Position numbers and translations under genes: made by a program. From positions 1-64,000 of the forward strand of contig JDUB01000014.1 in NCBI GenBank assembly GCA_000771265.1: DNA of 64,000 nt, written 5' to 3'. Within the stretch, counting starts at the first letter, position 1. Every line of letters begins with the position of its first letter. The notes beneath the pieces are model-generated. The model saw nothing but the letters and a program-made list of their open reading frames with translations. It was not told the DNA's origin and made no database searches. Positions 1 through 64,000 of this stretch are shown one piece after another. Source of the DNA: Bifidobacterium thermophilum DSM 20210 (GTDB lineage: Bacteria > Actinomycetota > Actinomycetes > Actinomycetales > Bifidobacteriaceae).

Positions 1-62
1 CAACACCCGCAGGAATCATCAGCCAACCCCCCGGTTCCCATATGCCACAGAAGCACACCAAA

Positions 63-105
63 CAAACCGGCCACACCTGACCATCCATCAGCGTAACCAG
101 TTTGG
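63..105. repeat. Degenerate copy of the CAAACTGG hairpin repeat
   Basis: The right arm (89-105) reads CAGCGTAACCAGTTTGG, as in intact copies elsewhere in the window. The left arm (63-79) is eroded. It lies just beyond the 3' end of the aldo/keto reductase gene, a common position for this family. Confidence 0.5.
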
Positions 106-171
106 GAGAAGACAGGACTGTCTCCAGTGTGTGCAAACGACCCGCCGACCGTGGCCGTATCGCCCAGTCAA

Positions 172-1029
172 TCAGAAGTCCACAGCATCAGGATCACTGC
201 ATGCGCCGCCGATGCCGCGCAGTTCATCAATCACCTGCATGTCTTCATCCGTCAATTCGAAATCGAACACATCTATATTTGACCGCATCCGACTCATATG
301 CACTGACTTCGGAAGCGGTAACACATCATGCTGCAATGCCCAGCGTACGCAAACCTGGGCGCTGCTTTTCCCATACTTTCCACCGATTGACACAAGCGTC
401 TGGTTCGTAAGCACATCCTTGTGACCGAATGGTCCCCACGCCTCAACTTGAATACCGTGATCCTGGCAGTACTTTACAGCTGCGGTCTGAGGCCATCCCG
501 GATGCACTTCCAGCTGATCGACCATCGGCGTGATGGCAGCCGACGGGATCAACGATTCAATATGATGGGGTAGGAAATTCGACAATCCGATTGCTTTCAC
601 GCGTCCACTCTTATACAACTCTTCGAAAGCCCTCCAAGTCTCTGCATTGAGCTCCTGCGCACGGTCCCCGAACTGCTTGCGATTCGCGGGCCAATGGATG
701 AGATACAAATCCAGGTAATCAACCCCAAGTTCGTTGAGCGTTTGTTCGCACGCTTTCAGGGTGTTCTCGTAGCCACGCTCGGTGTTCCACAGTTTGCTGG
801 TCACAAACAGCTGGTCGCGAGGTATTCCGCTATCACGGATTCCCGCGCCAACTGCCTCCTGATTGCCGTACACCGCCGCGGTGTCGATGTGTCGATACCC
901 GGTTTCCAAGGCTTCGCGCACTGCTGTACGTGCCTCGTTGGCCGGTGTTTCGAACGTCCCGTAACCGATGCATGGGATTGCCGTCCCGTTCGATAGGGTA
1001 AATGTGTCGGTGCATGACGTGACTCGCAT
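172..1029 (-). CDS. Aldo/keto reductase
   Basis: Predicted cytosolic NADPH-dependent reductase of aldehydes, ketones or sugars, 285 residues, the usual length for a bacterial AKR5-like enzyme. The AKR tetrad is visible: Asp49 and Tyr54 in the GYRHIDTAAVYGN segment, Lys79 in VTSKLWN and His112 in LIHWP. The LSNF and LPKS segments further on fit the cofactor half of the TIM barrel. The start is set by an AGGAGG ribosome site four bases upstream; the frame stays open further but has no better site. It is transcribed alone, divergently from the MFS gene. The substrate cannot be told from sequence. Confidence 0.92.
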   Translation of the reverse strand: MRVTSCTDTFTLSNGTAIPCIGYGTFETPANEARTAVREALETGYRHIDTAAVYGNQEAVGAGIRDSGIPRDQLFVTSKLWNTERGYENTLKACEQTLNELGVDYLDLYLIHWPANRKQFGDRAQELNAETWRAFEELYKSGRVKAIGLSNFLPHHIESLIPSAAITPMVDQLEVHPGWPQTAAVKYCQDHGIQVEAWGPFGHKDVLTNQTLVSIGGKYGKSSAQVCVRWALQHDVLPLPKSVHMSRMRSNIDVFDFELTDEDMQVIDELRGIGGACSDPDAVDF

Positions 1030-1460
1030 GATGCCTCCTGATGATGGTGACTGATGTCTGCTTACTATCCATCCGCGTGGGTCTTGCCGGCAAGGCCCCG
1101 GATGCTGATACGTGGCACGATGGCACATACGGCATCGCCTCGCGTATCTGCCGATTCCAGTCAAGCACGCCTAGCTGTGGGAACGGTGAGGTTGACGCGT
1201 TTCTGCTGGCGGCGAATGGCAATCTCGTCTGAAAGTGAGCAGGCACCACCCAAGAGTATCCCGGCTCCCTCGCTATACTGGTAGATGGGGATCCTTCCCA
1301 AGGCCGTCCATATGACGGTAACGCAGCGTGCATGTCAACGGAAAGTGCAGACGGCTTGTCCGTCATGTTCTTGTCGTGTGAACGCACGATCTGTTCAAAC
1401 TCGCCTGGCGGTTGTGCCGTCCAGACCAAGAAAGGAAAGCTGGGGACAGCCTTACTATGC
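1030..1460. other. Intergenic region between divergent genes
   Basis: No convincing gene. It holds the reductase promoter (1064-1093). A TATACT hexamer at 1274-1279 could be a -10 box for the MFS gene but lacks a good -35. A 10-bp palindrome TTGCCGGCAA (1084-1093) overlaps the reductase -35 and could be an operator. Confidence 0.4.
1064..1093 (-). promoter_or_regulatory. Candidate promoter of the aldo/keto reductase gene
   Basis: On the minus strand: -35 TTGCCG (1088-1093), 18-bp spacer, -10 GATAGT (1064-1069). The predicted start would leave a leader of about 27 bases carrying the AGGAGG site. Confidence 0.45.
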
Positions 1461-2999
1461 ATGACTGAACAACAGCAAAACCGTGATACCGCAGAGCAGC
1501 AATCCCACGATGCCGCCCCGATCATGTCTGCCGAGAATACCCATATCACACAACCAGAACCGATTCCGCGGACCTTGATTCTTTCGATTTTGGCGACAGG
1601 AATCATGGCGTTCATTGGCATTCTTACTGAAACCTTGATGAATGTGCTGTTCCCGATTCTGATGGGGGAGTTCCATATCAGCACGTCCACGGTCCAATGG
1701 CTGACCACCGGGTATTTGCTGGTGGTTTCGCTTGTGGTGCCGTTGTCGTCATATCTCAAGCGCAAGCTTCCTGTGAAGCGGATCTTCCTGATTGCCATCG
1801 TGCTATGCATTGTCGGGTGCATTGTCGGCGCATGTACGCTGAATTTCCCGATGCTGATGCTCGCCCGCATTCTCCAAGGCGGTGGTACGGGTATCGCCCT
1901 GCCGTTGATGTTCAATATCATTCTTGATCAGGCGCCAAAATCGCGTATCGGTCAGCTGATGGGTGTCGGCAGCTTGGTTGTGGCGGCGGCGCCAGCGCTC
2001 GGTCCGACGGTCGGCGGACTGGTCGGCACATACATGCCTTGGCGGTGGATTTTCGTGATTCTTCTGCCGTTCCTGCTTATCGCCCTTGGATTGGGCCTCA
2101 CCAATATCCAGCAGGGGTCGCCTACGGTTGACGCGCATCTCAATCCGTTGCACGTGTTGCTCATGGCGGTGGGCTTCGTGGCGTTCGTATTCGCGATTGA
2201 CGAGGGCGGCTCCGCGATCACCGCATTCAGCCAAGGAGCTTCGGGCGGCGGGAAGACCGCGGTGTTGGCCGTGGTGTTGCTGATTGTCAGTGTGGTGGCG
2301 CTCGTGGTATTCGCCCAACTGTCACGCCGTTCGTTCTCTCCGCTGGTCAGGCTCGGTGTGTTGCGCAGCGTACCGTTCCGCTGGCATCTGCTTGCTTATG
2401 TGCTGCTGCAGATTTCCATGATCGGTTTCAGCTTTGTCATTCCGAACTCTGCGCAGCTCGGGTATGGCATTTCTGCCTTGGTTTCAGGTGTTCTCGTGCT
2501 TCCGGGTGCGTTGTTCGGCGCTATGCTTGCCCCGGTGTCCGGTTCGTTGCTTGACCGCCAGGGGCCGGTCAAACCGATTTCCGCCGCCCTTGCCGTCACG
2601 TTGATCGGTGTGCTGCTGTTCTCCGTGTTCGTCAACGGGTCATCCAAGGCAGTGGAGTTGGGGATCTTCTACTTCGTGTTCATGGTCGGCTTCTCCATGG
2701 CATTCGCCAATACCATGACCAGCGGCCTCAACCAGGTGGACGCCCAGTTGAAAGCCGACGGCAACGCCCTGTTCAGCACCTTCCAGCAGCTTGCGGGCGC
2801 GGTGAGTACGACGATTCTGTCTGTCTTCCTCGCTTCCGCCCAGGCGGGGCATGGTGAGCCGGGAACCGCCACATACCGGGCGGCGACTGTTGCCGGAGCC
2901 CACCGCGGCTACATCTTCCTCACGATTGTCGTGATCTGCGCGTGCCTGTGCATGGTTCATGCGTTCAGGTATATGAAACGCGAGGGCGCTCTCAGCTGA
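1461..2999 (+). CDS. MFS multidrug exporter, DHA2 (14-TM) family
   Basis: Proton-driven exporter of the EmrB/QacA type in the cytoplasmic membrane, 512 residues with about 14 hydrophobic segments. Family marks: the TxxWLTTGYLL segment after TM1, the R-x-L-Q-G-GG motif (ARILQGGGTGIALPL) and the ALGPTVGGLVG motif of drug/H+ antiporters. The ATG at 1461 was chosen because the residues it opens with (MTEQQQNRD) form a normal hydrophilic cytoplasmic N-terminus. The frame is open to 1332, and the purine-rich stretch at 1430-1440 is too far for a clean ribosome site, so the start is uncertain. Substrate unknown; no partner membrane-fusion protein, as expected for a Gram-positive. Confidence 0.88.
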   Translation: MTEQQQNRDTAEQQSHDAAPIMSAENTHITQPEPIPRTLILSILATGIMAFIGILTETLMNVLFPILMGEFHISTSTVQWLTTGYLLVVSLVVPLSSYLKRKLPVKRIFLIAIVLCIVGCIVGACTLNFPMLMLARILQGGGTGIALPLMFNIILDQAPKSRIGQLMGVGSLVVAAAPALGPTVGGLVGTYMPWRWIFVILLPFLLIALGLGLTNIQQGSPTVDAHLNPLHVLLMAVGFVAFVFAIDEGGSAITAFSQGASGGGKTAVLAVVLLIVSVVALVVFAQLSRRSFSPLVRLGVLRSVPFRWHLLAYVLLQISMIGFSFVIPNSAQLGYGISALVSGVLVLPGALFGAMLAPVSGSLLDRQGPVKPISAALAVTLIGVLLFSVFVNGSSKAVELGIFYFVFMVGFSMAFANTMTSGLNQVDAQLKADGNALFSTFQQLAGAVSTTILSVFLASAQAGHGEPGTATYRAATVAGAHRGYIFLTIVVICACLCMVHAFRYMKREGALS

Positions 3000-3079
3000 C
3001 GCCCCGGGCGACCGGTGGATTGTTGTCCCCGGACGCCCGGCATTGTCTGCATCCCTGTACGTTCCCGTGCGTTGTGTCC

Positions 3080-3109
3080 TTGTGTTTCTTCAGCGAAACG
3101 ACGTACACT
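3080..3109 (+). promoter_or_regulatory. Candidate promoter of the small Cys/His protein gene
   Basis: TTGTGT (3080-3085), 18-bp spacer, TACACT (3104-3109). The ATG at 3120 is ten bases after the -10, so the message would be leaderless or nearly so. Confidence 0.4.
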
Positions 3110-3119
3110 CGGCTGTATT

Positions 3120-3371
3120 ATGCATTACTTCACTCCAAAACGGTGCACTGAATCGAACAAGATCATGTACCACGATAAAGCGCAGGCGTTACGCGCGGCC
3201 GATCAGAGCTGGCGCGAACGTGGCGCCGAGCTGTGGGTGTATCGGTGTGAGTATTGCGGCAGTTGGCATTTGACGCATCATGACCCATCGTTGCGTGACG
3301 CGGTTCCTCATATGGACGGGCCGCACAAGCCCCATTCGCGCAAACGCGGGTATAAACCTCGCAGACGATGA
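3120..3371 (+). CDS. Small putative zinc-binding protein, function unknown
   Basis: An 83-residue basic protein. The centre reads YRCEYCGSWHLTHH, giving Cys43-x2-Cys46-x3-His50-x2-His53, a plausible zinc ligand set. The tail is Arg/Lys-rich (HSRKRGYKPRRR), which could bind nucleic acid. No ribosome site is visible before the ATG at 3120; a promoter -10 lies ten bases upstream, so leaderless translation is likely. ATG 3165 is an alternative start. It sits alone between the exporter and a convergent nitroreductase gene. The role is not recognisable. Confidence 0.7.
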   Translation: MHYFTPKRCTESNKIMYHDKAQALRAADQSWRERGAELWVYRCEYCGSWHLTHHDPSLRDAVPHMDGPHKPHSRKRGYKPRRR

Positions 3372-3495
3372 TTCGCCGGGCTGACCGTGCATACTATGAA
3401 GGCCGTAGGCATCAGGGAACCGGTGTCTACGGCCTTCAATCGTTGTATGCGATGAACGGGCAGGACGACTCAGCAGGACGGCCCAGTGTGAGGGT

Positions 3496-4272
3496 TCAGC
3501 GCGAGAGGTCGAATCCTTGTGCTTGCGCGTCGCACAGCCCGCGATCAAGTGCCGATTCGTCCTCGGCGATGCTGGCGATTTGGTCGCTGAACGCATCCAC
3601 GGGCCGCGAAGTATTGCGCAAGTCGTAGTACTGGTGGACTTCCTCGTCGAATGCCTTGAGGCCCTTGATCGGCGTGTCGTCCGTGGGGTACGCGTTGTCG
3701 AAGAACTGCATGGAACGGGGCATGCGGGGTTTAGACGCAGGTTCCTGATCAGGCTTGCCGATGGCCAGTCCAAGCACCGGGAACGTGTATTCCGGCAGCT
3801 TCAGCGCGGCGATCAGCTCGGGGATGTCGTTGAGGATCGAACCTAGGATCACACACCCCAGCCCCATCGAGTTTGCGGCGGTTTCCATGGCATGCAAGGC
3901 GAGAACGGCGTCGTTCTGGGCCTGCGAGAACCGATAACCGTACCGCAGGGCAAAGCGCTCGGGGGAGACGTCCACGCCTTTGGCCTGTGCAATCATCGCG
4001 TTGCGGTGCTCGTCAAGGATGAACACGTACAGCAGCGGGGCGGTGGCGATGTACTCCTGATGTCCGATACGCGCAAGCTTGCTCTTCAGCTCGGGGTCGG
4101 TTACGCGGATAACCGACCAATCGTTGAGGAACTGGCTTGACGCGGCATGCTGGGCTGCGGATTCCAACGCGTCCACGGTGTCGGAGTCAATCGCCTCCGA
4201 CTTGAATTTACGGATTGAGCGACGCTCGAGTAGGGCGTCGACGGCTGGCTTTGAAGAAATAGTCGTACTCAT
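3496..4272 (-). CDS. NADPH-dependent FMN nitroreductase, NfsA/Frp-like
   Basis: Predicted flavin reductase of nitro compounds, quinones or free flavin, 258 residues. The N-terminal RRSIRKF segment (around 18-24) is the FMN phosphate-binding signature of the nitroreductase fold, and the middle NDAVLALHAMETAANSMGLGCVILGSI segment is the conserved helix-strand region of the NfsA/FRP branch. The C-terminal extension ending in a DxYY/LR segment also fits that branch. The start is supported by a GACAAT -10 box six bases upstream of the ATG, pointing to a leaderless message. It is convergent with the small gene before it. Confidence 0.9.
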   Translation of the reverse strand: MSTTISSKPAVDALLERRSIRKFKSEAIDSDTVDALESAAQHAASSQFLNDWSVIRVTDPELKSKLARIGHQEYIATAPLLYVFILDEHRNAMIAQAKGVDVSPERFALRYGYRFSQAQNDAVLALHAMETAANSMGLGCVILGSILNDIPELIAALKLPEYTFPVLGLAIGKPDQEPASKPRMPRSMQFFDNAYPTDDTPIKGLKAFDEEVHQYYDLRNTSRPVDAFSDQIASIAEDESALDRGLCDAQAQGFDLSR

Positions 4273-4278
4273 ACAGCT

Positions 4279-4284
4279 ATTGTC
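4279..4284 (-). promoter_or_regulatory. Leaderless-type -10 box of the nitroreductase gene
   Basis: GACAAT on the minus strand, six bases before the ATG. No good -35 is visible. It matches an arrangement seen before several other genes in this window. Confidence 0.4.
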
Positions 4285-4528
4285 TCAGGCTCAGGTCACG
4301 GCTGCCCGGTGACTTTTGCTCTCCGTGAAGATATCTGCGAGGAACTGCGGAAATGAGGTGTCGTGGCGCTGGTATGGCAACGTGCGCTGTCTGATGATTG
4401 CGACGCAGTCGATTTACGCCGTGGCGTTAATCATGTGCTGGCGTACGTATAGCGGTGCTGAACACACGCTAACCCGCACGTTGATTGCGCGGTGCTGGCG
4501 AACGCGCCGTGCTCCAACCTTCTGTACG

Positions 4529-4975
4529 TCAGCGATGATGGCGAGTGACAATGGACTGCGCCGCCATGCTGGACAATTGGTTGGTTATCGCCGCGACCGC
4601 TGCGGATATCGCGGTACGTGACAGGCTCGCAAACAGGCTTGTCGTGGCTTTCGTGTTCCCTCCAGCGATGCTTCGGCGCTCGATACCCGTCCATACTGAT
4701 TGCATGATGCGCCCGACCACGATACCGGCAACGGTAGGTAGTGCGAACAGCAGGATTTTGTCGCCGAGCGTTTCGGGGTCGCGCTCACGGCGGTCTTTCA
4801 ACGCGGCGATTGCATTGTCCACCGTTTGCAGACGCGCGATGATGGCATCCACATTGACGCCACCTGCACCGGTGGCATTGGCCGCATTGACGGCATGGTC
4901 CGAGTGGCCTGCGCCGTCTGACGTCGGAACTGCCTTGGCCGTGTCTCGTCCGGTTGATTTGTTGCCTGTGCTCAT
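4529..4975 (-). CDS. DUF4235-like small membrane protein
   Basis: 148 residues. The first half is hydrophilic, with a coiled-coil-like stretch (VDAIIARLQTVDNAIAALKDRRE). The second half resembles the actinobacterial DUF4235 family: one or two hydrophobic helices (ILLFALPTVAGIVVGRIMQSVW and a later Ala/Ser-rich helix) joined by a short basic loop. Function is unknown in the family. The start at 4975 is supported by TATCAT on the minus strand exactly six bases upstream, the leaderless layout; ATGs 15-21 bases further upstream are in frame. It is divergent from the phosphatase gene. Confidence 0.65.
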   Translation of the reverse strand: MSTGNKSTGRDTAKAVPTSDGAGHSDHAVNAANATGAGGVNVDAIIARLQTVDNAIAALKDRRERDPETLGDKILLFALPTVAGIVVGRIMQSVWTGIERRSIAGGNTKATTSLFASLSRTAISAAVAAITNQLSSMAAQSIVTRHHR

Positions 4976-4981
4976 ACGTTC

Positions 4982-4987
4982 ATGATA
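4982..4987 (-). promoter_or_regulatory. Leaderless-type -10 box of the DUF4235-like gene
   Basis: TATCAT on the minus strand, six bases before the chosen ATG; no clear -35. Confidence 0.35.
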
Positions 4988-5114
4988 TGCCATCCCCATC
5001 GTCCAATGTGGCAATGACGCGGGGAATATAGCCATCGCAAAAGGCCTCGGACATGGGTCTGCGCATCGCGTCCCATGCCGAAAGCCATGCCGATTTATGT
5101 TTTCCGGTATTTCC

Positions 5115-5143
5115 CTGACATCCGGCCATTTGAGCGGTACAAT
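5115..5143 (+). promoter_or_regulatory. Promoter of the histidine phosphatase gene (leaderless)
   Basis: CTGACA (5115-5120), 17-bp spacer, TACAAT (5138-5143); the ATG begins six bases after the -10, so transcription should start at or within a base or two of the start codon. One of the clearest promoters in the window. Confidence 0.65.
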
Positions 5144-5149
5144 GCCTCT

Positions 5150-5848
5150 ATGACTGCAATTCATCTCCCTGGCGACGACGCCACGAAACAAGGTCATCTC
5201 GTTCTGCTCCGCCATGGGCAGACTGTGTGGAGCGTGTCGGGGCAGCACACCGGACGCACCGATATCCCCCTGACACCAACAGGGCAGGATCAGGCACGAC
5301 AGGCCGGTGCGCGGCTGTTGCAGGCGTTCCCGCAAGGATTCGCACCGGACCACGTATTCGTCAGCCCGTTGCGCAGGGCACGGCAGACCGCGGCGCTCGC
5401 CGGGTATCCGCAGGCCACAGTGCTTGACGGGCTTGCCGAGTGGGATTACGGCAGGGCGGAGGGCCATACCCGGCAACAAGTCAGTGAGGCGAGTGGTTTC
5501 GCATGGGATGTGTGGCGGGATGGCCCGAGCCGGGTCAGCATGGAACTCGCCGGCGACTGGACCGCCACATTGCCTGGGGGCGAGCAGGTGCCCGTGCACA
5601 ATGGTGAGGGTGAGACCCTCGCGGAGGCGGCGGAACGTACGCGCGGCGTCATACGTCAGGTGTCGGCTGCGTTGGATGACGGGCATGATGTATTGCTCGT
5701 CGCCCACGCGCATATCCTGCGCATTTTGACCACGCAATGGCTGGGTGTGGATCCGCACGGCGGCAGGTTGCTGCGGCTTGACACGGCGCATTACTGCGTG
5801 TTGGGGCAGTACCATGGCGACCATGTGATCGTGCACTGGAACTGCTAG
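5150..5848 (+). CDS. Histidine phosphatase family protein (phosphoglycerate mutase-like)
   Basis: Predicted cytosolic phosphatase or mutase of 232 residues. The LLRHGQT motif has the phospho-accepting His22; the acid/base Glu lies in LAEWDYGRAEG and the second catalytic His in LLVAHAHILR. SPLRRARQT supplies the phosphate-binding arginines. The active-site loop and length fit the broad-specificity phosphatases (CobC/GpmB-like) more than dPGM. The frame is open to 5075, but the promoter at 5115-5143 places the transcript start at the ATG 5150. Confidence 0.9.
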   Translation: MTAIHLPGDDATKQGHLVLLRHGQTVWSVSGQHTGRTDIPLTPTGQDQARQAGARLLQAFPQGFAPDHVFVSPLRRARQTAALAGYPQATVLDGLAEWDYGRAEGHTRQQVSEASGFAWDVWRDGPSRVSMELAGDWTATLPGGEQVPVHNGEGETLAEAAERTRGVIRQVSAALDDGHDVLLVAHAHILRILTTQWLGVDPHGGRLLRLDTAHYCVLGQYHGDHVIVHWNC

Positions 5849-6063
5849 CTTTGCTGGGGTCGCAGGAACGCTCAGCCCGGTGGTTGAACCTGCATCATGA
5901 TGCCTGATGCCCGTCGTTGATTGCAGTTCAGACAGGGGACAAAGAAGAAACGCCGTGTCAGCAAACGGTTGCATGTTGTGCAACTCTGCAAATCCCTTGA
6001 AACAAGCCATTTGTGCTCGCTTTGTCCGCTGAAAGACACGACACGCCGACAACTTTTCTTGCC
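5849..6063. other. Intergenic region, no gene seen
   Basis: Contains a perfect 12-bp palindrome GCATCATGATGC (5892-5903) and a 6-bp inverted repeat with 5-base spacer (5968-5984), possibly protein-binding sites or a weak terminator after the phosphatase gene. No T-run follows either. Confidence 0.3.
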
Positions 6064-6097
6064 ATCGTTTGCAAAAATCCGGGGGAACGTGCATAAT
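6064..6097 (+). promoter_or_regulatory. Promoter with LacI-type operator for the sugar-binding protein gene
   Basis: TTGCAA (6069-6074), 17-bp spacer, CATAAT (6092-6097). The operator half-site ATCGTTTGCAA (6064-6074) overlaps the -35; the same bases recur at the malQ promoter. A second AAACG half-site lies just after the -10. Confidence 0.6.
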
Positions 6098-6179
6098 AGG
6101 AAACGTCGAAAACAGAACGGCACGACGTAAGTGCCGACTTCCGAGCAATATCGGAACGACAGCGGAAGAGAAAGGTTCG

Positions 6180-7511
6180 ATGATGAATCGTACAGTCAAG
6201 TCAGCGATCGCCATCGCAGCAGTGGCAGCCATGTCGGTTGGCGCCTTCGCAGGCTGCGGCAGCTCCAGCAGCAGCGACAACGGCAAGGGCAAGGTCTACT
6301 ACCTGAACTTCAAGCCGGAAGCCGCAGACCAGTGGAAGGCCCTCGCCAAGGAATACACCAAGGAGACCGGTGTCGAGGTCACCGTGTCCACTGCAGCGTC
6401 CGGCACCTATGAGCAGCAGCTCAAGAGCGAAATGGCGAAGAGCAACGCCCCGACCCTGTTCCAGGTCAACGGCCCTGTCGGCTATGCCAACTGGAAGGAT
6501 TACACCGCCGACATGTCCAACACCGAGCCGTACAAGCAGCTCATCAACAAGAAGGTCGCCCTCAAGGACGGCAACAAGGTCGTCGGTGTGCCGTACGCCA
6601 TGGAGACCTATGGTCTCATCTACAACAAGAGCATCCTGAACAAGTACTTCGCTCTTGACGGTGCCAAGGCGAAGTCCATTGACGACATCAACTCCTTCGA
6701 TACGCTCAAGGCGGTCGCCGACGACATGCAGGCCCGCAAGAGCGAGCTGGGCATCAAGGGCGCCTTCACCTCCGCGGGCTTCGATTCCAGCTCCGACTGG
6801 CGCTTCAAGACCCATCTGGCCAACCTCCCGCTCTACTACGAGTTCGAGAAGGACAAGGTGACCAAGGAGCCGTCCAAGGTCAAGGGGACCTACCTGCCGG
6901 AGTACAAGAACGTGTTCGACATGTACCTCGAGGACTCCACTACCGATCCGACGCAGCTGAGCTCCAAGACCGGTGATGACGCGAACTCCGAGTTCGCGCT
7001 CGGCGAGGCCGCCTTCTACCAGAACGGCACTTGGGCTTGGTCCGACCTGCAGAAGGCCGGCATGAAGGCCGACGATGTCAGCATGCTGCCAATCTACTTC
7101 GGTGTTGATGACAAGAACGAGGGCTTGGTCACCGGTTCCGAGAACTACTGGTGCATCAACTCCAAGGCTTCCGAGGCTGACCAGAAGGCCACCGCTGCCT
7201 TCCTCAAGTGGGTCATCACCTCGAAGACCGGCATCAACTCCATCAGCGACAAGATGGGCCTGACCACTCCGTTCAAGTCCTTCGACAGTGTGAAGATCAC
7301 CAACCCGCTGACCCAGGCCGCTGTTGACGATCAGAAGTCCGGCAAGACCCAGGTCGCTTGGGACTTCGCCTTCATGCCTTCCGAGCAGTGGAAGAACGAT
7401 CTCGGCAACGCGCTCCTCGAGTACGCTCAGGGCACCGGCAACTGGGACGCTGTGAAGACCGCGTTTGTGGATGGCTGGGCTAAGGAGTACGCCGCGGCTC
7501 ACGAAGGCTGA
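6180..7511 (+). CDS. Carbohydrate ABC transporter substrate-binding lipoprotein
   Basis: 443-residue extracellular sugar-binding protein of the CUT1 system, anchored by lipid. The signal peptide starts at MMNRTVKSAIAIAAVAAMS and ends in the lipobox AFAGC, followed by a Ser-rich linker. The rest is the type I binding-protein fold of oligosaccharide receptors, with Trp/Tyr-rich ligand regions (NYW, GTWAWSDL). The start has a GAAGAGAAAGG ribosome site; ATG 6183 is equally possible. It ends in a strong terminator. The permeases lie beyond a lacI gene on the other strand, and the ATPase must be encoded elsewhere, as is usual for MsmK-type sharing. Ligand unknown. Confidence 0.9.
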   Translation: MMNRTVKSAIAIAAVAAMSVGAFAGCGSSSSSDNGKGKVYYLNFKPEAADQWKALAKEYTKETGVEVTVSTAASGTYEQQLKSEMAKSNAPTLFQVNGPVGYANWKDYTADMSNTEPYKQLINKKVALKDGNKVVGVPYAMETYGLIYNKSILNKYFALDGAKAKSIDDINSFDTLKAVADDMQARKSELGIKGAFTSAGFDSSSDWRFKTHLANLPLYYEFEKDKVTKEPSKVKGTYLPEYKNVFDMYLEDSTTDPTQLSSKTGDDANSEFALGEAAFYQNGTWAWSDLQKAGMKADDVSMLPIYFGVDDKNEGLVTGSENYWCINSKASEADQKATAAFLKWVITSKTGINSISDKMGLTTPFKSFDSVKITNPLTQAAVDDQKSGKTQVAWDFAFMPSEQWKNDLGNALLEYAQGTGNWDAVKTAFVDGWAKEYAAAHEG

Positions 7512-7524
7512 TTCCCGATAATCT

Positions 7525-7560
7525 GAGGGCCGGTTGGTTTCCGGCCGGCCCTCCCTGTTT
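7525..7560 (+). terminator. Intrinsic terminator after the sugar-binding protein gene
   Basis: GAGGGCCGG (7525-7533) pairs with CCGGCCCTC (7545-7553), 11-base loop, followed by a T-rich tract. Confidence 0.8.
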
Positions 7561-7589
7561 TTCTCCTTTCTTCTTTGTTTGATGGTTGG

Positions 7590-7623
7590 AATGACCCCCA
7601 CCGTGATTGCGGTGGGGGTCATT
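7590..7623. terminator. Perfect 14-bp hairpin in the convergent gap
   Basis: AATGACCCCCACCG (7590-7603), six-base loop, CGGTGGGGGTCATT (7610-7623). No T-run on either side, so it may stabilise 3' ends or back up the two flanking terminators. Confidence 0.55.
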
Positions 7624-7680
7624 CTGTATGTGGAGTGTGGTGTGGGTTGCGGACCGTTGCGGTTGGTGTGCGTGTCGTCT

Positions 7681-7725
7681 CACAAACTGTTTACGCAGGT
7701 CGAGCCTGAGTGTCGCTGGTTTGTG
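7681..7725. repeat. CAAACTGG hairpin repeat (imperfect copy)
   Basis: Left arm CACAAACTGTTTACGC (7681-7696); right arm GTGTCGCTGGTTTGTG (7710-7725), with mismatches in the middle of the stem. It lies between the convergent binding-protein and lacI genes. Confidence 0.6.
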
Positions 7726-7803
7726 AAATGTCGGATCGCCTAGGCGTGCTGTAGTGGTGGCGTGAAAGCGCTCGTCCGGTCCGCGGGGAATCGGAGGTAA
7801 CGG

Positions 7804-7842
7804 AAAACCGGTTATGTCGAGGTGCCTCCAACATAACCGGTT
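7804..7842 (-). terminator. Terminator of the first lacI gene
   Basis: 12-bp stem (7806-7817 with 7831-7842) whose loop has a further GAGG/CCTC pairing; on the minus strand it is followed by TTTTCC. Confidence 0.75.
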
Positions 7843-7896
7843 GCCGTACTTGAAACTTGATGGAAGCTTGAAGCTTGGATTTTGCGTGTAGTCTGC

Positions 7897-8919
7897 TCAG
7901 TGTTCTTCCACTCGGGAGGTTGAGGAACGGACCACGAGGTGCGCGGGGAACAGCTCGTTGGGCTTGTCCACAGTTTCGCCCTCGATGAGCTTGAGCGTCT
8001 TGCGTGCGGCGGCCCGCGCCATATCGATGGGAAGCTGGCGGATAGTCGTCAGTCCGACATCGTGCGCGTAGGTGCTGTCGTCGTAGCCGATCACCGAGAT
8101 ATCCGACGGGACGGAGAATCCGTTGCGTTCCAGCTGGAAAATCAGCGGAATCGCAATGCCGTCCTCCTGGCACGCGATGGCCGTGGGCATCTGCGGCAGA
8201 CTCAGAATCTGGGTGATGAGATTGTCGATGCGGTAGGTGCCTTCTTCGGCGGTGATGACCGATGGCTCGATGTCTTGTTCCCGGCAGTATCCGAGGAAGG
8301 ATTCGATACGCTGCTGCACGCTGAAATGCAGGGATTGCGCCGGGTTCGTGCGGATATACAGAATCCTGCGATGCCCAAGCTGGATCAAATGCCGCGCGGC
8401 CAGAATCGACCCCTGATGGTCATCGATGTTGACGGTTGCTGAAAAGCCGTCTTGCAACACGGAATTCACGCCGATAATTGGCACGTCGATGCTGCTCAGT
8501 CGGTCGATTTCGTCTTTGTCGATGTCGAAGGATGCGATGACTACGGCGTCTGCGTTCCGGCGCACGGGCAGAGTGTCGAAGAATTCCTTGCGCTGCTCGC
8601 GGCTTTCGATTTGGATGATGGACAGATCGTAGCCGGCTGCGGAGAACTCGGCGTTGAGTCCTTCGATGACGGATGCGGCGAACCAGTTGCTGATGTGGTT
8701 GCTGACCAGCAGTGCGATGCGCAACGATTGGCCGGTTTTCAGTGCCGCTGCTGAACGGGATATGGAGAAGTTCAGTTCGTCGGCGATGGACAGCACCTTC
8801 GCACGCGTCTTCGGGGATACGAGGTCGGGGCGGGTGAATGAGCGCGAAACCGTGGAGATGGACACCTTCGCACGGTTGGCGACGTCTTGGATTGTAGCGG
8901 TCGTAGTGGGCTCCTTCAT
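7897..8919 (-). CDS. LacI-family transcriptional regulator (first copy)
   Basis: 340-residue sugar-responsive repressor. The N-terminal HTH reads TIQDVANRAKVSISTVSRSF, followed by the hinge SRSAAALKTGQS and a periplasmic-binding-protein-like effector domain. It lies between the binding-protein gene (convergent) and the permease operon (divergent), so control of both is the simplest reading; CG-centred operators lie in the shared 8920-9246 gap. It is clearly paralogous to the LacI protein at 24891-25913: the HTH is nearly identical, with the same STVSR-FTRP-LVS run, so the two probably recognise overlapping sites. The frame is open to 8979, but MKEPTTTATIQ is the normal family start. Confidence 0.93.
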   Translation of the reverse strand: MKEPTTTATIQDVANRAKVSISTVSRSFTRPDLVSPKTRAKVLSIADELNFSISRSAAALKTGQSLRIALLVSNHISNWFAASVIEGLNAEFSAAGYDLSIIQIESREQRKEFFDTLPVRRNADAVVIASFDIDKDEIDRLSSIDVPIIGVNSVLQDGFSATVNIDDHQGSILAARHLIQLGHRRILYIRTNPAQSLHFSVQQRIESFLGYCREQDIEPSVITAEEGTYRIDNLITQILSLPQMPTAIACQEDGIAIPLIFQLERNGFSVPSDISVIGYDDSTYAHDVGLTTIRQLPIDMARAAARKTLKLIEGETVDKPNELFPAHLVVRSSTSRVEEH

Positions 8920-9054
8920 ATCTTGCGGTTCGCGGCGGAAATGGTTCCGCCTCGGCGCGCATTTTGCATTCGGTTGCAATCATTTCCCGAAAAAATCAAT
9001 AATCTCAGTATAGCAGTGTTGGAATATAATATTGGTGAATGTCTTATATTACAG

Positions 9055-9074
9055 ACACTTAAGCGGTTAAGTGT
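9055..9074. promoter_or_regulatory. Palindromic LacI-type operator
   Basis: ACACTTAA-GCGG-TTAAGTGT: perfect 8-bp arms with a central CG, the AAnCGnTT core typical of LacI sites. It lies between the divergent lacI and permease genes. Confidence 0.6.
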
Positions 9075-9091
9075 AAAGCGCCACGCCGAAA

Positions 9092-9129
9092 TGAAAACGT
9101 TTGTATTTTTCTCGGAACGCGCGTACCAT
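9092..9129 (+). promoter_or_regulatory. Permease operon promoter with overlapping operator
   Basis: TTGTAT (9101-9106), 17-bp spacer, TACCAT (9124-9129). The palindromic TGAAAACGTTTGTA (9092-9105) covers the -35, the layout also seen at malQ, malE and the second lacI gene. Confidence 0.55.
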
Positions 9130-9189
9130 AAGGATTGTTGGCTCGCGGAGTGGGTCGAAGTAGCTCGCCCACGAGCTGGATAGGTTAGT

Positions 9190-9205
9190 TTTGCAAGCGT
9201 TGTCA
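9190..9205. promoter_or_regulatory. Downstream LacI-type operator
   Basis: TTTGCAAGCGTTGTCA differs by one base from the operator over the second lacI promoter (25994-26009). Lying in the permease leader, it could act as a roadblock. Confidence 0.55.
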
Positions 9206-9246
9206 CTACGAGGTGACGGCGAGAGAGATAGAGAGGAGAGAGCAAG

Positions 9247-10101
9247 ATGATCACCATGGCCGGCAAGTCCATTCGCCGCTGGTGGGCGCTGTTCGCGTTG
9301 CCAACCTTCGCGGCGTTCATCATCGGCTTCCTTGTGCCGTTCATCTTGGGCGTCTACTTGAGCTTCTGCAAATTCACGACGGTCACCGATGCCCATGTCG
9401 TGGGTCTGCGTAACTACCGCGTGGCGCTTCAGGACAAGGAATTCTGGCATGCAATGGGGTACACGACGGCATTCACCATCGTGACCACCATCATCATCAA
9501 CGTTGTGGCGTTCGCCATCGCGTACATGCTCACTAAGGCCTTCAAGGGCACCAACGTCTTCAGGTCCGTGTTCTTCATGCCGAACCTGATCGGCGGCATC
9601 ATCCTGGGCTATGTGTGGTTGCTGCTGCTCAACGGCGTGCTCGCTCACTGGGCAAGGTCCATCACATACTCGTCGACATACGGCTTCTGGGGCATGGTCA
9701 TGCTCCTGTGCTGGCAGCAAATCGGCTACATGATGATCATCTACGTCGCCGGTTTGCAGTCTCTGCCTACCGATGTCATCGAGGCAGCCGAGGTTGACGG
9801 TGCCAACGGACGCCAGCGTCTGTTCAACGTCATCATCCCGCTCATGATGCCGAGCATCACCGTGTGCACCTTCCTGACCATCACCAACGGCTTCAAGATG
9901 TACGATCAGAACCTCGCGCTCACCAACGGCGCCCCGTCCAACACCTCTGAACTCGTGGCGCTCAACATCTACCGCACCTTCTACGGCCGCATCGGCTTCG
10001 AAGGCGTTGGCCAGGCGAAGGCTGTGGTGTTCTTCATCATCGTGGCGGTTGTGGCCCTGATCCAGAACCGCCTGACTTCCAGCAAGGAGGTTGAGGCATG
10101 A
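9247..10101 (+). CDS. Sugar ABC transporter permease, MalF-type
   Basis: 284-residue inner-membrane permease of a CUT1 importer with six predicted TM segments. The cytoplasmic EAA loop reads EAAEVDGANGRQRLFNVIIPLMMP, which docks the shared ATPase. A GAGAGGAGAGAGC ribosome site precedes the ATG. The stop overlaps the start of the next permease (ATGA), so the two are translationally coupled. With the binding protein at 6180-7511 it should form one importer. Confidence 0.93.
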   Translation: MITMAGKSIRRWWALFALPTFAAFIIGFLVPFILGVYLSFCKFTTVTDAHVVGLRNYRVALQDKEFWHAMGYTTAFTIVTTIIINVVAFAIAYMLTKAFKGTNVFRSVFFMPNLIGGIILGYVWLLLLNGVLAHWARSITYSSTYGFWGMVMLLCWQQIGYMMIIYVAGLQSLPTDVIEAAEVDGANGRQRLFNVIIPLMMPSITVCTFLTITNGFKMYDQNLALTNGAPSNTSELVALNIYRTFYGRIGFEGVGQAKAVVFFIIVAVVALIQNRLTSSKEVEA

Positions 10102-10958
10102 ACGACGAAAAGGAAATCGACGCCTCGGAGCGCGTCCATCATCCATGGGCTTGGACGATTTTCTTCACCATCCTCAGCTTGGTGTGGATCTACCCGATCG
10201 TCCTGGTGTTCATCAACTCCTTCAAGAAGAAGGTGTACATCTCCAAGAACGCGTTCTCCCTGCCCAACAAGGAGTCCTTCGCGGGATGGGAGAACTACAC
10301 CACCGGCATCGAGCGCACGAACCTCATCGGCAGCTTCGGCTGGACCGTGTTCATCACGGTCGGCGCCGTCGCGCTGATTCTGCTGTGCTGCTCCATGTGC
10401 GCATGGTGGATTGTCCGTGTGGACAACTGGGCTGCGCGTCTGCTGTACACGCTGTTCCTGTTCAATATGATCGTGCCGTTCCAGATGGTGATGTTCACCC
10501 TCTCGAAGCTCGCCGATATGCTGAGCCTCAACACCCCGTGGGGTCTGTGGATCGTCTACCTGGGCTTTGGCGCAGGCCTGGCGGTGTTCATCTTCACCGG
10601 CGTGGTCAAGGGCATCCCGCAGGAGCTTGAGGAGTCTGCAATGCTCGACGGTGCATCCGTGCCGCGCATCTTCTTCAACATCGTGGTGCCGATCATGCGG
10701 CCGTCCATCATCTCCGTGGCCATCCTTGAGACCATGTGGATCTGGAATGACTACCTGCTTCCGTACCTGACCCTCGACCTCAACAAGTACAAGACCATGT
10801 CGATCGCCGTGCAGTACCTCAAGGGCGGCTATGGTTCAGTCGATATGGGCGCGATGATGGGCTGCCTGGTGCTTGCCATCCTGCCGATCATCATCTTCTA
10901 CTTGATCTGCCAGAAGTACATCGTGAAGGGTGTGATTGCTGGCGCGGTCAAGGGCTGA
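10098..10958 (+). CDS. Sugar ABC transporter permease, MalG-type
   Basis: 286-residue second permease of the same CUT1 importer. It has a cytoplasmic N-terminus, six TM segments and the EAA loop ELEESAMLDGASVPRIFFNIVVP. The C-terminal IVKGVIAGAVKG is typical of MalG-like subunits. It overlaps the first permease by four bases and is followed by a hairpin terminator. No ATPase gene is nearby. Confidence 0.93.
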   Translation: MNDEKEIDASERVHHPWAWTIFFTILSLVWIYPIVLVFINSFKKKVYISKNAFSLPNKESFAGWENYTTGIERTNLIGSFGWTVFITVGAVALILLCCSMCAWWIVRVDNWAARLLYTLFLFNMIVPFQMVMFTLSKLADMLSLNTPWGLWIVYLGFGAGLAVFIFTGVVKGIPQELEESAMLDGASVPRIFFNIVVPIMRPSIISVAILETMWIWNDYLLPYLTLDLNKYKTMSIAVQYLKGGYGSVDMGAMMGCLVLAILPIIIFYLICQKYIVKGVIAGAVKG

Positions 10959-10983
10959 AATTCTTCCTCTGAACTCCTAACAA

Positions 10984-11017
10984 TGAAGGCGGACCGGTTT
11001 CGACTGGCCCGCCTTCA
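10984..11017 (+). terminator. Terminator of the permease operon
   Basis: TGAAGGCGG (10984-10992) pairs with CCGCCTTCA (11009-11017); the T-run is weak. Confidence 0.6.
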
Positions 11018-11053
11018 GCGTGTTTGCGGTGTTTTGCGGTGTTTGCGGCGTTG

Positions 11054-11217
11054 TGTGAGGATTCGCTCACACGGTGGGCGGTTGACTGGCTCGGACATGC
11101 CTGTCGGGACGGTAGACGGGTGGTTGTGTGAGGATTCGCTCACATAACGGGGCGGTATCTTGGCGGGGACTGCTTGAGAGAGGTTGATTGGCGGCACTGT
11201 GTGAGGATTCACTCACA
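11054..11217. repeat. Array of three 18-bp palindromes with 73-bp period
   Basis: TGTGAG-GATTCG-CTCACA occurs at 11054-11071 and 11127-11144, and with one base change at 11200-11217. Starts are exactly 73 bp apart. The 55-bp stretches between are unrelated or only weakly alike. The third copy has extra CACT/AGTG flanks. They lie between the permease operon and the DUF624 gene and could be operators on one face of the helix. Confidence 0.7.
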
Positions 11218-11237
11218 TAGTGCCGGGGCGTCTCTCC

Positions 11238-11279
11238 CAAACTGGTTACGCTGGGGCGGGCGTTTGCGTAGACAGTTTG
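11238..11279. repeat. CAAACTGG hairpin repeat
   Basis: CAAACTGGTTACGC (11238-11251) against GCGTAGACAGTTTG (11266-11279): 12 of 14 pairs plus one possible T-G wobble. Located immediately after the 73-bp palindrome array. Confidence 0.65.
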
Positions 11280-11445
11280 TGAAAGGGGGTGTGGCTGGGC
11301 TACGTGCCGCGCCTGTCCCACGCGCGCCACGCCTCTGCCCTGCATGCGATGGCGTCAGCCTTGGGCCAACGGGCGCATCATATGACAACGATTGCTGATG
11401 GCGGTTGCTAGGATGAGTGAGGACCAGCGACATCAAGGAGTCTTC

Positions 11446-12159
11446 ATGCATTTTCTGTCCCCGGATTCCCCGTTCATGCGTGGGCTGAGCAACCTCGTCG
11501 ACGCCATCTGGATTAACATCCTGATGCTTGTCACCAGCATTCCGGTCATCACCATCGGCGCCGCGCTCTCATCCGGGCATGATGCCGCTCGGCGCGCCAT
11601 CATCGGCGAGGGGCACGTCACATCGAACTATTTCCGCGCATTCCGTCAGAATTTCGCGAAATCGACGCTGATGTGGCTGATTTTCGGCCCTGTTGCGGCC
11701 GGCCTCGGCGCAGCTTGGATTTTCTTGCAGATCACCCCGCTGCTGATACCGAAATTCGCGTTCACCATCGTCTGGATTATCGGATTCGAATGGGTATGGG
11801 CATTGCAGGCGCGATTCGAGAACAGCTTCGGCCGCACGCTCGGTAACGCGTACGTATTCGGTGTATCCCACATTGTCGCGACGCTGGGCATGGTGGCCAT
11901 CGATGCGGTCTATCTGGCGCTGATCGCCGCATGCTGGTGGTACATGCCGCAGGGCCTGTTCCTCTTGCTGCTCATGGGGTATGGCACGTGCGTGATGCTG
12001 CACATCCCGCTTCTTGAACGCGTGTTCGCGCCGTATACCCGCCAATCCGCAACAACCCATGATGATGCGAACTGGCTTAACGGCGGATCAAATCAGCCCG
12101 ATAGCACCGCGGGAACTGATAATCATGCTGTAGACGTCAAGTCGGAACAGCACGCCTGA
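11446..12159 (+). CDS. DUF624 (YesL-like) membrane protein
   Basis: 237-residue membrane protein with four to five TM segments. The start SPDSPFMRGLSNLVDAIWINILMLVTSIPVITIGAA is the hallmark of the DUF624/YesL family, which commonly sits beside oligosaccharide ABC transporter genes; the function is unknown. The ATG at 11446 has an AAGGAG site eight bases upstream, whereas the in-frame ATG at 11392 has none. The C-terminus is hydrophilic. Probably part of the carbohydrate cluster, but set apart by almost 500 bp with three operator-like palindromes. Confidence 0.88.
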   Translation: MHFLSPDSPFMRGLSNLVDAIWINILMLVTSIPVITIGAALSSGHDAARRAIIGEGHVTSNYFRAFRQNFAKSTLMWLIFGPVAAGLGAAWIFLQITPLLIPKFAFTIVWIIGFEWVWALQARFENSFGRTLGNAYVFGVSHIVATLGMVAIDAVYLALIAACWWYMPQGLFLLLLMGYGTCVMLHIPLLERVFAPYTRQSATTHDDANWLNGGSNQPDSTAGTDNHAVDVKSEQHA

Positions 12160-12237
12160 ACACAGGCACGACATCGGCGCATCCCGGACACCCTTATACA
12201 TCCCGGACATCCGCAACATACGCAACATACGCAAACA

Positions 12238-12276
12238 GGGCCGCCTGTCTTCAAGGAGGAAGAAGACAGGCGGCCC
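12238..12276. terminator. Bidirectional terminator between DUF624 gene and malQ
   Basis: Perfect 15-bp stem (12238-12252 with 12262-12276), nine-base loop, in the gap between convergent genes. Confidence 0.75.
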
Positions 12277-12314
12277 TGAGCGTAATCAATCCGCGGTGGA
12301 ACGGATTCTCGAGC

Positions 12315-12349
12315 GCATCCGCGACCTGCGACCCGCGATTCGCGGATGC
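12315..12349. terminator. Second hairpin downstream of malQ
   Basis: GCATCCGCGA (12315-12324) pairs perfectly with TCGCGGATGC (12340-12349), 15-base loop; no T-run. Confidence 0.4.
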
Positions 12350-12400
12350 ATGATTCACGACCTGCAATCCGCAATCCGCACCCGGCCGCAGATTACGCCA

Positions 12401-14614
12401 TCACTCGTCGCGCATCACGGCAGCCAGCGACAGCACGCGTGGATTCTTGAACACTTCGTCCGTGTGAACCAGATTGCCCTCGGCATCGTGCAGCGGCACA
12501 CGCCAGTTGCAGTATTCCGTGCTGGTACCCGGCTGATTCTGCGTGCGGTGCTCGCCCGTGCCATCGACCAGCGCGGCTTGCAACAGCAAAGACGGGGCGT
12601 TGAGCAGCATGCGGTGCATCGCTTCGACGATTTCCTGCTCATGTGCGGGCACATCCTGCGCGGCGGCGGCATCCAACCAACCACCATCGACCAGCAGCTT
12701 GAGCATCGCATCGCGTTCCGCGCTTGCAGCCTTCTGGAACTCCTCGACCGGCTCGCTCAGCAGATGCAGCTGCTCGCGCAGCTTGACGTGCTCGAACTCA
12801 AGATACCCGGCTGTCGGCGGCAAATCATGCGTCGTGACCGACGCCAGCGCATACTTGCGATACGTGGACGGATCGGCATACGGATCGCCGGCGTTCGGGG
12901 AGTTATCAACCCGGGCGAACCATTCCACAACCGTGCCAAGTACGCCATGGTCGGCAAGCACCTGGGACACGTATGCTGGGACCGTACCGAGATCCTCGCC
13001 GATCACCATACCGCCGGCGCGACTCGCCTCAATCGACAGCACGGCGATCATCGCACGGTAATTGTAGGTGACATACGCGCCTCCCTTGGCTCCCTCGCCC
13101 TTCGGAATCCACCACAAGCGGAACAAGCCGAGCACATGGTCAATGCGCACGGCTCCGGCATGTGCGAAGACGTTATGGACCATCTCACGGTAGACACGGT
13201 ACCCGGTGCGTTCCAGATACCGCGGATTGAACGGCGGCTGGCCCCAATCCTGACCTTGCTGATTGTAGAAGTCAGGCGGGCATCCGACGGTCACACTGCC
13301 AACCGCGAAACGTTCCGGATTCCACCACACGTCCACGCCATAGGCATGCACGCCGACCGCCATATCCTGCATCAGACCAAGCGTCATGCCTGCGTCTTTC
13401 GCAGCCGCCTGCGCCTGCGCGACCTGCTCGTCTGCAATCCACTGCAACCAACGCTGGAAATCGAACAGATCCTTATGCTCGCGCACCAGTGCGGCCACTT
13501 CGGGCGAATCCCTGTCCAGTGTCGAGAACCAGGGATTCTTGTCTTCTTCCCAAGGGGCGCCCCACACTTCGAACGCGACACACCATGCGGCGAACGCGTC
13601 GAGATCCGGTCCGGCGGCTTTGGTGAACGCGTCGAACGCCGCCTGGCGCTCCGCAGAACGGCCGTGCTGGTAAATCACCCACAGCGCCTTGCGCTTGGCG
13701 GTCCAGGAAGCGTTGAGATCCAACGGGTCCGGATTGTCATTGGCCGCCTTGACGCTGTCGTGCAGGGCATCGACCTGTGCGCGCGCTTCGGCGTCAAGCT
13801 CGGAATATTCTTCGATTTGCTGTGGACGAATGTACGTGACATTGAGGAATCGGCGTGATTCCGGCAGATACGGGGAAGGCTCGATCGGCGGGATCGGAGT
13901 GCCCGCGTGAATCGGGTTGATCAGCATGAAATCGGCGCCATGCTTGCCGGCGTCGTGCAGCAGTTCCTTGAGGTCGCCATAGTCGCCGACACCCCAGGAT
14001 TCCTTGGAACGCACGGAGTACATCTGGGTCATCCAGCCCCAACGGTGGTGTTGCGCGACCGGCTCGGGAACGGGAATCCGCGCCGGGGCGGACAGAACGG
14101 TGGCATCGGCGGACCGGTCGCCGTCCGTCACATGGAGGGTATGGTAGCCGGTCGGCAGATCGTCCGGCATGGTCAGCGTGAACGCGTGGGGGATTGCCGG
14201 GTCCGCGTCGGCGTCCTTGATGAGCAGGGTGTTGAGATCGCCGTCATAGGCTTCGCCGTTTTCGAGGGTGAGCGATAGCTCGGGGGCCGCCGTGACCGCA
14301 TGGACTGGCACGCGGGTCGCGGTGCCTGAGAACACCACAACCGTCGGCGGCACCAGCTGATCGCAGGAGGTGCGGTGTGAGGCTTCCAGTGATGCTTCGA
14401 TGGCGTCATCGCTGGAAGCGTCGACACCGAGTGCGGCAAGCACGCTCACCAGCACTTCATCCCTGATCTCAACGTATGTGCCGAGCTGGTCGATATACGA
14501 GGTGGAAATTCCGCTTGCTTTGGCAAGCCTGATTAATGGCCGCGCGAGACGTTCCGGGCTTTCTTCCCGCCGGACGTCTTGGCTGGATGGCGACGATGCC
14601 GTCTGATCGGACAT
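12401..14614 (-). CDS. malQ: 4-alpha-glucanotransferase (amylomaltase, GH77)
   Basis: 737-residue cytosolic enzyme that transfers maltosyl and longer units between malto-oligosaccharides, releasing glucose. The N-terminal ~190 residues are the extra domain of long bacterial MalQ proteins. The GH77 barrel follows: GVGDYGDL, then AGAVRIDHVLGL with the nucleophile Asp, VIGEDLGTVP with the acid/base Glu, and SVTTHDLPPTAG with the third carboxylate. An AAGGAG site precedes the ATG. It has its own promoter with a LacI-type operator, separate from the pullulanase gene upstream, which ends in its own terminator. Confidence 0.97.
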   Translation of the reverse strand: MSDQTASSPSSQDVRREESPERLARPLIRLAKASGISTSYIDQLGTYVEIRDEVLVSVLAALGVDASSDDAIEASLEASHRTSCDQLVPPTVVVFSGTATRVPVHAVTAAPELSLTLENGEAYDGDLNTLLIKDADADPAIPHAFTLTMPDDLPTGYHTLHVTDGDRSADATVLSAPARIPVPEPVAQHHRWGWMTQMYSVRSKESWGVGDYGDLKELLHDAGKHGADFMLINPIHAGTPIPPIEPSPYLPESRRFLNVTYIRPQQIEEYSELDAEARAQVDALHDSVKAANDNPDPLDLNASWTAKRKALWVIYQHGRSAERQAAFDAFTKAAGPDLDAFAAWCVAFEVWGAPWEEDKNPWFSTLDRDSPEVAALVREHKDLFDFQRWLQWIADEQVAQAQAAAKDAGMTLGLMQDMAVGVHAYGVDVWWNPERFAVGSVTVGCPPDFYNQQGQDWGQPPFNPRYLERTGYRVYREMVHNVFAHAGAVRIDHVLGLFRLWWIPKGEGAKGGAYVTYNYRAMIAVLSIEASRAGGMVIGEDLGTVPAYVSQVLADHGVLGTVVEWFARVDNSPNAGDPYADPSTYRKYALASVTTHDLPPTAGYLEFEHVKLREQLHLLSEPVEEFQKAASAERDAMLKLLVDGGWLDAAAAQDVPAHEQEIVEAMHRMLLNAPSLLLQAALVDGTGEHRTQNQPGTSTEYCNWRVPLHDAEGNLVHTDEVFKNPRVLSLAAVMRDE

Positions 14615-14708
14615 AATGCGCTCCTTCGCTCCTCTCGAGTATGCGATGACAGTTTCCTACCGGCGGCTTTGACCGTCATTGGGGCAGCCGCCGAATCTGG
14701 ATATTGAT

Positions 14709-14738
14709 ATTCTAGCGCGTATTGAAATCGTTTGCAAT
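14709..14738 (-). promoter_or_regulatory. malQ promoter with LacI-type operator
   Basis: On the minus strand: -35 TTGCAA (14732-14737), 17-bp spacer, -10 TAGAAT (14709-14714). The operator TTGAAATCGTTTGCAA (14722-14737) overlaps the -35 and spacer. Confidence 0.65.
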
Positions 14739-14817
14739 ATCTTGGGAGCGTTGAGATTCTTGATGAAAAGAGGGGTCCGATCCGGGGGTTCGGCGTATTT
14801 GGGCTTAGAATCTTACT

Positions 14818-14829
14818 ATCGTTTGCAAT
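14818..14829. promoter_or_regulatory. Second ATCGTTTGCAAT operator upstream of malQ
   Basis: Identical 12-mer to 14727-14738, 91 bp further upstream, so looping between the two is possible. Confidence 0.55.
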
Positions 14830-14851
14830 CCTAATGAGAAAGGCCCCGCGC

Positions 14852-14883
14852 CCGGCGTGTCGCAGATGGAAACGACACGCCGG
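14852..14883 (-). terminator. Terminator of the pullulanase gene
   Basis: 11-bp perfect stem CCGGCGTGTCG (14852-14862) with CGACACGCCGG (14873-14883); TTTCTC follows on the minus strand after a short GC stretch. Confidence 0.6.
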
Positions 14884-14952
14884 ACGTGGAGCCTGAGCGG
14901 TGTCACCGCGGGGACCTGCCGCCCGAGACAGTGAGCGCCCGTCGCAAGCGCG

Positions 14953-16926
14953 TCACTGCAACGCGACAACCACAAAGGTGCGTGCCGGTACGGAAAGTTC
15001 GGTGCCGTCGGCGACCTGCGCCCTGCCATCGGCGGAACCCGCCGCCACATCCGTCGAATCGGCGATGATCGCCCAATGCCGTGTGGCATCAGCCGTATTC
15101 TGGGGCAACTCGACTGTCACGCCATTCGTGGTGGGGTTCGCACACACCGCCAGGTCGTCGCCAACCTGTGCTGCGATGACCCCTTCGGGGGAGTCAAAAG
15201 CGATGCGTCGGCCGTCATAGAAGTCCGGGTGGGCTTTTCTCACCGCGATCAGCGTCCGGTACCATTCGATCAACGATGACAGGCGGGACGCCCTGCCCCA
15301 ATCCAGCCAATTGAGCTCAGCGCTGCGGTCGAAGGAATTGTCGCAACCGTACTTCGTGCGGGTGAACTCCTCGCCGGAGAGCATGAACGGCAATCCGGCG
15401 GACGTGAGCACAAGCCCGGCGGCGATCGCGTTGGCCGCGAGGATATCCTGCACATCCCCGGTCGCGTCATAATCGGCGTGTGCGGGGTCGTCGCGCATGG
15501 TCAGGCAGAGTTTATCCCACAGCGTCAGATCGTCATGCGCCGACACATACTGGATGATTTGCCCGACCTGCTTGCCTTGAGCTTCGGTGCCACGCCAGCC
15601 GTTGAGCGCGTGACGGACCAGTTCAGCGAATTCGGACGGCTGCCCGTTGACGTATCCGGGCTTGCGTTCGAGCATGACATTGCCTTTGATGGAGTCACGG
15701 CTTTCGTCGCAGAACCAGCCGATTCGCGCGTCCAGTAGCTTGCGTCCCTGTTTGTCCGCGAGCGTGAACGACGGTTCGGCATTCGTCTTGTCGGCGGACC
15801 ACGGTTCACCGTACATGAGGATGGATTCGCCGCCCGGCAGTTTGTCCAGCTCCTTGCGCGCACGATTCAAGGTCTGCGTGTCCAGCAGGCCCATCAGATC
15901 GAAGCGGAATCCGTCCACATGGTACTCACGTGCCCAATAAACGAGCGAATCCACGATGAATCGGCTGAACATCGGCCGTTCGCTAGCCATGTCGTTGCCG
16001 CAGCCCGAACCGTTGGCGAACCCGCCGGCATCGTCACGACGGCAGAAATAACCGGGGGCCATACGCTCGAATTCGTTGTCGTTCTCGTACATGTGGTTGT
16101 AGACGACATCCATGATCACACGGATGCCCGCCCGGTGCAGCGCTGCAATCATCGCCTTGCACTCGCGGATACGGACCGCCCCGTCATACGGGTCGGTGCT
16201 ATACGAGCCTTCCGGCACATCGTAAGCGACCGGGTCGTACCCCCAGTTGTAGGGGCTGCCGGTGGCCTCGTCGACCGACCCGTAGTCGTAGAACGGCATG
16301 ATTTGCACGTGGGTGACGCCCAAACGCTTCAGATACGCGATGCCGGTGGGGAATCCTCCGGGCTGGTTGTCCAAGGTCGTATGCGCATCGGTGAACGCGA
16401 GGAACTTGCCGCGATGCCCTTTGGGGAATCCACCGTGCGGGTCGTTGCTGAAATCGCCGACATGCGTCTCCCAAATCACGGTTTGGGAAGCGGGAATGTC
16501 AGGGGAGCGGTCGGACAGCCAACCGTCGGGATTGGTCGAATCGAGATCGACGACCATGCTGCGTTCGCCGTTGACGCCGCTCGCCTTGGCCCACGGGTCG
16601 GCGGTGCGGATGGTGACCGTGCCTTCGGCGGCGTTGATGATGGCGTCGCTGGGTACGTTGCTGACCGCGGATGCCGGAAAAGTCAGTAGGTAGTCGTAGT
16701 AGGTCCCGGCGAGTCGCTCGGCGCTGCGATGCTGCCAGGCCCCATCCTGGGCACGTTCCAGCGCGACGGTCGCCGACGGGCCGTCCTTTGGATCGCTGGT
16801 ACTGAACAATCGCAATGTGACTGCAACCGCGGAAGGCGACCACACGGTGAAGACCGTGCCGTGATCAAGAAGCTGAGACCCGAGCAGGCCTGCGTAATCA
16901 GGCCACGATGCTTCGGCATAAGACAT
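14953..16926 (-). CDS. pulA: Type I pullulanase (GH13_14-like debranching enzyme)
   Basis: 657 residues. Predicted intracellular hydrolysis of alpha-1,6 branches in glycogen- or starch-derived dextrins. An N-terminal beta domain resembling CBM48 (FTVWSPSAVAVTLRLF) comes first. The type I pullulanase signature YNWGYDP follows, then VIMDVVYNHMYE, the nucleophile Asp in GFRFDLMGLLD, the Glu in LMYGEPWSAD and YVSAHDDLTLWDK. No signal peptide is present. The start MSYAEAS has an AAGGGGAAC site; the frame is open to 16980. It lies between a terminator and malQ, and no strong promoter of its own is visible. Confidence 0.94.
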   Translation of the reverse strand: MSYAEASWPDYAGLLGSQLLDHGTVFTVWSPSAVAVTLRLFSTSDPKDGPSATVALERAQDGAWQHRSAERLAGTYYDYLLTFPASAVSNVPSDAIINAAEGTVTIRTADPWAKASGVNGERSMVVDLDSTNPDGWLSDRSPDIPASQTVIWETHVGDFSNDPHGGFPKGHRGKFLAFTDAHTTLDNQPGGFPTGIAYLKRLGVTHVQIMPFYDYGSVDEATGSPYNWGYDPVAYDVPEGSYSTDPYDGAVRIRECKAMIAALHRAGIRVIMDVVYNHMYENDNEFERMAPGYFCRRDDAGGFANGSGCGNDMASERPMFSRFIVDSLVYWAREYHVDGFRFDLMGLLDTQTLNRARKELDKLPGGESILMYGEPWSADKTNAEPSFTLADKQGRKLLDARIGWFCDESRDSIKGNVMLERKPGYVNGQPSEFAELVRHALNGWRGTEAQGKQVGQIIQYVSAHDDLTLWDKLCLTMRDDPAHADYDATGDVQDILAANAIAAGLVLTSAGLPFMLSGEEFTRTKYGCDNSFDRSAELNWLDWGRASRLSSLIEWYRTLIAVRKAHPDFYDGRRIAFDSPEGVIAAQVGDDLAVCANPTTNGVTVELPQNTADATRHWAIIADSTDVAAGSADGRAQVADGTELSVPARTFVVVALQ

Positions 16927-17024
16927 GAGTTCCCCTTGTGATACCGGGTGTCTGCCCCTGAACGGGGTATGTCCGGTCAAAATTTGAATGGTGTGAGTGA
17001 TACGCGGTGGTTGGCCGCATACGA

Positions 17025-17067
17025 AAGGGGGCGGCCCGGAGCCTGAATGCCTCGGATCCGCCCCCTT
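17025..17067 (-). terminator. Terminator of the malEFG operon
   Basis: AAGGGGGCGG (17025-17034) pairs with CCGCCCCCTT (17058-17067), with further pairing in the loop; on the minus strand the stem ends in TTTC. Confidence 0.75.
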
Positions 17068-17085
17068 AATCGGTATTGCCGGAAA

Positions 17086-17982
17086 TCAGCCCTTGACTGC
17101 GCCCGACATGGACTCCTGGTAGAAGCGCTGCATGACGATGAACAGAATCGCAATCGGAATGGAGACGCACACTGCGCCGGCGGCGAAGCGGGCGTACCAC
17201 TGATTGATGTATTCCTTCTGCAGCATCTGCCACAGACCCAGGGCGACGGTGAAGTTGTCCTGGGTACGGGCGATTGCCTTCGCCATGACGAAGTCAAGCC
17301 ACGGGGTCAGGAAGCCGATAATCGCCTGGTATACAATCATGGGCTTGCAGATCGGGATGATGATCTTGGTGAACACCTGCCACTTGGTGCAGCCGTCCAG
17401 GTAGGCGGCCTCGTCGAGCGACATCGGGATGGTGTCCATGTAACCCTTCATGACGTAGAAGCCTGCGCCTGAACCTGCCGAGTAGACGAGGATCAGGGCG
17501 ATGATCACGAATCCACCTTCCGTCAGGCCGAACGCCTTGAGGATGAAGTAGACCGCGATGACGGCCATGATGGACGGGAACATGCCCAGGATGAGGGCGA
17601 TGTTCATGAAGGTCTTACGTCCGCGGAAGCGCAGACGGGACATGCAGAAGGACACGGACAGCACGAAGAACAGCGAGATGATGCACACGAAGATGGCGAT
17701 GACCAGCGTGTTGAGGAACATGCGCGGGAAGTTCATCACGTCGGTTTCCGTGAACAGCTGCACGTAGTTGTGGAACGTGTACTTCGTCGGGAAGAACGTG
17801 CTCTGGTACGGCTGTGTGTTCTTGTTGAAGCTTTCGAGGAACACCCACACGATCGGCATGAGCCAGATGACGGCCATGACGGTCAGGAAGATGTAAGCGA
17901 CGACATCGCCGGCGATACGGCGCTTGTACGAATTACCCTTGGCCTTCTTGGCGATTGTGGTGTCAGAAGTTGGATTACTCAC
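17086..17982 (-). CDS. malG: Maltose/maltodextrin ABC permease, MalG-like
   Basis: 298-residue membrane permease with six TM segments. The EAA loop reads LDEAAYLDGCTKWQVFTKIIIPICKP and the C-terminus RFYQESMSGAVKG is strongly MalG-like. It overlaps the malF gene by four bases (ATGA). The position between malF and pullulanase, and the nearby GH13/GH77 genes, argue for maltodextrin. The name is by family and context. Confidence 0.93.
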   Translation of the reverse strand: MSNPTSDTTIAKKAKGNSYKRRIAGDVVAYIFLTVMAVIWLMPIVWVFLESFNKNTQPYQSTFFPTKYTFHNYVQLFTETDVMNFPRMFLNTLVIAIFVCIISLFFVLSVSFCMSRLRFRGRKTFMNIALILGMFPSIMAVIAVYFILKAFGLTEGGFVIIALILVYSAGSGAGFYVMKGYMDTIPMSLDEAAYLDGCTKWQVFTKIIIPICKPMIVYQAIIGFLTPWLDFVMAKAIARTQDNFTVALGLWQMLQKEYINQWYARFAAGAVCVSIPIAILFIVMQRFYQESMSGAVKG

Positions 17983-19385
17983 CGGAAGCCCTCCTCATTC
18001 TTGTACGAACCGGAGCTGCGGTAGGTCAGCAGCGAGACCACGGCAAGGACGATGAACGTCATGATGCCGATGACCGCACCCAGGTTGTAGTTGTTCTTGT
18101 CGACCGTCAGCTTGTACAGCCAGGTGATCAGCAAATCGGTCTTGCCTGCGGACGCGCCGACCGGTGTCGGTTCGCCGCCTGTGAGCAGGTAGATCACGTT
18201 GAAGTTGTTCACGTTGCCCGTGAAGGTGGTGATCAGGTACGGTGTGAGCACGAAGAAGATGTACGGCATGGTCACGTTGCAGAACCGCTGCCACCAGTTG
18301 GCGCCATCGATTTCAGCCGCCTCGTACAGTTCGGTCGGCACGTTCTGGAGAATACCGGTGATCTGCATGATGGTGTACGGAATACCGATCCACAGGTTGA
18401 TTACGATAACCGTGACGCGGGCCCATGTGGCGTTCGACAGCCACGGCAGCGGGCCGCTGATCCAACCCCAGCTTTCCAGCAAGCGGTTGATCGCGCCGTC
18501 ACGCTGGAGCATGGTGTGCATAACCAGCAGGGATACGAACTGCGGCACTGCGATAGACATCGAGAAGCATGCACGCCAGAAGGCCTTGCCCTTGATGGTC
18601 TTGCGCTCGATGATCATGGCCATGAACATACCGAGGAAGAAGTTCAGGAAGGTGGCGAAGAACGCCCAGATCAGCGTCCATGCGAGCACCGAGAAGAACA
18701 GCTTGGCGTTCACGTCGCCGCCGCTGTTGCCGAACACGGTGCCGAAGTTCTTCAGGCCTACCCAGGAGAACAGAACCGTATGGTTCTGGTCGTAGCTGGT
18801 GAATGCCATGGAGATCATGAACACCAGCGGCAGGATGGTGAAGACCACGATGCCCAGGGTCGGCAGGAACATCAGGCCGACATGCGCGTTCTGGTCAAAC
18901 AGGGAACGCAGATCCTGACCGATGGTGTTCGGACGCTCGCCGTTCTTGATGGCGACCTGCGCCTTGTACGCGCTGCGCAGGGACAGGGAGGCAAGCAGGA
19001 TGAGCAGAATGACGACGAACACGCTCATTACGCCGTACAACAGGATGATGACCGAGTTGTCGCCGGCCTGGTAGACCCAGAAGCCGTTGACCTTGACCTT
19101 GGTCTGCTTGGCGGTGCCCAGTGTCGTGAGCTTGCCCAGATAGGTGCCGCCTTTGTCGATCAGGTACAAGATGATGAGCACTTCACCGGCAAGGAACGCC
19201 AGGCCCTTGACAATCTGCTTGCGGGCAAGGTCGCCGAGACCGAAGATGAAGAGTGAGAGGCGTGTCAGGGCATCCCCGTTCTTCCACGCCTGGGAGAATC
19301 TGTATGGTGACGGCTGAAGACCATCAGAGTTGCTGCGCTTACGCTTGCGCACTCTGCGTCTCGCCGCGGCTGTCGCAGTTGTCAT
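17979..19385 (-). CDS. malF: Maltose/maltodextrin ABC permease, MalF-like
   Basis: 468 residues, longer than the plain six-TM subunits: there are two extra N-terminal TM segments and a soluble stretch before the core, as in Firmicute and actinobacterial MalF/GanP proteins. The EAA loop is YEAAEIDGANWWQRFCNVTMPYIF. The N-terminus is strongly basic (RRRVRKRKR). A GAAAGG site precedes the ATG. It lies just downstream of a strong hairpin that separates it from malE, so it probably depends on read-through from the malE promoter. Confidence 0.93.
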   Translation of the reverse strand: MTTATAAARRRVRKRKRSNSDGLQPSPYRFSQAWKNGDALTRLSLFIFGLGDLARKQIVKGLAFLAGEVLIILYLIDKGGTYLGKLTTLGTAKQTKVKVNGFWVYQAGDNSVIILLYGVMSVFVVILLILLASLSLRSAYKAQVAIKNGERPNTIGQDLRSLFDQNAHVGLMFLPTLGIVVFTILPLVFMISMAFTSYDQNHTVLFSWVGLKNFGTVFGNSGGDVNAKLFFSVLAWTLIWAFFATFLNFFLGMFMAMIIERKTIKGKAFWRACFSMSIAVPQFVSLLVMHTMLQRDGAINRLLESWGWISGPLPWLSNATWARVTVIVINLWIGIPYTIMQITGILQNVPTELYEAAEIDGANWWQRFCNVTMPYIFFVLTPYLITTFTGNVNNFNVIYLLTGGEPTPVGASAGKTDLLITWLYKLTVDKNNYNLGAVIGIMTFIVLAVVSLLTYRSSGSYKNEEGFR

Positions 19386-19419
19386 GCGGACGACCTTTCG
19401 ATTGTTTGATGGTTATATG

Positions 19420-19460
19420 CAAGACGCCCCGCCCCGCAAAGCCGGGGGCGGGGCGTCTTG
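19420..19460 (-). terminator. Strong hairpin between malE and malF
   Basis: Perfect 16-bp stem (19420-19435 with 19445-19460), nine-base loop, then only a few T residues. It probably gives partial termination or protects the malE 3' end, so that binding protein is made in excess over permeases. Confidence 0.7.
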
Positions 19461-19496
19461 CAGACACTGTTACATTATTCGCTTACGCGAGCCTGC

Positions 19497-20759
19497 TCAC
19501 TTGGAGCTGCTGGTGGAAGCGATGTTCTTGTAGCCGTCGAGCCAAGCCTGAGCCTTCGCCTGAGCGTTGCCAGCGTTCACATCGCCGTTGACGATGGCGG
19601 TGCCGAAGGTCTTGCATGGATCCCAGAAGTTGCCCATCGCGGCGATGGTCGGCTGCAGGATCGAGGTGTTCGCGATGGTGTCGTTCTGAGCCACGGCAGC
19701 CGGATCGTTCTTGTAGGTCGAAGCCAGGGACTTGTCGGTCGGGACAATCTGACGCATGGTGTAGTGGGCCTTCTGAGCCTCGGTGGAGCCGAGGTAGGTG
19801 GCGAACTCAGCAGCAGCCTGCGGAGCCTTGGAATTCGGATTGTAGCCAATGGCCTTGGAACCGTAGAACGCCTTCATCTGGTAGGTTTCGCCACCGGAGG
19901 TGGTGAAGGAAGGCAGCTGGGCTGCGGCGTAGTTGTCACCGAGGGCCTTCTTCACGTCAGAAGCGGACCAGGTGCCGGAGAAGATGGCGTCCACGGTGCC
20001 GTTCTGCAGAGCAGCGAGGCCAGCGCCCTCGTCGTTGTCCACGACGAAGTTCGGGTTCTTGACCAGATCAACGAGGTACTTGGTGACGTCGGTCGCGGCG
20101 GCGGAATCCATCTTCACGCCATCCTTGGCGGTGGCGCCGTCCTTGCCGAACAGGGTCATGCCAGCGCCGGTGTAGAAGGCCGGCAGATACCAGGAGTTAC
20201 CGAGGTTGAAGGAAACCTTGCCCTTCTGGAGCATGGTGTCGAGGGACTTGATGTCGTCAGACGAGAACTTGGACTTGTTGTAGAACATGAAGTAGGTGTT
20301 GCCGGTGAACGGAACGCCGTAAATCTTGCCATCGGTGCCGGTGACGGACTTGATGACAGCCTCATCGTCCTGCTTCTTGATCTGTGCCTTGGCGTCGTCG
20401 GAAACCTCGCCGATTGCCTGGGCATCGATCAGGGTGCCGAGCTGATCGTTCGAGAACATGTAGACATCGGCTGCGGCGGACGGATCCTGCTTGACGGTCG
20501 TGCCTGCGTCACCTTCGGAGACCACTGCGTTCTTCCACGTGATCTTGTACTCCGGGTGAGCCTTCTCGAACTGCTTTTCCATGGTGGGCAGCCAGGAGTT
20601 GGACTTCGCCTGATCCTCGGACGGGCCCCACACGGTCAGCTTGATTGCCTGGGTGCTCTTCGCTGCAGTGCCGCCATTGTTGCTGGAACCGCAGGCGCTC
20701 GCTCCGAGCAGCATCGCCACAGCGGCGGTGACGCCCAGAATCTTCTTCATGTATGTCAT
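19497..20759 (-). CDS. malE: Maltose/maltodextrin-binding lipoprotein, MalE-like
   Basis: 420-residue surface lipoprotein. The signal peptide ends in the lipobox LGASAC with a Ser/Asn/Gly linker after it. The mature part reads IKLTVWGPSEDQ at its start, a MalE-type opening, and has the GVPFTGNTYFMFYNKSKF hinge region. A TAGGAGGTC site six bases upstream supports the first ATG; MKKILG three codons later is possible. Its promoter carries an operator. It should deliver malto-oligosaccharides to MalFG; the ATPase is not encoded here. Confidence 0.94.
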   Translation of the reverse strand: MTYMKKILGVTAAVAMLLGASACGSSNNGGTAAKSTQAIKLTVWGPSEDQAKSNSWLPTMEKQFEKAHPEYKITWKNAVVSEGDAGTTVKQDPSAAADVYMFSNDQLGTLIDAQAIGEVSDDAKAQIKKQDDEAVIKSVTGTDGKIYGVPFTGNTYFMFYNKSKFSSDDIKSLDTMLQKGKVSFNLGNSWYLPAFYTGAGMTLFGKDGATAKDGVKMDSAAATDVTKYLVDLVKNPNFVVDNDEGAGLAALQNGTVDAIFSGTWSASDVKKALGDNYAAAQLPSFTTSGGETYQMKAFYGSKAIGYNPNSKAPQAAAEFATYLGSTEAQKAHYTMRQIVPTDKSLASTYKNDPAAVAQNDTIANTSILQPTIAAMGNFWDPCKTFGTAIVNGDVNAGNAQAKAQAWLDGYKNIASTSSSK

Positions 20760-20915
20760 CCTTGACCTCCTAAAATTCCGCCCCGCTTTCGCGGAGCGAG
20801 TGTGTTTTCAGTGCAGCGGTCCGCACCCGGCCTCCTGCCCCTTCAGGCTATCTGACCGGATGCACGCCCGCTCACCGAAGTGGGCGGATTGTTGCGTACC
20901 TCCGAACCAACCAAC

Positions 20916-20945
20916 AGTATACATGGATTTGCATACGTTCGCAAA
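20916..20945 (-). promoter_or_regulatory. malE promoter with overlapping LacI-type operator
   Basis: On the minus strand: TTGCGA (20939-20944), 17-bp spacer, TATACT (20916-20921). The near-perfect palindrome TTTGCATACGTTCGCAAA (20928-20945) covers -35 and spacer. A second ATGCAAAT half-site follows at 20951-20958. Confidence 0.7.
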
Positions 20946-21006
20946 AAACGATGCAAATTTCACGGTTTCGCGTGTCTTTTTGCGGTGGTGACCCGGCGAA
21001 ATGATT

Positions 21007-21035
21007 TTGGTACAGCGGTTACGGGTTGATATTAT
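21007..21035 (+). promoter_or_regulatory. Candidate promoter of the GH13 alpha-glucosidase gene
   Basis: TTGGTA (21007-21012), 17-bp spacer, TATTAT (21030-21035). AGCGTTTGC at 21100-21108 downstream resembles an operator half-site. Confidence 0.5.
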
Positions 21036-21261
21036 GCGGTTTTGACTCCTTCTGAGATGTCTGCACCGTCTGCGAGTGTCGAAGTGCATCTCGTGTGCTA
21101 GCGTTTGCTGAACTGCTGAACACAGTGGTGCAACAGACACAGACGGGTGCGTGCTGGTAAGGCGCATCCCCAAGCGTGCGCAGCGTCGCATACGCGGCAT
21201 CCGCCCTTGTGCCGGCAAGACAGACAGGCCGGACGGCGGAAGTCAGAAAGAAGGGAACGAC

Positions 21262-22872
21262 ATGACGACAACATTCACGCGGCCGGCATGGCTGGATACG
21301 GCCGTGTTCTACGAAATCTACCCGCAGAGTTTCTGCGACACGAACGGCGACGGCATCGGCGACATTCCCGGCATCACCGGCAAGCTCGACTACATCGCCT
21401 CGCTGGGGTGCAACGCGTTATGGATCAACCCCTGCTATGACTCGCCTTTCAAGGACGCCGGGTATGACGTGCGCGACTACCGCAAGGTTGCCCCGCGCTA
21501 CGGTACCAACGACGATCTGGTCGAGCTGTTCCGCCAGGCGCATGCGCGAGGCATCCACGTGCTGCTCGATCTTGTGCCCGGGCACACCAGCGAGGAGCAT
21601 CCGTGGTTCAAAGAAAGCCAGCGCGCCGAACGCAACGAGTACTCCGACCGCTACATCTGGACCGACAGCGCGTTCGAAGGTTACTCGATGCCGTTCATCG
21701 GCGGGGAAAGCGAACGCAACGCCACATATATCCTGAACTTCTTCAAATGCCAGCCTGCACTGAACTACGGCTTTGCGAAGCGTGACCGGCGGTGGCAGTC
21801 CTCCACCGATTCGGCCGCGGCGAAGGCTACGAGGGACGCGATGGTGGACGTCATGCGCTTCTGGCTTGGGCTCGGCTGCGACGGGTTCCGCGTCGATATG
21901 GCGAACTCGCTGGTCAAAAACGACGGTGAGGACAAGCCGGAGACTATCAAGGCATGGCAGGAGATGCTCGGCACCATCAAATCCGAATTCCCACAGGCGG
22001 CTTTCGTCTCCGAGTGGGGCGTGCCCGAACAGGCCCTGGAAGCCGGTTTCGATATGGACTTCTACCTCGACTGGCGTTTCGGCGGCAATCCGAACGGCTA
22101 CAACCTGCTCGCGCGGAACACGGATAATGCGCTCGACACCGCGGACGACCACAGCTATTTCAGCGCCGAGGGCGGCGGAAGCGTGCAGGAGTTCCTCAGC
22201 CAGTACATCCCGCAGTATCAGGCGATCCGCGGCAAAGGGTATTTCTGCTTCATCACCTGCAACCACGACACGCCGCGTCTCGCGCCGCGTCTGACCAAAC
22301 GTGAGCAGCAGGTGGCGTTCGGTATGTTCCTGACCATGCCGGGCGTGCCGTTCATCTATTACGGCGACGAAATCGGCATGCGCTACCGCGATCTGCCGAC
22401 CAAGGAAGGCGGGTACGCGCGCACCGGCAGCCGTACGCCCATGCAGTGGGACAGGTCGAAGAACATGGGATTCTCCAGCGCGGACTCGGATTCGCTCTAC
22501 CTGCCGGTCGACCCGGCTGAGGATGCGCCGAACGTGGCCGAACAGGAGCGGGAGACCGATTCCATGCTCGCATGGGTGCGCGCTCTGCTGTCGTTGCGTG
22601 CCGACCATCGCGCGCTGCGGGCCAAGGCGCCGCTCGTCGTGCTCGCCCAACCCGAGCAGGGGCGGTCCTTCGCGTACTCGCGGGTGGCGGAAGACGGCTC
22701 GGAGCGTCTGGTCGTCGCGATGAACCCGGGCCTGAATACCGAAACGATCACCGTCCCCGCGCAAGGCGACAAGGCCAATGACCCGACCGTGCTGCTGTGC
22801 CTGGGCAATGCGCAGGCACATGGCAGCGAAGTGACCTTGGGACCGCAGAGTTTCGTGATTGTACACGTGTGA
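21262..22872 (+). CDS. GH13 alpha-glucosidase
   Basis: 536-residue cytosolic glycosidase that should release glucose from alpha-glucosides such as maltose or short dextrins. GH13 regions in order: DLVPGHTS, GFRVDMANS with the nucleophile Asp, FVSEWGVP with the acid/base Glu and CNHDTPR with the transition-state Asp. The calcium-type loop DTNGDGIGDIPGI near the N-terminus is typical of the oligo-1,6-glucosidase/alpha-glucosidase branch. A GAAGGGAACGAC site precedes the ATG at 21262. It is divergent from malE, and the gap holds promoters and operators for both. Specificity (alpha-1,4 or alpha-1,6) cannot be settled. Confidence 0.92.
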   Translation: MTTTFTRPAWLDTAVFYEIYPQSFCDTNGDGIGDIPGITGKLDYIASLGCNALWINPCYDSPFKDAGYDVRDYRKVAPRYGTNDDLVELFRQAHARGIHVLLDLVPGHTSEEHPWFKESQRAERNEYSDRYIWTDSAFEGYSMPFIGGESERNATYILNFFKCQPALNYGFAKRDRRWQSSTDSAAAKATRDAMVDVMRFWLGLGCDGFRVDMANSLVKNDGEDKPETIKAWQEMLGTIKSEFPQAAFVSEWGVPEQALEAGFDMDFYLDWRFGGNPNGYNLLARNTDNALDTADDHSYFSAEGGGSVQEFLSQYIPQYQAIRGKGYFCFITCNHDTPRLAPRLTKREQQVAFGMFLTMPGVPFIYYGDEIGMRYRDLPTKEGGYARTGSRTPMQWDRSKNMGFSSADSDSLYLPVDPAEDAPNVAEQERETDSMLAWVRALLSLRADHRALRAKAPLVVLAQPEQGRSFAYSRVAEDGSERLVVAMNPGLNTETITVPAQGDKANDPTVLLCLGNAQAHGSEVTLGPQSFVIVHV

Positions 22873-22937
22873 CGGTTGCCTGGTTGTTTGCGACCGTTCG
22901 GCCGTTATTGGCCGTTTGTTCGTTTGATCGTCCGATT

Positions 22938-23040
22938 GCGGGCGGATGCGCAGGTCCCGGCGGTATGCCGCACGGTTCGGCTAGTGTTCCAGCGTGGTCT
23001 GGTGCATGGTGCCGTTCAGGCCTAATGGGCATCCGCCCGC
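22938..23040. repeat. Long-range 12-bp inverted repeat
   Basis: GCGGGCGGATGC (22938-22949) and GCATCCGCCCGC (23029-23040) are perfect complements 79 bases apart, enclosing smaller stems (for example GCGG-TAT-CCGC). The rest of the 22873-23194 gap shows no gene. Confidence 0.5.
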
Positions 23041-23194
23041 CGTCATTCCGCAAAACCGCTCATATGCGCGTCATGGCATCATTGTTTTGCGTACAATGGC
23101 AGGAAAACCGGTTGAATTGAAGCGGGCCGTCATGACGTCCGTCATCTGGTGGGTACTGCAAAGCACATGATTTGGAGGAGCGAGGAGCGTGACT

Positions 23195-23938
23195 ATGCGA
23201 TACGAGGTGGTGCTATTCGACCTGTACGGGACATTGATCGACATTCACACGGACGAACAGGCGACGAAGCCGTGGCAGGAGTTGTGGGAGTTCCTCGATG
23301 CCACGGGCGCCCATTATGATGACGCTGCCCATCTGAAGGCGAGTTTCGACCAGCTCAATGCGGTCAATGTACAGGAAGCGCGCAAGGGCGCGGAACACCC
23401 CGATTGGGTGGAGCCTGACGTGTTGCCGGTCTTCCAGCGCTTGTATGCGGCCGGCGGTTCGATGGCTTCGCCGCAGCTCGCGGCGAAGGCAGCGTGGGTG
23501 TTCCGCAAGGCCAGCACCAGCAAGTTCGGTCTGTACCCCGGCGCTCTCGAGATGCTCGGCAAACTGCGCGAAGCCGGCATCCGCACCGTGCTCGCCAGCA
23601 ACGCGCAGGCCTGCTACACGCGTCCTGAAATCGAGGCGACCGGATTGAACAAGGCCCTCGACCGCATCGTCATCTCCAGCGAGGAAGGCATGCGCAAGCC
23701 GTCGCCGAAGTTCTTCCTGCGCGCGTTGGAATACGAGTACACGACACCTGATCGCGCGCTGATGGTCGGTAACGAGGAGCGGTGTGACATCCAGGGTGCC
23801 GCCTCTGCAGGCATCGACGGGGTCTACTTGCACACCGCAATTTCACGGCAGGACGATCCTGAAATCTGCGAACAGGCGGTGCTTTCCCTCAACGGCGCCG
23901 ATTACGACGCGCTGACCGCTTTTGTGCTCGGCGAGTGA
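23195..23938 (+). CDS. HAD-superfamily hydrolase
   Basis: 247-residue phosphatase-like protein, subfamily I. Motif I is FDLYGTLIDI with the nucleophile Asp, motif II LASNA, motif III the Lys of MRKPSPKFF, and motif IV VGNEERCDIQGA. A four-helix cap sits between motifs I and II. Start: GAGGAG six bases before ATG 23195 fits well; GTG 23189 with GGAGGAG further up is an alternative that adds two residues. The substrate is unknown. Confidence 0.88.
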   Translation: MRYEVVLFDLYGTLIDIHTDEQATKPWQELWEFLDATGAHYDDAAHLKASFDQLNAVNVQEARKGAEHPDWVEPDVLPVFQRLYAAGGSMASPQLAAKAAWVFRKASTSKFGLYPGALEMLGKLREAGIRTVLASNAQACYTRPEIEATGLNKALDRIVISSEEGMRKPSPKFFLRALEYEYTTPDRALMVGNEERCDIQGAASAGIDGVYLHTAISRQDDPEICEQAVLSLNGADYDALTAFVLGE

Positions 23939-24068
23939 AAACACCGCATCTGCAGGCGGCCTCCAGTACTGTATGGGATAATGTCCCCCAGTTGCCGGCG
24001 GCCGCGGCATTCAGGTCACGCCGCCGGAGTCATGGACACGACTGACGGATAGGTGGTGCAAACCGGAT

Positions 24069-24854
24069 ATGGAAGACACCGTGACGGACGAATACGCGGA
24101 CAATCAGGCGGCGCGCGGAGGGCGTAACCGCCGGCGGGGAATGACGACATTCCGCGTGAAAACCGTCGGGTGGCTGTTTGTGCTTCTCGCCACCATCGGC
24201 ACGACCATTCTGCCGTCCATGCTCGGGTATCAGCCCGGATCAGACGACATGGTCGCGATGACGGTTCTGGTCATCTGCGAAGTGGTCTCCTGGACCGCCG
24301 TGCCGCTGTACTCGTGGCTGCTGGTGCAGGGGTATCGCCACACGCATAGCGTCATGCAATACGGGATACGTCTGCTGGCGCTCGCCATCATCTCCGAAGT
24401 TCCATACGATATGGCGACATCCGGCAAAGTCTGGGATATGAACTCGCAGAACCCGGTGTTCGCGCTGGTGATTGCGCTGATTGTGATCGCGGCGGTCGAC
24501 TGGGTGCGCGAGAACCTACAAGGTGTGGCGAAATGGGCTGCCATCGTGCTGGTTGCCGTCGCAGGGCTCGCCTGGGCGCTGCTCCTGCATGTCGGTCTGC
24601 GCCAAGGCATGTTCAACATGGGTGTGCTGCTCATCGGCATGGCGTTGGTGTTCTACGCGTTGGACGCGCACGAGAACACGATGATGATGACCGCAGGCGT
24701 GCTCGGGGCGGTGTTCTTCATCATGCCGGCGGTCGGCGTGGCGATGCTGCACACGCGGCGCGACGAACTGGGGTACGGCCATCCGTGGACGAAGTGGGTG
24801 TTCTACGCGTTGTACCCGGTGACGCTGCTGCTGTGCGCGCTGCCGGTGATGTGA
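24069..24854 (+). CDS. TraX-family membrane protein
   Basis: 261 residues, seven or eight TM segments after a basic N-terminus. The segment YGIRLLALAIISEVPYDMAT followed by QNPVFALVIALI matches the TraX family (SE-P-D then QN-x-F), named from an F-plasmid pilin acetylase but of unknown role in Gram-positives. No clear ribosome site precedes the ATG, so the start could be later, for example MTTFRVK at residue 25. It stands alone between a HAD gene and a convergent lacI gene. Confidence 0.75.
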   Translation: MEDTVTDEYADNQAARGGRNRRRGMTTFRVKTVGWLFVLLATIGTTILPSMLGYQPGSDDMVAMTVLVICEVVSWTAVPLYSWLLVQGYRHTHSVMQYGIRLLALAIISEVPYDMATSGKVWDMNSQNPVFALVIALIVIAAVDWVRENLQGVAKWAAIVLVAVAGLAWALLLHVGLRQGMFNMGVLLIGMALVFYALDAHENTMMMTAGVLGAVFFIMPAVGVAMLHTRRDELGYGHPWTKWVFYALYPVTLLLCALPVM

Positions 24855-24877
24855 ACCGCCGGTGATGTGAACCGCCG
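24846..24877. repeat. 16-bp tandem duplication across a stop codon
   Basis: GGTGATGTGAACCGCC occurs twice in a row; the first copy contains the stop codon of the TraX-like gene. Confidence 0.8.
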
Positions 24878-24890
24878 AGCTGCGTTGCCG

Positions 24891-25913
24891 TTACTTCTTG
24901 AACACGGCGTCCGACCCGCGCAGCACCAACTGGGGCTGTATCGTCTCGTGCGGGTTGTCCAACGGTTCGTCGGCGATGAGCTTGAGCGCCTTCATGGCGG
25001 CGTTCCGTCCCATATCGCGCGGATTTTGCCGCATGGTGGTCAGATTGATCGTGTCGGCGTACGGGCTGTCGTCGAAACCGATGATTGAGTAGTCCTTTGG
25101 CGTGAAGTGGCCGTAATGCTCGAGCTTGAGCACCAGCGGAATGGCCATCATGTCCATCTGGCAGCAGATGGCGTCCGGGAATTCGTCGAGCGCAAGCAGC
25201 GCCGTGAGCGCGGAATCGGCGAACTCACGGCCGCGGGGGACGGACAATACCTGCCATTGCAAGTCGTGATTGTGCTCGGCGGCCTTGCACGCGCGTATGA
25301 ATCCGCGCCCGCGGTCGTCGATGCTTGATGTGATGCCTTCGGCAGGTTCCGAGCACGTGTACACGATGTGACGGTGCCCGAGATTGATCAGATGCTGGGC
25401 AGCCATGAACATGCCTTCTTCGTCATTGATGCTGACGGAGGCGTCGAAATTCGAGGTGGACGGCGTGTTGATGCCGATGATCGGGACGTGGATGCGTTTG
25501 AGCTGTTCGACCTCGTAAGGGTCGATGGAGAACGAGTTGACGAATACGGCGTCGACGTTGCGACGGACCGGCAGAGTGGTGAAGAACTCCTTGCGGTTCT
25601 CGGCTGTGTCGATGTGCTGGAACAGGGAGATGTCATATCCGGCATCGTGAAGGATGTCGTTGATTCCGGCGAAGACTTCGGTGTTGAACCAGCTGGTGAT
25701 CTCCTCGTTCATCAGGAGCGCGACACGGTATGCCTGGCCGGTTTTCAGAGCGGTGGCGGAGCGGGAGATGTTGAAGTCCAGCTTGTCCGCGGCACTGAGC
25801 ACTTTCCGTCGGGTTCTCTCCGATACCAGCTCTGGGCGCGTGAAGGCGCGCGAAACCGTTGAGATGGATACTCCCGCCACTTTGGCGACATCTCGAATGC
25901 CAGCTTTTGCCAT
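24891..25913 (-). CDS. LacI-family transcriptional regulator (second copy)
   Basis: 340-residue repressor with HTH GIRDVAKVAGVSISTVSRAF, hinge ISRSATALKTGQA and sugar-binding domain. A close paralogue of the LacI at 7897-8919; the HTH and hinge are nearly the same, so cross-talk on operators is likely. An AGGGGCAGG site precedes the ATG. An operator covers its own -35 box, pointing to autoregulation. It probably also governs the malEFG/malQ/alpha-glucosidase promoters, which carry the same kind of site; which paralogue controls which promoter cannot be read from sequence. Confidence 0.93.
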   Translation of the reverse strand: MAKAGIRDVAKVAGVSISTVSRAFTRPELVSERTRRKVLSAADKLDFNISRSATALKTGQAYRVALLMNEEITSWFNTEVFAGINDILHDAGYDISLFQHIDTAENRKEFFTTLPVRRNVDAVFVNSFSIDPYEVEQLKRIHVPIIGINTPSTSNFDASVSINDEEGMFMAAQHLINLGHRHIVYTCSEPAEGITSSIDDRGRGFIRACKAAEHNHDLQWQVLSVPRGREFADSALTALLALDEFPDAICCQMDMMAIPLVLKLEHYGHFTPKDYSIIGFDDSPYADTINLTTMRQNPRDMGRNAAMKALKLIADEPLDNPHETIQPQLVLRGSDAVFKK

Positions 25914-25971
25914 TCCTGCCCCTTTGCTTCATGCTAGTGCCATCAAGATTCAACGCTGATTCCGTCTCGCT

Positions 25972-26009
25972 ATTATACAGCTGTTTCATAATATTTGCAA
26001 ACGTTGTCA
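25972..26009 (-). promoter_or_regulatory. Second lacI promoter with overlapping operator
   Basis: On the minus strand: TTGCAA (25995-26000), 17-bp spacer, TATAAT (25972-25977), a near-consensus promoter. The operator TTTGCAAACGTTGTCA (25994-26009) overlaps the -35 and matches 9190-9205 at 15 of 16 bases. Confidence 0.75.
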
Positions 26010-26230
26010 GCTTTCGGCGCCGATGGTTGCGTCACCATCTTTCAAAAATCGCGAGAAAGCACGAATTCTCTGAGAATTCACCAAGAGTTGGGATGCCCTT
26101 CGACTGTGCGAACGTTGCCCGATGCTTTGCCGACATAGCGTGCAACCGGAACGAAAACCGGTCCAGCAGCAATCGGTTTGCAGGTGAACGAACAGGAGCC
26201 TGCCGGTTTTCGTCGAGGAAAGGAATAGAA

Positions 26231-26542
26231 GTGAAACGACATGCAATCATCACCGGGGCTGTGGCGGCCGTCACCGCCATCGCCACGGCAGCGGCTCTTC
26301 CGACGCTTGCGCTCGCCTAAGACGGAAAGAGCGCTGAACAACTCGCGCAGCATGGTGCCGCGCAACGCATCGCGACCGTAGGAGCCGACAACGCGAAGCA
26401 GGCCGGTCTGGGCGGCGCCCTGGTGGGTGCCCTCGGCAAGACCGGCACCCGCATCCTTGGTACGGTGATGATCGCGCTCGCCCTCGCGGTCGCGGGTGGC
26501 TTGCTCGCTGCATGGCGCCGCGGACTGTTCGTCCGGAAGTAA
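26231..26542 (+). pseudogene. Small exported membrane protein gene interrupted by one in-frame stop
   Basis: A GTG at 26231 with an AGGAAAGGA ribosome site opens a 29-codon frame that is a complete signal peptide ending ALPTLALA. The next codon is TAA (26318-26320). The same frame then stays open for 73 more codons to TAA 26540-26542: an acidic/Gln-rich stretch (DGKSAEQLAQHGA), a Gly/Ala hinge, one TM helix (TVMIALALAVAGGLLAAW) and a basic RRGLFVRK tail. That is a sensible small secreted or anchored protein, so a recent nonsense mutation is the simplest reading. Stop readthrough or a sequencing error are alternatives. No homologue is recognised. Confidence 0.6.
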
Positions 26543-26949
26543 GCTCCCAGGCGGTGTCAGTGGTGGCGCCGCCAAATGGCTCCGGCGAATGCCGCGATAA
26601 CTGAACAGGGAGTTCCCGCATGTCCTCCGGCGTGTCGCGGTTGGCGCCGCGGCGCCGGGGACGATTCGGGTCGGCTGATCGGGCGGACTGGCCCTGCGGG
26701 TCGGGTTCGGCTGGCGCGGCAGGCTCGATGCATCCCGGATGTTGTATGGGCTGTATGGTTCATCTGGCCAGTCTGGGCTATCTGGACTGAATGGTCTTGT
26801 GGTCTAGCTGGCGACTGTCGGGGTTCCGGCAAGGTCTGGTGGCAGGTGGATGGTGGTCCGGCAATGCCGGTGGCATTCCGGCGGGAGTATTCCGCATTCT
26901 TCTTCTGTATTCTCTGTATTCCTAGTGTGTGACGCCCCTCGGGGTGTGC

Positions 26950-26988
26950 AACGCCGGCAGGCCCGTGATTTCGCGGTCCGCCGGCGTT
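26950..26988 (+). terminator. Terminator-like hairpin
   Basis: AACGCCGGC (26950-26958) with GCCGGCGTT (26980-26988), then TGTTGTTG. It may be a remnant of a lost gene, as no gene ends just upstream. Confidence 0.45.
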
Positions 26989-27015
26989 TGTTGTTGATGG
27001 CGGTTGTCGGGTGTG

Positions 27016-27070
27016 GGCCTGCGGGGTGTGGGGCTGCAGGGTTGTCGGGGATGATGGCCTGCGGGGTGTG
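27016..27070. repeat. Two direct repeats with 40-bp period
   Basis: GGCCTGCGGGGTGTG occurs at 27016-27030 and 27056-27070, with related degenerate words between and after. Confidence 0.6.
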
Positions 27071-27207
27071 AGCCTGTGAGGCGTGGGGGCTGTCGGGATG
27101 CGTGAAGCCCCGCGCCGCGCGGATCGGGGGTTATCGGTCAACATGTGTTTCGGTGGCGAGTGTGCGTGAGTTGGAATCATCGGTCCGGGTGCTTCTGTGC
27201 GCATCCT

Positions 27208-27369
27208 GTATGTCGTGGCATGCGTGACTTGACGAATCTCGCCGGAGAACGGCTGTACTGGGTTGCGTTCGACGGTTTGCGTGTGCCTGTGCATGCGCCG
27301 TTTGACGTTCCGGACTTTGGGCGGGTCTGCACGCCTGCCATCCTGCGTGAAACGTATGCCGTGGCATAC
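27208..27369. repeat. Array of three 16-bp palindromes with 73-bp period (GTATGYC type)
   Basis: GTATGTC-GT-GGCATGC (27208-27223), GTGTGCC-TG-TGCATGC (27281-27296) and GTATGCC-GT-GGCATAC (27354-27369). Starts are exactly 73 bp apart; the 57-bp stretches between are dissimilar. The motif matches the array at 56693-56854. It lies 95-250 bp upstream of the dnaK operator. Confidence 0.75.
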
Positions 27370-27463
27370 GTGGTGTGTGCATGTCAAGGCAATCGGCGAG
27401 GTGAGCTTGAACGAGGCCGGAAAAAATTTTTCGACATGTGGGAATAAAAGTTGGCCATCCAAA

Positions 27464-27484
27464 GTTGAGTGATGTAGGCTCAAG
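27464..27484. promoter_or_regulatory. HAIR operator (HspR binding site) of the dnaK operon
   Basis: GTTGAGT-N7-GCTCAAG matches the HAIR consensus CTTGAGT-N7-ACTCAAG at 12 of 14 positions. It overlaps a possible -10 TAGGCT (27475-27480), whose -35 would be TTGGCC (27451-27456). HspR from the same operon should bind here. Confidence 0.8.
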
Positions 27485-27568
27485 TTTGGAAGCATCCAAC
27501 GGCACGGCCTCCGGGCGGTGCCGATTGAGCGAAGACGTAGACAACAGAACAACAATAAAGGAGAACAT

Positions 27569-29458
27569 ATGGGACGCGCAGTTGGTATCGATTTGGGTAC
27601 GACAAACTCCTGCATCGCAACGCTGGAAGGCGGCGAACCCACCGTTATCGAAAACGCGGAAGGCGCACGCACCACCCCGTCGGTGGTGGCCTTCAGCAAG
27701 TCCGGTGAGATCCTGGTCGGCGAAGTCGCCAAGCGCCAGGCTGTCACCAATGTCGATCGCACCATCAGCTCCGTCAAGCGCCACATGGGCACTGACTGGA
27801 CGGTCGAGATCGACGGCAAGAAGTGGACCCCGCAGGAGATTTCCGCGCAGATCCTAATGAAGCTCAAGAGGGACGCCGAACAGAAGCTCGGCGAGCCAGT
27901 TACCGACGCCGTCATCACCTGCCCGGCGTACTTCAACGACGCCCAGCGTCAGGCCACCAAGGACGCCGGCAAGATCGCAGGCCTCAACGTGCTGCGTATC
28001 ATCAACGAGCCGACCGCCGCGGCACTGGCCTACGGCCTCGAAAAGGGCAAGGAAGATGAACGCATCCTGGTCTTCGACCTCGGCGGCGGCACCTTCGATG
28101 TCTCCCTGCTGGAAATCGGCAAGGACGACGACGGCTTCTCCACCATTCAGGTGCAGGCCACGAACGGCGATAACCACCTCGGCGGCGATGATTGGGACCA
28201 GAAGATCATCGATTGGCTTGTCGGCGAAGTCAAGAACAAGTACGGCGTCGACCTGAGCAAGGACAAGATCGCCCTGCAGCGGCTGAAGGAAGCCGCGGAA
28301 CAGGCGAAGAAGGAACTGTCCAGCGCCACCAGCACGCAGATTTCCATGCAGTACCTGGCCATGACGCCTGACGGCACCCCGGTCCACCTCGACGAGACGC
28401 TCACCCGTGCACACTTCGAGGAAATGACCTCCGACCTGCTCAACCGCTGCCGCACGCCGTTCAACAACGTGCTGTCCGACGCGGGCATCTCCGTGAGCGA
28501 CATCAACCATGTCGTGCTTGTCGGCGGTTCCACCCGTATGCCGGCGGTCAAGGAGCTCGTCAAGGAGCTCACCGGCGGCAAGGAAGCGAACCAGTCCGTC
28601 AACCCGGATGAGGTCGTCGCAGTCGGCGCAGCCGTCCAGTCCGGCGTCATCAAGGGCGACCGCAAGGACGTCCTGCTCATCGATGTGACCCCGTTGAGCC
28701 TCGGTATCGAGACCAAGGGCGGCATCATGACCAAGCTCATCGACCGCAACACCGCCATCCCGACCAAGCGTTCCGAGATTTTCTCGACCGCTGAGGACAA
28801 CCAGCCGAGCGTGCTCATCCAGGTCTATCAGGGCGAGCGTGAATTCGCCCGTGACAACAAGCCGCTGGGCACCTTCGAGCTGACCGGCATCGCTCCGGCC
28901 CCGCGTGGCGTCCCGCAGATCGAGGTCACCTTCGATATCGACGCCAACGGCATCGTGCACGTGTCCGCCAAGGACAAGGGCACCGGCAAGGAGCAGTCCA
29001 TGACCATCACCGGCGGCTCCGCCCTGCCGAAGGACGAGATCGACCGCATGGTCAAGGAAGCGCAGGCTCACGAGGCCGAGGACAAGAAGCGCAAGGAAGA
29101 GGCCGAGACCCGCAATCAGGCCGAATCCTTCGCCTACTCCACCGAGAAGCTCGTCAACGACAACAAGGCCAAGCTGTCCGACGATGTGGTCAAGGAAGTC
29201 ACCGAGAAGGTCAACGCCCTCAAGGAAGCCCTGAAGGGCGACGACATCGAGAAGGTCAAGACCGCCCAGAGCGAGCTGATGACCTCTGCACAGAAGATCG
29301 GCCAGGCGCTGTACGCCCAGCAGGGCGCTGAAGGTGCCGCTGGTGCTGGTGCCGCTGGTGCCGCAGGCCAGGCTTCCGGTGCGGCCTCGTCCTCTGACGA
29401 CGACGTGGTTGACGCCGAAGTCGTGGACGATGACGACGACAAGAAGGACAACAAGTAA
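27569..29458 (+). CDS. dnaK: Chaperone DnaK (Hsp70)
   Basis: 629-residue ATP-driven chaperone. Nucleotide-binding domain (1-~360): GIDLGTTNS phosphate loop, [14 protein letters not shown], and [11 protein letters not shown]. Substrate-binding domain: [14 protein letters not shown] and onward, then the helical lid and a low-complexity Gly/Ala and acidic tail ([20 protein letters not shown]). An AAGGAG site precedes the ATG at 27569. First gene of the dnaK-grpE-dnaJ-hspR operon under a HAIR operator; its stop overlaps the grpE start (TAATG). Confidence 0.99.
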
Positions 29459-30252
29459 TGTCCGACTTCAACAAGGACGATTACCTCAAGGACCTGCCGG
29501 ATGTCGACTCGCTCAACGGCGAGGGCGCGTCCGGCCAGGCCGGAGGATCGCATGAGCAGAACGCGTCGGCATCCGCGGGCGGACAGTCCGCAGGTGCCGG
29601 CAGCGCCGCCGACCAGCCGCACGAGCAGGCATCGGACACCGCCAAGGCGGGCAGCGCAGCGTCGCCAGACGCCGAGTCTGCCGCAGCTGGAGACGATAAG
29701 AAGCAAGCCGCGCAATCCGCCGCACAACATGCGCAAGATGACGCGCAGCATGCTTCCACCGGTGCTGCCGACAACGGCAAGGACGGTGACGCCGACCATG
29801 ATAAGGACGGCTCCCTGACCCCTCTGGGCCAGGCGAAGAAGGAAGCCGCCGAGTACTTGGAGGCGTTGCAGCGTGAGCGGGCGGAGTTCATCAACTACCG
29901 CAACCGCATGAACAAGGAGCGCGAACAAAGCCGCCAATACGGCATTGTGGACGTGCTCACCTCGCTGCTGCCGGCGTTGGACGATATCGACCGGATCCGT
30001 GAACACGGGCAGATGGATGATTCGTTCAAGGCCGTCGCCACCAAGATCGACAAGACCTTCGCCAAATTCGGCGTCGAGAAATTCGGCGAGAAAGGCGAGG
30101 ATTTCGATCCGACCAAGCATGAGGCGGTCCTGCAGAAGCCGGATCCCGAAGCCAAGAAAGAGACAGTAGACACCGTCGTCGAGGCGGGGTACCGAATCGG
30201 CGATCGCGTCGTGAGGGCAGCCCGCGTCGTGGTGTCCATGCCTCAGAACTGA
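29458..30252 (+). CDS. grpE: Nucleotide exchange factor GrpE
   Basis: 264 residues, longer than the common 190-200 because of a disordered N-terminal ~115-residue Ala/Gly/Asp/Gln-rich extension. The core has the dimer coiled coil (EAAEYLEALQRERAEFINYRNRMNKER), then GIVDVLTSLLPALDDIDR and the beta domain with HEAVLQK and GYRIGDRVVRAARVVVS. It releases ADP from DnaK. Translation is coupled to dnaK by a one-base overlap. Confidence 0.97.
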   Translation: MSDFNKDDYLKDLPDVDSLNGEGASGQAGGSHEQNASASAGGQSAGAGSAADQPHEQASDTAKAGSAASPDAESAAAGDDKKQAAQSAAQHAQDDAQHASTGAADNGKDGDADHDKDGSLTPLGQAKKEAAEYLEALQRERAEFINYRNRMNKEREQSRQYGIVDVLTSLLPALDDIDRIREHGQMDDSFKAVATKIDKTFAKFGVEKFGEKGEDFDPTKHEAVLQKPDPEAKKETVDTVVEAGYRIGDRVVRAARVVVSMPQN

Positions 30253-30356
30253 CCGAAGTGGCGGGAACCATACTCCCGCCATGCCGGTCGCCGTGCATCC
30301 CGCGGGTGGCGTCATACGCTTCCTGACAGATGCGGCCGACGGCCGGATATACGTTC

Positions 30357-30400
30357 GCCGGGCCGCGCCAATCCAGCTCAACGGATTGGCGCGGCCCGGC
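30357..30400 (+). other. 18-bp perfect hairpin between grpE and dnaJ
   Basis: The arms 30357-30374 and 30383-30400 are perfectly complementary, with an eight-base loop and no T-run after. Inside the operon, so more likely an RNA-stability or processing element than a full terminator. The other bases of the 235-bp gap show no gene. Confidence 0.7.
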
Positions 30401-30487
30401 ATCAAACAAGCAAACACTACACGTGTGGAACAACAGGAGCGGAAACGCAATCACGTACCGCGCAAATCTATGGGATTGGAGGCATAG

Positions 30488-31498
30488 ATGGCTGAGAATG
30501 AATGGCTGAGCAAGGATTTCTACAAAGTCCTCGGTGTCTCCAAGGACGCCAGCGAAGCCGATATCACGAAGGCGTACCGCAAGCTGGCGCGCAAATATCA
30601 TCCTGATCTGAACAAGACCAAGGAAGCGGAGGAGAAGTTCAAGGACATCTCCGAGGCGTACGACGTACTGAGCAACAAGGATCAGCGTCAGAAGTATGAC
30701 GCGATCAGGCAGTTCGGCATGGGTGGCGCGAGGTTCGCCGGCGGCTCCGGGCAAGGCGGATTCGACGCGTCCGGATTCTCCGACATCTTCGGGTCAATGT
30801 TCGGAGGTGGTTCCGGCAACGGAGGCACGCGCATCCGGTTCTCGACATCCGGGGGCGGCCAGCCGAATATGGACGATATTTTCTCGATGTTCGGCGGCGG
30901 TGCAGGTGCAGGCGCAGGTTCGCCGTTCGGCGGGGCACGCAGCGAATACCAGGAGACGCCTCGCCCGCAGCAGGGTGCCGACCGCAAGTCGAAGATCACC
31001 CTGACCTTCCGTCAAGCGGTCAAAGGCGCCACGGTCTCCTTGCGCGTGGACGGCAAGCAGTTCAAGACCCATGTGCCGGCGGGCGTCGAAGATGGGCAGA
31101 AGATCCGTATCCCCGGCAAAGGCAAGCCGGGACTGTACGGCGGCAAGCCGGGCGACATGTACCTCACCGTCCATGTCAAGGCGGATCCGAAGTTCTCGCT
31201 GCGTGGCCACGACATCGTCATGGACCTGCCGATCAGCGTCGGCCAGGCGGTGTGCGGCGGCAAAATCAGCGCGACGGATATTGACGGCAATGACGTGACG
31301 TTCAAGGTGCCTGCCGGTTCCTCGAGCGGCACGGAAATCAGGCTTAGTGGACATGGCGTTCCCGGGCATGACGGCGATTTGGTCGCCCGCGTGCAGATTC
31401 AGGTGCCGTCGAAGCCGGGTCTGGGCATCAAACACGCGGCGAAGGAATTCGACTCCGCGACCGGCGATTTCGTGGACAAACTCGCCGAAGGACGCTGA
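30488..31498 (+). CDS. dnaJ: Co-chaperone DnaJ, without zinc-finger region
   Basis: 336 residues. The J domain is at 10-~75, with the HPD motif in KYHPDLN; a long Gly/Phe/Ser-rich linker follows, then two beta-barrel C-terminal domains ([51 protein letters not shown]). No CxxCxGxG repeats are present, so this is a type II, CbpA-like J protein even though it sits in the dnaK operon. It stimulates DnaK ATPase and delivers substrates. A GGAGG site precedes the ATG. Confidence 0.96.
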
Positions 31499-31512
31499 GA
31501 CGTTGACATTGA

Positions 31513-31547
31513 TATGTGCCGATGCGTGGCGATACGTGCGGCACATA
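31513..31547. other. 9-bp inverted repeat before hspR
   Basis: TATGTGCCG (31513-31521) and CGGCACATA (31539-31547), 17-base loop, directly upstream of the hspR ribosome site; possible RNA structure or protein site. Confidence 0.4.
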
Positions 31548-31572
31548 CCGACTCGTGATGAAGAGAGGAATC

Positions 31573-32127
31573 ATGGCACGGGTGACACCACAGGTGCGCG
31601 CGTTGTATGACATGTGCGCGATAGCGCTGGTCGAAGGCCGTGCCGACCTCGATGGCGCGGACGATGTGGGTTTCGATATCGACATGCCGCTGTTCACCGT
31701 CGGGCATATCGCGCAGCTCGCGGACATGCACCCGCAGACGCTCCGGCAGTACGATCGGCTGGGTCTGGTCACGCCGGATCGCACAGAAGGCGGCGCCCGT
31801 CGCTATTCGCTGCGCGATATCCATCGGCTGGTTCAAGCGCAGCGGCTCAGCCAGGACGAGGGCATCAATCTGGCCGGCGTTGCGCGGATTTTGGAACTTG
31901 AAGAAGAAAACCGCCAATTGCGCCGACAGATCAAACGGTTGCGCGAACCGGAAGATTCAAGTATCTTCGCAGCTGACGCGGATGGTGGCATCATGCAAGT
32001 GAAGCGTTCACGACGTGCCCGTATGTGGCGGCGCGATATTCACGAGGACACCCGTGCATTGCCGTCAAGCGGGACGGATGCGCAACGCTCCACATCGCGG
32101 TCCATGGTCATCTGGGGATACCGGTAA
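31573..32127 (+). CDS. hspR: Heat-shock repressor HspR (MerR-like)
   Basis: 184 residues. The MerR-type winged HTH reads LFTVGHIAQLADMHPQTLRQYDRLGLVTPDRTEGGARRYSLRDI, followed by an LSQDEGINLAGVARILELEEEN helix that matches HspR proteins. It binds HAIR sites, using DnaK as co-repressor in actinobacteria, and should repress this operon through 27464-27484. A GAGAGG site fits the ATG at 31573 best; MKRGI five codons earlier is possible. The C-terminal ~55 residues are basic and unlike the core. Last gene of the operon, followed by a strong terminator. Confidence 0.94.
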   Translation: MARVTPQVRALYDMCAIALVEGRADLDGADDVGFDIDMPLFTVGHIAQLADMHPQTLRQYDRLGLVTPDRTEGGARRYSLRDIHRLVQAQRLSQDEGINLAGVARILELEEENRQLRRQIKRLREPEDSSIFAADADGGIMQVKRSRRARMWRRDIHEDTRALPSSGTDAQRSTSRSMVIWGYR

Positions 32128-32212
32128 CCCGTGCCCGTATGGAGAAACCGCATGCCGCTTACGCGTCGAATGCCGGTGGTGGTCCCGGCAGTCTAATCTT
32201 CATCTCCATTTA

Positions 32213-32242
32213 CCGCATACCCATTCGGGTGTGCGGTTTTTT
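32213..32242 (+). terminator. Terminator of the dnaK operon
   Basis: 10-bp stem (32213-32222 with 32227-32236, one T-G pair), four-base loop, then TTTTTT. Confidence 0.88.
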
Positions 32243-32741
32243 GTTGTGTCTGGGCGGGTGCGCAGGGGCATCGGGCATGTAGTGCGTTTGCGGGCAGGAG
32301 AAGAAGTTCCGGATGGTTTCGGGAGATGGCCTTGAGATGGGCTGGTGGGTGATGAAGTCCCGGATTTGTGCGGGAGTTTATCGCGGATGCACTGATTCGT
32401 CGGTGTTCTCCCGTTTTGGGTTTCTGGGGTGTTTTTCTTGAATCGCGGATTTCCAACGTTCTTGTTGGGAGTTTGTCCGTGGGATGGCCGATTCCCTGCA
32501 ATCTCCCGCGCTCGATGTGGGAGTTTGTGCGAGGATCGGGAAAATCCGCCAGTTCTCCCAGAAGGATTGCGCCTGCAAGGCTTTGTGGGGCTGCTGGCCA
32601 TGCCGATGACTCCTGCGCGCCCTGACAGCTTAACCGAACCAGCTTCTACGTGCCTTATGAGAAGATGACGACGGTGAGTCGCCCGGGCGCTGTCCCGCAG
32701 ACGGCCGCGCATCCGCATGACTTTCCACAAGCGAGGCAGAT
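32243..32741. other. Gene-free spacer with degenerate CTCCC/GGGAG repeats
   Basis: No gene seen. GGGAGTTT recurs at 32372, 32467 and 32519 in similar surroundings, and two 20-bp hairpins of the form GTTCCGG...CGGGAG lie at 32306-32325 and 32357-32376; CTCCC/GGGAG pair at 32503-32523. It looks like a decayed repeat cluster. Confidence 0.4.
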
Positions 32742-33446
32742 ATGTTGCAAGCAGTGTTCTGGGATATGGACGGCACGCTTATCGATTCAGAACCCTACTG
32801 GCATGAATCCGAGCTGCGTCTCGCCGCAGCGCACGGCGGCTATTGGGACGAGGACCTCGCCTGGCAAGGCTCCGGCACCCCGGTGCCCCAAGTCGCCCGG
32901 CAGATGATCGAACGCGGCACGGCGCTGACCGTCGAGGAAATCTCCAAAGGCATGGTCGATTATGTCGCGCAACAGGAACGTCTGCGCATGCCGTGGATTC
33001 CGGGCGTGTTGGATGTGCTGCGCTCGCTGGCTGACGCGCGAATCCCCTCGGTGCTGGTGACCACATCGCCGCGCAATCTTGCGCAAAACCTGGTCGCCCA
33101 AGCGCCGGAGGGCGTGTTCGCCGGCTATATCTGCGGGGATGATGATGTCGCGAAGAAGCCTGATCCCGCGCCATATCTTGCGGCAGGCAAGTTGCTCGGC
33201 ATCGAGCCGGATATGATGCCGTATTGCGTTGCCGTCGAGGATTCGATGAGCGGTCTGCGCTCCGCGTCGGGTTCCGGGGCGACTACGATCGCCCAGACCG
33301 GTTACATGCGCGCCGACACCTCCCATGGGCCGCAATACGCGTCGATACGCGGTTACGAGGGAATCACCGCCGAGACGTTTGATCAGTTCGTGAGACAACG
33401 CGTGGCAGGGGAGTCCGGGGCGGGAGCGTCTGCCGCACGGCGGTAG
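32742..33446 (+). CDS. HAD-superfamily hydrolase (beta-phosphoglucomutase-like)
   Basis: 234 residues. Motif I is FWDMDGTLIDSEP with nucleophile Asp and acid/base Asp two residues on. Motif II is VTTS, motif III KKPDPAPYLAA and motif IV AVEDSMSGLRSASGSG. The cap follows motif I, and the SEPYWHESE segment is typical of the phosphoglucomutase/phosphatase branch. A phosphatase of a sugar phosphate is likely; the substrate is unknown. The ribosome site is weak (GAGGC). Confidence 0.9.
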   Translation: MLQAVFWDMDGTLIDSEPYWHESELRLAAAHGGYWDEDLAWQGSGTPVPQVARQMIERGTALTVEEISKGMVDYVAQQERLRMPWIPGVLDVLRSLADARIPSVLVTTSPRNLAQNLVAQAPEGVFAGYICGDDDVAKKPDPAPYLAAGKLLGIEPDMMPYCVAVEDSMSGLRSASGSGATTIAQTGYMRADTSHGPQYASIRGYEGITAETFDQFVRQRVAGESGAGASAARR

Positions 33447-33690
33447 GGTGCAGCCGCTTGTATCCTTGCGTTTTCGTTCGTATCCTTGCACTTTTGGTTG
33501 CCGGGCACATTGGTGACGGCATTGCCTGGCGTCGTCGTAGGAAGCCCGGGCGGAATCCAATGGAACCATGAGCGCTTTCACCGTTCAGCGACTCGAGCCC
33601 GCGATCGCGATTATGGAGCGCTGTGTCTTCCAGTGCGGCCGCGCTAGGCTTGGAATCAGCAGGCTCGTTGAATCATGTGGAGGCGCTGGT

Positions 33691-34383
33691 ATGCGTGTGG
33701 TGCCGTTGTCGTGGATGGATATTGTCGCCGTGGTCGCGGCGCTGGTGCTGTGCGGGCTGATCGGCTTCGAACGGGAGGCCCGTCGCAAAGATGCGGGAAT
33801 CCGCACGCATATTCTGGTCGGTGTGGGCAGCTGCCTGTTCACCATGGTGTCGATTGAGGGTGTTCCGGCGGTTGTTGGGGCTTCGGTCACGTGGGACGCC
33901 TCGCGTATTGCGGCGCAAGTGGTCACAGGTATCGGATTCCTTGGCGCAGGCGTGATTTTCTTCAACCACGATACAATCCGCGGATTGACGACCGCATGCG
34001 CGATATGGATCGCAGCCGCTGTAGGTATGGCGTGTGGGGCGGGCATGTTCCCGTTGGCGCTGCTGATTACCGGACTGTATTTTGTCGTGGTGTTGGCGAT
34101 CGCTCCCTTCGTGGTGTGGGTACTGAAACGAGATCGCGACTACGTTATTCGCGTGACATATCAGGATGGCAAGGGTGCGTTGCGTCAGGCGTTGTTGCTT
34201 GCTGCCCGGCACGGGTTTGAAACGCAGGTTGTTTCCACGCATGATGTCGATGGGACTTCATGGCAGGGTGCGGCGGTCGAATTGCGGCTTGCGGGCAAGA
34301 AAAGCGATTTGCATGATTGCATCGGTGATATCGCGCAGATTGATGGCGTGCGTGATATCGACGTCCTCTCCCGCGACGACTGA
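33691..34383 (+). CDS. MgtC/SapB-family membrane protein
   Basis: 230 residues. Four or five TM segments carry the family core GLIGFEREARRKDAGIRTHILVGVGSCLFTMVS and GIGFLGAGVIF; a C-terminal ACT-like soluble domain follows. MgtC proteins are linked to growth in low magnesium and to ATP-synthase control in pathogens; in bifidobacteria the role is untested. A GGAGGC site six bases upstream fixes the ATG at 33691, although the frame is open further. Monocistronic. Confidence 0.9.
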   Translation: MRVVPLSWMDIVAVVAALVLCGLIGFEREARRKDAGIRTHILVGVGSCLFTMVSIEGVPAVVGASVTWDASRIAAQVVTGIGFLGAGVIFFNHDTIRGLTTACAIWIAAAVGMACGAGMFPLALLITGLYFVVVLAIAPFVVWVLKRDRDYVIRVTYQDGKGALRQALLLAARHGFETQVVSTHDVDGTSWQGAAVELRLAGKKSDLHDCIGDIAQIDGVRDIDVLSRDD

Positions 34384-34481
34384 TGCCGCTACTGCGATTG
34401 GTTAATCAATCAATCTGCTCATCAATCAATCGGTCAATCGATTCGTCAATCGATAATCCTCAAGAGCCAACACCCTCCCCT

Positions 34482-34527
34482 CACAAACTGTTGACGCTAA
34501 CTGGCCTTTCCGCGTAGCTGGTTTGTG
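34482..34527. repeat. CAAACTGG hairpin repeat (imperfect)
   Basis: CACAAACTGTTGACGC (34482-34497) against GCGTAGCTGGTTTGTG (34512-34527). Confidence 0.6.
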
Positions 34528-34535
34528 TGGTGGTG

Positions 34536-34577
34536 CAAACTGTTGACGTTAGCCGGGCATTCAGCGTAACCAGTTTG
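34536..34577. repeat. CAAACTGG hairpin repeat (imperfect)
   Basis: CAAACTGTTGACGTT (34536-34550) against AGCGTAACCAGTTTG (34563-34577). In tandem with the copy at 34482. Confidence 0.6.
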
Positions 34578-34778
34578 TAGGAGAGGTCAGTTTGAAGGAT
34601 GACCGGTCTGCGGGAGAGTAGCAGCGGGCGCACGCATTGCCGAAACGCCGGACATTCGTGTTGACCGATAATCCCGATGACCCTATTGGGCGGCCATCGT
34701 GCGCGCATTTCGGCGATAACCCTGATAACCCATAACTGCGACGGTTGCCCCCCAGAACCCCGCTATCGACTCACAAGG

Positions 34779-34828
34779 TAAAGAAAAACCCTCCTGCGGT
34801 GGAATGCAGGAGGATTTTTCGTGGAGCT
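34779..34828. repeat. Left attachment-like direct repeat
   Basis: Copy of the tRNA-Ala 3' end and terminator; differs from the right copy only at 34814 (A for G). Confidence 0.8.
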
Positions 34829-35301
34829 ATCGCAAACCTACTCGAAGAATTATCTAATAGTTGCAAAATACATTAAAGAATATCATGCTACCCCTGTAAA
34901 TACTAACGTAGATCCATTCATCACAGATTTATCCTACGACCCCCAATTCTATCGTAAAATCCGTTGCTCAGTAACAAAAAACTCTCTCAGAGGCGGAAAG
35001 TCGAACAATCATCGTGAAATATCAGCAGGGCAAATCTACCTACGAGTTAGCATGGGAATTTGGCTGCCATAGAGCGACTATTCGCAGAGTTTTAAAAGAC
35101 AACGGAATTGAAGTCACGAACCAATGCGCCAAGAAGAAAGTCCTCGCCGAGATGATTATGCAGATGTACTCAGAATGGTATAAACCGCAGGGAATAGGGG
35201 AAGCGCTTGGAGTGAGCGCCGACACTGTCGGACGTATCTTACATGACAATAATGTCTGTATCTGCAAGAGCTGGGAGTGTCCGAAAAGTAGAATGATATA
35301 A
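34821..35301 (+). pseudogene. Recombinase-type HTH protein gene with a frameshift
   Basis: A GTG at 34821, with AGGAGGA seven bases upstream inside the repeat, opens a frame (VELSQTYSKNYLIVAKYIK...) that continues sensibly only if one base is dropped in the A6 run at 34976-34981. The next frame then reads TLSEAESRTIIVKYQQGKS, TYELAWEFGCHRATIRRVLKDNGI, then a second helix-turn-helix (GIGEALGVSADTVGRILHDNN). These resemble the C-terminal HTH of resolvases and invertases. The joined product would be about 159 residues. It has no catalytic serine domain. GTG 35014 could give a separate 95-residue HTH protein. Confidence 0.6.
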
Positions 35302-35408
35302 AATATATGAGTTATTAGGAGAACGCTTCTCCGCGGTGTCATTGCTCATGTACGCCTGCATTGATACCAAGTATTAAATGGCGACAAGGTTACAAAGGAG
35401 TGATTAAC

Positions 35409-36263
35409 ATGGAAATTATCAGATTAAATGATCTGCTCCAATTAACGAGGGAAGAAATTGACAGAACAAAAATCCGTTTCATGGTGCCCAGTAGTGGTAT
35501 TGATTTCAACCCGAACGCCGACGCCGAAGATCCATCTAAACAAGATAAGATTAACCTTATCGATCTTGTATATAACAACGAAAAAAAGAATTTCACAGAT
35601 GGAGTTATCGCAATAGGCTTCATTCGAATCCGCGACGATTATTGGCTAATGACCGGAATTGTCAAAGTCATAAAAGATAATGGCCTGGCTCAACCAGCGA
35701 CAGCTGAGTATTTGACCAAGAAGTACAACTTCAGATTGGTTGTAAGATATCATAAGAACTCTCAGAATGGCATTCGTTTAGCGAAGGGTATCATCGATGA
35801 TCTTGAAGTTATCGAAGTCTGGAACTCAGACAAGACCCTGAACGATAAAACCTTCCCTGGATACAAGAACGTATCCGTAAGTTACCGCGAATTAAAGAAA
35901 AAACTTGAATCCTCAGAATGGCGCACAGCCTTACGCTGTCGCAAAGGCATTTATCTAATTACAGATAAAAATACCGGAAAGCTTTATGTCGGCTCAGCAT
36001 ATGGAGCAAATGGTATTCTGGGCCGCTGGGAAACCTACATAAAGAGCGGCTACGATAAAAACGAAGTCGAAAACGGCGAATATCCGAACAAAAACCTACG
36101 GGAGCTAGTAAACGAAAAGGGGCTCTCGTATATTCAAGACAATTTCCAATACACCATCCTCGAAACCTTCACCGATGATGTTCCCGACGAGTATATAATT
36201 GCAAGGGAATCTTGGTGGAAAGAAGCCCTGCAAAGTAGGAAATTTGGATACAACGCCAACTAA
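35409..36263 (+). CDS. GIY-YIG nuclease family protein
   Basis: 284 residues, AT-rich and with codon use unlike the flanks, so probably acquired. The N-terminal ~175 residues form a domain I do not recognise (MEIIRLNDLLQLTREEIDRTKIRF, then a beta-rich part with DDYWLMTGIVKVI). The C-terminal GIY-YIG domain has GIYLI at 180-184, YVGSA at 194-198, the catalytic Arg in GRW (206) and a metal-binding Glu in ARESWW (267). It should cut DNA. An AAGGAG site precedes the ATG. As the only clear enzyme of the element it may serve in mobility or in defence. Confidence 0.85.
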   Translation: MEIIRLNDLLQLTREEIDRTKIRFMVPSSGIDFNPNADAEDPSKQDKINLIDLVYNNEKKNFTDGVIAIGFIRIRDDYWLMTGIVKVIKDNGLAQPATAEYLTKKYNFRLVVRYHKNSQNGIRLAKGIIDDLEVIEVWNSDKTLNDKTFPGYKNVSVSYRELKKKLESSEWRTALRCRKGIYLITDKNTGKLYVGSAYGANGILGRWETYIKSGYDKNEVENGEYPNKNLRELVNEKGLSYIQDNFQYTILETFTDDVPDEYIIARESWWKEALQSRKFGYNAN

Positions 36264-36477
36264 AGCATGTATCGCTTGGCCGACTCATTCTTACTCGCCA
36301 TATCCTTCACAATACTAATAATCCCTTAACCGCTGAGTGGGTCGTGTGCGTCGGTGGAGGGTTGTGATTCTGTTTCTGCCGACGCTCACGGTGCTGTCAG
36401 TGTCGGCAGAGGGTCCTGACGATGCTGAGGGACGAGTCAGCGTCGGTGGAGGATTTGGCGCGATTGTGCCGGATTGA

Positions 36478-36527
36478 TAAAGAAAAACCCTCCTGCGGTG
36501 GAATGCAGGAGGGTTTTTCGTGGAGCT
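36478..36527. repeat. Right attachment-like direct repeat
   Basis: Contains the native tRNA terminator and the last seven bases of the tRNA-Ala gene. Confidence 0.8.
36483..36518 (-). terminator. Terminator of tRNA-Ala
   Basis: 14-bp perfect stem (36483-36496 with 36505-36518), eight-base loop; on the minus strand it ends in GGGTTTTT. Confidence 0.85.
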
Positions 36528-36593
36528 GATGGTAATCGAAACCACGACCTCTTCGATGCGAACGAAGCGCTCTACCAACTGAGCTACAGCCCC
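36521..36593 (-). tRNA. tRNA-Ala, anticodon CGC
   Basis: 73-base cloverleaf without encoded CCA. Acceptor GGGGCTG pairs with CAGCTCC and includes the G3-U70 pair that marks alanine tRNAs. D arm AGCTCAGTTGGTAGAGC. Anticodon arm CTTCG-TTCGCAT-CGAAG gives CGC, reading GCG. T loop TTCGATT. The discriminator is A. Its 3' end is the target of the adjoining element. Confidence 0.95.
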
Positions 36594-36628
36594 GTGTCCG
36601 GTGATTGCTCATCGAGACAACTCATCAA

Positions 36629-36657
36629 AGTCTAGTACAAGATGCCGCCAAGTGCAA
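36629..36657 (-). promoter_or_regulatory. tRNA-Ala promoter
   Basis: On the minus strand: TTGCAC (36652-36657), 17-bp spacer, TAGACT (36629-36634), about 36 bases before the mature 5' end. Confidence 0.65.
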
Positions 36658-36782
36658 TCCGGTACGGTGTCATAGGCGTGTTGCGCCTGGTTGCGCTCGG
36701 GTTACCGGCAGCCAGCCGCAACACAACAGCCGTCATGCGCAAAGTTGCCATCGCGTCAACGATGACGATGAGCACGCCTGCG

Positions 36783-37625
36783 TCAGTCCTGCGGCGTCAC
36801 CTCGGTCAGGTCGACGGCGTCCTTGACGGTTGCAGCGGCGATGGTTTCCGCGCTCAGCACGTCTGCCCCTGACAAGTCATTGGAAAGCATCTCGGCACCG
36901 GCGGCGGCACCGATACCGGCGTCAGCGGCCGCATGCCTGGCCGGTTCCGCATCGCGCCCGCGTCCGCGCCGCTTGCCGGTCTTCGCCTTGATCAGCCCGA
37001 CGAAGGTTGGCGTCAGCGAAATCAGCAGAATCGCGACGATCACCAGCTCAAAATTGTTCTGCACGAACGGAATCCCGCCGAAGAAATACCCGAGCAGCGT
37101 GAACAGGGTCGACCAGGTCAGGCCGCCCAGCACGGAGAACGGGGTGAAACGACGCCATTTCATGCCGGAAATACCGGAAATGAACGGCATGAACGTGCGG
37201 ATGAACGGGAAGAAACGCCCCAGGAACACGGCGAGCGGACCCCACTTGTCGATCATGCCTTCGGTGCGTGCGAGGCGTTCCGGCGTCATCGCCTTGACTT
37301 TACCGGATTCGATGATCCGCCGACCAAAGAAATGACCGATGAAGTAATTGCACTGGTCGCCAATGACCGGCGCGGCCCACACGACGGGCAGCAGCATATT
37401 CAGCGGGAGCGCGGCCTTGCCTGTCGTCGCATCTGCGGCGGCGAAGCACCCGGCGGCGAACAGCAGCGAATCACCGGGCAGGAACGGGAAGAACACCACG
37501 CCCGTCTCGATGAACACAATCAGGAAGATGAACCCCAACGTGGGCGCGACGCCCATGGCGATCCAGGATGCGATGGCCGCGCGCGGATCCTTGAGCAGCC
37601 GGATCAGAAAATCAATGAACCCCAT
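36783..37625 (-). CDS. DedA-family membrane protein
   Basis: 280 residues. The VTT/DedA domain spans about 20-205, with FIETGVVFFPFLPGDSLLFAAG and GRFFPFIRTFMPFISGISGMKWRRF, where the conserved Gly, Arg and Pro residues of the family are present. Members act as lipid scramblases or are linked to undecaprenyl-phosphate recycling. The C-terminal ~70 residues are basic, then Ala-rich and probably disordered. An AAGGAT site precedes the ATG at 37625; the frame is open to 37778. Monocistronic. Confidence 0.93.
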   Translation of the reverse strand: MGFIDFLIRLLKDPRAAIASWIAMGVAPTLGFIFLIVFIETGVVFFPFLPGDSLLFAAGCFAAADATTGKAALPLNMLLPVVWAAPVIGDQCNYFIGHFFGRRIIESGKVKAMTPERLARTEGMIDKWGPLAVFLGRFFPFIRTFMPFISGISGMKWRRFTPFSVLGGLTWSTLFTLLGYFFGGIPFVQNNFELVIVAILLISLTPTFVGLIKAKTGKRRGRGRDAEPARHAAADAGIGAAAGAEMLSNDLSGADVLSAETIAAATVKDAVDLTEVTPQD

Positions 37626-37825
37626 AATATCCTTGTCGAATGTCCTTGCCGGATGTTGGTGCCATATACTCGACGGCAGTACCCATCCGTCGTTCGGGTA
37701 TGTCTGTCGATTGCATGACTGCCGTTCAAGACTATCGCGCGCAGGGGGCTTCGCGGCCGCGACACCCCGCAGTTTCACACGATTATCGTATTGAAATTGC
37801 GGGTAAACCCTTGGTGTTGCTGGGG

Positions 37826-40420
37826 TTACAAATCGTATGAGGGTTTGGTGATGTCGTTCCCGTCGTTTTTCTCACCCGGACGATTGACGGCTGCCGGCGA
37901 TGCATCAGCCGCAGTCGAGCCGGATGCATCGGCCGCAGCGGAAACGCCCGCGACACCGGCTGCACCGGGTACGTCGGAAATGCCGGACGGTACGTCGACT
38001 TCTCCAGATTCCGCAGAACCCATATCAATCCCCATGGTCTCAAGCCGCATACGCATCTCCGAGGCAGTCATCATGCTCGCATATATCGTGCCTTGGGCCT
38101 CCGTGCCGCCGACTTCGTGGAGCAGCCGGGTCTGTTCAACGGTGTCAATGCCGTCGAACACGAGATGGATGCCGTCCCGGTGCGCGAACTGGACCGTACG
38201 CTTCATGATGTTCACGGCGAGCGGATTGCTGTACCCGTTGACGATGCTCGGGTCGAGTTTGATGATGTCGAGCGGGATGTTCCCCAGCGCGGAAACCTCG
38301 GAGTACGTGGTGCCCGCTTGGGTGATGGCGATGTGCACGTTGGACATGGAGGTGAGATTCTCCAGCTCATCGTCGAACTGGATTCTCGCTGTGTTCAATG
38401 CGGCTTCGCCGAATTGCAGGCAGACCGAGATATCAGGGTGGCGCTTGCGCAAGGATTCGAGATACTCGTAGAACTGGGAGTTGCCGAGTTCGCTGCCGTT
38501 GAGCGTCAAGCAGATGTTGTTCAGATCCGGCGTGATTTTGCGGAATTCCAGCAGATCCTTGACGCCGCGGTCAAGAATACCCATCGACAGTTCGCATCCC
38601 AGGCCGAGCCGTTGCGCTTCGGAGAGGACAAAATCGAAATCGAGACGATGATTACGGCTGTCAGTGATGAGCGGGAACATCTCCAGCGCGCCGATACGAT
38701 GCTGCGGCAGCGAGAATATCGGCTGGTAGAGCAGCGTCAGATGCTTCTTCTCGATGGCGTCGCGCAGCGCGTCGGACATCTCCAGATGATCTTTCGCTGA
38801 CTGTTCCTGGTTCTGCTCTGCCATGGCCGGAGTGAGCTCATGGAGACCGGCGTCAATCAGCAGCCGTGTCGCGCCTTCCTCCGACGAGGCGAAGGACAGC
38901 GATGTGGTCGTGGCAATCGAAATCGTGCCGTTGCCGGTCTGGATGGGCAGGGAAGTGTTGTCGCGCAAACGGTCGGCGAGGTTCTCGACATCGTCTTTGC
39001 TGGCGGATTCAGTGAGTACGGTGGCGAATTCTGAGCCGCTGATACGCGACAGGAACGCGTCTTCCGGCAGGATTTCGCGGATTCGATCCGCAGTGGTCCG
39101 CAGCACCAGATTGCCCACGAGCCGGCTGTAGCGTTCGTTGATGCGCCTGAACTGGTCGATGTTCAGGTAAATCACCGCGACCTTGTTGCTTGCGTTTTCG
39201 GTTTGCAGGCTCTTCAGGGTCGCGATGAACGCGGGATACGTGTATGCGCCGGTCAGCGGGTCCGTCTCGGATTCCGAGCGTAGCGTGCTCACTTCGCGGT
39301 TGACACGCAGTTCCTCATTGAGGATTGACGTGGCCGCGGCGAGCACTTCCTCGTCCGCAGGCAGGAATGGGCGGTTTAGCATGCTGCGCTCGAACACGAT
39401 GGAGTACTGGCTGCCCTGTTCCTTGATGCGCTGGGAGTGGCGGTACGAGTGGAATCGCCGGTGGTGCATCTCGTCGTCCGTCATCATGATGCAGCGGATG
39501 TTCGGCAGGGATCCGGTGATGATCTCCGCCACTTCGTGTTCCGGTCGGGCGTTCGGCAGAGGCAGGGCGTCGCTGATGTTGAGCAGGCAGCGCAGCGAAT
39601 TCTCCGCGCGCATCATGCGTCGCAGCATGTAGAAGCTCATCAGCAGCAGCGCATAGATATCCAGCAAGATGGAGAATGTCGAGCGCAAGGACGAATCGAT
39701 TATCTGCGCTTCCGAATACTGGAATACGGCAGGCAGCAGGATTGTCAGCACAATGGCGGCGAGATCGGCCAACGACAATGCGGTGATGCGGGTGATGGAA
39801 TATTCACTGAGCGATTTGGCTACCGGAACGCCGCTAATGAGATACACGACGATATCGCACAACAACCGCGCTACAGGCAGCAGCGCTGTGATGACGATGA
39901 GCGGGAAAACCCAGTCGGATTGAATGTAGTTCAACGCTGACGCTCTTGGCACCGACGAGATGAAGATTTCGCGCAGATGTGCTGGTAATTCACCGAGCAC
40001 CAGTCGTACCACAGGTATCGGCACCAGCGCGGTGCATGCGCGAATGGCGCCGATGCTCAGGCTGCGTGCCGGAATCGTGGTGCAAATCAGCGTAATGACA
40101 ATCAGCAGACTGAACAGGTGATCGAACCCACCGGTGATGAGCAGCATGGTGGTCAACAGCGGAATCGCGGTGTGGCGGCTGGCTATGGGCACTGAACTGA
40201 GCTCGGTGCTGTATGCCATGCAAATCAGGAAGCTGATCCCCGCGAGCACCACGTCGGTGGAAGTCCAGTGAATGGCGTATTGGAGCCCCGGCAAATATCC
40301 GATGAACAACGCGACCAAAATGACCAGGCACATCACGGCGAGGATGGTGGTTCTGGTGCGGCGCGGCCTGCGCGTGTCGTCCGGGCTTGTCGTGATGACG
40401 CCCTGCTGTTGTGCTGTCAT
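37826..40420 (-). CDS. Membrane GGDEF-EAL protein with degenerate catalytic motifs
   Basis: 864 residues: about eight TM segments (25-270), a linker, a GGDEF domain (~385-545), an EAL domain (~550-795) and an Ala-rich tail. Both enzyme signatures are lost. The GGDEF position reads SGSEF (461-465). In the EAL domain the motif reads ALEMF (578-582), the DDFG metal site is TQAG (700-703) and EGVET is DGIDT (756-760), although KLD (721-723) remains. It is therefore more likely a c-di-GMP sensor or pure scaffold than an enzyme. A GAAGGAACAGG site precedes the ATG. It follows the GH18 gene on the same strand, 138 bp away. Confidence 0.9.
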   Translation of the reverse strand: MTAQQQGVITTSPDDTRRPRRTRTTILAVMCLVILVALFIGYLPGLQYAIHWTSTDVVLAGISFLICMAYSTELSSVPIASRHTAIPLLTTMLLITGGFDHLFSLLIVITLICTTIPARSLSIGAIRACTALVPIPVVRLVLGELPAHLREIFISSVPRASALNYIQSDWVFPLIVITALLPVARLLCDIVVYLISGVPVAKSLSEYSITRITALSLADLAAIVLTILLPAVFQYSEAQIIDSSLRSTFSILLDIYALLLMSFYMLRRMMRAENSLRCLLNISDALPLPNARPEHEVAEIITGSLPNIRCIMMTDDEMHHRRFHSYRHSQRIKEQGSQYSIVFERSMLNRPFLPADEEVLAAATSILNEELRVNREVSTLRSESETDPLTGAYTYPAFIATLKSLQTENASNKVAVIYLNIDQFRRINERYSRLVGNLVLRTTADRIREILPEDAFLSRISGSEFATVLTESASKDDVENLADRLRDNTSLPIQTGNGTISIATTTSLSFASSEEGATRLLIDAGLHELTPAMAEQNQEQSAKDHLEMSDALRDAIEKKHLTLLYQPIFSLPQHRIGALEMFPLITDSRNHRLDFDFVLSEAQRLGLGCELSMGILDRGVKDLLEFRKITPDLNNICLTLNGSELGNSQFYEYLESLRKRHPDISVCLQFGEAALNTARIQFDDELENLTSMSNVHIAITQAGTTYSEVSALGNIPLDIIKLDPSIVNGYSNPLAVNIMKRTVQFAHRDGIHLVFDGIDTVEQTRLLHEVGGTEAQGTIYASMMTASEMRMRLETMGIDMGSAESGEVDVPSGISDVPGAAGVAGVSAAADASGSTAADASPAAVNRPGEKNDGNDITKPSYDL

Positions 40421-40558
40421 GGTACCTGTTCCTTCAGCTTCTCTTGGTCGATGTATCGATGTGCTGTTGCTGACGATGTGCTCTATCGGGATGCGCCGCT
40501 TCTGCCGTCGCTGCCGCTGTTGCGACCGTTGTTGCTGCTGTCGTCGTTGCTGGTGTCA

Positions 40559-41851
40559 TCATGCCGGCCCGATCAGTCGCCACGGGGAATCCGCGCCGGA
40601 CGCGGTGCTGTCAGGCTGCTCGCCGGTGTTGTCTGACAACGCCTCATACAAGTTGTGTTTCCAGACCACCTTGTCACCCTCGGTGTATTCGGTGGTGACG
40701 TTCCACTGCTCGTATTTGCCGCTGGGCGTGGACCAGGTCGCAGAATCCATATCGACTATGGTACCGGGGGTGCCCTTGAAGCCCGAGCTGAGCAGGGTGG
40801 CGAACTCGCCCGCGGTCTGTTTCATACCGCTACATCCGGTCTGGATGGTCTGTGTGACGGAATTCTCCCCGCACTGCTGGTCGCGGTTGAGTGACCACAT
40901 GGCCAGATGACCCAGATTCGTCTGCATGGCGAATGTGTTGACTCTTTGGGCGTCGTCAAGCGTGAGATATTCGTTGTCGGTGTCGTTCTGTCCAATCAAG
41001 ACGGTCGCGCCCATCATCTCCCAGATTTGCGAGTCGCTGAACAGCTTCCGCTTGCTGTAGAGCAGTTGTTTGTACTGTTTGTGCCCGGCATTCAGCGCTT
41101 TCTTGATGAGCTCGGACTGTGCCGTGACATTGGACGGAATATTGAAGTCCATGGTCATCAGATTCAATGTCGACAGGTTCACTCCTGCGTCGATGAAGGA
41201 GGATACGGTGTCGAGGCCGTCGGACGTCAGGCCTGACGTGCTTGCGGGCAGGGTGAGGGAGACGGTCAGCGGTTGCCCGCGCGACTTCATTTCATCTTGT
41301 ATCTCGGCGACGGCTTGTGCGCGTCTGACTGCGGATTCGCTGTAGCCATCAAGATTGTCGTTTTCAATATCGAAGTCGACCGAGGTGACATGATACCGGG
41401 AGATGACCGTCTGATATGCCTTTTTCAACGAGCTCACCGTAGTGCATTGTTCGGCGAGCTCGGTGCCTTGCTGGCCCCCGAAACTGATGGTGACCGTGCG
41501 ATTGGCGCGGAATGTGTGGGCGATGCGGCTGTCGATGTCAAGCTGGGACGACGCCTCGTTCAGCGAGTAATACCCGCCCCATGTCGGTGTGCAACCGTCT
41601 GGGGCCGTGATGAAGCTGAGAATCACGTTGTTGTATGCGGAACCGACATCGGATTCGAAAGTGTAGCTGGGTGTCGAGGTCACGTCGGCGTATCCGCCGA
41701 ACCATGGCGCAGGCAGCTTTTTCGATGCCGTCTGTGTGTATGTCAGCCACCCCCACACGCCGGCCACAATCAGGGCGGCGGAGATGAGGGCGATGCCCAG
41801 TCTCAGAAACGAGAAACGACGCCCGGGGAACAGGGGTTTCCGTGCGCTCAT
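40559..41851 (-). CDS. Secreted or anchored GH18-like glycosidase with C-terminal chitin-binding-type module
   Basis: 430 residues. An uncleaved-looking signal anchor at 13-40 exports the protein. The catalytic domain has SVDFDIEND (157-165), giving the GH18 DxDxE triad Asp159, Asp161, Glu163. The last ~55 residues (WNVTTEYTEGDKVVWKHNLYEAL...W) fit a CBM5/12 module. GH18 enzymes cut beta-1,4-GlcNAc polymers, so it may trim or release a polysaccharide made by the divergent GT2 synthase. An AAAGGAAC site precedes the ATG. Confidence 0.85.
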   Translation of the reverse strand: MSARKPLFPGRRFSFLRLGIALISAALIVAGVWGWLTYTQTASKKLPAPWFGGYADVTSTPSYTFESDVGSAYNNVILSFITAPDGCTPTWGGYYSLNEASSQLDIDSRIAHTFRANRTVTISFGGQQGTELAEQCTTVSSLKKAYQTVISRYHVTSVDFDIENDNLDGYSESAVRRAQAVAEIQDEMKSRGQPLTVSLTLPASTSGLTSDGLDTVSSFIDAGVNLSTLNLMTMDFNIPSNVTAQSELIKKALNAGHKQYKQLLYSKRKLFSDSQIWEMMGATVLIGQNDTDNEYLTLDDAQRVNTFAMQTNLGHLAMWSLNRDQQCGENSVTQTIQTGCSGMKQTAGEFATLLSSGFKGTPGTIVDMDSATWSTPSGKYEQWNVTTEYTEGDKVVWKHNLYEALSDNTGEQPDSTASGADSPWRLIGPA

Positions 41852-42132
41852 AGGGCGTTCCTTTCGTTGTCCTGCAACCCGGCGGATGATGCCTGCAAGA
41901 CGGGATTGGCAATCCCATCGGGGGTATTGATGGGGGGCATCGACGGGCCGATATCCCTATCGTACAGCGAACGGGTTTGACACTATGCCAAGAAGTGTCG
42001 GGAATGTGGGAGTATTCGTCCGCAATGACCGGTGAGACACCTCTGGTGACCAGTATTCGCGATACCGTTGGATAAGCATTCGTCGCATTCAGGTGGAACG
42101 ATACGCAGGCGGTTTGTTGATGTGATTCGTGT

Positions 42133-44445
42133 ATGGATTGCGCGCTTCACAGGGCATCGGATGCGTTCGCATGGCGAAGACGGGATATGGCAGGTATGAG
42201 GAAAACGGCGGAACACAAGAACGTACGGCATGGCAGACAATGGGGGGCAGAGACTTCGACGCGCCCGCTGGCCATCATGCACGCGAAGCCATCCGGCATG
42301 CGAATCATCCTTGGATATGTCGCGATGGGCGCCACCGTCATCTCCTACACCGTGTACATGGTCACCATGATTTTGACGATGTTCGTCAACAATCCTGATA
42401 TCACCCTGCGGTTCGTTATCGAGGACGTGCTGTATCTGGTCATTGTCACCACGCTGATTTTCAGCGCCATGGTGTATCTCGTGACCCGGCAGGGAGCGAT
42501 GCGCAGGTTCCTCACCCATGAGCGGGTGCCGCGCGCGGTGCTTGACGAGCATTACGCGCATGGGTACGACAAAGGCATTACCGTGCTGATCCCCTCATAC
42601 GTGGAACAGCCGAAAGTCGTCGCGAAAACCATATGGTCCGCGGCATTGCAGGAATTCCCAGACCTTGCGGTCGTCCTGCTGATCGACGATCCGCCGCATC
42701 CGAAGAACGACGAATCCAGACGAATCCTCGAAGCCTGCCGTTCACTGGTCCCCAGTATTCTCGACGAACTCGCGCGTCCCGCGAAACGGTTCACCGAACA
42801 TCGCAATCTGGCCACCAAGGCGCTCGCCGGGCAGGTGCACGCCCGGCGCAGCATCGTCGCCAGATGCGCGGACGATTACCGTGCGGCTGTGCGCTGGCTG
42901 GACGCGAAAGCCGACCATTGGCCGATCGAGGACCATACCGATGAATTCTTCTGCGATCAGGTGCTGCGTGGTCTGGCACGCGACCTGCGACAGACTGAGG
43001 ACGCGCTGAACGACGCGGTGAACCTGCACGACCCGGTCCCCGCCGAGCGTATCGTGCAGCTGTACAACCGGCTCGTATGGATCTTCACCGTCAAAGGCTG
43101 GTCGTTCGAGCGCAAGCAGTACATCTCCCTGTCGCAGGAAGGCAACAAGGCGATGAACCTCAACTCGTTCATCGGGCTGATGGGTCACCGCGTCAAACGT
43201 GAGGAAACCGCCGACGGCGTGGTGCTGCGCGACGTCAGGCCTGGGGAAGTGCCCGATTTCGTGATGCGTGACTCCGAATACGTGCTCACGTTGGACGCTG
43301 ATTCCATGCTGCTGCGCGATTATTGCATCCGGCTCGTCTATCAGCTCGAACAGCCCGGCAACGAGCATGTGGCGGTCATTCAGACGCCGTACTCCTCGTA
43401 CCGCGGGGCGCCGACGCGTATCGAGCGCATCGCCGCGGCTACCACCGACATCCAGCATGTGCTGCATCAGGGGATGACCTACTACGACGCCACCTTCTGG
43501 GTGGGGGCGAACGCCGTAATCCGCAAGCGCGCGCTCGATGACATCTGCGTGGTGTCCACGGAAGGCACGCGGACCGTGCGCACGTACATTCAGGACAGGA
43601 CCGTCATCGAGGACACCGAATCCAGCGTGGACCTCGGCTATTACGGCTGGCATCTGGTGAACTACCCGGAGCGGCTGAGCTACAGCTCGACGCCTCCGGA
43701 TTTCGGCTCCCTGGTGGTTCAGCGCCGGCGTTGGGCGAACGGCGGCCTGCTGATTATCGGCAAGTTCTTCCGTATTGTTCGCGCCCGGCGGCGGCAGGGC
43801 AATCCGGTGCGACTGGGCGAATGGTGTCTGCGGGTCAACTATATGGCCTCAATTGCATGGTCGAGCTTCGGGTTGCTGTTCCTGCTCGCCTACCCGTTCG
43901 ACCAGCGGCTGCTCAGCCCGTGGGTGGTTGCCGCGTCGCTGCCATATTTCATCACGTATGCGAACGACTTGAAATCCAACGGATATAAGCGTACTGACAT
44001 CTTCCGCATTTACGGGTTCAATATTGTGCTGCTGACCGTGAATCTTGCGGGCACGCTGAAATCGATCCAGCAGGGCATGACCAACACCAAGATCCCATTC
44101 GTGCGCACGCCGAAGGTCAGTAATCGCACCGCCTCGCCGCCGTTGTATGTCGCCATGCCGTGGGCGATTGTGGTCTTCTCGTGCTTTGTGCTGTATGCGG
44201 ATTACCTGTCTGCCAACTGGGGCAATGCGATTTTCGCCGGATTCAACGCGGTGGTGACCTTGTGGGCGTTGGTGTCGTATATCGGCATTTGGCATTCCAT
44301 CCAGGATATGGTCGTCGGTTTGGTGCGGTGGTTCTTTGTGCCGGTCAAACAGCCGGTGAAGGCCAGGAAGACGGACAATCCGTCGTGGAAGGATGTGCTG
44401 TATTTCGGCGACCGCAAGATGATTTACGAATCCCGTCCGGTGTGA
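42133..44445 (+). CDS. Membrane glycosyltransferase family 2 (cellulose/HAS-like synthase)
   Basis: Up to 770 residues. Two N-terminal TM segments (57-118) precede the GT2 domain, which has LLIDDPP (183-188), DAD (388-390), ED (493-494) and QRRRW (530-534), the processive-synthase D, DxD, ED, QxxRW set. About five TM segments follow, forming the export pore. A long insert (200-380) separates the first Asp from DxD, which is unusual. No PilZ domain is present. It is likely to polymerise and extrude a beta-linked polysaccharide. The start is uncertain: neither ATG 42133 nor ATG 42187 has a good ribosome site. Confidence 0.88.
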   Translation: MDCALHRASDAFAWRRRDMAGMRKTAEHKNVRHGRQWGAETSTRPLAIMHAKPSGMRIILGYVAMGATVISYTVYMVTMILTMFVNNPDITLRFVIEDVLYLVIVTTLIFSAMVYLVTRQGAMRRFLTHERVPRAVLDEHYAHGYDKGITVLIPSYVEQPKVVAKTIWSAALQEFPDLAVVLLIDDPPHPKNDESRRILEACRSLVPSILDELARPAKRFTEHRNLATKALAGQVHARRSIVARCADDYRAAVRWLDAKADHWPIEDHTDEFFCDQVLRGLARDLRQTEDALNDAVNLHDPVPAERIVQLYNRLVWIFTVKGWSFERKQYISLSQEGNKAMNLNSFIGLMGHRVKREETADGVVLRDVRPGEVPDFVMRDSEYVLTLDADSMLLRDYCIRLVYQLEQPGNEHVAVIQTPYSSYRGAPTRIERIAAATTDIQHVLHQGMTYYDATFWVGANAVIRKRALDDICVVSTEGTRTVRTYIQDRTVIEDTESSVDLGYYGWHLVNYPERLSYSSTPPDFGSLVVQRRRWANGGLLIIGKFFRIVRARRRQGNPVRLGEWCLRVNYMASIAWSSFGLLFLLAYPFDQRLLSPWVVAASLPYFITYANDLKSNGYKRTDIFRIYGFNIVLLTVNLAGTLKSIQQGMTNTKIPFVRTPKVSNRTASPPLYVAMPWAIVVFSCFVLYADYLSANWGNAIFAGFNAVVTLWALVSYIGIWHSIQDMVVGLVRWFFVPVKQPVKARKTDNPSWKDVLYFGDRKMIYESRPV

Positions 44446-44495
44446 GCCGTCGGTTGGCCGGTATCATCTGGTTGTGGTGTGATTGCTGGCTTCAT

Positions 44496-44539
44496 CCAAA
44501 CTGGTTACGCTGGGACTCTCGTTAGCGTAACCAGTTTGG
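44496..44539. repeat. CAAACTGG hairpin repeat (perfect copy)
   Basis: CCAAACTGGTTACGCT (44496-44511) pairs perfectly with AGCGTAACCAGTTTGG (44524-44539), 12-base loop. It lies between the convergent GT2 and O-mannosyltransferase genes and may serve as a terminator. The rest of the gap has four GTTTCC words. Confidence 0.8.
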
Positions 44540-44688
44540 GAAGAAATGGGCGCGCCCTGATGGCCGGTGCTTCCGAACGCCCCAGCCTAGCCAGCGTCCA
44601 GTGTTTCCAAGCGTTTCGGCGTTTCCGGGCACTGCGTTTCCGAGCATCCCAGCGTTCCCCGCCGTCCCGACAGGCTGCGCTCAGCCCG

Positions 44689-46470
44689 TCAGATCCACGA
44701 CTTGAACCACATGTGGCTCAGCCAGAACTCGTACGGAACGGGCATCGCCGTCCAGATCGGGTAGAAGAACACCGACACCAGCAGGATCGGCAGCAGCGTG
44801 GCCGTCAGCGTAATCCGCCATGTTCCGGCGCTGACCCGTCGGCGCACATGGTCGCCGACATAACAGATCGCGAGAATAATCCACGGCAAGATGACAATCG
44901 AGTAGAACGTGAAGGTGGTGCGGTGCAGGTATTGCGCCCACGGCAGCCACCCGCCGATGAAGCCGGCGAGCACCGCCCAGATGCGCCAGTCGCCGTGCTT
45001 GACGATGGCGATGATGACGCCGATGATCACGCACAGGGATCCAAGCCACCAAATCAGCGGATTGCCCAGGGATGTCACGGCCGCCACACATTTGGAGTGG
45101 GGTGCCAATGAGCACAGCCCCGGATGCCCGTCAAGCTCCTGCCAGTAGAAACTGGTCGGACGTACCTGCAACGGCCATGTGAGCGGGTTCGCCTTGTAAT
45201 CATGCGGTGTGTCGAGCGTGGTGTGGAACTGCCACATTTCCACGTGATATTCGACGAACGACCGCAATCCCTCTGGCAGCCAGGTGATGCCTTGACCGGG
45301 GTTGTTGCGCGCCCAGTCGTGCATGTACGAATCCGGGTGGATGAACCAGCCGATCCATCCGGCCAGATACGTGCCCGCCCATAGCGGGAGCATATACAGC
45401 GCGGTCAGCGGTGCGTCGCACAGCAGCCCGGTGGACAGCCAGTTGCGGTAGCCTGCGCGGTAGCGTTCCCATGCGTCCCAAATCACGCTGATGACGCAGA
45501 ACGCCGCCATGAAGTATATGCCGGACCATTTGACGCCGGTCGCCAGACCGATAAGAATCGCGGCGGCGGCACGATACCAGGAGAACGCGATGACCGGGCC
45601 ACGCGCGTCAAGCAGCATGCTTTGGTTGCGTCTGGCCGTGTTGGCCGATGACGATACTGCGGCGCCGGCGGTACCGGTCGTATCGTTGGCGTCGCCGCCG
45701 GCAACACTCGAATCGCCGTCTGCTGCCTTGCGCTGCGCCCGGCGTGCACGACGGGATGTGTCCGGGACCCAGTGCGCATCCCGACGCGCGGCATCGACCG
45801 CGTAATGCGCCCGGAGCTTGACCCGCGCCCAATCGCGGTGCATCAGTAGCAAATCAAACGCGCCGAGCACAAATACCATGATGAAGATATCAAGCAGACC
45901 GGTGCGACTGAGTGTGATGCCCACGCCGTCGACGGACATGAGCAGGCCCGCGGACAGCGCGATCGACATGTTGTTGAAGAGCCGCAACGCCACGCGGATC
46001 ATGATGATGATCGCGATTGTTCCCGCAATCGCCGTGCTCGCACGCCACGCGAAGGTGTTGCCGGCGCCGCCGAACAGTTTCAGCCCGAGTGCGATGCACC
46101 ATTTGCCGACTGGCGGATGTACGACGTATTCGGTGCTGCTCAGCCACCGGTTCGTGTCGCCTTGCGCGAACAAGGTATCGACGGGGAAATCCAGCCCGCG
46201 GCGTGTCAAGAACTCCGGCCAGTTGCGCGGCTCGCCGGTCAGCAGCATCGTCCACGCGTCCTTGACGTAATAGGTTTCGTCAAACACCACAGCGCGTGGC
46301 TCGCCGAGCCGGATGAACCGCAGCAGGCCACCGAAGAAGGCCACCAGCACAGTCAACAGCCAGGAAACCAGACGGGGTGCGGCAGCGAGCCGCGCACGCA
46401 AGCGGAGCAGGGCTCCGCCGACGCTCGCCGACGGGCGTGTTCGCCCAGAATTCACGGAACTCAACACCAT
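44689..46470 (-). CDS. Protein O-mannosyltransferase (PMT, GT39)
   Basis: 593-residue polytopic membrane enzyme that transfers mannose from polyprenyl-phosphate-mannose to Ser/Thr of exported proteins in actinobacteria. The GT39 signature VVFDETYYVKDAW with the catalytic Asp64-Glu65 lies in the first extracytoplasmic loop; EYVVHPPVGKW and the SRTGLLDIFI segment are family features. A ~70-residue hydrophilic Ala/Arg-rich insert (about 215-290) interrupts two TM segments. A GGGAG site precedes ATG 46470; an upstream extension would overlap rsmI and is rejected. It is divergent from rsmI. Confidence 0.94.
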   Translation of the reverse strand: MVLSSVNSGRTRPSASVGGALLRLRARLAAAPRLVSWLLTVLVAFFGGLLRFIRLGEPRAVVFDETYYVKDAWTMLLTGEPRNWPEFLTRRGLDFPVDTLFAQGDTNRWLSSTEYVVHPPVGKWCIALGLKLFGGAGNTFAWRASTAIAGTIAIIIMIRVALRLFNNMSIALSAGLLMSVDGVGITLSRTGLLDIFIMVFVLGAFDLLLMHRDWARVKLRAHYAVDAARRDAHWVPDTSRRARRAQRKAADGDSSVAGGDANDTTGTAGAAVSSSANTARRNQSMLLDARGPVIAFSWYRAAAAILIGLATGVKWSGIYFMAAFCVISVIWDAWERYRAGYRNWLSTGLLCDAPLTALYMLPLWAGTYLAGWIGWFIHPDSYMHDWARNNPGQGITWLPEGLRSFVEYHVEMWQFHTTLDTPHDYKANPLTWPLQVRPTSFYWQELDGHPGLCSLAPHSKCVAAVTSLGNPLIWWLGSLCVIIGVIIAIVKHGDWRIWAVLAGFIGGWLPWAQYLHRTTFTFYSIVILPWIILAICYVGDHVRRRVSAGTWRITLTATLLPILLVSVFFYPIWTAMPVPYEFWLSHMWFKSWI

Positions 46471-46487
46471 CACTCCCAAAGGTAGAG

Positions 46488-46493
46488 GATACT
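46488..46493 (+). promoter_or_regulatory. Leaderless-type -10 box of rsmI
   Basis: GATACT, six bases before ATG 46500; no clear -35. Confidence 0.35.
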
Positions 46494-46499
46494 GGATAT

Positions 46500-47492
46500 A
46501 TGACCAGTGACATCGAAGGACGCCAGTCGGCGCCGCAGTCCTTACATGATAGACCCCAACACGCGGAAAACGACATGTGCACGGAGACATCCGCCGGTGT
46601 GCGTGTCGAAGTGCCCGCCGGGACGGTGGTACTTGCAGCCACGCCGATCGGCAATGTGGGCGACGCATCGGCGCGGCTGGTGGCCCTGCTGGAGCGCGCG
46701 GACATCGTCGCCGCGGAAGACACCCGGCGTCTGTACGACTTGGCGAACCGCCTCGGCGTGCATGTCAGCGGCAAAGTCGTCGCCTACCATGACCACAATG
46801 AGCGCAACAAGGCGGACGGGCTGCTGGACAGTGTTGAGGAGGGTGCCACGGTGCTGGTGGTTTCGGACGCCGGCATGCCCACCATCAACGATCCCGGCCT
46901 CGCGATTGTGCGCCGAGCCATCGAGCGTGGCCTGCCGGTGACCTGCGCACCCGGGCCGAGCGCCGTGCTGGATGCGCTCGCGCTGTCGGGGTTGCCTACA
47001 GACCGGTTCTGTTATGAGGGTTTCGTGCCGCGCAAGCATGCCGAACGTATGCAGCGTCTGCGCTCGCTGCGTGCCGAGCAGCGTACCATCGTGTTCTATG
47101 AGACGCCGCACCGCATTGCTGAGACCATGCCTGACCTGCTGGGGGAGTTCGGGCCGGATCGTCGGATGGCGTTGTGCCGCGAGCTGACCAAGGATTATGA
47201 GCAAATCAGACGCGGCACGATTGCGCAGATCAAGCAGTCGGTGGATGACGATCCGCCGCGCGGCGAAATCGTGCTGGTCATTGAAGGCGCGAGCGACGAC
47301 GAGGCGCGGGATAGTGCGCCTTCCGCGTTGAGTGTGGAAGATCTGGCCGTGCTGTCAATAGACCGCGCGCGCGAAGATGGACTGCGCATCAAGGACGCCA
47401 TCGCGCAGGTTGTACAGGAACACCCCCTGCCGGACGGCTCACTCGCCAATCGCAAGCAAGTGTATACCGCCGTGCTTGAGATGCGTTCTTGA
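46500..47492 (+). CDS. rsmI: 16S rRNA 2'-O-methyltransferase RsmI
   Basis: 330 residues. It methylates the ribose of C1402 in 16S rRNA. The tetrapyrrole-methylase fold is marked by LAATPIGNVGDASARL, AEDTRRL, VVSDAGMPTINDPG and CAPGPSAVLDALALSGLPTDRFCYEGF, all close to the RsmI consensus. The start at 46500 is placed by a -10 box six bases upstream, with MCTETSAG (46575) as an alternative nearer to the conserved core. The C-terminus is ordinary. Confidence 0.95.
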   Translation: MTSDIEGRQSAPQSLHDRPQHAENDMCTETSAGVRVEVPAGTVVLAATPIGNVGDASARLVALLERADIVAAEDTRRLYDLANRLGVHVSGKVVAYHDHNERNKADGLLDSVEEGATVLVVSDAGMPTINDPGLAIVRRAIERGLPVTCAPGPSAVLDALALSGLPTDRFCYEGFVPRKHAERMQRLRSLRAEQRTIVFYETPHRIAETMPDLLGEFGPDRRMALCRELTKDYEQIRRGTIAQIKQSVDDDPPRGEIVLVIEGASDDEARDSAPSALSVEDLAVLSIDRAREDGLRIKDAIAQVVQEHPLPDGSLANRKQVYTAVLEMRS

Positions 47493-47658
47493 TCCGCGCG
47501 TTCACTGATTGCGCTGTTTTGCGGCGCGTCCCCGGCATCGTCCGACCGTGCATCGCTCGCTCCCGTCCGCCCCGTCTCTGTGACAATCGGCCGTCTGCCC
47601 GTCCGATCGTCTTGAGCAACCATGCCCGTCTCACGTTTTGTCCATCATGCGGTCATGC

Positions 47659-48069
47659 TCATCCCGTGGCCTCCCCGCTCGTGGTCTCCCCGAACAAGAT
47701 GTCGAACGCGTCGCGGACACCGGGCCCGCCCGCCTGCGACACATATTCAAGCAGGGTGGCATCCGCCTTGGGATTGGCGATGAGCCATTTGCGCAGATGT
47801 GGGTGTTCGCGCGCAATCAGCCACAGCGTGGACATATCGGTATCAGGGTCGCAAGCCATACCGGGCGTAACCACCAGCGGCGGAGGCGGGGGAGACAGCA
47901 CACCCGGCGCGGCGATCGGCACGGCATCCAGGTCCACACCCGGATGCCCCGCAGAGTCTGCAGGCGTCCATCGTTGTTGCCGCAACCGTTGCGCTGCTCC
48001 CATCGCTCCCGTCGCCTCAGCTGTTCTGTTCGGTTTGGATGTCGCCGATAATCGTCGTCGTATGTTCAT
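47659..48069 (-). CDS. Small protein with variant leucine-rich (LRV-like) segment
   Basis: 136 residues. The N-terminal half is basic and Pro-rich (PPPPPL). The C-terminal half, STLWLIAREHPHLRKWLIAN, then PKADATLLEYVSQAGGPGVRDAFDILF, resembles the variant leucine-rich repeat domain common in bifidobacterial proteins. AGGAG lies seven bases before the ATG, which overlaps the stop of the AbiEi-like gene (ATGA), so the two are coupled. Function unknown; probably protein-protein contact. Confidence 0.7.
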   Translation of the reverse strand: MNIRRRLSATSKPNRTAEATGAMGAAQRLRQQRWTPADSAGHPGVDLDAVPIAAPGVLSPPPPPLVVTPGMACDPDTDMSTLWLIAREHPHLRKWLIANPKADATLLEYVSQAGGPGVRDAFDILFGETTSGEATG

Positions 48070-48824
48070 GTCGGCTCCTGCCTGCCACCCGGCGCGCTCA
48101 CCGCGGCGGTCAGCAGCTCGCGGGCTTGCCTGATATTCGGCCAGTGTCGGCTGTCCGTATTGAAGATGGCAAGGCATTCGGCCATGCCAAATGAGTAGCG
48201 GTTCATCAGGCATCGGATGGTTCCTCCCACCTCAAGCTGTTCGTCTGACGCGTCGGTTTGCACCAATGCGAGGTCACACGCGGTTCTCGCCGGCGACGTG
48301 ACTTTCATCCCCCCGACCGTGATGATGTACTGACCATCGATCTGCCGGTTGAACGGCCGGATTCTGCGCCCGTGCGCCGGCGAACGGTAATGCGCGTCGG
48401 ACACCACGTCGATGGTCGAGGGAAAGTCCCCTCCCACCCAGATCCATGCGGCGAGCGATGCGCAGGCGATCACGTTCATCGGCGACGCATGCCGGCAAAT
48501 CAGCCCTCTGCCGTCAGGAGTATCGGAATGTTCCCCCAGATACGCGCTGATGTCATCGAAATTGTGCAGCACGCCATAATCGGTCATGCGCGTGATGCAC
48601 ATCGGGCCGGGCAGGCGGCATGTGCGGATGATCGGATGACCGCGCTGAATCACGCGACGGCGTTCCGACGTCCCCTCGCCGCCCACGCGATATCGCGCAT
48701 CCCCCTCGAAATTGTCGGCGTGCCCCGATGCCGCCGGACATGATTGATGACGCCGCTCGGATACCTCCGGTCGGCGGTGTGCCTGTGTGCATCCTGGCGG
48801 TGCGTTTCCTGTCAACATAGTCAT
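48066..48824 (-). CDS. AbiEi-like (type IV antitoxin-type) regulator
   Basis: 252 residues. The middle (PSTIDVVSDAHYRSP, FNRQIDGQYIITVGGMKVTSPARTACDLAL) resembles the C-terminal part of AbiEi-family antitoxins and related proteins, where the V-TSPARTACDLA box is characteristic. A TATCTT -10 box seven bases before the ATG supports start 48824. It is coupled to the LRV gene, not to a recognisable AbiEii nucleotidyltransferase toxin, so a toxin-antitoxin role is only a possibility. The frame is open far upstream, antisense to metG, which I reject. Confidence 0.6.
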   Translation of the reverse strand: MTMLTGNAPPGCTQAHRRPEVSERRHQSCPAASGHADNFEGDARYRVGGEGTSERRRVIQRGHPIIRTCRLPGPMCITRMTDYGVLHNFDDISAYLGEHSDTPDGRGLICRHASPMNVIACASLAAWIWVGGDFPSTIDVVSDAHYRSPAHGRRIRPFNRQIDGQYIITVGGMKVTSPARTACDLALVQTDASDEQLEVGGTIRCLMNRYSFGMAECLAIFNTDSRHWPNIRQARELLTAAVSAPGGRQEPT

Positions 48825-48831
48825 ACGGGGA

Positions 48832-48837
48832 AAGATA
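48832..48837 (-). promoter_or_regulatory. Leaderless-type -10 box of the AbiEi-like gene
   Basis: TATCTT on the minus strand, seven bases before ATG 48824. Confidence 0.35.
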
Positions 48838-49168
48838 CCGACGAGATTTCGCGCCGGCAACGACGTCGGACCGAAATGTGCATAACCGTGATTACCCGTT
48901 GTGCGACAATCATCTGCCCTGTGGATAACTTGCGGACCGCAGAACGGATTGGCGGTATTCTGCGAAAAAATCCCGATGCGGAGCCCGCGAGCTTGGCAAG
49001 GTTGTCGTCGTGCCGGCCCGTACTTGGTCAACGCACCGCAACGTGACGACCGTGTCAGACCCGTATCAGGCATGCCGAGCGTGTGTGAGGCCCTCGTGAA
49101 GCCTGTGCGGGGCACGCGTGGCGTCTGTCGCGCCCTTGTGCGCGGCCCCCTCTGTCCGCGCTGGGCCT

Positions 49169-49174
49169 GATAAT
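49169..49174 (+). promoter_or_regulatory. Leaderless-type -10 box of metG
   Basis: GATAAT, seven bases before ATG 49182; no ribosome site is visible. Confidence 0.45.
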
Positions 49175-49181
49175 CGGGCGT

Positions 49182-51080
49182 ATGAGTCATATTTTGGTCA
49201 ATGTTGCGTGGCCGTACGCGAACGGTCCGCGCCATATCGGGCATGTCGCCGGCTTCGGCGTCCCGTCGGATGTGTACGCGCGCTATCAGCGCATGAAGGG
49301 CAATGATGTGCTGATGGTGTCCGGAACCGATGAGCACGGCACCCCGATTCTCGTTGAGGCCGATAAAGAAGGGATCAGCGCGCAGGAACTCGCGAACCGC
49401 TACAACCGCGTGATTGCCAAGGATTTGTGCGATCTCGGCCTGAGCTACGACCTGTTTACCCGCACCACCACCACGAACCACGAGCATGTCGTGCAGGAAC
49501 TGTTCAAGCAGTGCCTGAAGAACGGGTACATCTACAAGGGCACGCAGAAAGTCGCCATTTCCCCGTCCAGCGGGCGTACCCTGCCAGATCGTTACATCGA
49601 AGGCACCTGCCCGATTTGCGGTGCCGACGGTGCGCGCGGTGACCAGTGCGACAACTGCGGCAACGAACTCGACCCGGACGAGCTGATCAACCCGGTCTCC
49701 AAAATCAACGGTGAAACCCCGCGTTTCGAGGAAACCGAGCATTTCTTCCTCGACCTGCCGGCGCTGGCCGAGGCGAACCTCGCCTGGCTCAAGACGCGTG
49801 AAGGTTGGCGTACCAACGTCATCAACTTCTCGCTCGGTCTGTTCAAGGAAGTCAAGCCCCGCGCCATCACGCGCGATATCGACTGGGGCATCCCCGTGCC
49901 GGTCAAGGGCTGGATTGACAACCCGAACAAGAAGCTGTACGTGTGGTTCGACGCGGTGATCGGCTACCTGTCGGCATCCATTGAATGGGCCCGTCGCAAG
50001 GGCGATCCCGAGGCGTGGCGCGCCTGGTGGAACGACCCGGAAACCCCGGGCTATTACTTCATGGGCAAGGACAACATCACCTTCCACTCCCAGATCTGGC
50101 CGTCCGAAATGATCGCTTACAACGGCGCCGGCTCAAAGGGTGGCGAGACCGGCAAGCTCGGCCCGCTCAACCTGCCGGAGCAGGTCGTGGCCAGCGAGTT
50201 CATGACCATGGAAGGCAAGAAGTTCAGCTCCTCGCGCGGCATCGTGATCTACGTGAAGGACATCCTTGCACGCTACCCGGTGGACGCCGTGCGCTACTAC
50301 ATCTCCGTGGCCGGCCCGGAAACCTCGGATTCCGATTTCACGTGGGCCGAATTCGTGCGGCACAACAATGAGGAGCTCGCCTCCAGCTGGGGCAACCTGG
50401 TCAACCGTGTCGCCAACCTCATCTATAAGAACTTCGGTGCGATTCCGGAGCTTGACGAGGATTCGATGACCTCCGAGGACCGTGCGCTGCTCGAGGAGAC
50501 GTCGGCGGCCTTCGACGTGGTCGGCGGGCTGATTGAGCGCCACCACCAGAAGAATGCACTGAACGAGGCGATGCGCGTGGTCGGCGATATCAACAAGTAC
50601 ATTTCCGCCACCGAACCGTGGAAGATCAAGGATGACGAGAAACATCTCGCCACCGTGCTGCATGTGGCCGCGCAGGCCGTGGTGGACGCGAACCACCTGC
50701 TCGCTCCATTCCTGCCGCATTCCGCGCAGAAGGTGTGGGAGGCGCTCGGCGGCAAGGGCACGTTCTCGCCGCTGCCGCATATCGAGGAGGTCGAGGATCT
50801 TGATAATCCGGACTTCCACTACCCGGTGATCACCGGCGATTACAAGCTCGGTGTGAATGTGCACCCGTGGAAGAGCGAGGCCATTGACACCGGCGCTCCG
50901 GTCGCCAAGCCGAAGCCGATTTTCGCGAAGATTCCGCAGGAAGCTGTGCAGGAGGAGCTCGATCGCTTCGAAGAGCAGCTTTCCCAGCGCAAGGCCGCGG
51001 AAGCCGAGCGTCTGGCCAAGGCGAAGGCACAGCTGGCTGAGGAAGCGGCCGCTGACAAGCCGGCCAAGACGGCTGAATAA
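49182..51080 (+). CDS. metG: Methionyl-tRNA synthetase
   Basis: 632 residues. It charges tRNA-Met. The HIGH motif is HIGH (18-21) within [13 protein letters not shown]. The zinc knuckle has CPICG and CDNCG. The KMSKS equivalent is KKFSSSRG. The anticodon-binding helical domain follows, and the C-terminus is a Lys/Ala/Glu-rich coil in place of the dimerising tRNA-binding domain. It begins immediately after a -10 box, so its message is likely leaderless. It ends in a strong terminator. Confidence 0.98.
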
Positions 51081-51133
51081 TCGCCGGCTGAACAATCGCG
51101 GATTGCGTGAATCACGCGAATCAAGCGAATATG

Positions 51134-51177
51134 CCAGGCGGCGGGATCTGCCCTGTGGGGTGGGCCCCGCCGCCTGG
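51134..51177. terminator. Bidirectional terminator between metG and the sirtuin gene
   Basis: Perfect 12-bp stem CCAGGCGGCGGG (51134-51145) with CCCGCCGCCTGG (51166-51177), followed by TTGTTTCTATT on the plus strand. Confidence 0.8.
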
Positions 51178-51225
51178 TTGTTTCTATTGTGGTGCTCTGC
51201 CTGTCGCTCTGCGAATCGGTTTACC

Positions 51226-52233
51226 TTACCCTCTCGAAGCGATATCGCGCAGCGTGGCGTCGATGTCGGCGTCGATGAGGATGGACCGATCGGCGATCTG
51301 CGGCGCGGTGACCGCCTCGCCGAGATTGATGCTCGTGTAGATTGCGTTGCGGTTGACCGAAGTCCACTGCATGAACGGGAATTTGAAGATGATCGGCGTG
51401 TTCCCGCCGCTGCCCAAGTCAAGGAACAGCGTCCGACTGCCGTCAGCCTCGCATGCCCGGCGGGTGTCGAGGAAAGTCTGGTATCGTTCCGCGCACTCAT
51501 GCCATGTCTCGTCCTCAGCGAAGGTGTCATCGCAGCGCAGGTTCGGCGCCATGGGGGAGCCATCTTCCGGGCAATACGGGATGAGGCCGTCCGGAATTGT
51601 CATGCCGATGCCGGCCCATCCGCCGGCCTCGTCTGGCGCAATCAGCTCACCCCAGTCGTCGGCGGTGTCGGCGGTCATGTGCGCGAAGGTGAAGCCTTGC
51701 GCGAGTAGCATGCGCTTGATATCCCGCTCGTTACCGTAGGTGCGGGAGGTGCCGGTGCGTGAGCTTTGGAACAGCCCGTAATCGCCCTGCGTACAGAACA
51801 GGCGGTCGTCGGGGAAGCCGGCCCGCTGGAAGCAGTGGTCAACATTCGTGGTGATGACCGTGTAATCATGGCCGTCGAGCAGACTGCGCAACAGCCCGTA
51901 CGTATTCTTGGGCGGGGCCATATAGCGGTTGATGTAGATGTGGCGGCTCCACCACGCCCAGTAGGTGTTGAGGTCCGGGTATTCGGCGAACCCGCCGGAA
52001 TATATGTCGCCGATGCCGTATGTGTTCGCGAAATCGCTGAAATACCGCTCGAAGCGTTCGCCCGAATACGTGTATCCGGCGGATGTGGACATGCCAGAAC
52101 CTGCGCCGACCACAATGGTGTCCGCATCGTGGATAGCGTTCGTGAGACGGGTGATGGCATCTTCGGATGTGTCGCGATTATCCGTTGCCGGTGGATTGAT
52201 AGCGGGTGGCGTGAACAGTGACATGAACGGCAT
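51226..52233 (-). CDS. Class M sirtuin (SirTM-like NAD-dependent ADP-ribosyltransferase)
   Basis: 335 residues. The NAD loop reads VVGAGSGMSTSAGYTYSGERF (from 41), matching SirTM proteins rather than the GIPDFR of deacetylases; TTNVDHCF (128-135) is the catalytic core. SirTM enzymes ADP-ribosylate a lipoylated GcvH-like protein in some Firmicutes. No gcvH-L or lipoate ligase gene is present here, so the target may differ. Translation begins at MPFMSLF with an AGAAAGAAG site. It lies 103 bp downstream of the macrodomain gene on the same strand, so the two probably form an operon. Confidence 0.88.
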   Translation of the reverse strand: MPFMSLFTPPAINPPATDNRDTSEDAITRLTNAIHDADTIVVGAGSGMSTSAGYTYSGERFERYFSDFANTYGIGDIYSGGFAEYPDLNTYWAWWSRHIYINRYMAPPKNTYGLLRSLLDGHDYTVITTNVDHCFQRAGFPDDRLFCTQGDYGLFQSSRTGTSRTYGNERDIKRMLLAQGFTFAHMTADTADDWGELIAPDEAGGWAGIGMTIPDGLIPYCPEDGSPMAPNLRCDDTFAEDETWHECAERYQTFLDTRRACEADGSRTLFLDLGSGGNTPIIFKFPFMQWTSVNRNAIYTSINLGEAVTAPQIADRSILIDADIDATLRDIASRG

Positions 52234-52336
52234 GGTGGCTTCTTTCTGCGGGTTCCGCGGGGTTGTGATGGATGCTGGCGCGCTGTGGGGTCGGCGCTGT
52301 GGGTCCGGCGGTGTGGGTCGGCGGTGTGCTTGCCGC

Positions 52337-53239
52337 CTATGCCGCCTGGTTCCCGGGAATGCCGAGCAGCTGGCGGTAGATATGCTCGTCCGCCTCGCCG
52401 AAGACGTCGAAGATGACGGTCGGCGTTGTCGGAGTGCTGTCGTGGTCTGAATCGGCCGGTTCGCCTGATCGGTCGGCCCTGGCGCTTGTGTCCGCATGCC
52501 GGTCAAGCCACGCACGCACAGTGCGTACGGCGATTTCAGCCGCCTCCTGCTGTGGGAAGCCGAAGACCCCGGTGCTGATGCAGCAGAATACGATGCTGTG
52601 CAGGCCGTGTGTGACGGCGAGGTCGAGACAGCTGCGATAGCTCGAGGTGAGCAGTTCGCGGTCGCGGTCGCTGGGGTGCCCTGCGGCGATTGGCCCGACG
52701 GTATGGATGACATGCGCCGCCGGCAGATTGTACCCCGGCGTGATTTTCGCGCGTCCGGGCGCCTCGGGCGTGCCTTGTTCACGCATAATCCGCGCGCATT
52801 CCAGGCGCAGCTCGACGCCTGCGAAGGTGTGGATCGCGTTGTCGATGCACAGATGCCCCGGCGCCCAGCACCCCAGCATCTCGCTGTTGGCCGCATTGAC
52901 GATGGCGTCCGCCCGGATCGCTGTGATATCGCCCCGCCACAACCGCAGTCGCGGGTCGGTCGCGGAAGGGATGACGCAGGCGTCGTCGATGGCGGTGATA
53001 CCCCGGTCTGCGATGATATCGTGCAACAGGGCGTCCTGGTCCTTAAGCCATTCGCGGTCCGGCTCAATCGGTTCGCGCGTGTTCACGAACGCACGGAACA
53101 GCGCCCACAGGTCCTGCGCGGTCATGGCGGACAGGGCCGCTTCATCGGTGCGGATACCCGGCGTCCAGCCGCCGGTGTGGGCGCGTTCGTCGGCAAGGTA
53201 GCTCACCAGCGGTGTCAAGCGTTGCGCAAGCTGGTTCAT
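52337..53239 (-). CDS. Zn-dependent macrodomain protein (ADP-ribose hydrolase)
   Basis: 300 residues. A helical N-terminal region (~1-90) precedes the macrodomain: WRGDITAIRADAIVNAANSEMLGC, then GHLCIDNAIHTFAGVELRLEC, which holds the Zn-macro ligand set (Cys124, His129, Cys131), and SSYRSCLDLA and STGVFGFPQQEAA. Zn-macro proteins from SirTM operons remove ADP-ribose put on by the sirtuin. An acidic tail follows STPTTPTVIFDVFGE. An AGAAAGG site fits ATG 53239. Confidence 0.9.
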   Translation of the reverse strand: MNQLAQRLTPLVSYLADERAHTGGWTPGIRTDEAALSAMTAQDLWALFRAFVNTREPIEPDREWLKDQDALLHDIIADRGITAIDDACVIPSATDPRLRLWRGDITAIRADAIVNAANSEMLGCWAPGHLCIDNAIHTFAGVELRLECARIMREQGTPEAPGRAKITPGYNLPAAHVIHTVGPIAAGHPSDRDRELLTSSYRSCLDLAVTHGLHSIVFCCISTGVFGFPQQEAAEIAVRTVRAWLDRHADTSARADRSGEPADSDHDSTPTTPTVIFDVFGEADEHIYRQLLGIPGNQAA

Positions 53240-53322
53240 GTCATGCCTTTCTGGGGGTGGGGGTTTCCGTTTTGGGTTTGTCTCGTGTCCGGGGCGCGCT
53301 CGTAACATCGCGTGACAGACAA

Positions 53323-53366
53323 GCCCACCTCTCATGACGGTATCGTACCGGTCGTGGAAGGTGGGC
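53323..53366 (-). terminator. Terminator of the SDR gene
   Basis: GCCCACCT (53323-53330) pairs with AGGTGGGC (53359-53366), with an inner CGGTA-TCG-TACCG stem; TTGTCTGTC follows on the minus strand. Confidence 0.55.
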
Positions 53367-53416
53367 ATTGGCTTGACATCGATTATCGCGAAGAGCGGTA
53401 AGGGCGCGATTCAGGC

Positions 53417-54049
53417 TCAGGCGCGCACCACGGAGATACGCTGGCCGATATGGTTGCCCTTGGCGATCTCATCGACGATGGCGATGGCATAATCGGCGTA
53501 GCTGATGATGGATTCGCCGCGGTCATTGAGCTTCAGCTCCTCGCCGGCGAGAATATACTTGCCGGTGCGCTCGCCGTCAGCCTGGAAATTGGCAGCCGGG
53601 GAAACGAAGGTCCAGCGCACGTCCTTGCGTTCGCGAAGCTCGGCGAGTGCTTTGCCCTGCGCCTTGGCGAGCGGCTTGAAGGCGTCCGGGAAGTCCGGAG
53701 TGTCAACGAGCTGTGTCTTGTGCTCGGGGTCCACGTACAGCGAGCCTGCGCCGCCGACCACGATGAGACGGGTCTGCGTGCCGGAGAGAATGTCCGCCAG
53801 GTGCTTGAGCGAGGTGGAGTGCTGCGGCAGGGTGTCGGGGCTCCAGGCGCCGAAGGCGTCCACAACCGCGTCGAAACCCTTGAGATCGTCGGCGGTCAAA
53901 TCAAACAGGTCCTTGATGATGGCGTGCTGGGCGACGGTCTTGTTCTCGCCGCGAACGACCGCGATGACGTCGAAGCCACGATTGACGGCTTCCTTGACGA
54001 TGAGTTTGCCGGCCTTGCCGTTTGCTGCGACTACTGCGATGGAAGTCAT
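53417..54049 (-). CDS. NAD(P)-binding SDR-like oxidoreductase
   Basis: 210 residues, atypical short-chain dehydrogenase. The nucleotide loop is VVAANGKAGKLIVKEA (a NGxAG variant of GxxGxxG), then DAVVDAFG and LIVVGGAGSLYVD. It lacks a clear YxxxK pair, as in the NmrA/YwnB branch; the function there is poorly known. It is divergent from an HxlR regulator, with a palindrome between, a pairing often seen with redox- or aldehyde-responsive HxlR proteins. An AAGGAA site precedes the ATG. Confidence 0.88.
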   Translation of the reverse strand: MTSIAVVAANGKAGKLIVKEAVNRGFDVIAVVRGENKTVAQHAIIKDLFDLTADDLKGFDAVVDAFGAWSPDTLPQHSTSLKHLADILSGTQTRLIVVGGAGSLYVDPEHKTQLVDTPDFPDAFKPLAKAQGKALAELRERKDVRWTFVSPAANFQADGERTGKYILAGEELKLNDRGESIISYADYAIAIVDEIAKGNHIGQRISVVRA

Positions 54050-54155
54050 TGGTGTTCCTTACTGTTTGCTGGTTCAGGCTCGATTCGTGGCGCGTTGCCG
54101 GTCTGGCGGCCGGGCTGTGGACCATGTTGGTATCATTTCGAACCTTGGTATCTTT

Positions 54156-54184
54156 TTGACACTGTCGACTATAACGTATATAGT
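54156..54184 (+). promoter_or_regulatory. HxlR-gene promoter with operator palindrome
   Basis: TTGACA (54156-54161), 17-bp spacer, TATAGT (54179-54184). The palindrome ACTATA-ACGTA-TATAGT (54168-54184) covers the -10 and offers a TATAGT -10 to the divergent SDR gene on the other strand. Confidence 0.7.
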
Positions 54185-54271
54185 TACAAAAAGAAACAAA
54201 GCAGGGAAAAGTGCCTTGGGCACTTCTCGGTAACAATTTGATAGTTCCACGGAAAATCAGGAGAGAACATC

Positions 54272-54628
54272 GTGTCTGAATATACCGCCATCGGCGTGTT
54301 GCCTCGGGATTTGCCGGCCTGTCCGGTCGAAACCACGCTCAAACTGATCGGCAACAAGTGGGAAGTGCTTGTGTTGCGCGATCTGATGCCCGGCACCAAG
54401 CGGTTCGGCGAGCTCAAACAATCCATCGGCGGCATCTCGCAGAAAGTGCTGACGTCGAAACTGCGCGAGATGGAGGCCGACGGCTTGGTCGAGCGGCATG
54501 TCTTCGCGGAAGTGCCTCCTCGTGTGGAATACTCGCTGACGCCGCTGGGGCGCACCTTGAAGCCGGTCCTCGACGCGATGGAGCAGTGGGGCACGGCCTA
54601 TAAGAAGAGGATTGCCGCCGGGCGGTAG
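54272..54628 (+). CDS. HxlR-family transcriptional regulator
   Basis: 118 residues. Winged HTH of the HxlR type: CPVETTLKLIGNKWEVLVLRDLMPGTKRFGELKQSIGGISQKVLTSKLREMEADGLVERHVFAEVPPRVEYSLTPLG in outline. The single Cys near the N-terminus (CPVE) is a common redox sensor position. A GTG start with AGGAGAG upstream. It probably represses itself and the SDR gene through the 54168-54184 palindrome. Confidence 0.93.
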   Translation: MSEYTAIGVLPRDLPACPVETTLKLIGNKWEVLVLRDLMPGTKRFGELKQSIGGISQKVLTSKLREMEADGLVERHVFAEVPPRVEYSLTPLGRTLKPVLDAMEQWGTAYKKRIAAGR

Positions 54629-54757
54629 TGTGTTTCGGGCTGGTAAATGCGACAACATGCTGGAATGTGACCACGTCTACACAGTTTCGTTACATATTTG
54701 CCAGAGTTTTTTCAGAAACGCGCATCGTTATTCCAAGAATTGAGCGGTTACATAATA

Positions 54758-54869
54758 CATGTCAACGGTTCGGCCGGTGGCGAGGCCCATAGGTCGGCCC
54801 CATAATTGAACCCCTTCTTCTCTCTTCTCTCTCGCCCGGCGGCTTCTCACCGCCGGGTTTCTTCTTTCT
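54758..54869 (+). ncRNA. Candidate small transcript ending in a terminator
   Basis: TTATTC, 17-bp spacer and CATAAT lie just upstream, and a CCCGGCGG-loop-CCGCCGGG hairpin with TTTCTTCTTTC tail (54835-54869) ends the stretch. No open frame fits between. No known RNA family is recognised; speculative. Confidence 0.25.
54835..54869 (+). terminator. Intrinsic terminator
   Basis: 8-bp perfect stem (54835-54842 with 54850-54857), seven-base loop, T-rich tail. It is 200 bp beyond the HxlR gene, so it may end that transcript or a separate small RNA. Confidence 0.75.
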
Positions 54870-54970
54870 TGCGACAACATGACGTGCGACGGCATGGCAC
54901 GTAGTGACGCGATACGCGGCGGCACGACAGCCAAGTGCTGCGCCGCGGGCCAGACCGCCGTTCCCTTTTG

Positions 54971-55012
54971 CAAACTGGCTACGCTGGGATTTCGCTCAGC
55001 GTAGCCAGTTTG
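54971..55012. repeat. CAAACTGG hairpin repeat (perfect copy, GC variant)
   Basis: CAAACTGGCTACGCTG (54971-54986) pairs perfectly with CAGCGTAGCCAGTTTG (54997-55012). Compared with 44496, a T-A pair in the stem is replaced by C-G. It lies just beyond the 3' end of pepC. Confidence 0.85.
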
Positions 55013-55029
55013 TGAGGATGACGGGGGTT

Positions 55030-56532
55030 TCAGTCGCAGCGGCGGGTCAGCGGCTGCCACGGCTCGATATCCACCGGCTCGGTTTCGAGAATCGCCTTCG
55101 TCGCCTCGTCCAGATATTCCTTGCGGATGATCAGCTCGGTGACAAACTGATCGAACCAGTCGGCCGACGCGACATAATAGCCGTCCTTGCCGGCGTCCTT
55201 GCCCCAGCTGTTCTCGACCTTCCAACGATTCGGCTTGCCGTTGGCGTCCAGATTCACGCCGGTCAGCGTCATCGCGTGATTGCTTGCGGAATCCCAGTAT
55301 TCCAAGCCCTGACCCTTATCAAAGGTGAACTCGGTGTCGAACAGCTGGTCCACGCGCACGGTGCCGCGGTCGAAAATCCCGGCGTCGCGCAGCGAGAACT
55401 GCATGCAATCGCACGCGAACCAGATTGGATGCCCCGCACTGAGTTGGTCGATGGCCGCCTTGCGGAACACATCGAGCGGCACGTTGACGAACTCCATATC
55501 CCCGGCTTCCGCCACATTCGCGGTCCATTTGATTCGGTAGCGCTTGCCGAACGGGGTGCGGGCCATCGGCGCGTTGCACAGCGTGACCGCGTCATTGACA
55601 TCCACCGGCACATACTTGCGCACAAATTCAAGCGGCGTGATGCCGTATTCACGGATTTGCGGGCGGTCGTCGCGGCCGTCCTCGCCTTTGCTGCCCTTGC
55701 CTTCGGTGTCCTTGCCACCCTTGGCATCAGTCGTCTTGCCGGCATTTGACACATCCGCAGACGCCTTGTCGTCGCTCTTCTTGCTGTCGGCGTCATCGTC
55801 ACCCTTGGTGCGGGCCAGGAAATCAAACCGTTCCGGCGGCTCGCCCAGCGCGATGCAGCAGATGCGGTACACGGTCGCCATGTCCTCGGTTTTCGCCGCG
55901 CGCAGCGCTTCCAGGCTCTCGCCCGCCGCATGACGGCCACGCAAATCGGCGGCGAACTCGCGCAGCTTGGTGTTCAGATATTGCTTGAACGCGTCGGAAT
56001 TGCGGGAATTCGCGGATTCCGGGTATGCGGACTTCGGGACCAGACCATACTTGTTGACCAGCGCAACGAACATCTGCCACCAGCCGCCGTCATCGGCAAC
56101 AGTATCGTTGATGATTTCGAACACGCGGCTGTCGGTCGGCTCGTCAAGGGTTGCGAGCACGTTCTCTAGATACGTATTCGATTTTTCGATCGCATCCCAG
56201 AAGAACAGGTAGGATTCGGAGAACTCGAAATCCTCAAGCTTCCAACGATGCATGAGCTCATAGCGCAGGGTGTTGAGTGAGGCGAACATCCAGCAGCGGC
56301 CGGAATGCTCCTGATTCGTGATCGACCCCTGCTTGAGTTCGATTGAGAAGTCACGCGGGAGCGCACGCACGCCATGGTAATCGGTGGCGGCCTTCAGCAC
56401 GCCCACGCTGGTGGCCGCGTTCGCCGCGACCGCGTTCGCCCGGTCGGCGTTGAACCGCTGGGAGAATTCGTGCAGCTGTTCTGGCCGCAACGCCTTGGAA
56501 TCGTCTGGATTGGTGATGTCGTTCTTCGCCAT
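55030..56532 (-). CDS. pepC: Aminopeptidase C (bleomycin hydrolase family, C1)
   Basis: 500-residue cytosolic thiol aminopeptidase, usually a hexamer. The active-site Cys80 lies in QEHSGRCWMFASLN, His419 in SNHAMTLTG and Asn441 in VENSWG. An insert of about 47 residues (244-290, Lys/Asp/Gly/Ser-rich) between conserved blocks is not part of the usual enzyme. The C-terminus, which normally plugs the active site, ends RRCD. An AAGGAGC site precedes ATG 56532. Confidence 0.95.
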   Translation of the reverse strand: MAKNDITNPDDSKALRPEQLHEFSQRFNADRANAVAANAATSVGVLKAATDYHGVRALPRDFSIELKQGSITNQEHSGRCWMFASLNTLRYELMHRWKLEDFEFSESYLFFWDAIEKSNTYLENVLATLDEPTDSRVFEIINDTVADDGGWWQMFVALVNKYGLVPKSAYPESANSRNSDAFKQYLNTKLREFAADLRGRHAAGESLEALRAAKTEDMATVYRICCIALGEPPERFDFLARTKGDDDADSKKSDDKASADVSNAGKTTDAKGGKDTEGKGSKGEDGRDDRPQIREYGITPLEFVRKYVPVDVNDAVTLCNAPMARTPFGKRYRIKWTANVAEAGDMEFVNVPLDVFRKAAIDQLSAGHPIWFACDCMQFSLRDAGIFDRGTVRVDQLFDTEFTFDKGQGLEYWDSASNHAMTLTGVNLDANGKPNRWKVENSWGKDAGKDGYYVASADWFDQFVTELIIRKEYLDEATKAILETEPVDIEPWQPLTRRCD

Positions 56533-56692
56533 GATGCTCCTTGCTTGTGTGTGTCGGTGTTGAGTGTGTACGCGTGCCATGCGTATATGTCCAAAACCTT
56601 CATCGTACTCCGGGCTGGTTCCGGGCTGTTGGTCGCTTGCTGTCGGCTGTGTGCCGTCGGTTGTTTGCTGTCAGTCGCGTGCGGTATCGCGT
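56533..56692. other. Upstream part of the pepC-tatD gap
   Basis: No gene seen. The whole 56533-57048 gap is G/T-rich and is largely occupied by the 73-bp palindrome array, a 15-bp tandem repeat and the tatD -10 box. Confidence 0.4.
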
Positions 56693-56854
56693 GTATGTCA
56701 GGACATACGTCGCGTGTCAGAAGCAAGCGTTCGGCAGTCCGCAGATGTCGCTTGTGCGCTGTCGCGCATGTCCGGACATGCGCGAGCCGACGGATATCAA
56801 GGGGTCTCGCCGTCCTTCTGCGCCTTACGCATGGTTGTGTATGTCATCGCATAC
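56693..56854. repeat. Array of three 16-bp palindromes with 73-bp period (GTATGYC type)
   Basis: GTATGTC-AG-GACATAC (56693-56708), GCATGTC-CG-GACATGC (56766-56781) and GTATGTC-AT-CGCATAC (56839-56854). The middle one extends to a perfect 24-bp palindrome (56762-56785). Starts are exactly 73 bp apart. Same motif as 27208-27369. Confidence 0.8.
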
Positions 56855-56875
56855 GCGACCGGGCGGAATATTTCG

Positions 56876-56920
56876 GGCAACCGGGCAGTCGGCAACCGGG
56901 CAGTCGGCAACCGGGCAGTC
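56876..56920. repeat. 15-bp tandem repeat, three perfect copies
   Basis: GGCAACCGGGCAGTC three times in a row, followed to about 57000 by decayed versions. A candidate variable-number repeat. Confidence 0.85.
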
Positions 56921-57035
56921 GGGCAGCCGGGCAACTGGGCGATCAGGTAGCCAAGCAATCAGGCAGTTGGACAGTCAAGCGGTCAAGGAGCCAATCAGCC
57001 AATACCTTGGCCCATCAACGCCGCCCCCGATTGAT

Positions 57036-57041
57036 TAGACT
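57036..57041 (+). promoter_or_regulatory. Leaderless-type -10 box of tatD
   Basis: TAGACT, seven bases before ATG 57049. Confidence 0.4.
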
Positions 57042-57048
57042 GGAAGCC

Positions 57049-58008
57049 ATGTCCAAGCATCACCATCGCGACCGCAGCTGGGCGCCCGCCCCTGAGCCGC
57101 TTCCCACCGACGCGCGCGTCATCGACGATCACACGCATGTGGCGAGCGTTGTCCCCTTCTCCCGCGAAATGAACCGGCAGGCCATCGAGCGTGACCAGCC
57201 GCCGGTGCCCGTATACTCGGTCGATGAGCTGCTCGCACAGGCGCAGGCCGTCGGCGTTGAGGGGGTCATCGATGTCGGCTGCGAATATCCGAATCTTGAC
57301 ACCGCTGTCCAGATGGCCCTCGACCACCCGGGTGTCGTGCATGCGGCGCTCGCCATCCACCCCAATGAGGCCGTATTGCACGGTCACCGCGGCGTTCCCG
57401 GGCCGGACGGTCTGCCACTGAGCTACAAGCCCTACCATGACGTCAGTTTCGAGGATGCTCTCGCGAGAGTGCACCGGCTGGCCCTCGACCACCCGCGCGA
57501 AGTGGTAGCGATCGGCGAGACCGGCATGGACCTGTTCCGCACTGGTGAAGGCGCCAAAGAGCTGCAACGACAAGCATTCCGCGACCATATCGCGCTCGCC
57601 AAGGAGTTGGGCCTGCCCATGCAGATCCACGACCGCGACTCGCATCGGGAAGTCATCGACACGCTGCTTGCGGACGGCAGCCCCGAACGTACGGTGTTCC
57701 ACAGCTATTCCGGCGACGCCGAGATGGGTCGCATCGCGGCCGAACACGGCTGGTATCTAAGCTTTTCGGGAACCGTCAGCTACAAGGGCAACGACGGGAT
57801 CCGTGAATCGGCGCGGCTCGTCGGTCTCGACCACATCATGGTGGAGACAGATGCTCCGTATCTGAGCCCGATGCCCTACCGCGGGCGTACCAACGCGCCG
57901 TACATGATTCCGTACACGCTGGCCGCGCTCGCCGAGGTCTTCGACCTGCCGGTGGCTGAGGTCGCGCGCGCCACCCGTCGCACTACGCGTAAGGTGTACG
58001 GCATTTGA
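57049..58008 (+). CDS. tatD: TatD-family metal-dependent hydrolase
   Basis: 319 residues. Predicted metal-dependent DNase/hydrolase with a TIM barrel. Ligands: His-x-His in VIDDHTHVAS, Glu in IGETGMDLF, His in MQIHDRDSHRE, His in FHSYSGDAE and Asp in VETDAPYLSP. About 60 extra residues at the N-terminus compared with E. coli TatD. The start at MSKHHHRD is supported by a -10 box seven bases upstream; the long open extension upstream covers the tandem repeats and is rejected. Confidence 0.93.
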   Translation: MSKHHHRDRSWAPAPEPLPTDARVIDDHTHVASVVPFSREMNRQAIERDQPPVPVYSVDELLAQAQAVGVEGVIDVGCEYPNLDTAVQMALDHPGVVHAALAIHPNEAVLHGHRGVPGPDGLPLSYKPYHDVSFEDALARVHRLALDHPREVVAIGETGMDLFRTGEGAKELQRQAFRDHIALAKELGLPMQIHDRDSHREVIDTLLADGSPERTVFHSYSGDAEMGRIAAEHGWYLSFSGTVSYKGNDGIRESARLVGLDHIMVETDAPYLSPMPYRGRTNAPYMIPYTLAALAEVFDLPVAEVARATRRTTRKVYGI

Positions 58009-58125
58009 GCGAACGGATTGCCCGGCGTCTCAGGGATGCGCAGCAAGTTGCCGATGACGGCGTATTCCCGGTGGTTGTGAAAATTAGACAGAACCGTGAA
58101 ATACCCCCATTTTGCGCCCGGATTG

Positions 58126-58155
58126 TTGCAATATCTCGTGACCGTCGTATAGACT
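58126..58155 (+). promoter_or_regulatory. Candidate kup promoter
   Basis: TTGCAA (58126-58131) and overlapping -10 choices TATAGA (58148-58153, 16-bp spacer) or TAGACT (58150-58155, 18-bp spacer). The leader is about 90 bases. Confidence 0.5.
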
Positions 58156-58172
58156 TGCGGCTGTCTGTAAAG

Positions 58173-58237
58173 GAATCGTGATGGTACTACGATTCGCTTG
58201 CCAGGCATGAGTGTTCACGAGCGGGGAAGGTCCCCGC
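58173..58237 (+). promoter_or_regulatory. Structured kup leader (two hairpins)
   Basis: GAATCGT (58173-58179) pairs with ACGATTC (58189-58195), and GCGGGGA-agg-TCCCCGC (58221-58237) sits just before the GGAGG ribosome site. Not a match to the ydaO c-di-AMP riboswitch as I know it. Confidence 0.4.
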
Positions 58238-58252
58238 CGATGGAGGAATGTT

Positions 58253-60811
58253 ATGGCGGAATCACGGCAGCGTGAATCTTCGCATACCGCCAATCAGTCT
58301 AAGCAATCAGAAGAGCAGCAGGCTGATGAACGTATGCGTGAGACGTTGCTGAAGGCCGATACCTTCACCAACGCGCCCAAGGTCTCTCGCAAGACGACGA
58401 CCAAAGAAGAGCGCGAGGTAATCGCCAAGCAGCAAGAAGAAGAACATAAGGAAGCAGAAAAGCTCGCGAAAACAGCGACCAAGGGAGCTATCGGCCGCTG
58501 GTGGACCCGGGTGCAATCCGGTCCGAACAAGGTCACCTTCGCGATGGCGATTGTCGCGCTGGGCGTGGTGTACGGCGATATCGGCACCTCGCCGCTGTAC
58601 ACGATGCAGACCTTCCTTGCCGGGCAGGGCGGCATCCAGCACGCCGACAGGGAAGCGATCCTCGGTGTGCTGTCGTTGGTATTCTGGTCAATCACTCTGA
58701 TTACCACCGTCAAATACGTGCTGATTGCCATGCGCATCGATAACAAAGGCGAAGGTGGTATCTTCGCCCTGTATTCGTTGATTCGTAAGTATGGCGGCTG
58801 GCTAGCGATCCCCGCGATGCTCGGCGGTGCCGCGTTCCTTGCGGATTCGGTGCTTACCCCTGCCGTCTCGATTTCCTCGGCAGTCGAAGGTCTGAAGACT
58901 ATTCCCGTGTTCGAACCGCTGTTCCGGGAGAACACGAACCTGACGATGATCATCACCGCGATCATCATCCTGTTGCTGTTTTCGGTGCAATCACGCGGCA
59001 CGGAAAGCATCGGCCGCGTATTCGGCAGCATCGTGATGGTGTGGTTCGGCTTCCTCGCCGTCGTGGGCGTGTTCAACCTGGGCAATGATTGGAGCGTGTT
59101 CGCCGCCCTCAACCCGGTGTACGGCATCCGTTTCCTGTTCAGCCCGCATAACGCGGCCGGCATTGCCCTGATGGGCACGGTCTTCCTGTCGACCACGGGC
59201 GCCGAGGCGCTGTACTCGGATATGGGCCACGTGGGTCGCGGCAACATCTACTTCACTTGGCCGTTCATCAAAATCGCGCTCGTGTTCAACTACTTCGGGC
59301 AGGGCGCGTGGATGCTGCGTAACCAGCACAATCCCGCTCTGGAGAATGTGGACAGCCTCAATCCGTTCTTCCAGATGATGAGCCCGGGTGTGCGTTATCT
59401 TGCGGTCGCGCTGTCGGTCACCGCAGGCATCATCGCATCTCAGGCGCTGATCACCGGCGCGTTCACCATGGTCGCCGAAGCCACCGGCCTCAACTGGATG
59501 CCGCATCTGCAGGTGCGTTACCCGGCCCGTACACGCGGTCAGCTGTATATCCCGGTGGTCAACGGCGTGCTGTGCGTCTCCACGCTCGCCGTGCTGTTCC
59601 TGTTCCGCGATTCGGAGCATATCTCCGCCGCCTACGGCCTCGCGCTGACCATCACGATGATCACCACGACTGTGCTGCTCGCCGTGTACATGTGGTACAA
59701 CCGACATAAAGTCGGGGCAATCGTGTTTTCGATCGTGTTCCTGTCCATCCAGATCATGTTCTTCATCGCCTCGATGGCGAAGTTCATGCACGGCGGCTGG
59801 TTCACGATGCTGCTGACCTTGATGATTCTGATGATCATGGTCACGTGGAACGACGGCACGAAGATCGAACGTTCGCAGCGTCGCCATATGAAGCGCAAGG
59901 ATTTCCTGCCTGCGCTCGAGAAGCTGCACGGGGACTTCCGCATCCCGTATTTCGCAGACAATATCGTGTATCTGACGTCCGACAGCGAAATGAAGCGGCT
60001 TGACACCGACATCTTCTTCTCGATTTTCGCGGACCATCCCAAGCGTGCACGCGCATGGTGGGCCGTGTCCGTGCAGACGACCGACGAGCCGTTTACCCGC
60101 GAGTATTCGGTGGAGAATTTCGGGACCGATTATCTGTTCCGTGTGAAGATTCGGCTCGGATTCAAGGTCTCTCAGTCCATTCCTGCATACATCCACCAAA
60201 TCATGCACGATCTGGAGCATACGGGCGAGCTGCCGCAGCAGAAGTCTCAGTACCCGAAGCTCGACGCCGATCCGGGAGTAGGCACGATCAAGTATGTGCT
60301 GATCCACAAGGCGCTGATGCCGGAATCCACGATTTCGCAGCGTGGTGCGTTGTCCTTGCAGATGAAGTACGCGATTCGCCATGCGGCGGGTTCGCCGGTC
60401 AAGTGGTTCGGTCTGGCTCCGTACAATCCGCTGATCGAAGTGCAGCCGCTGTTCCTGTCGACGCGTCGGCCGCCGAGGCTCAAGCGTGAAGCGAATAATC
60501 TGCGGCAGATTGAGTCCAGTGAGGACGTGCTCGCGCTGACAAAGCCCACAGCGAAATCGTCGGCGAAGTCGTCAACGAAACCGGCGAAACCCGCGAAAAC
60601 TGCGACTGCCGCCAAGCCCGATACTACGGCGAAAGCAGATAACTCCGTGAAGCCCGGCAGCAACGCCGACAAGCAGTCCGTCGCTAAGCCTGCGAAACAA
60701 GGCTCGCAGCAGGGCGCCGAGGCCAAGTCCGACCGCGCCTCGCAGCATCACGGCACAGCAAAATCGGGTGGTTCGTCGCGCCAATCAACAGGCCAGCGCA
60801 AGAGCCAGTGA
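58253..60811 (+). CDS. kup: KUP-family potassium transporter
   Basis: 852 residues. H+/K+ symporter of the cytoplasmic membrane. A charged N-terminal ~85 residues precede GVVYGDIGTSPLYTMQT, the KUP signature; GEGGIFALYSL and AFLADSVLTPAVSISSAVEGL follow, then about twelve TM segments in all. The soluble C-terminal domain ends in a disordered Lys/Ala/Ser-rich tail of about 115 residues, unusual for the family. A GGAGGAA site fixes the ATG. The leader is structured. Confidence 0.97.
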   Translation: MAESRQRESSHTANQSKQSEEQQADERMRETLLKADTFTNAPKVSRKTTTKEEREVIAKQQEEEHKEAEKLAKTATKGAIGRWWTRVQSGPNKVTFAMAIVALGVVYGDIGTSPLYTMQTFLAGQGGIQHADREAILGVLSLVFWSITLITTVKYVLIAMRIDNKGEGGIFALYSLIRKYGGWLAIPAMLGGAAFLADSVLTPAVSISSAVEGLKTIPVFEPLFRENTNLTMIITAIIILLLFSVQSRGTESIGRVFGSIVMVWFGFLAVVGVFNLGNDWSVFAALNPVYGIRFLFSPHNAAGIALMGTVFLSTTGAEALYSDMGHVGRGNIYFTWPFIKIALVFNYFGQGAWMLRNQHNPALENVDSLNPFFQMMSPGVRYLAVALSVTAGIIASQALITGAFTMVAEATGLNWMPHLQVRYPARTRGQLYIPVVNGVLCVSTLAVLFLFRDSEHISAAYGLALTITMITTTVLLAVYMWYNRHKVGAIVFSIVFLSIQIMFFIASMAKFMHGGWFTMLLTLMILMIMVTWNDGTKIERSQRRHMKRKDFLPALEKLHGDFRIPYFADNIVYLTSDSEMKRLDTDIFFSIFADHPKRARAWWAVSVQTTDEPFTREYSVENFGTDYLFRVKIRLGFKVSQSIPAYIHQIMHDLEHTGELPQQKSQYPKLDADPGVGTIKYVLIHKALMPESTISQRGALSLQMKYAIRHAAGSPVKWFGLAPYNPLIEVQPLFLSTRRPPRLKREANNLRQIESSEDVLALTKPTAKSSAKSSTKPAKPAKTATAAKPDTTAKADNSVKPGSNADKQSVAKPAKQGSQQGAEAKSDRASQHHGTAKSGGSSRQSTGQRKSQ

Positions 60812-60847
60812 CCGAAGCCGCCGCTGAACCGGCGACAGCAGCAATCG

Positions 60848-60873
60848 AGAGCCGTCCGCAGGGGCGGCTCTTT
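60848..60873 (+). terminator. kup terminator
   Basis: AGAGCCGTCC (60848-60857) pairs with GGGCGGCTCT (60862-60871, one wobble), then TT. Confidence 0.7.
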
Positions 60874-60924
60874 GCTATAACCAACCCCTATAGCCACGCG
60901 CACCAGCCGTGTCCCGCCGCCCGT

Positions 60925-60930
60925 TAGAGT
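60925..60930 (+). promoter_or_regulatory. Leaderless-type -10 box of the amidotransferase gene
   Basis: TAGAGT, eight bases before ATG 60939. Confidence 0.35.
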
Positions 60931-60938
60931 GGATGGTT

Positions 60939-61808
60939 ATGTGCAGGTTACTGGGTTATGCGACTGCGGGTCTCAACCGCAGTCTGGAGGATGTGCTGGG
61001 CGGTCAGGCTGTTAAGGACTTCCGTGCAATGAGCGCGGTCCACAATGACGGCTGGGGCACCGCTTCGTTGCGCACGCCCGAGGAACCGCCGTACCGCAGG
61101 GATGGCGGTGCGCCTTCGCCTGAAACCGGCACTCGCTTGTACAAGACCACTACGTCGGCTTTGCATGACCCGGTGTTTGAAGATCTCGCCCAGCAGCCGG
61201 CTCGCGGCGCGCTGTGGCATTTCCGTCTCGCCAGCTCGCATCTGCCGCTGATTCTGGAGAACCAGCAGCCGTTCTTCGCCAATGGGCTGAGCTTCATCCA
61301 TAATGGCGATATTTCGGACGATCAGGGCCGCAATATCATTGAGAACCGTGATTTTCCCGTAGATCACAGCGTATTTCTGTCCACGGGCGGTCGCAGCGAT
61401 TCCGCGGTATTCTTCGCGGTGATTTTGGAATACATCGGTTTTGGCTTCCCACTGGATGAGGCGGTCGCCCAGGCGGTGCGCGAGTTGCGGCAGTGCTACC
61501 CGAAATCCAGCTACAATTGCATGATTCAAAGCGGCGATCAGCTGGTGGCGTTGCGTGCGTCCGGGCGGACTGAGGTCCCGTCGCGCATCATGGAGGTCTA
61601 CTCAGGGTACGGCTGGCAGCAGCATGCCATCGACTATCGCGTGATTCGATATCGGCGGATTCTGGACGCTGATGGCACGGCAGAGGGCGTGGTCGTCGCC
61701 AGCTCCGGCTTCCCACAGAGTGAGGTCGACGGCTGGACGGAGCTTGACAACGACCAGATGCTCGTCGCCTCGAACCGCACCGGCGAGTTCCGCATCGAAA
61801 CCATCTGA
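60939..61808 (+). CDS. Class II glutamine amidotransferase (YafJ/EgtC-like)
   Basis: 289 residues. Start MCRLLGYAT exposes Cys2 as the N-terminal nucleophile after Met removal, the rule for this Ntn fold. Supporting segments are NDGWGTASLR, ARGALWHFRLASSHLPLI, SFIHNGDIS and DSAVFFAVILEY. Without a synthase domain the acceptor is unknown; EgtC acts in ergothioneine synthesis, but no other such gene is here. The -10 box at 60925 supports this start, eleven codons into the open frame. Confidence 0.9.
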   Translation: MCRLLGYATAGLNRSLEDVLGGQAVKDFRAMSAVHNDGWGTASLRTPEEPPYRRDGGAPSPETGTRLYKTTTSALHDPVFEDLAQQPARGALWHFRLASSHLPLILENQQPFFANGLSFIHNGDISDDQGRNIIENRDFPVDHSVFLSTGGRSDSAVFFAVILEYIGFGFPLDEAVAQAVRELRQCYPKSSYNCMIQSGDQLVALRASGRTEVPSRIMEVYSGYGWQQHAIDYRVIRYRRILDADGTAEGVVVASSGFPQSEVDGWTELDNDQMLVASNRTGEFRIETI

Positions 61809-61820
61809 GTCGCCTTCACC

Positions 61821-61862
61821 CAAACTGGTGACGCTGGGAGGCTTGTGAGCGTAGCTGGTTTG
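61821..61862. repeat. CAAACTGG hairpin repeat, first of three in tandem
   Basis: CAAACTGGTGACGCT (61821-61835) against AGCGTAGCTGGTTTG (61848-61862), imperfect stem. Confidence 0.65.
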
Positions 61863-61872
61863 TGGGAGGTTC

Positions 61873-61914
61873 CAAACTGGTGACGTTGGAGGGCCCCTGG
61901 GCGTAACCGTTTCG
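61873..61914. repeat. CAAACTGG hairpin repeat, second of three
   Basis: CAAACTGGTGACGTT (61873-61887) against GCGTAACCGTTTCG (61901-61914), degenerate. Confidence 0.55.
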
Positions 61915-61922
61915 TGTGTCTA

Positions 61923-61964
61923 CAAACTGTTTACGCTGGGAGGGCGCGTTGCGTAGACAGTTTG
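61923..61964. repeat. CAAACTGG hairpin repeat, third of three
   Basis: CAAACTGTTTACGC (61923-61936) against GCGTAGACAGTTTG (61951-61964): 13 Watson-Crick pairs and one T-G wobble. Confidence 0.7.
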
Positions 61965-62014
61965 TGTGAGGGGCGCTTCTGGCTCAACGGGCGGAAGGGA
62001 TTCGGCTCGCTCCC

Positions 62015-62020
62015 TACAAT
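62015..62020 (+). promoter_or_regulatory. Leaderless-type -10 box of the HD gene
   Basis: TACAAT, seven bases before ATG 62028. Confidence 0.4.
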
Positions 62021-62027
62021 GGACGGT

Positions 62028-62753
62028 ATGAGTGGATATGTTCCGACACTTGCCCAAGTCGATGAGCTGCACAGGAAAATCGCGCCATCACAGGCGGCAT
62101 ATGATCTGATACACACGCATTGCGTCATCGTCGCAACCATCGCCCGCGAAATCGTGCGGCACCAGAATGCGCTGTTCGTGCGGCGCTGCACCTTGCCGAA
62201 AGACGATTCCGGGCGTCCTGACCCGTCGCAGGCCGCCGCATCCGACGGCATCACCGGCGGGGAAATCCCGCCGAGGCTGCTGGATGAGAACCTTGTGGTG
62301 ATTGGCGGATTGCTGCACGACATCGGCACGTACCGTGTGCTCAAGCACGACGGGTCCGACGGCGAGCCCCTGAAATTCGACGGCCCGCACTACATCGAGC
62401 ACGGCCTGCTTGGCTACCAGTACCTGCTGGATGAAGGCGTGGACGAGTCCATCGCCCAGTTCGCTCGCAACCATACCGGCGTGGGGCTCACGAAAGACGA
62501 GGTAATCCGGCAGGGGCTGCCCTTGCCGCCGGCGGATTACGTGCCTGTCAACCTCGAGCAGGAGGTGGTCATGGTCGCTGACAAATACAACAGCAAATCC
62601 GTGCCTCCGAAGTTCCTCACCGCGCAATCGTACGCGAACAAGGCGGCCCGTTTCGGCGAGGGGAACCGCCGAGCATGGCTCGACTTGGTGGACAAGTACG
62701 GCGAGCCGGACATTCCAGCGCTCGCCGAGCAGTTCCACCAGCGCGTGGTATGA
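62028..62753 (+). CDS. HD-domain phosphohydrolase
   Basis: 241 residues. Metal-dependent HD fold: His in LIHTHCVIVA, the His-Asp pair in VIGGLLHDIGTYRV, His in HYIEHGLLGYQYL and Asp in VVMVADKYNS. The spacing fits small HD hydrolases of nucleotides or phosphonates; the substrate is unknown. The start is supported by the -10 box at 62015-62020. It is convergent with the ABC ATPase-like gene. Confidence 0.88.
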   Translation: MSGYVPTLAQVDELHRKIAPSQAAYDLIHTHCVIVATIAREIVRHQNALFVRRCTLPKDDSGRPDPSQAAASDGITGGEIPPRLLDENLVVIGGLLHDIGTYRVLKHDGSDGEPLKFDGPHYIEHGLLGYQYLLDEGVDESIAQFARNHTGVGLTKDEVIRQGLPLPPADYVPVNLEQEVVMVADKYNSKSVPPKFLTAQSYANKAARFGEGNRRAWLDLVDKYGEPDIPALAEQFHQRVV

Positions 62754-62810
62754 GCTTAGCTTGGTCCGGGTTGCTGCGCTCTTGCTTAGACAACCTGCGC
62801 GCGGTTTGAC

Positions 62811-62848
62811 AATGGCCTGCATCCCCACTTTCGCAGGTGCAGGCCATT
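62811..62848. terminator. Bidirectional terminator
   Basis: AATGGCCTGCA (62811-62821) pairs perfectly with TGCAGGCCATT (62838-62848) between convergent genes. Confidence 0.7.
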
Positions 62849-62897
62849 GTTCTATCGCGTATCGGCACTAGCGACTGTTCGGCTGTGCCGATTTCCG

Positions 62898-64000
62898 TCA
62901 GTCGTACAGCGTGAACGCCTCGTCACAGGCGTCGGCCACGTCGTCATTGTCGGTGACGATGATGACGCAACGTCCGGAATCCGCGGTTCGCCGATTCGGG
63001 TGGGCGAGCTTGTTGAGCAGGTCGAGGATGGTCGCGGAGTCTTCCTCGTCGAGACCGCCCGTCGGCTCGTCGAGCAACAGGACCTCGGCCTCGCAGCAGA
63101 TGGCACGCGCGATGGACAGACGCCTGCGGTCAATCTCCCGAAGCTTGCCTGCAGGCGTGTGCACGAGCGCTTCATAGTTCTCGACGGCAAGGTCGCTGCC
63201 ATCGCCGAAACCGGTCTGGTCCAGCAAATCACGCGCAATATCGGGCTTGGGTTGCAGGAAGTTGCGGCCGGACGCGTCCATCGTGTACACAAGGTTGGCG
63301 ATGGCACCCAAGTCGTCGCGGATTGCATAGCGCTGCGGCACCACGCCTAGACGGTGTGCACGTGCTTCAGCTGGGTCGAAAGAGGCGAGATCGCTGCTTT
63401 TCAGCATGACCCTGCCGCTGGTTGGGAACACCATGCCTGAGGCGACGGCCATGAATCCGGCGCGCTGCTCGGCGTCATCGGGGTCGACCATGATTGCGTA
63501 CGTGCGGCCGATATAGCAGTCCATGCTGATGTTGTCGAGCACGTCACGGCCGGTTTTGCGGTTGCTCAGGATGACGTTGTTGAATGCGAACGACGGGTAT
63601 GCCTTCAGTGTGATGTGGCGGCGTTGGCGCAGTTCCCTGTCGATGTGGGATGATGCGCGGGTCGCGGTGTCGGCGTGCGCAACCGTCCGGGCGCTGTGGG
63701 TGTGTGGAACGGCTGTGGAGACCCCGGGTTTGGCGGTGTTGCCGGCGGCCGTCTTGTCGGATGCTGGTGCCGCTGCGGTTGCATCGGGCGTCGCCTTGCT
63801 GGCGTTTTCGGCGGTGTCGGTGTTTGCGGTGTCGGTTTGCGCATCCGCGTCCACATGTGCAGCTTGCTCATCTGCGCTTTCGGCTGCATCGTCGGTCTCG
63901 TCAGCTTCGTCAGCCGTGGCGGTATCTGCGGTATCGAGATCGGCGTCATCCGCGGTGTCGTCAATAACGACGCTGAACTGCACGGATTCCGTGGATTCGT
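62898..64000 (-). CDS. ABC-type ATPase-like protein with degenerate P-loop (5' end outside window)
   Basis: The frame is open to the window edge, so the start lies beyond 64000. About 110 residues of Asp/Ala/Thr low-complexity sequence precede an ABC fold. Walker B is intact (AEVLLLDEPTGGLD) and a late strand reads VIIVTDNDD. However, the Walker A position reads YAIMVDPDDAEQRAG, with no GKS/T, and the signature is LREIDRRRLSIARAI in place of LSGGQ. It may be a non-hydrolysing subunit or regulator. No permease gene is in view. Confidence 0.75.
   Translation of the reverse strand, partial: ESTESVQFSVVIDDTADDADLDTADTATADEADETDDAAESADEQAAHVDADAQTDTANTDTAENASKATPDATAAAPASDKTAAGNTAKPGVSTAVPHTHSARTVAHADTATRASSHIDRELRQRRHITLKAYPSFAFNNVILSNRKTGRDVLDNISMDCYIGRTYAIMVDPDDAEQRAGFMAVASGMVFPTSGRVMLKSSDLASFDPAEARAHRLGVVPQRYAIRDDLGAIANLVYTMDASGRNFLQPKPDIARDLLDQTGFGDGSDLAVENYEALVHTPAGKLREIDRRRLSIARAICCEAEVLLLDEPTGGLDEEDSATILDLLNKLAHPNRRTADSGRCVIIVTDNDDVADACDEAFTLYD

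Follow-up and report, generated by a model that had tools for sequence, protein, structure and literature searches.

Known MITEs include some with internal repeats (PMC4596501) and some with protein sites (PMC2229807, PMC10969869), as far as the excerpts of these papers show, and the MITE with a palindrome array described here is a variation on them. The excerpt on BrickBuilt from Porphyromonas gingivalis describes a MITE with a tandem repeat that is intergenic and limited in host range (PMC4596501). The bifidobacterial MITE is likewise intergenic, with a tandem repeat inside and a narrow host range, but the BrickBuilt repeats, according to the same excerpt, are 23 nucleotides long and have no spacers (PMC4596501), whereas here 44-bp palindromes are separated by spacers of ~29 bp at a 73-bp step and have cores that change more slowly. 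BOX and RUP of Streptococcus pneumoniae are dispersed small repeats that also have a narrow host range (PMC3049150, in part). The bifidobacterial arrays differ from both in sequence and in mobiliser, and are built of dyads that follow one another at a helical step without covariation between their half-sites. BOX elements have internal modules that vary in number.

The Correia elements, or Neisseria miniature insertion sequences, are described in the available excerpts as MITEs with an IHF site that can influence a neighbouring promoter (PMC2229807, PMC10969869). Where Correia elements have an IHF site, the elements described here have a palindrome array at seven helical turns and a predicted protein. 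REP, BIME and REPIN sequences are intergenic palindromes found in regular clusters, with several families per genome (excerpts of PMC2817692 and PMC3116915), and the bifidobacterial genome likewise has intergenic palindromes that are regularly clustered and belong to several families. Neither of the REP features, the hairpin and RAYT, was found for the bifidobacterial arrays. REP works as a hairpin together with a RAYT transposase. The IS1249 family (NCBIfam NF033544) is represented by pieces of transposase gene beside the same terminal repeats, and it shares the 8-bp target duplications; in contrast to IS1249, no transposase gene is recognised in the elements with arrays. Among the matches listed in a search of open-access literature, with subscription papers and preprints outside its scope, there was no paper on such Bifidobacterium repeats, and in the excerpt of the genome paper of B. 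thermophilum RBL67 the term "palindromic" is used for CRISPR only (PMC3642284).

The window analysed here is a 64-kb stretch of a 2.2-Mb draft genome in 48 contigs, hereafter the source genome. The initial annotation reported three copies of a 16-mer palindrome upstream of dnaK, and these are found at a step of exactly 73 bp (Table 1). It also reported a likeness to a second array, and this is borne out by palindromes at 56693, 56766 and 56839, again 73 bp apart. The palindrome family of these two arrays is called family A. An IUPAC scan of the window with up to three mismatches gives 47 matches against 42 expected, i.e. no excess. The pair pattern, two copies of GTATGYC-NN-GRCATRC 73 bp apart with three mismatches at most, has 59 forward and 55 reverse matches in the source genome; its reversed control has 0 and 0. 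Given that the single-motif scan is unremarkable and the excess of pairs is strong, the 73-bp pairing is the feature that is not due to chance. A 44-bp weight matrix, trained on source-genome arrays that include the middle sites of both window arrays, assigns 20.4-36.0 bits to the six sites of the window and 6.5 to the best other window position.

Table 1. Features of the window that bear on the palindrome arrays
Feature	Positions	Strand	Remarks
MITE I copy, right-truncated, of ~417-bp parent	27128..27370	+	aligns to MITE I 1-241 (1-242 in a second comparison); very probable assignment
Left terminal inverted repeat of the dnaK MITE I copy	27128..27154	+	6 mismatches to 27-bp consensus
Palindrome P1, 44 bp	27194..27237	.	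core 16-mer 27208-27223; 27.7 bits
Palindrome P2	27267..27310	.	core 16-mer 27281-27296; 27.6 bits
Palindrome P3	27340..27383	.	core 16-mer 27354-27369; 20.4 bits
HAIR-like inverted repeat GTTGAGT-N7-GCTCAAG	27464..27484	+	read in the sequence; downstream of the array and separate from it
dnaK (Hsp70)	27569..29458	+	PF00012, E 2.5e-241
Second family A array, element II type	56679..56868	-	palindrome centres 56700, 56773, 56846
Family B array, GTGTGAG-N6-CTCACAC	11053..11218	.	three sites, 73-bp step

Family A is, almost certainly, a dispersed family with many of its copies borne by MITEs. The initial annotation had offered a choice between one trans-acting factor and a dispersed element, and the second half of this is upheld by MITE copies, terminal inverted repeats and some 8-bp duplications. 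It had also described the spacers as different, which is true of the two window arrays, but the spacers of each recur in other arrays. Among the 15,931 pairs of 179 distinct spacers, 351 lie above the 99.9% shuffle level, where ~16 are expected, and the spacer types recur among loci in a fixed order; the dnaK array begins with spacer type 4, as do three others (L016, L018, L035). Alignments of the spacer-type groups extend past the arrays to inverted terminal repeats. An end is recognised in about one-third of the source-genome arrays and none in the remaining ones. Both termini are present in elements of type I (L018, L123, L153, L202-L204) and of type II (L025, L038, L086). At L046 the stretch 9186-9212 hints at a possible kinship of the MITE II end and the palindrome.

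Full-length elements are best seen in B. apri, which has five copies of 416-417 bp, each with three palindromes and IS1249-type inverted ends; four of the copies are identical to the fifth at 392-397 of 418 columns, and three of the five have 8-bp target duplications. One B. apri contig (C2) has a sixth pair of ends at equal distance, and L123 is a longer copy of 490 bp. Of 19 elements examined by eye or by script, 9 are flanked by exact 8-bp target duplications (4 of the 11 that bear arrays), and no exact one was found for the other 10; L123 has a duplication with one mismatch. At 416-417 bp, the array-bearing MITE I copies are too short for a transposase gene. Pieces of IS1249 transposase gene lie beside MITE termini in G050 and B. 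boum, and score under the curated cut-off because they are cut by contig ends; matches above the cut-off, from other copies, are present in B. apri and G130. A search of the source genome gave no IS1249 transposase match at E 0.001, in a 48-contig draft from which a copy may be missing through assembly; a decayed remnant, with one end of type II, is present at L057. The same termini also occur without arrays (L179, L194, L195, L199-L201), so that the array is cargo and is not needed for movement. G050, a bifidobacterium without a match to the A pair, has many pieces of IS1249 type, most of them at contig ends (L189-L193), and these have MITE I termini; the genome gave 33 IS1249 family matches and 21 terminal-repeat matches.

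The array upstream of dnaK is very probably a MITE I copy that has been truncated on the right, to judge from the alignment. It is identical to MITE I at 164 of 256 columns, starting at the first terminal base, and scores 132, with a maximum of 37 in 200 shuffles; with the palindromes masked the score is 53, with a maximum of 37 in 300 shuffles. The right 176 bp of MITE I were not found at the locus, where the dnaK promoter region with the HAIR-like repeat comes next. The copy has the left terminal repeat only, and since the right end is lost a target duplication cannot show. We take the HAIR-like repeat to be the probable HspR operator of dnaK.

No array was found upstream of the orthologous dnaK genes in B. 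apri, B. boum and a relative assigned to B. thermophilum (G114). The flanks have diverged, so that the exact borders of an empty site cannot be drawn. Because it is absent in these three relatives, the array is not a conserved dnaK operator, and a conserved heat-shock operator of dnaK was ruled out on the same ground. A link to dnaK is not sustained: the lack of an array at orthologous dnaK genes was one half of the refuting outcome named in the initial annotation, and all three relatives show it. Some arrays also lie between convergent genes, and nothing connects the palindrome array to heat shock. A species-specific effect of the array on dnaK is possible.

The second window array, at 56.7 kb, has a peptidase C1-like gene on one side and a TatD-type gene on the other, and B. 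apri has an array at the orthologous locus too (L135). The spacers of the window array are of types 2 and 6, reversed, the same pair as in L027, L052, L054, L086 and one L038 array. The array matches a MITE II copy at 121 of 183 positions, but this likeness is not significant after masking of the palindromes (score 38, shuffle maximum 42). No termini were recognised at this array, and it is the spacer types that link it to a full MITE II.

Two arrays were described initially, but at least 33-34 family A arrays are present in 512 kb of source-genome DNA, drawn from 57 sources that were chosen mostly for having matches; 34 chained arrays hold 127 sites. The A pair is found in 7 of 189 genomes of the family, the source genome counted. 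A sample of 393 other genomes of the class had none, with up to two mismatches allowed. An exact scan of the contigs of 84,980 species, which possibly excludes the source genome, gave 18 stretches, nine in B. apri, six in B. boum, two in B. thermophilum and one in B. minimum. In B. minimum (L074) and in G130 (L072, L073) the arrays are few and lie among genes that are 88-100% identical to array-side genes elsewhere, these being near arrays of B. thermophilum (L078), of B. boum (L084) or of each other. In view of this identity the arrays of B. minimum and G130 are read as passengers, which probably arrived by horizontal transfer. Across these five loci, highly alike gene groups in four species carry both A and B arrays. 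An array of eight family A palindromes with adjoining B sites is present in the source genome (L051) and in the genome of another genus (L071), next to a 184-codon ORF that is 97% identical between the two. A viral origin was rejected, given that the viral contigs have no exact A or B pair, as was a CRISPR array, since the cores differ at several positions between units and the repeats are not near-identical.

The arrays occupy intergenic DNA of every kind. The placeable arrays of the source genome fall in 7 convergent, 9 divergent and 7 tandem intergenic regions against a background of 16, 15 and 42, by crude gene calls, such that tandem regions are depleted (p 0.03) and convergent ones are not enriched (p 0.41). 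Over all carrier loci, counting copies of one locus in several species separately, 22 of 60 are convergent, 17 divergent and 21 tandem, and 6 more, of 66, have no called neighbour. A location at promoters only is ruled out by the arrays between convergent genes, and the presence of arrays in all of these settings means that no single regulatory role fits. The neighbours annotated with Pfam are mostly metabolic or housekeeping genes, including phosphorylase, PEP carboxylase, phosphate acetyltransferase and tRNA synthetase genes. Two genes for LacI-type regulators border arrays, with no link to the palindrome found, and Pfam annotation of the array-side genes revealed neither a candidate binding protein nor a common regulatory target. 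The array regions have a keto strand skew (G+T vs A+C) of up to ~0.6, which is correlated with the surrounding strand.

When 59 internal sites are aligned on the dyad, conservation extends to ~±22 bp, roughly as ATCTGYCGGGTTGCGTATGYC-NN-GRCATACGCAACCCGRCAGAT, and the ~29 bp between sites are unconserved. Across 127 sites the half-sites show no covariation, with pairing near or below expectation at the positions tested, and dyad positions such as 14 and 17 pair almost randomly. That the halves do not covary points to a protein dimer on double-stranded DNA and makes a hairpin unlikely. The steps within chained arrays of the source genome are 73 bp (70 steps), 72 bp (14), 74 bp (8) and 71 bp (1), where chaining admitted 71-75 bp only. 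In an unrestricted count over source-genome and carrier loci, 175 of the 178 neighbour distances below 100 bp lie at 71-75 bp and 136 are exactly 73 bp.

The core of the palindrome also changes more slowly than its surroundings. In 14 array pairs called orthologous from their flanks, with some arrays used in several pairs, core positions 2-8 are identical at 604 of 668 bases and spacers at 859 of 1078 (Fisher p 1.4e-9; this and the other Fisher tests take bases as independent), and the core substitution rate is about half that of the spacers. Five MITE I copies of the source genome, compared with the B. apri consensus, are identical at 180 of 208 core bases and 225 of 306 spacer bases (p 4e-4), and at 394 of 520 bases in the other interior; the difference between the core and the terminal repeats (139 of 174) is not significant (p 0.10). 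That the core changes more slowly suggests that something in the host uses it, and gene conversion may also explain the difference. A comparison of indel rates between array and flank agreed with constraint, but paralogous flanks are non-homologous and the comparison is not used as support. The features of an arrayed operator that are present are a symmetric site, independent half-sites and a slowly changing core. The palindromes may well be used today by a DNA-binding protein, as their pattern of conservation suggests. For the trans-acting factor of the initial annotation, the support from half-sites without covariation, a slower core and fixed spacing is indirect, and the protein is one that we infer.

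It is likely, on the sequence evidence combined, that the dnaK array is a decayed and truncated MITE with palindromes as cargo and that the palindromes are sites for a predicted dimeric protein. The array would be a copy of the kind of MITE moved by IS1249-type transposases, of the IS256/Mutator superfamily, and the cargo inside it is three palindromes of 44 bp, one every 73 bp. Each palindrome would be a double-stranded site for a homodimeric protein that is still present in the clade, and the step of 71-75 bp, or about seven turns, would place neighbouring dimers on one face of the helix, such that they could assemble side by side. Candidate effects of occupancy are on nucleoid structure, insulation or local repression. 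The 73-bp step itself could be a legacy of tandem duplication and need not have been selected. Provided that the palindromes are bound, a single bifidobacterial clade has tens of similar, helically spaced protein ladders in its intergenic DNA, and a small transposon supplied binding sites throughout the chromosome, in copies that seem to keep their cores while the remainder decays. Caution is also needed, given that such repeats near promoters can pass for operators, an error that the dnaK copy invites.

Alternatively, the elements could be purely selfish MITEs whose internal tandem repeat binds no protein, with the 73-bp step as a relic of duplication. The likeness of the palindromes would then come from gene conversion, recent copying or unequal exchange between units. 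This would suit the near-identical MITE copies in B. apri, the variable unit number of orthologous arrays (4/2/3/6), the 73-bp units of G170 that are alike over their full length, and the existence of array-free MITEs, which shows that movement needs no array; the pneumococcal BOX, RUP and SPRITE elements are judged parasitic in the excerpt seen (PMC3049150). This explanation is rather unlikely, in that cores change about half as fast as spacers at orthologous loci, the draft source genome has no IS1249 transposase match, and family B keeps the same step with a different inner sequence. It is improbable that the palindromes are internal sites for the transposase, or for a host factor that aids transposition: the MITE I termini are unlike the half-site (-11.9 bits), target duplications also flank MITEs of the same type that lack arrays, and isolated half-sites (44 at ≥13 bits) are no commoner than background. 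The MITE II terminal repeat does resemble the half-site in exact register at 7.0 bits, with a background frequency of ~5e-4, and the L046 variant reaches 15.4 bits, also in exact register. Tandem multimers of a tiny IS with abutted ends were rejected, as the palindromes at array termini are mostly complete and isolated half-sites are not above background; halves of ≥9 bits make up 78 of 118 outer and 99 of 118 inner halves of the array-terminal palindromes, and 215 of 242 internal halves.

Hairpins of RNA or single-stranded DNA, either terminator-like or of the REP/REPIN type moved by RAYT, are suggested by the dyad symmetry and by G.U-type pairs that are strongly one-sided per array (summed imbalance 642, with 247 expected). 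This one-sidedness, however, follows local strand composition, as it goes with keto skew in the spacers (core against spacer, r 0.86) and with GC skew in more distant DNA (r 0.57). An RNA hairpin was ruled out by half-sites that do not covary, with no excess of pairing in the 127 sites, and there is neither an Rfam match at the dnaK array nor a terminator-like site in 26900-27600. A REPIN/RAYT system was ruled out by its non-covarying arms together with the absence of PF01797 (Y1_Tnp) from the four main carriers (G000, G021, G027, G114); the domain was found in 1 of 20 genomes (G173). Hairpins of any of these kinds are thus very improbable. An array of heat-shock operators specific to dnaK is hardly credible, even with an array that ends ~185 bp upstream of the dnaK start codon, because the relatives lack it there, similar arrays lie beside metabolic, tRNA synthetase and other genes, and a separate HAIR-like site lies downstream.

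Family A is not the only palindrome family at this step. Family B (GTGTGAG-N6-CTCACAC) has the same 73-bp step and is often beside A arrays. Its pair gives 72 matches per strand in the source genome, with controls at zero, and is found in 8 of the 189 genomes, namely the seven A carriers and G170. On a first look, ACRCAAC is common to A and B at 7-13 bp from the dyad, with a weak B logo at positions 12-13, and this motif may serve as a lead. A second genus (g11; L142-L147, L163, L165) has further palindromes at ~71-74 bp, among them a B variant, ATGGYGA..TCRCCAT, GAGGGTGC..GCACCCTC and others. Sampled stretches of G024, G050 and G130, 80-90 kb per genome, had no palindromic repeat at 72-74 bp, and 24 other bifidobacterial loci gave two matches at 71 bp, both in one locus. 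A bolder and unlikely proposal is that one group of Bifidobacteriaceae has a 73-bp, or seven-turn, palindrome lattice as a general architecture. Its several families (A, B and those of the second genus, at ~72-74 bp) would each be read by their own member of a predicted DNA-binding family that coats the ladders and organises or insulates the chromosome, with IS1249-type MITEs spreading them. If so, the binding sites of a system that organises the chromosome are continually being spread by mobile DNA.

A 43-mer pattern for a further family, D, gave 0 matches. Family D itself (CAAACTG..ACGCT ... AGCGTA..GTTTG, with a long loop) has a 52-bp step, or about five turns, and is seen in the window at 34484-34580, 61820-61920 and 11238-11280, near A or B arrays or apart from them.
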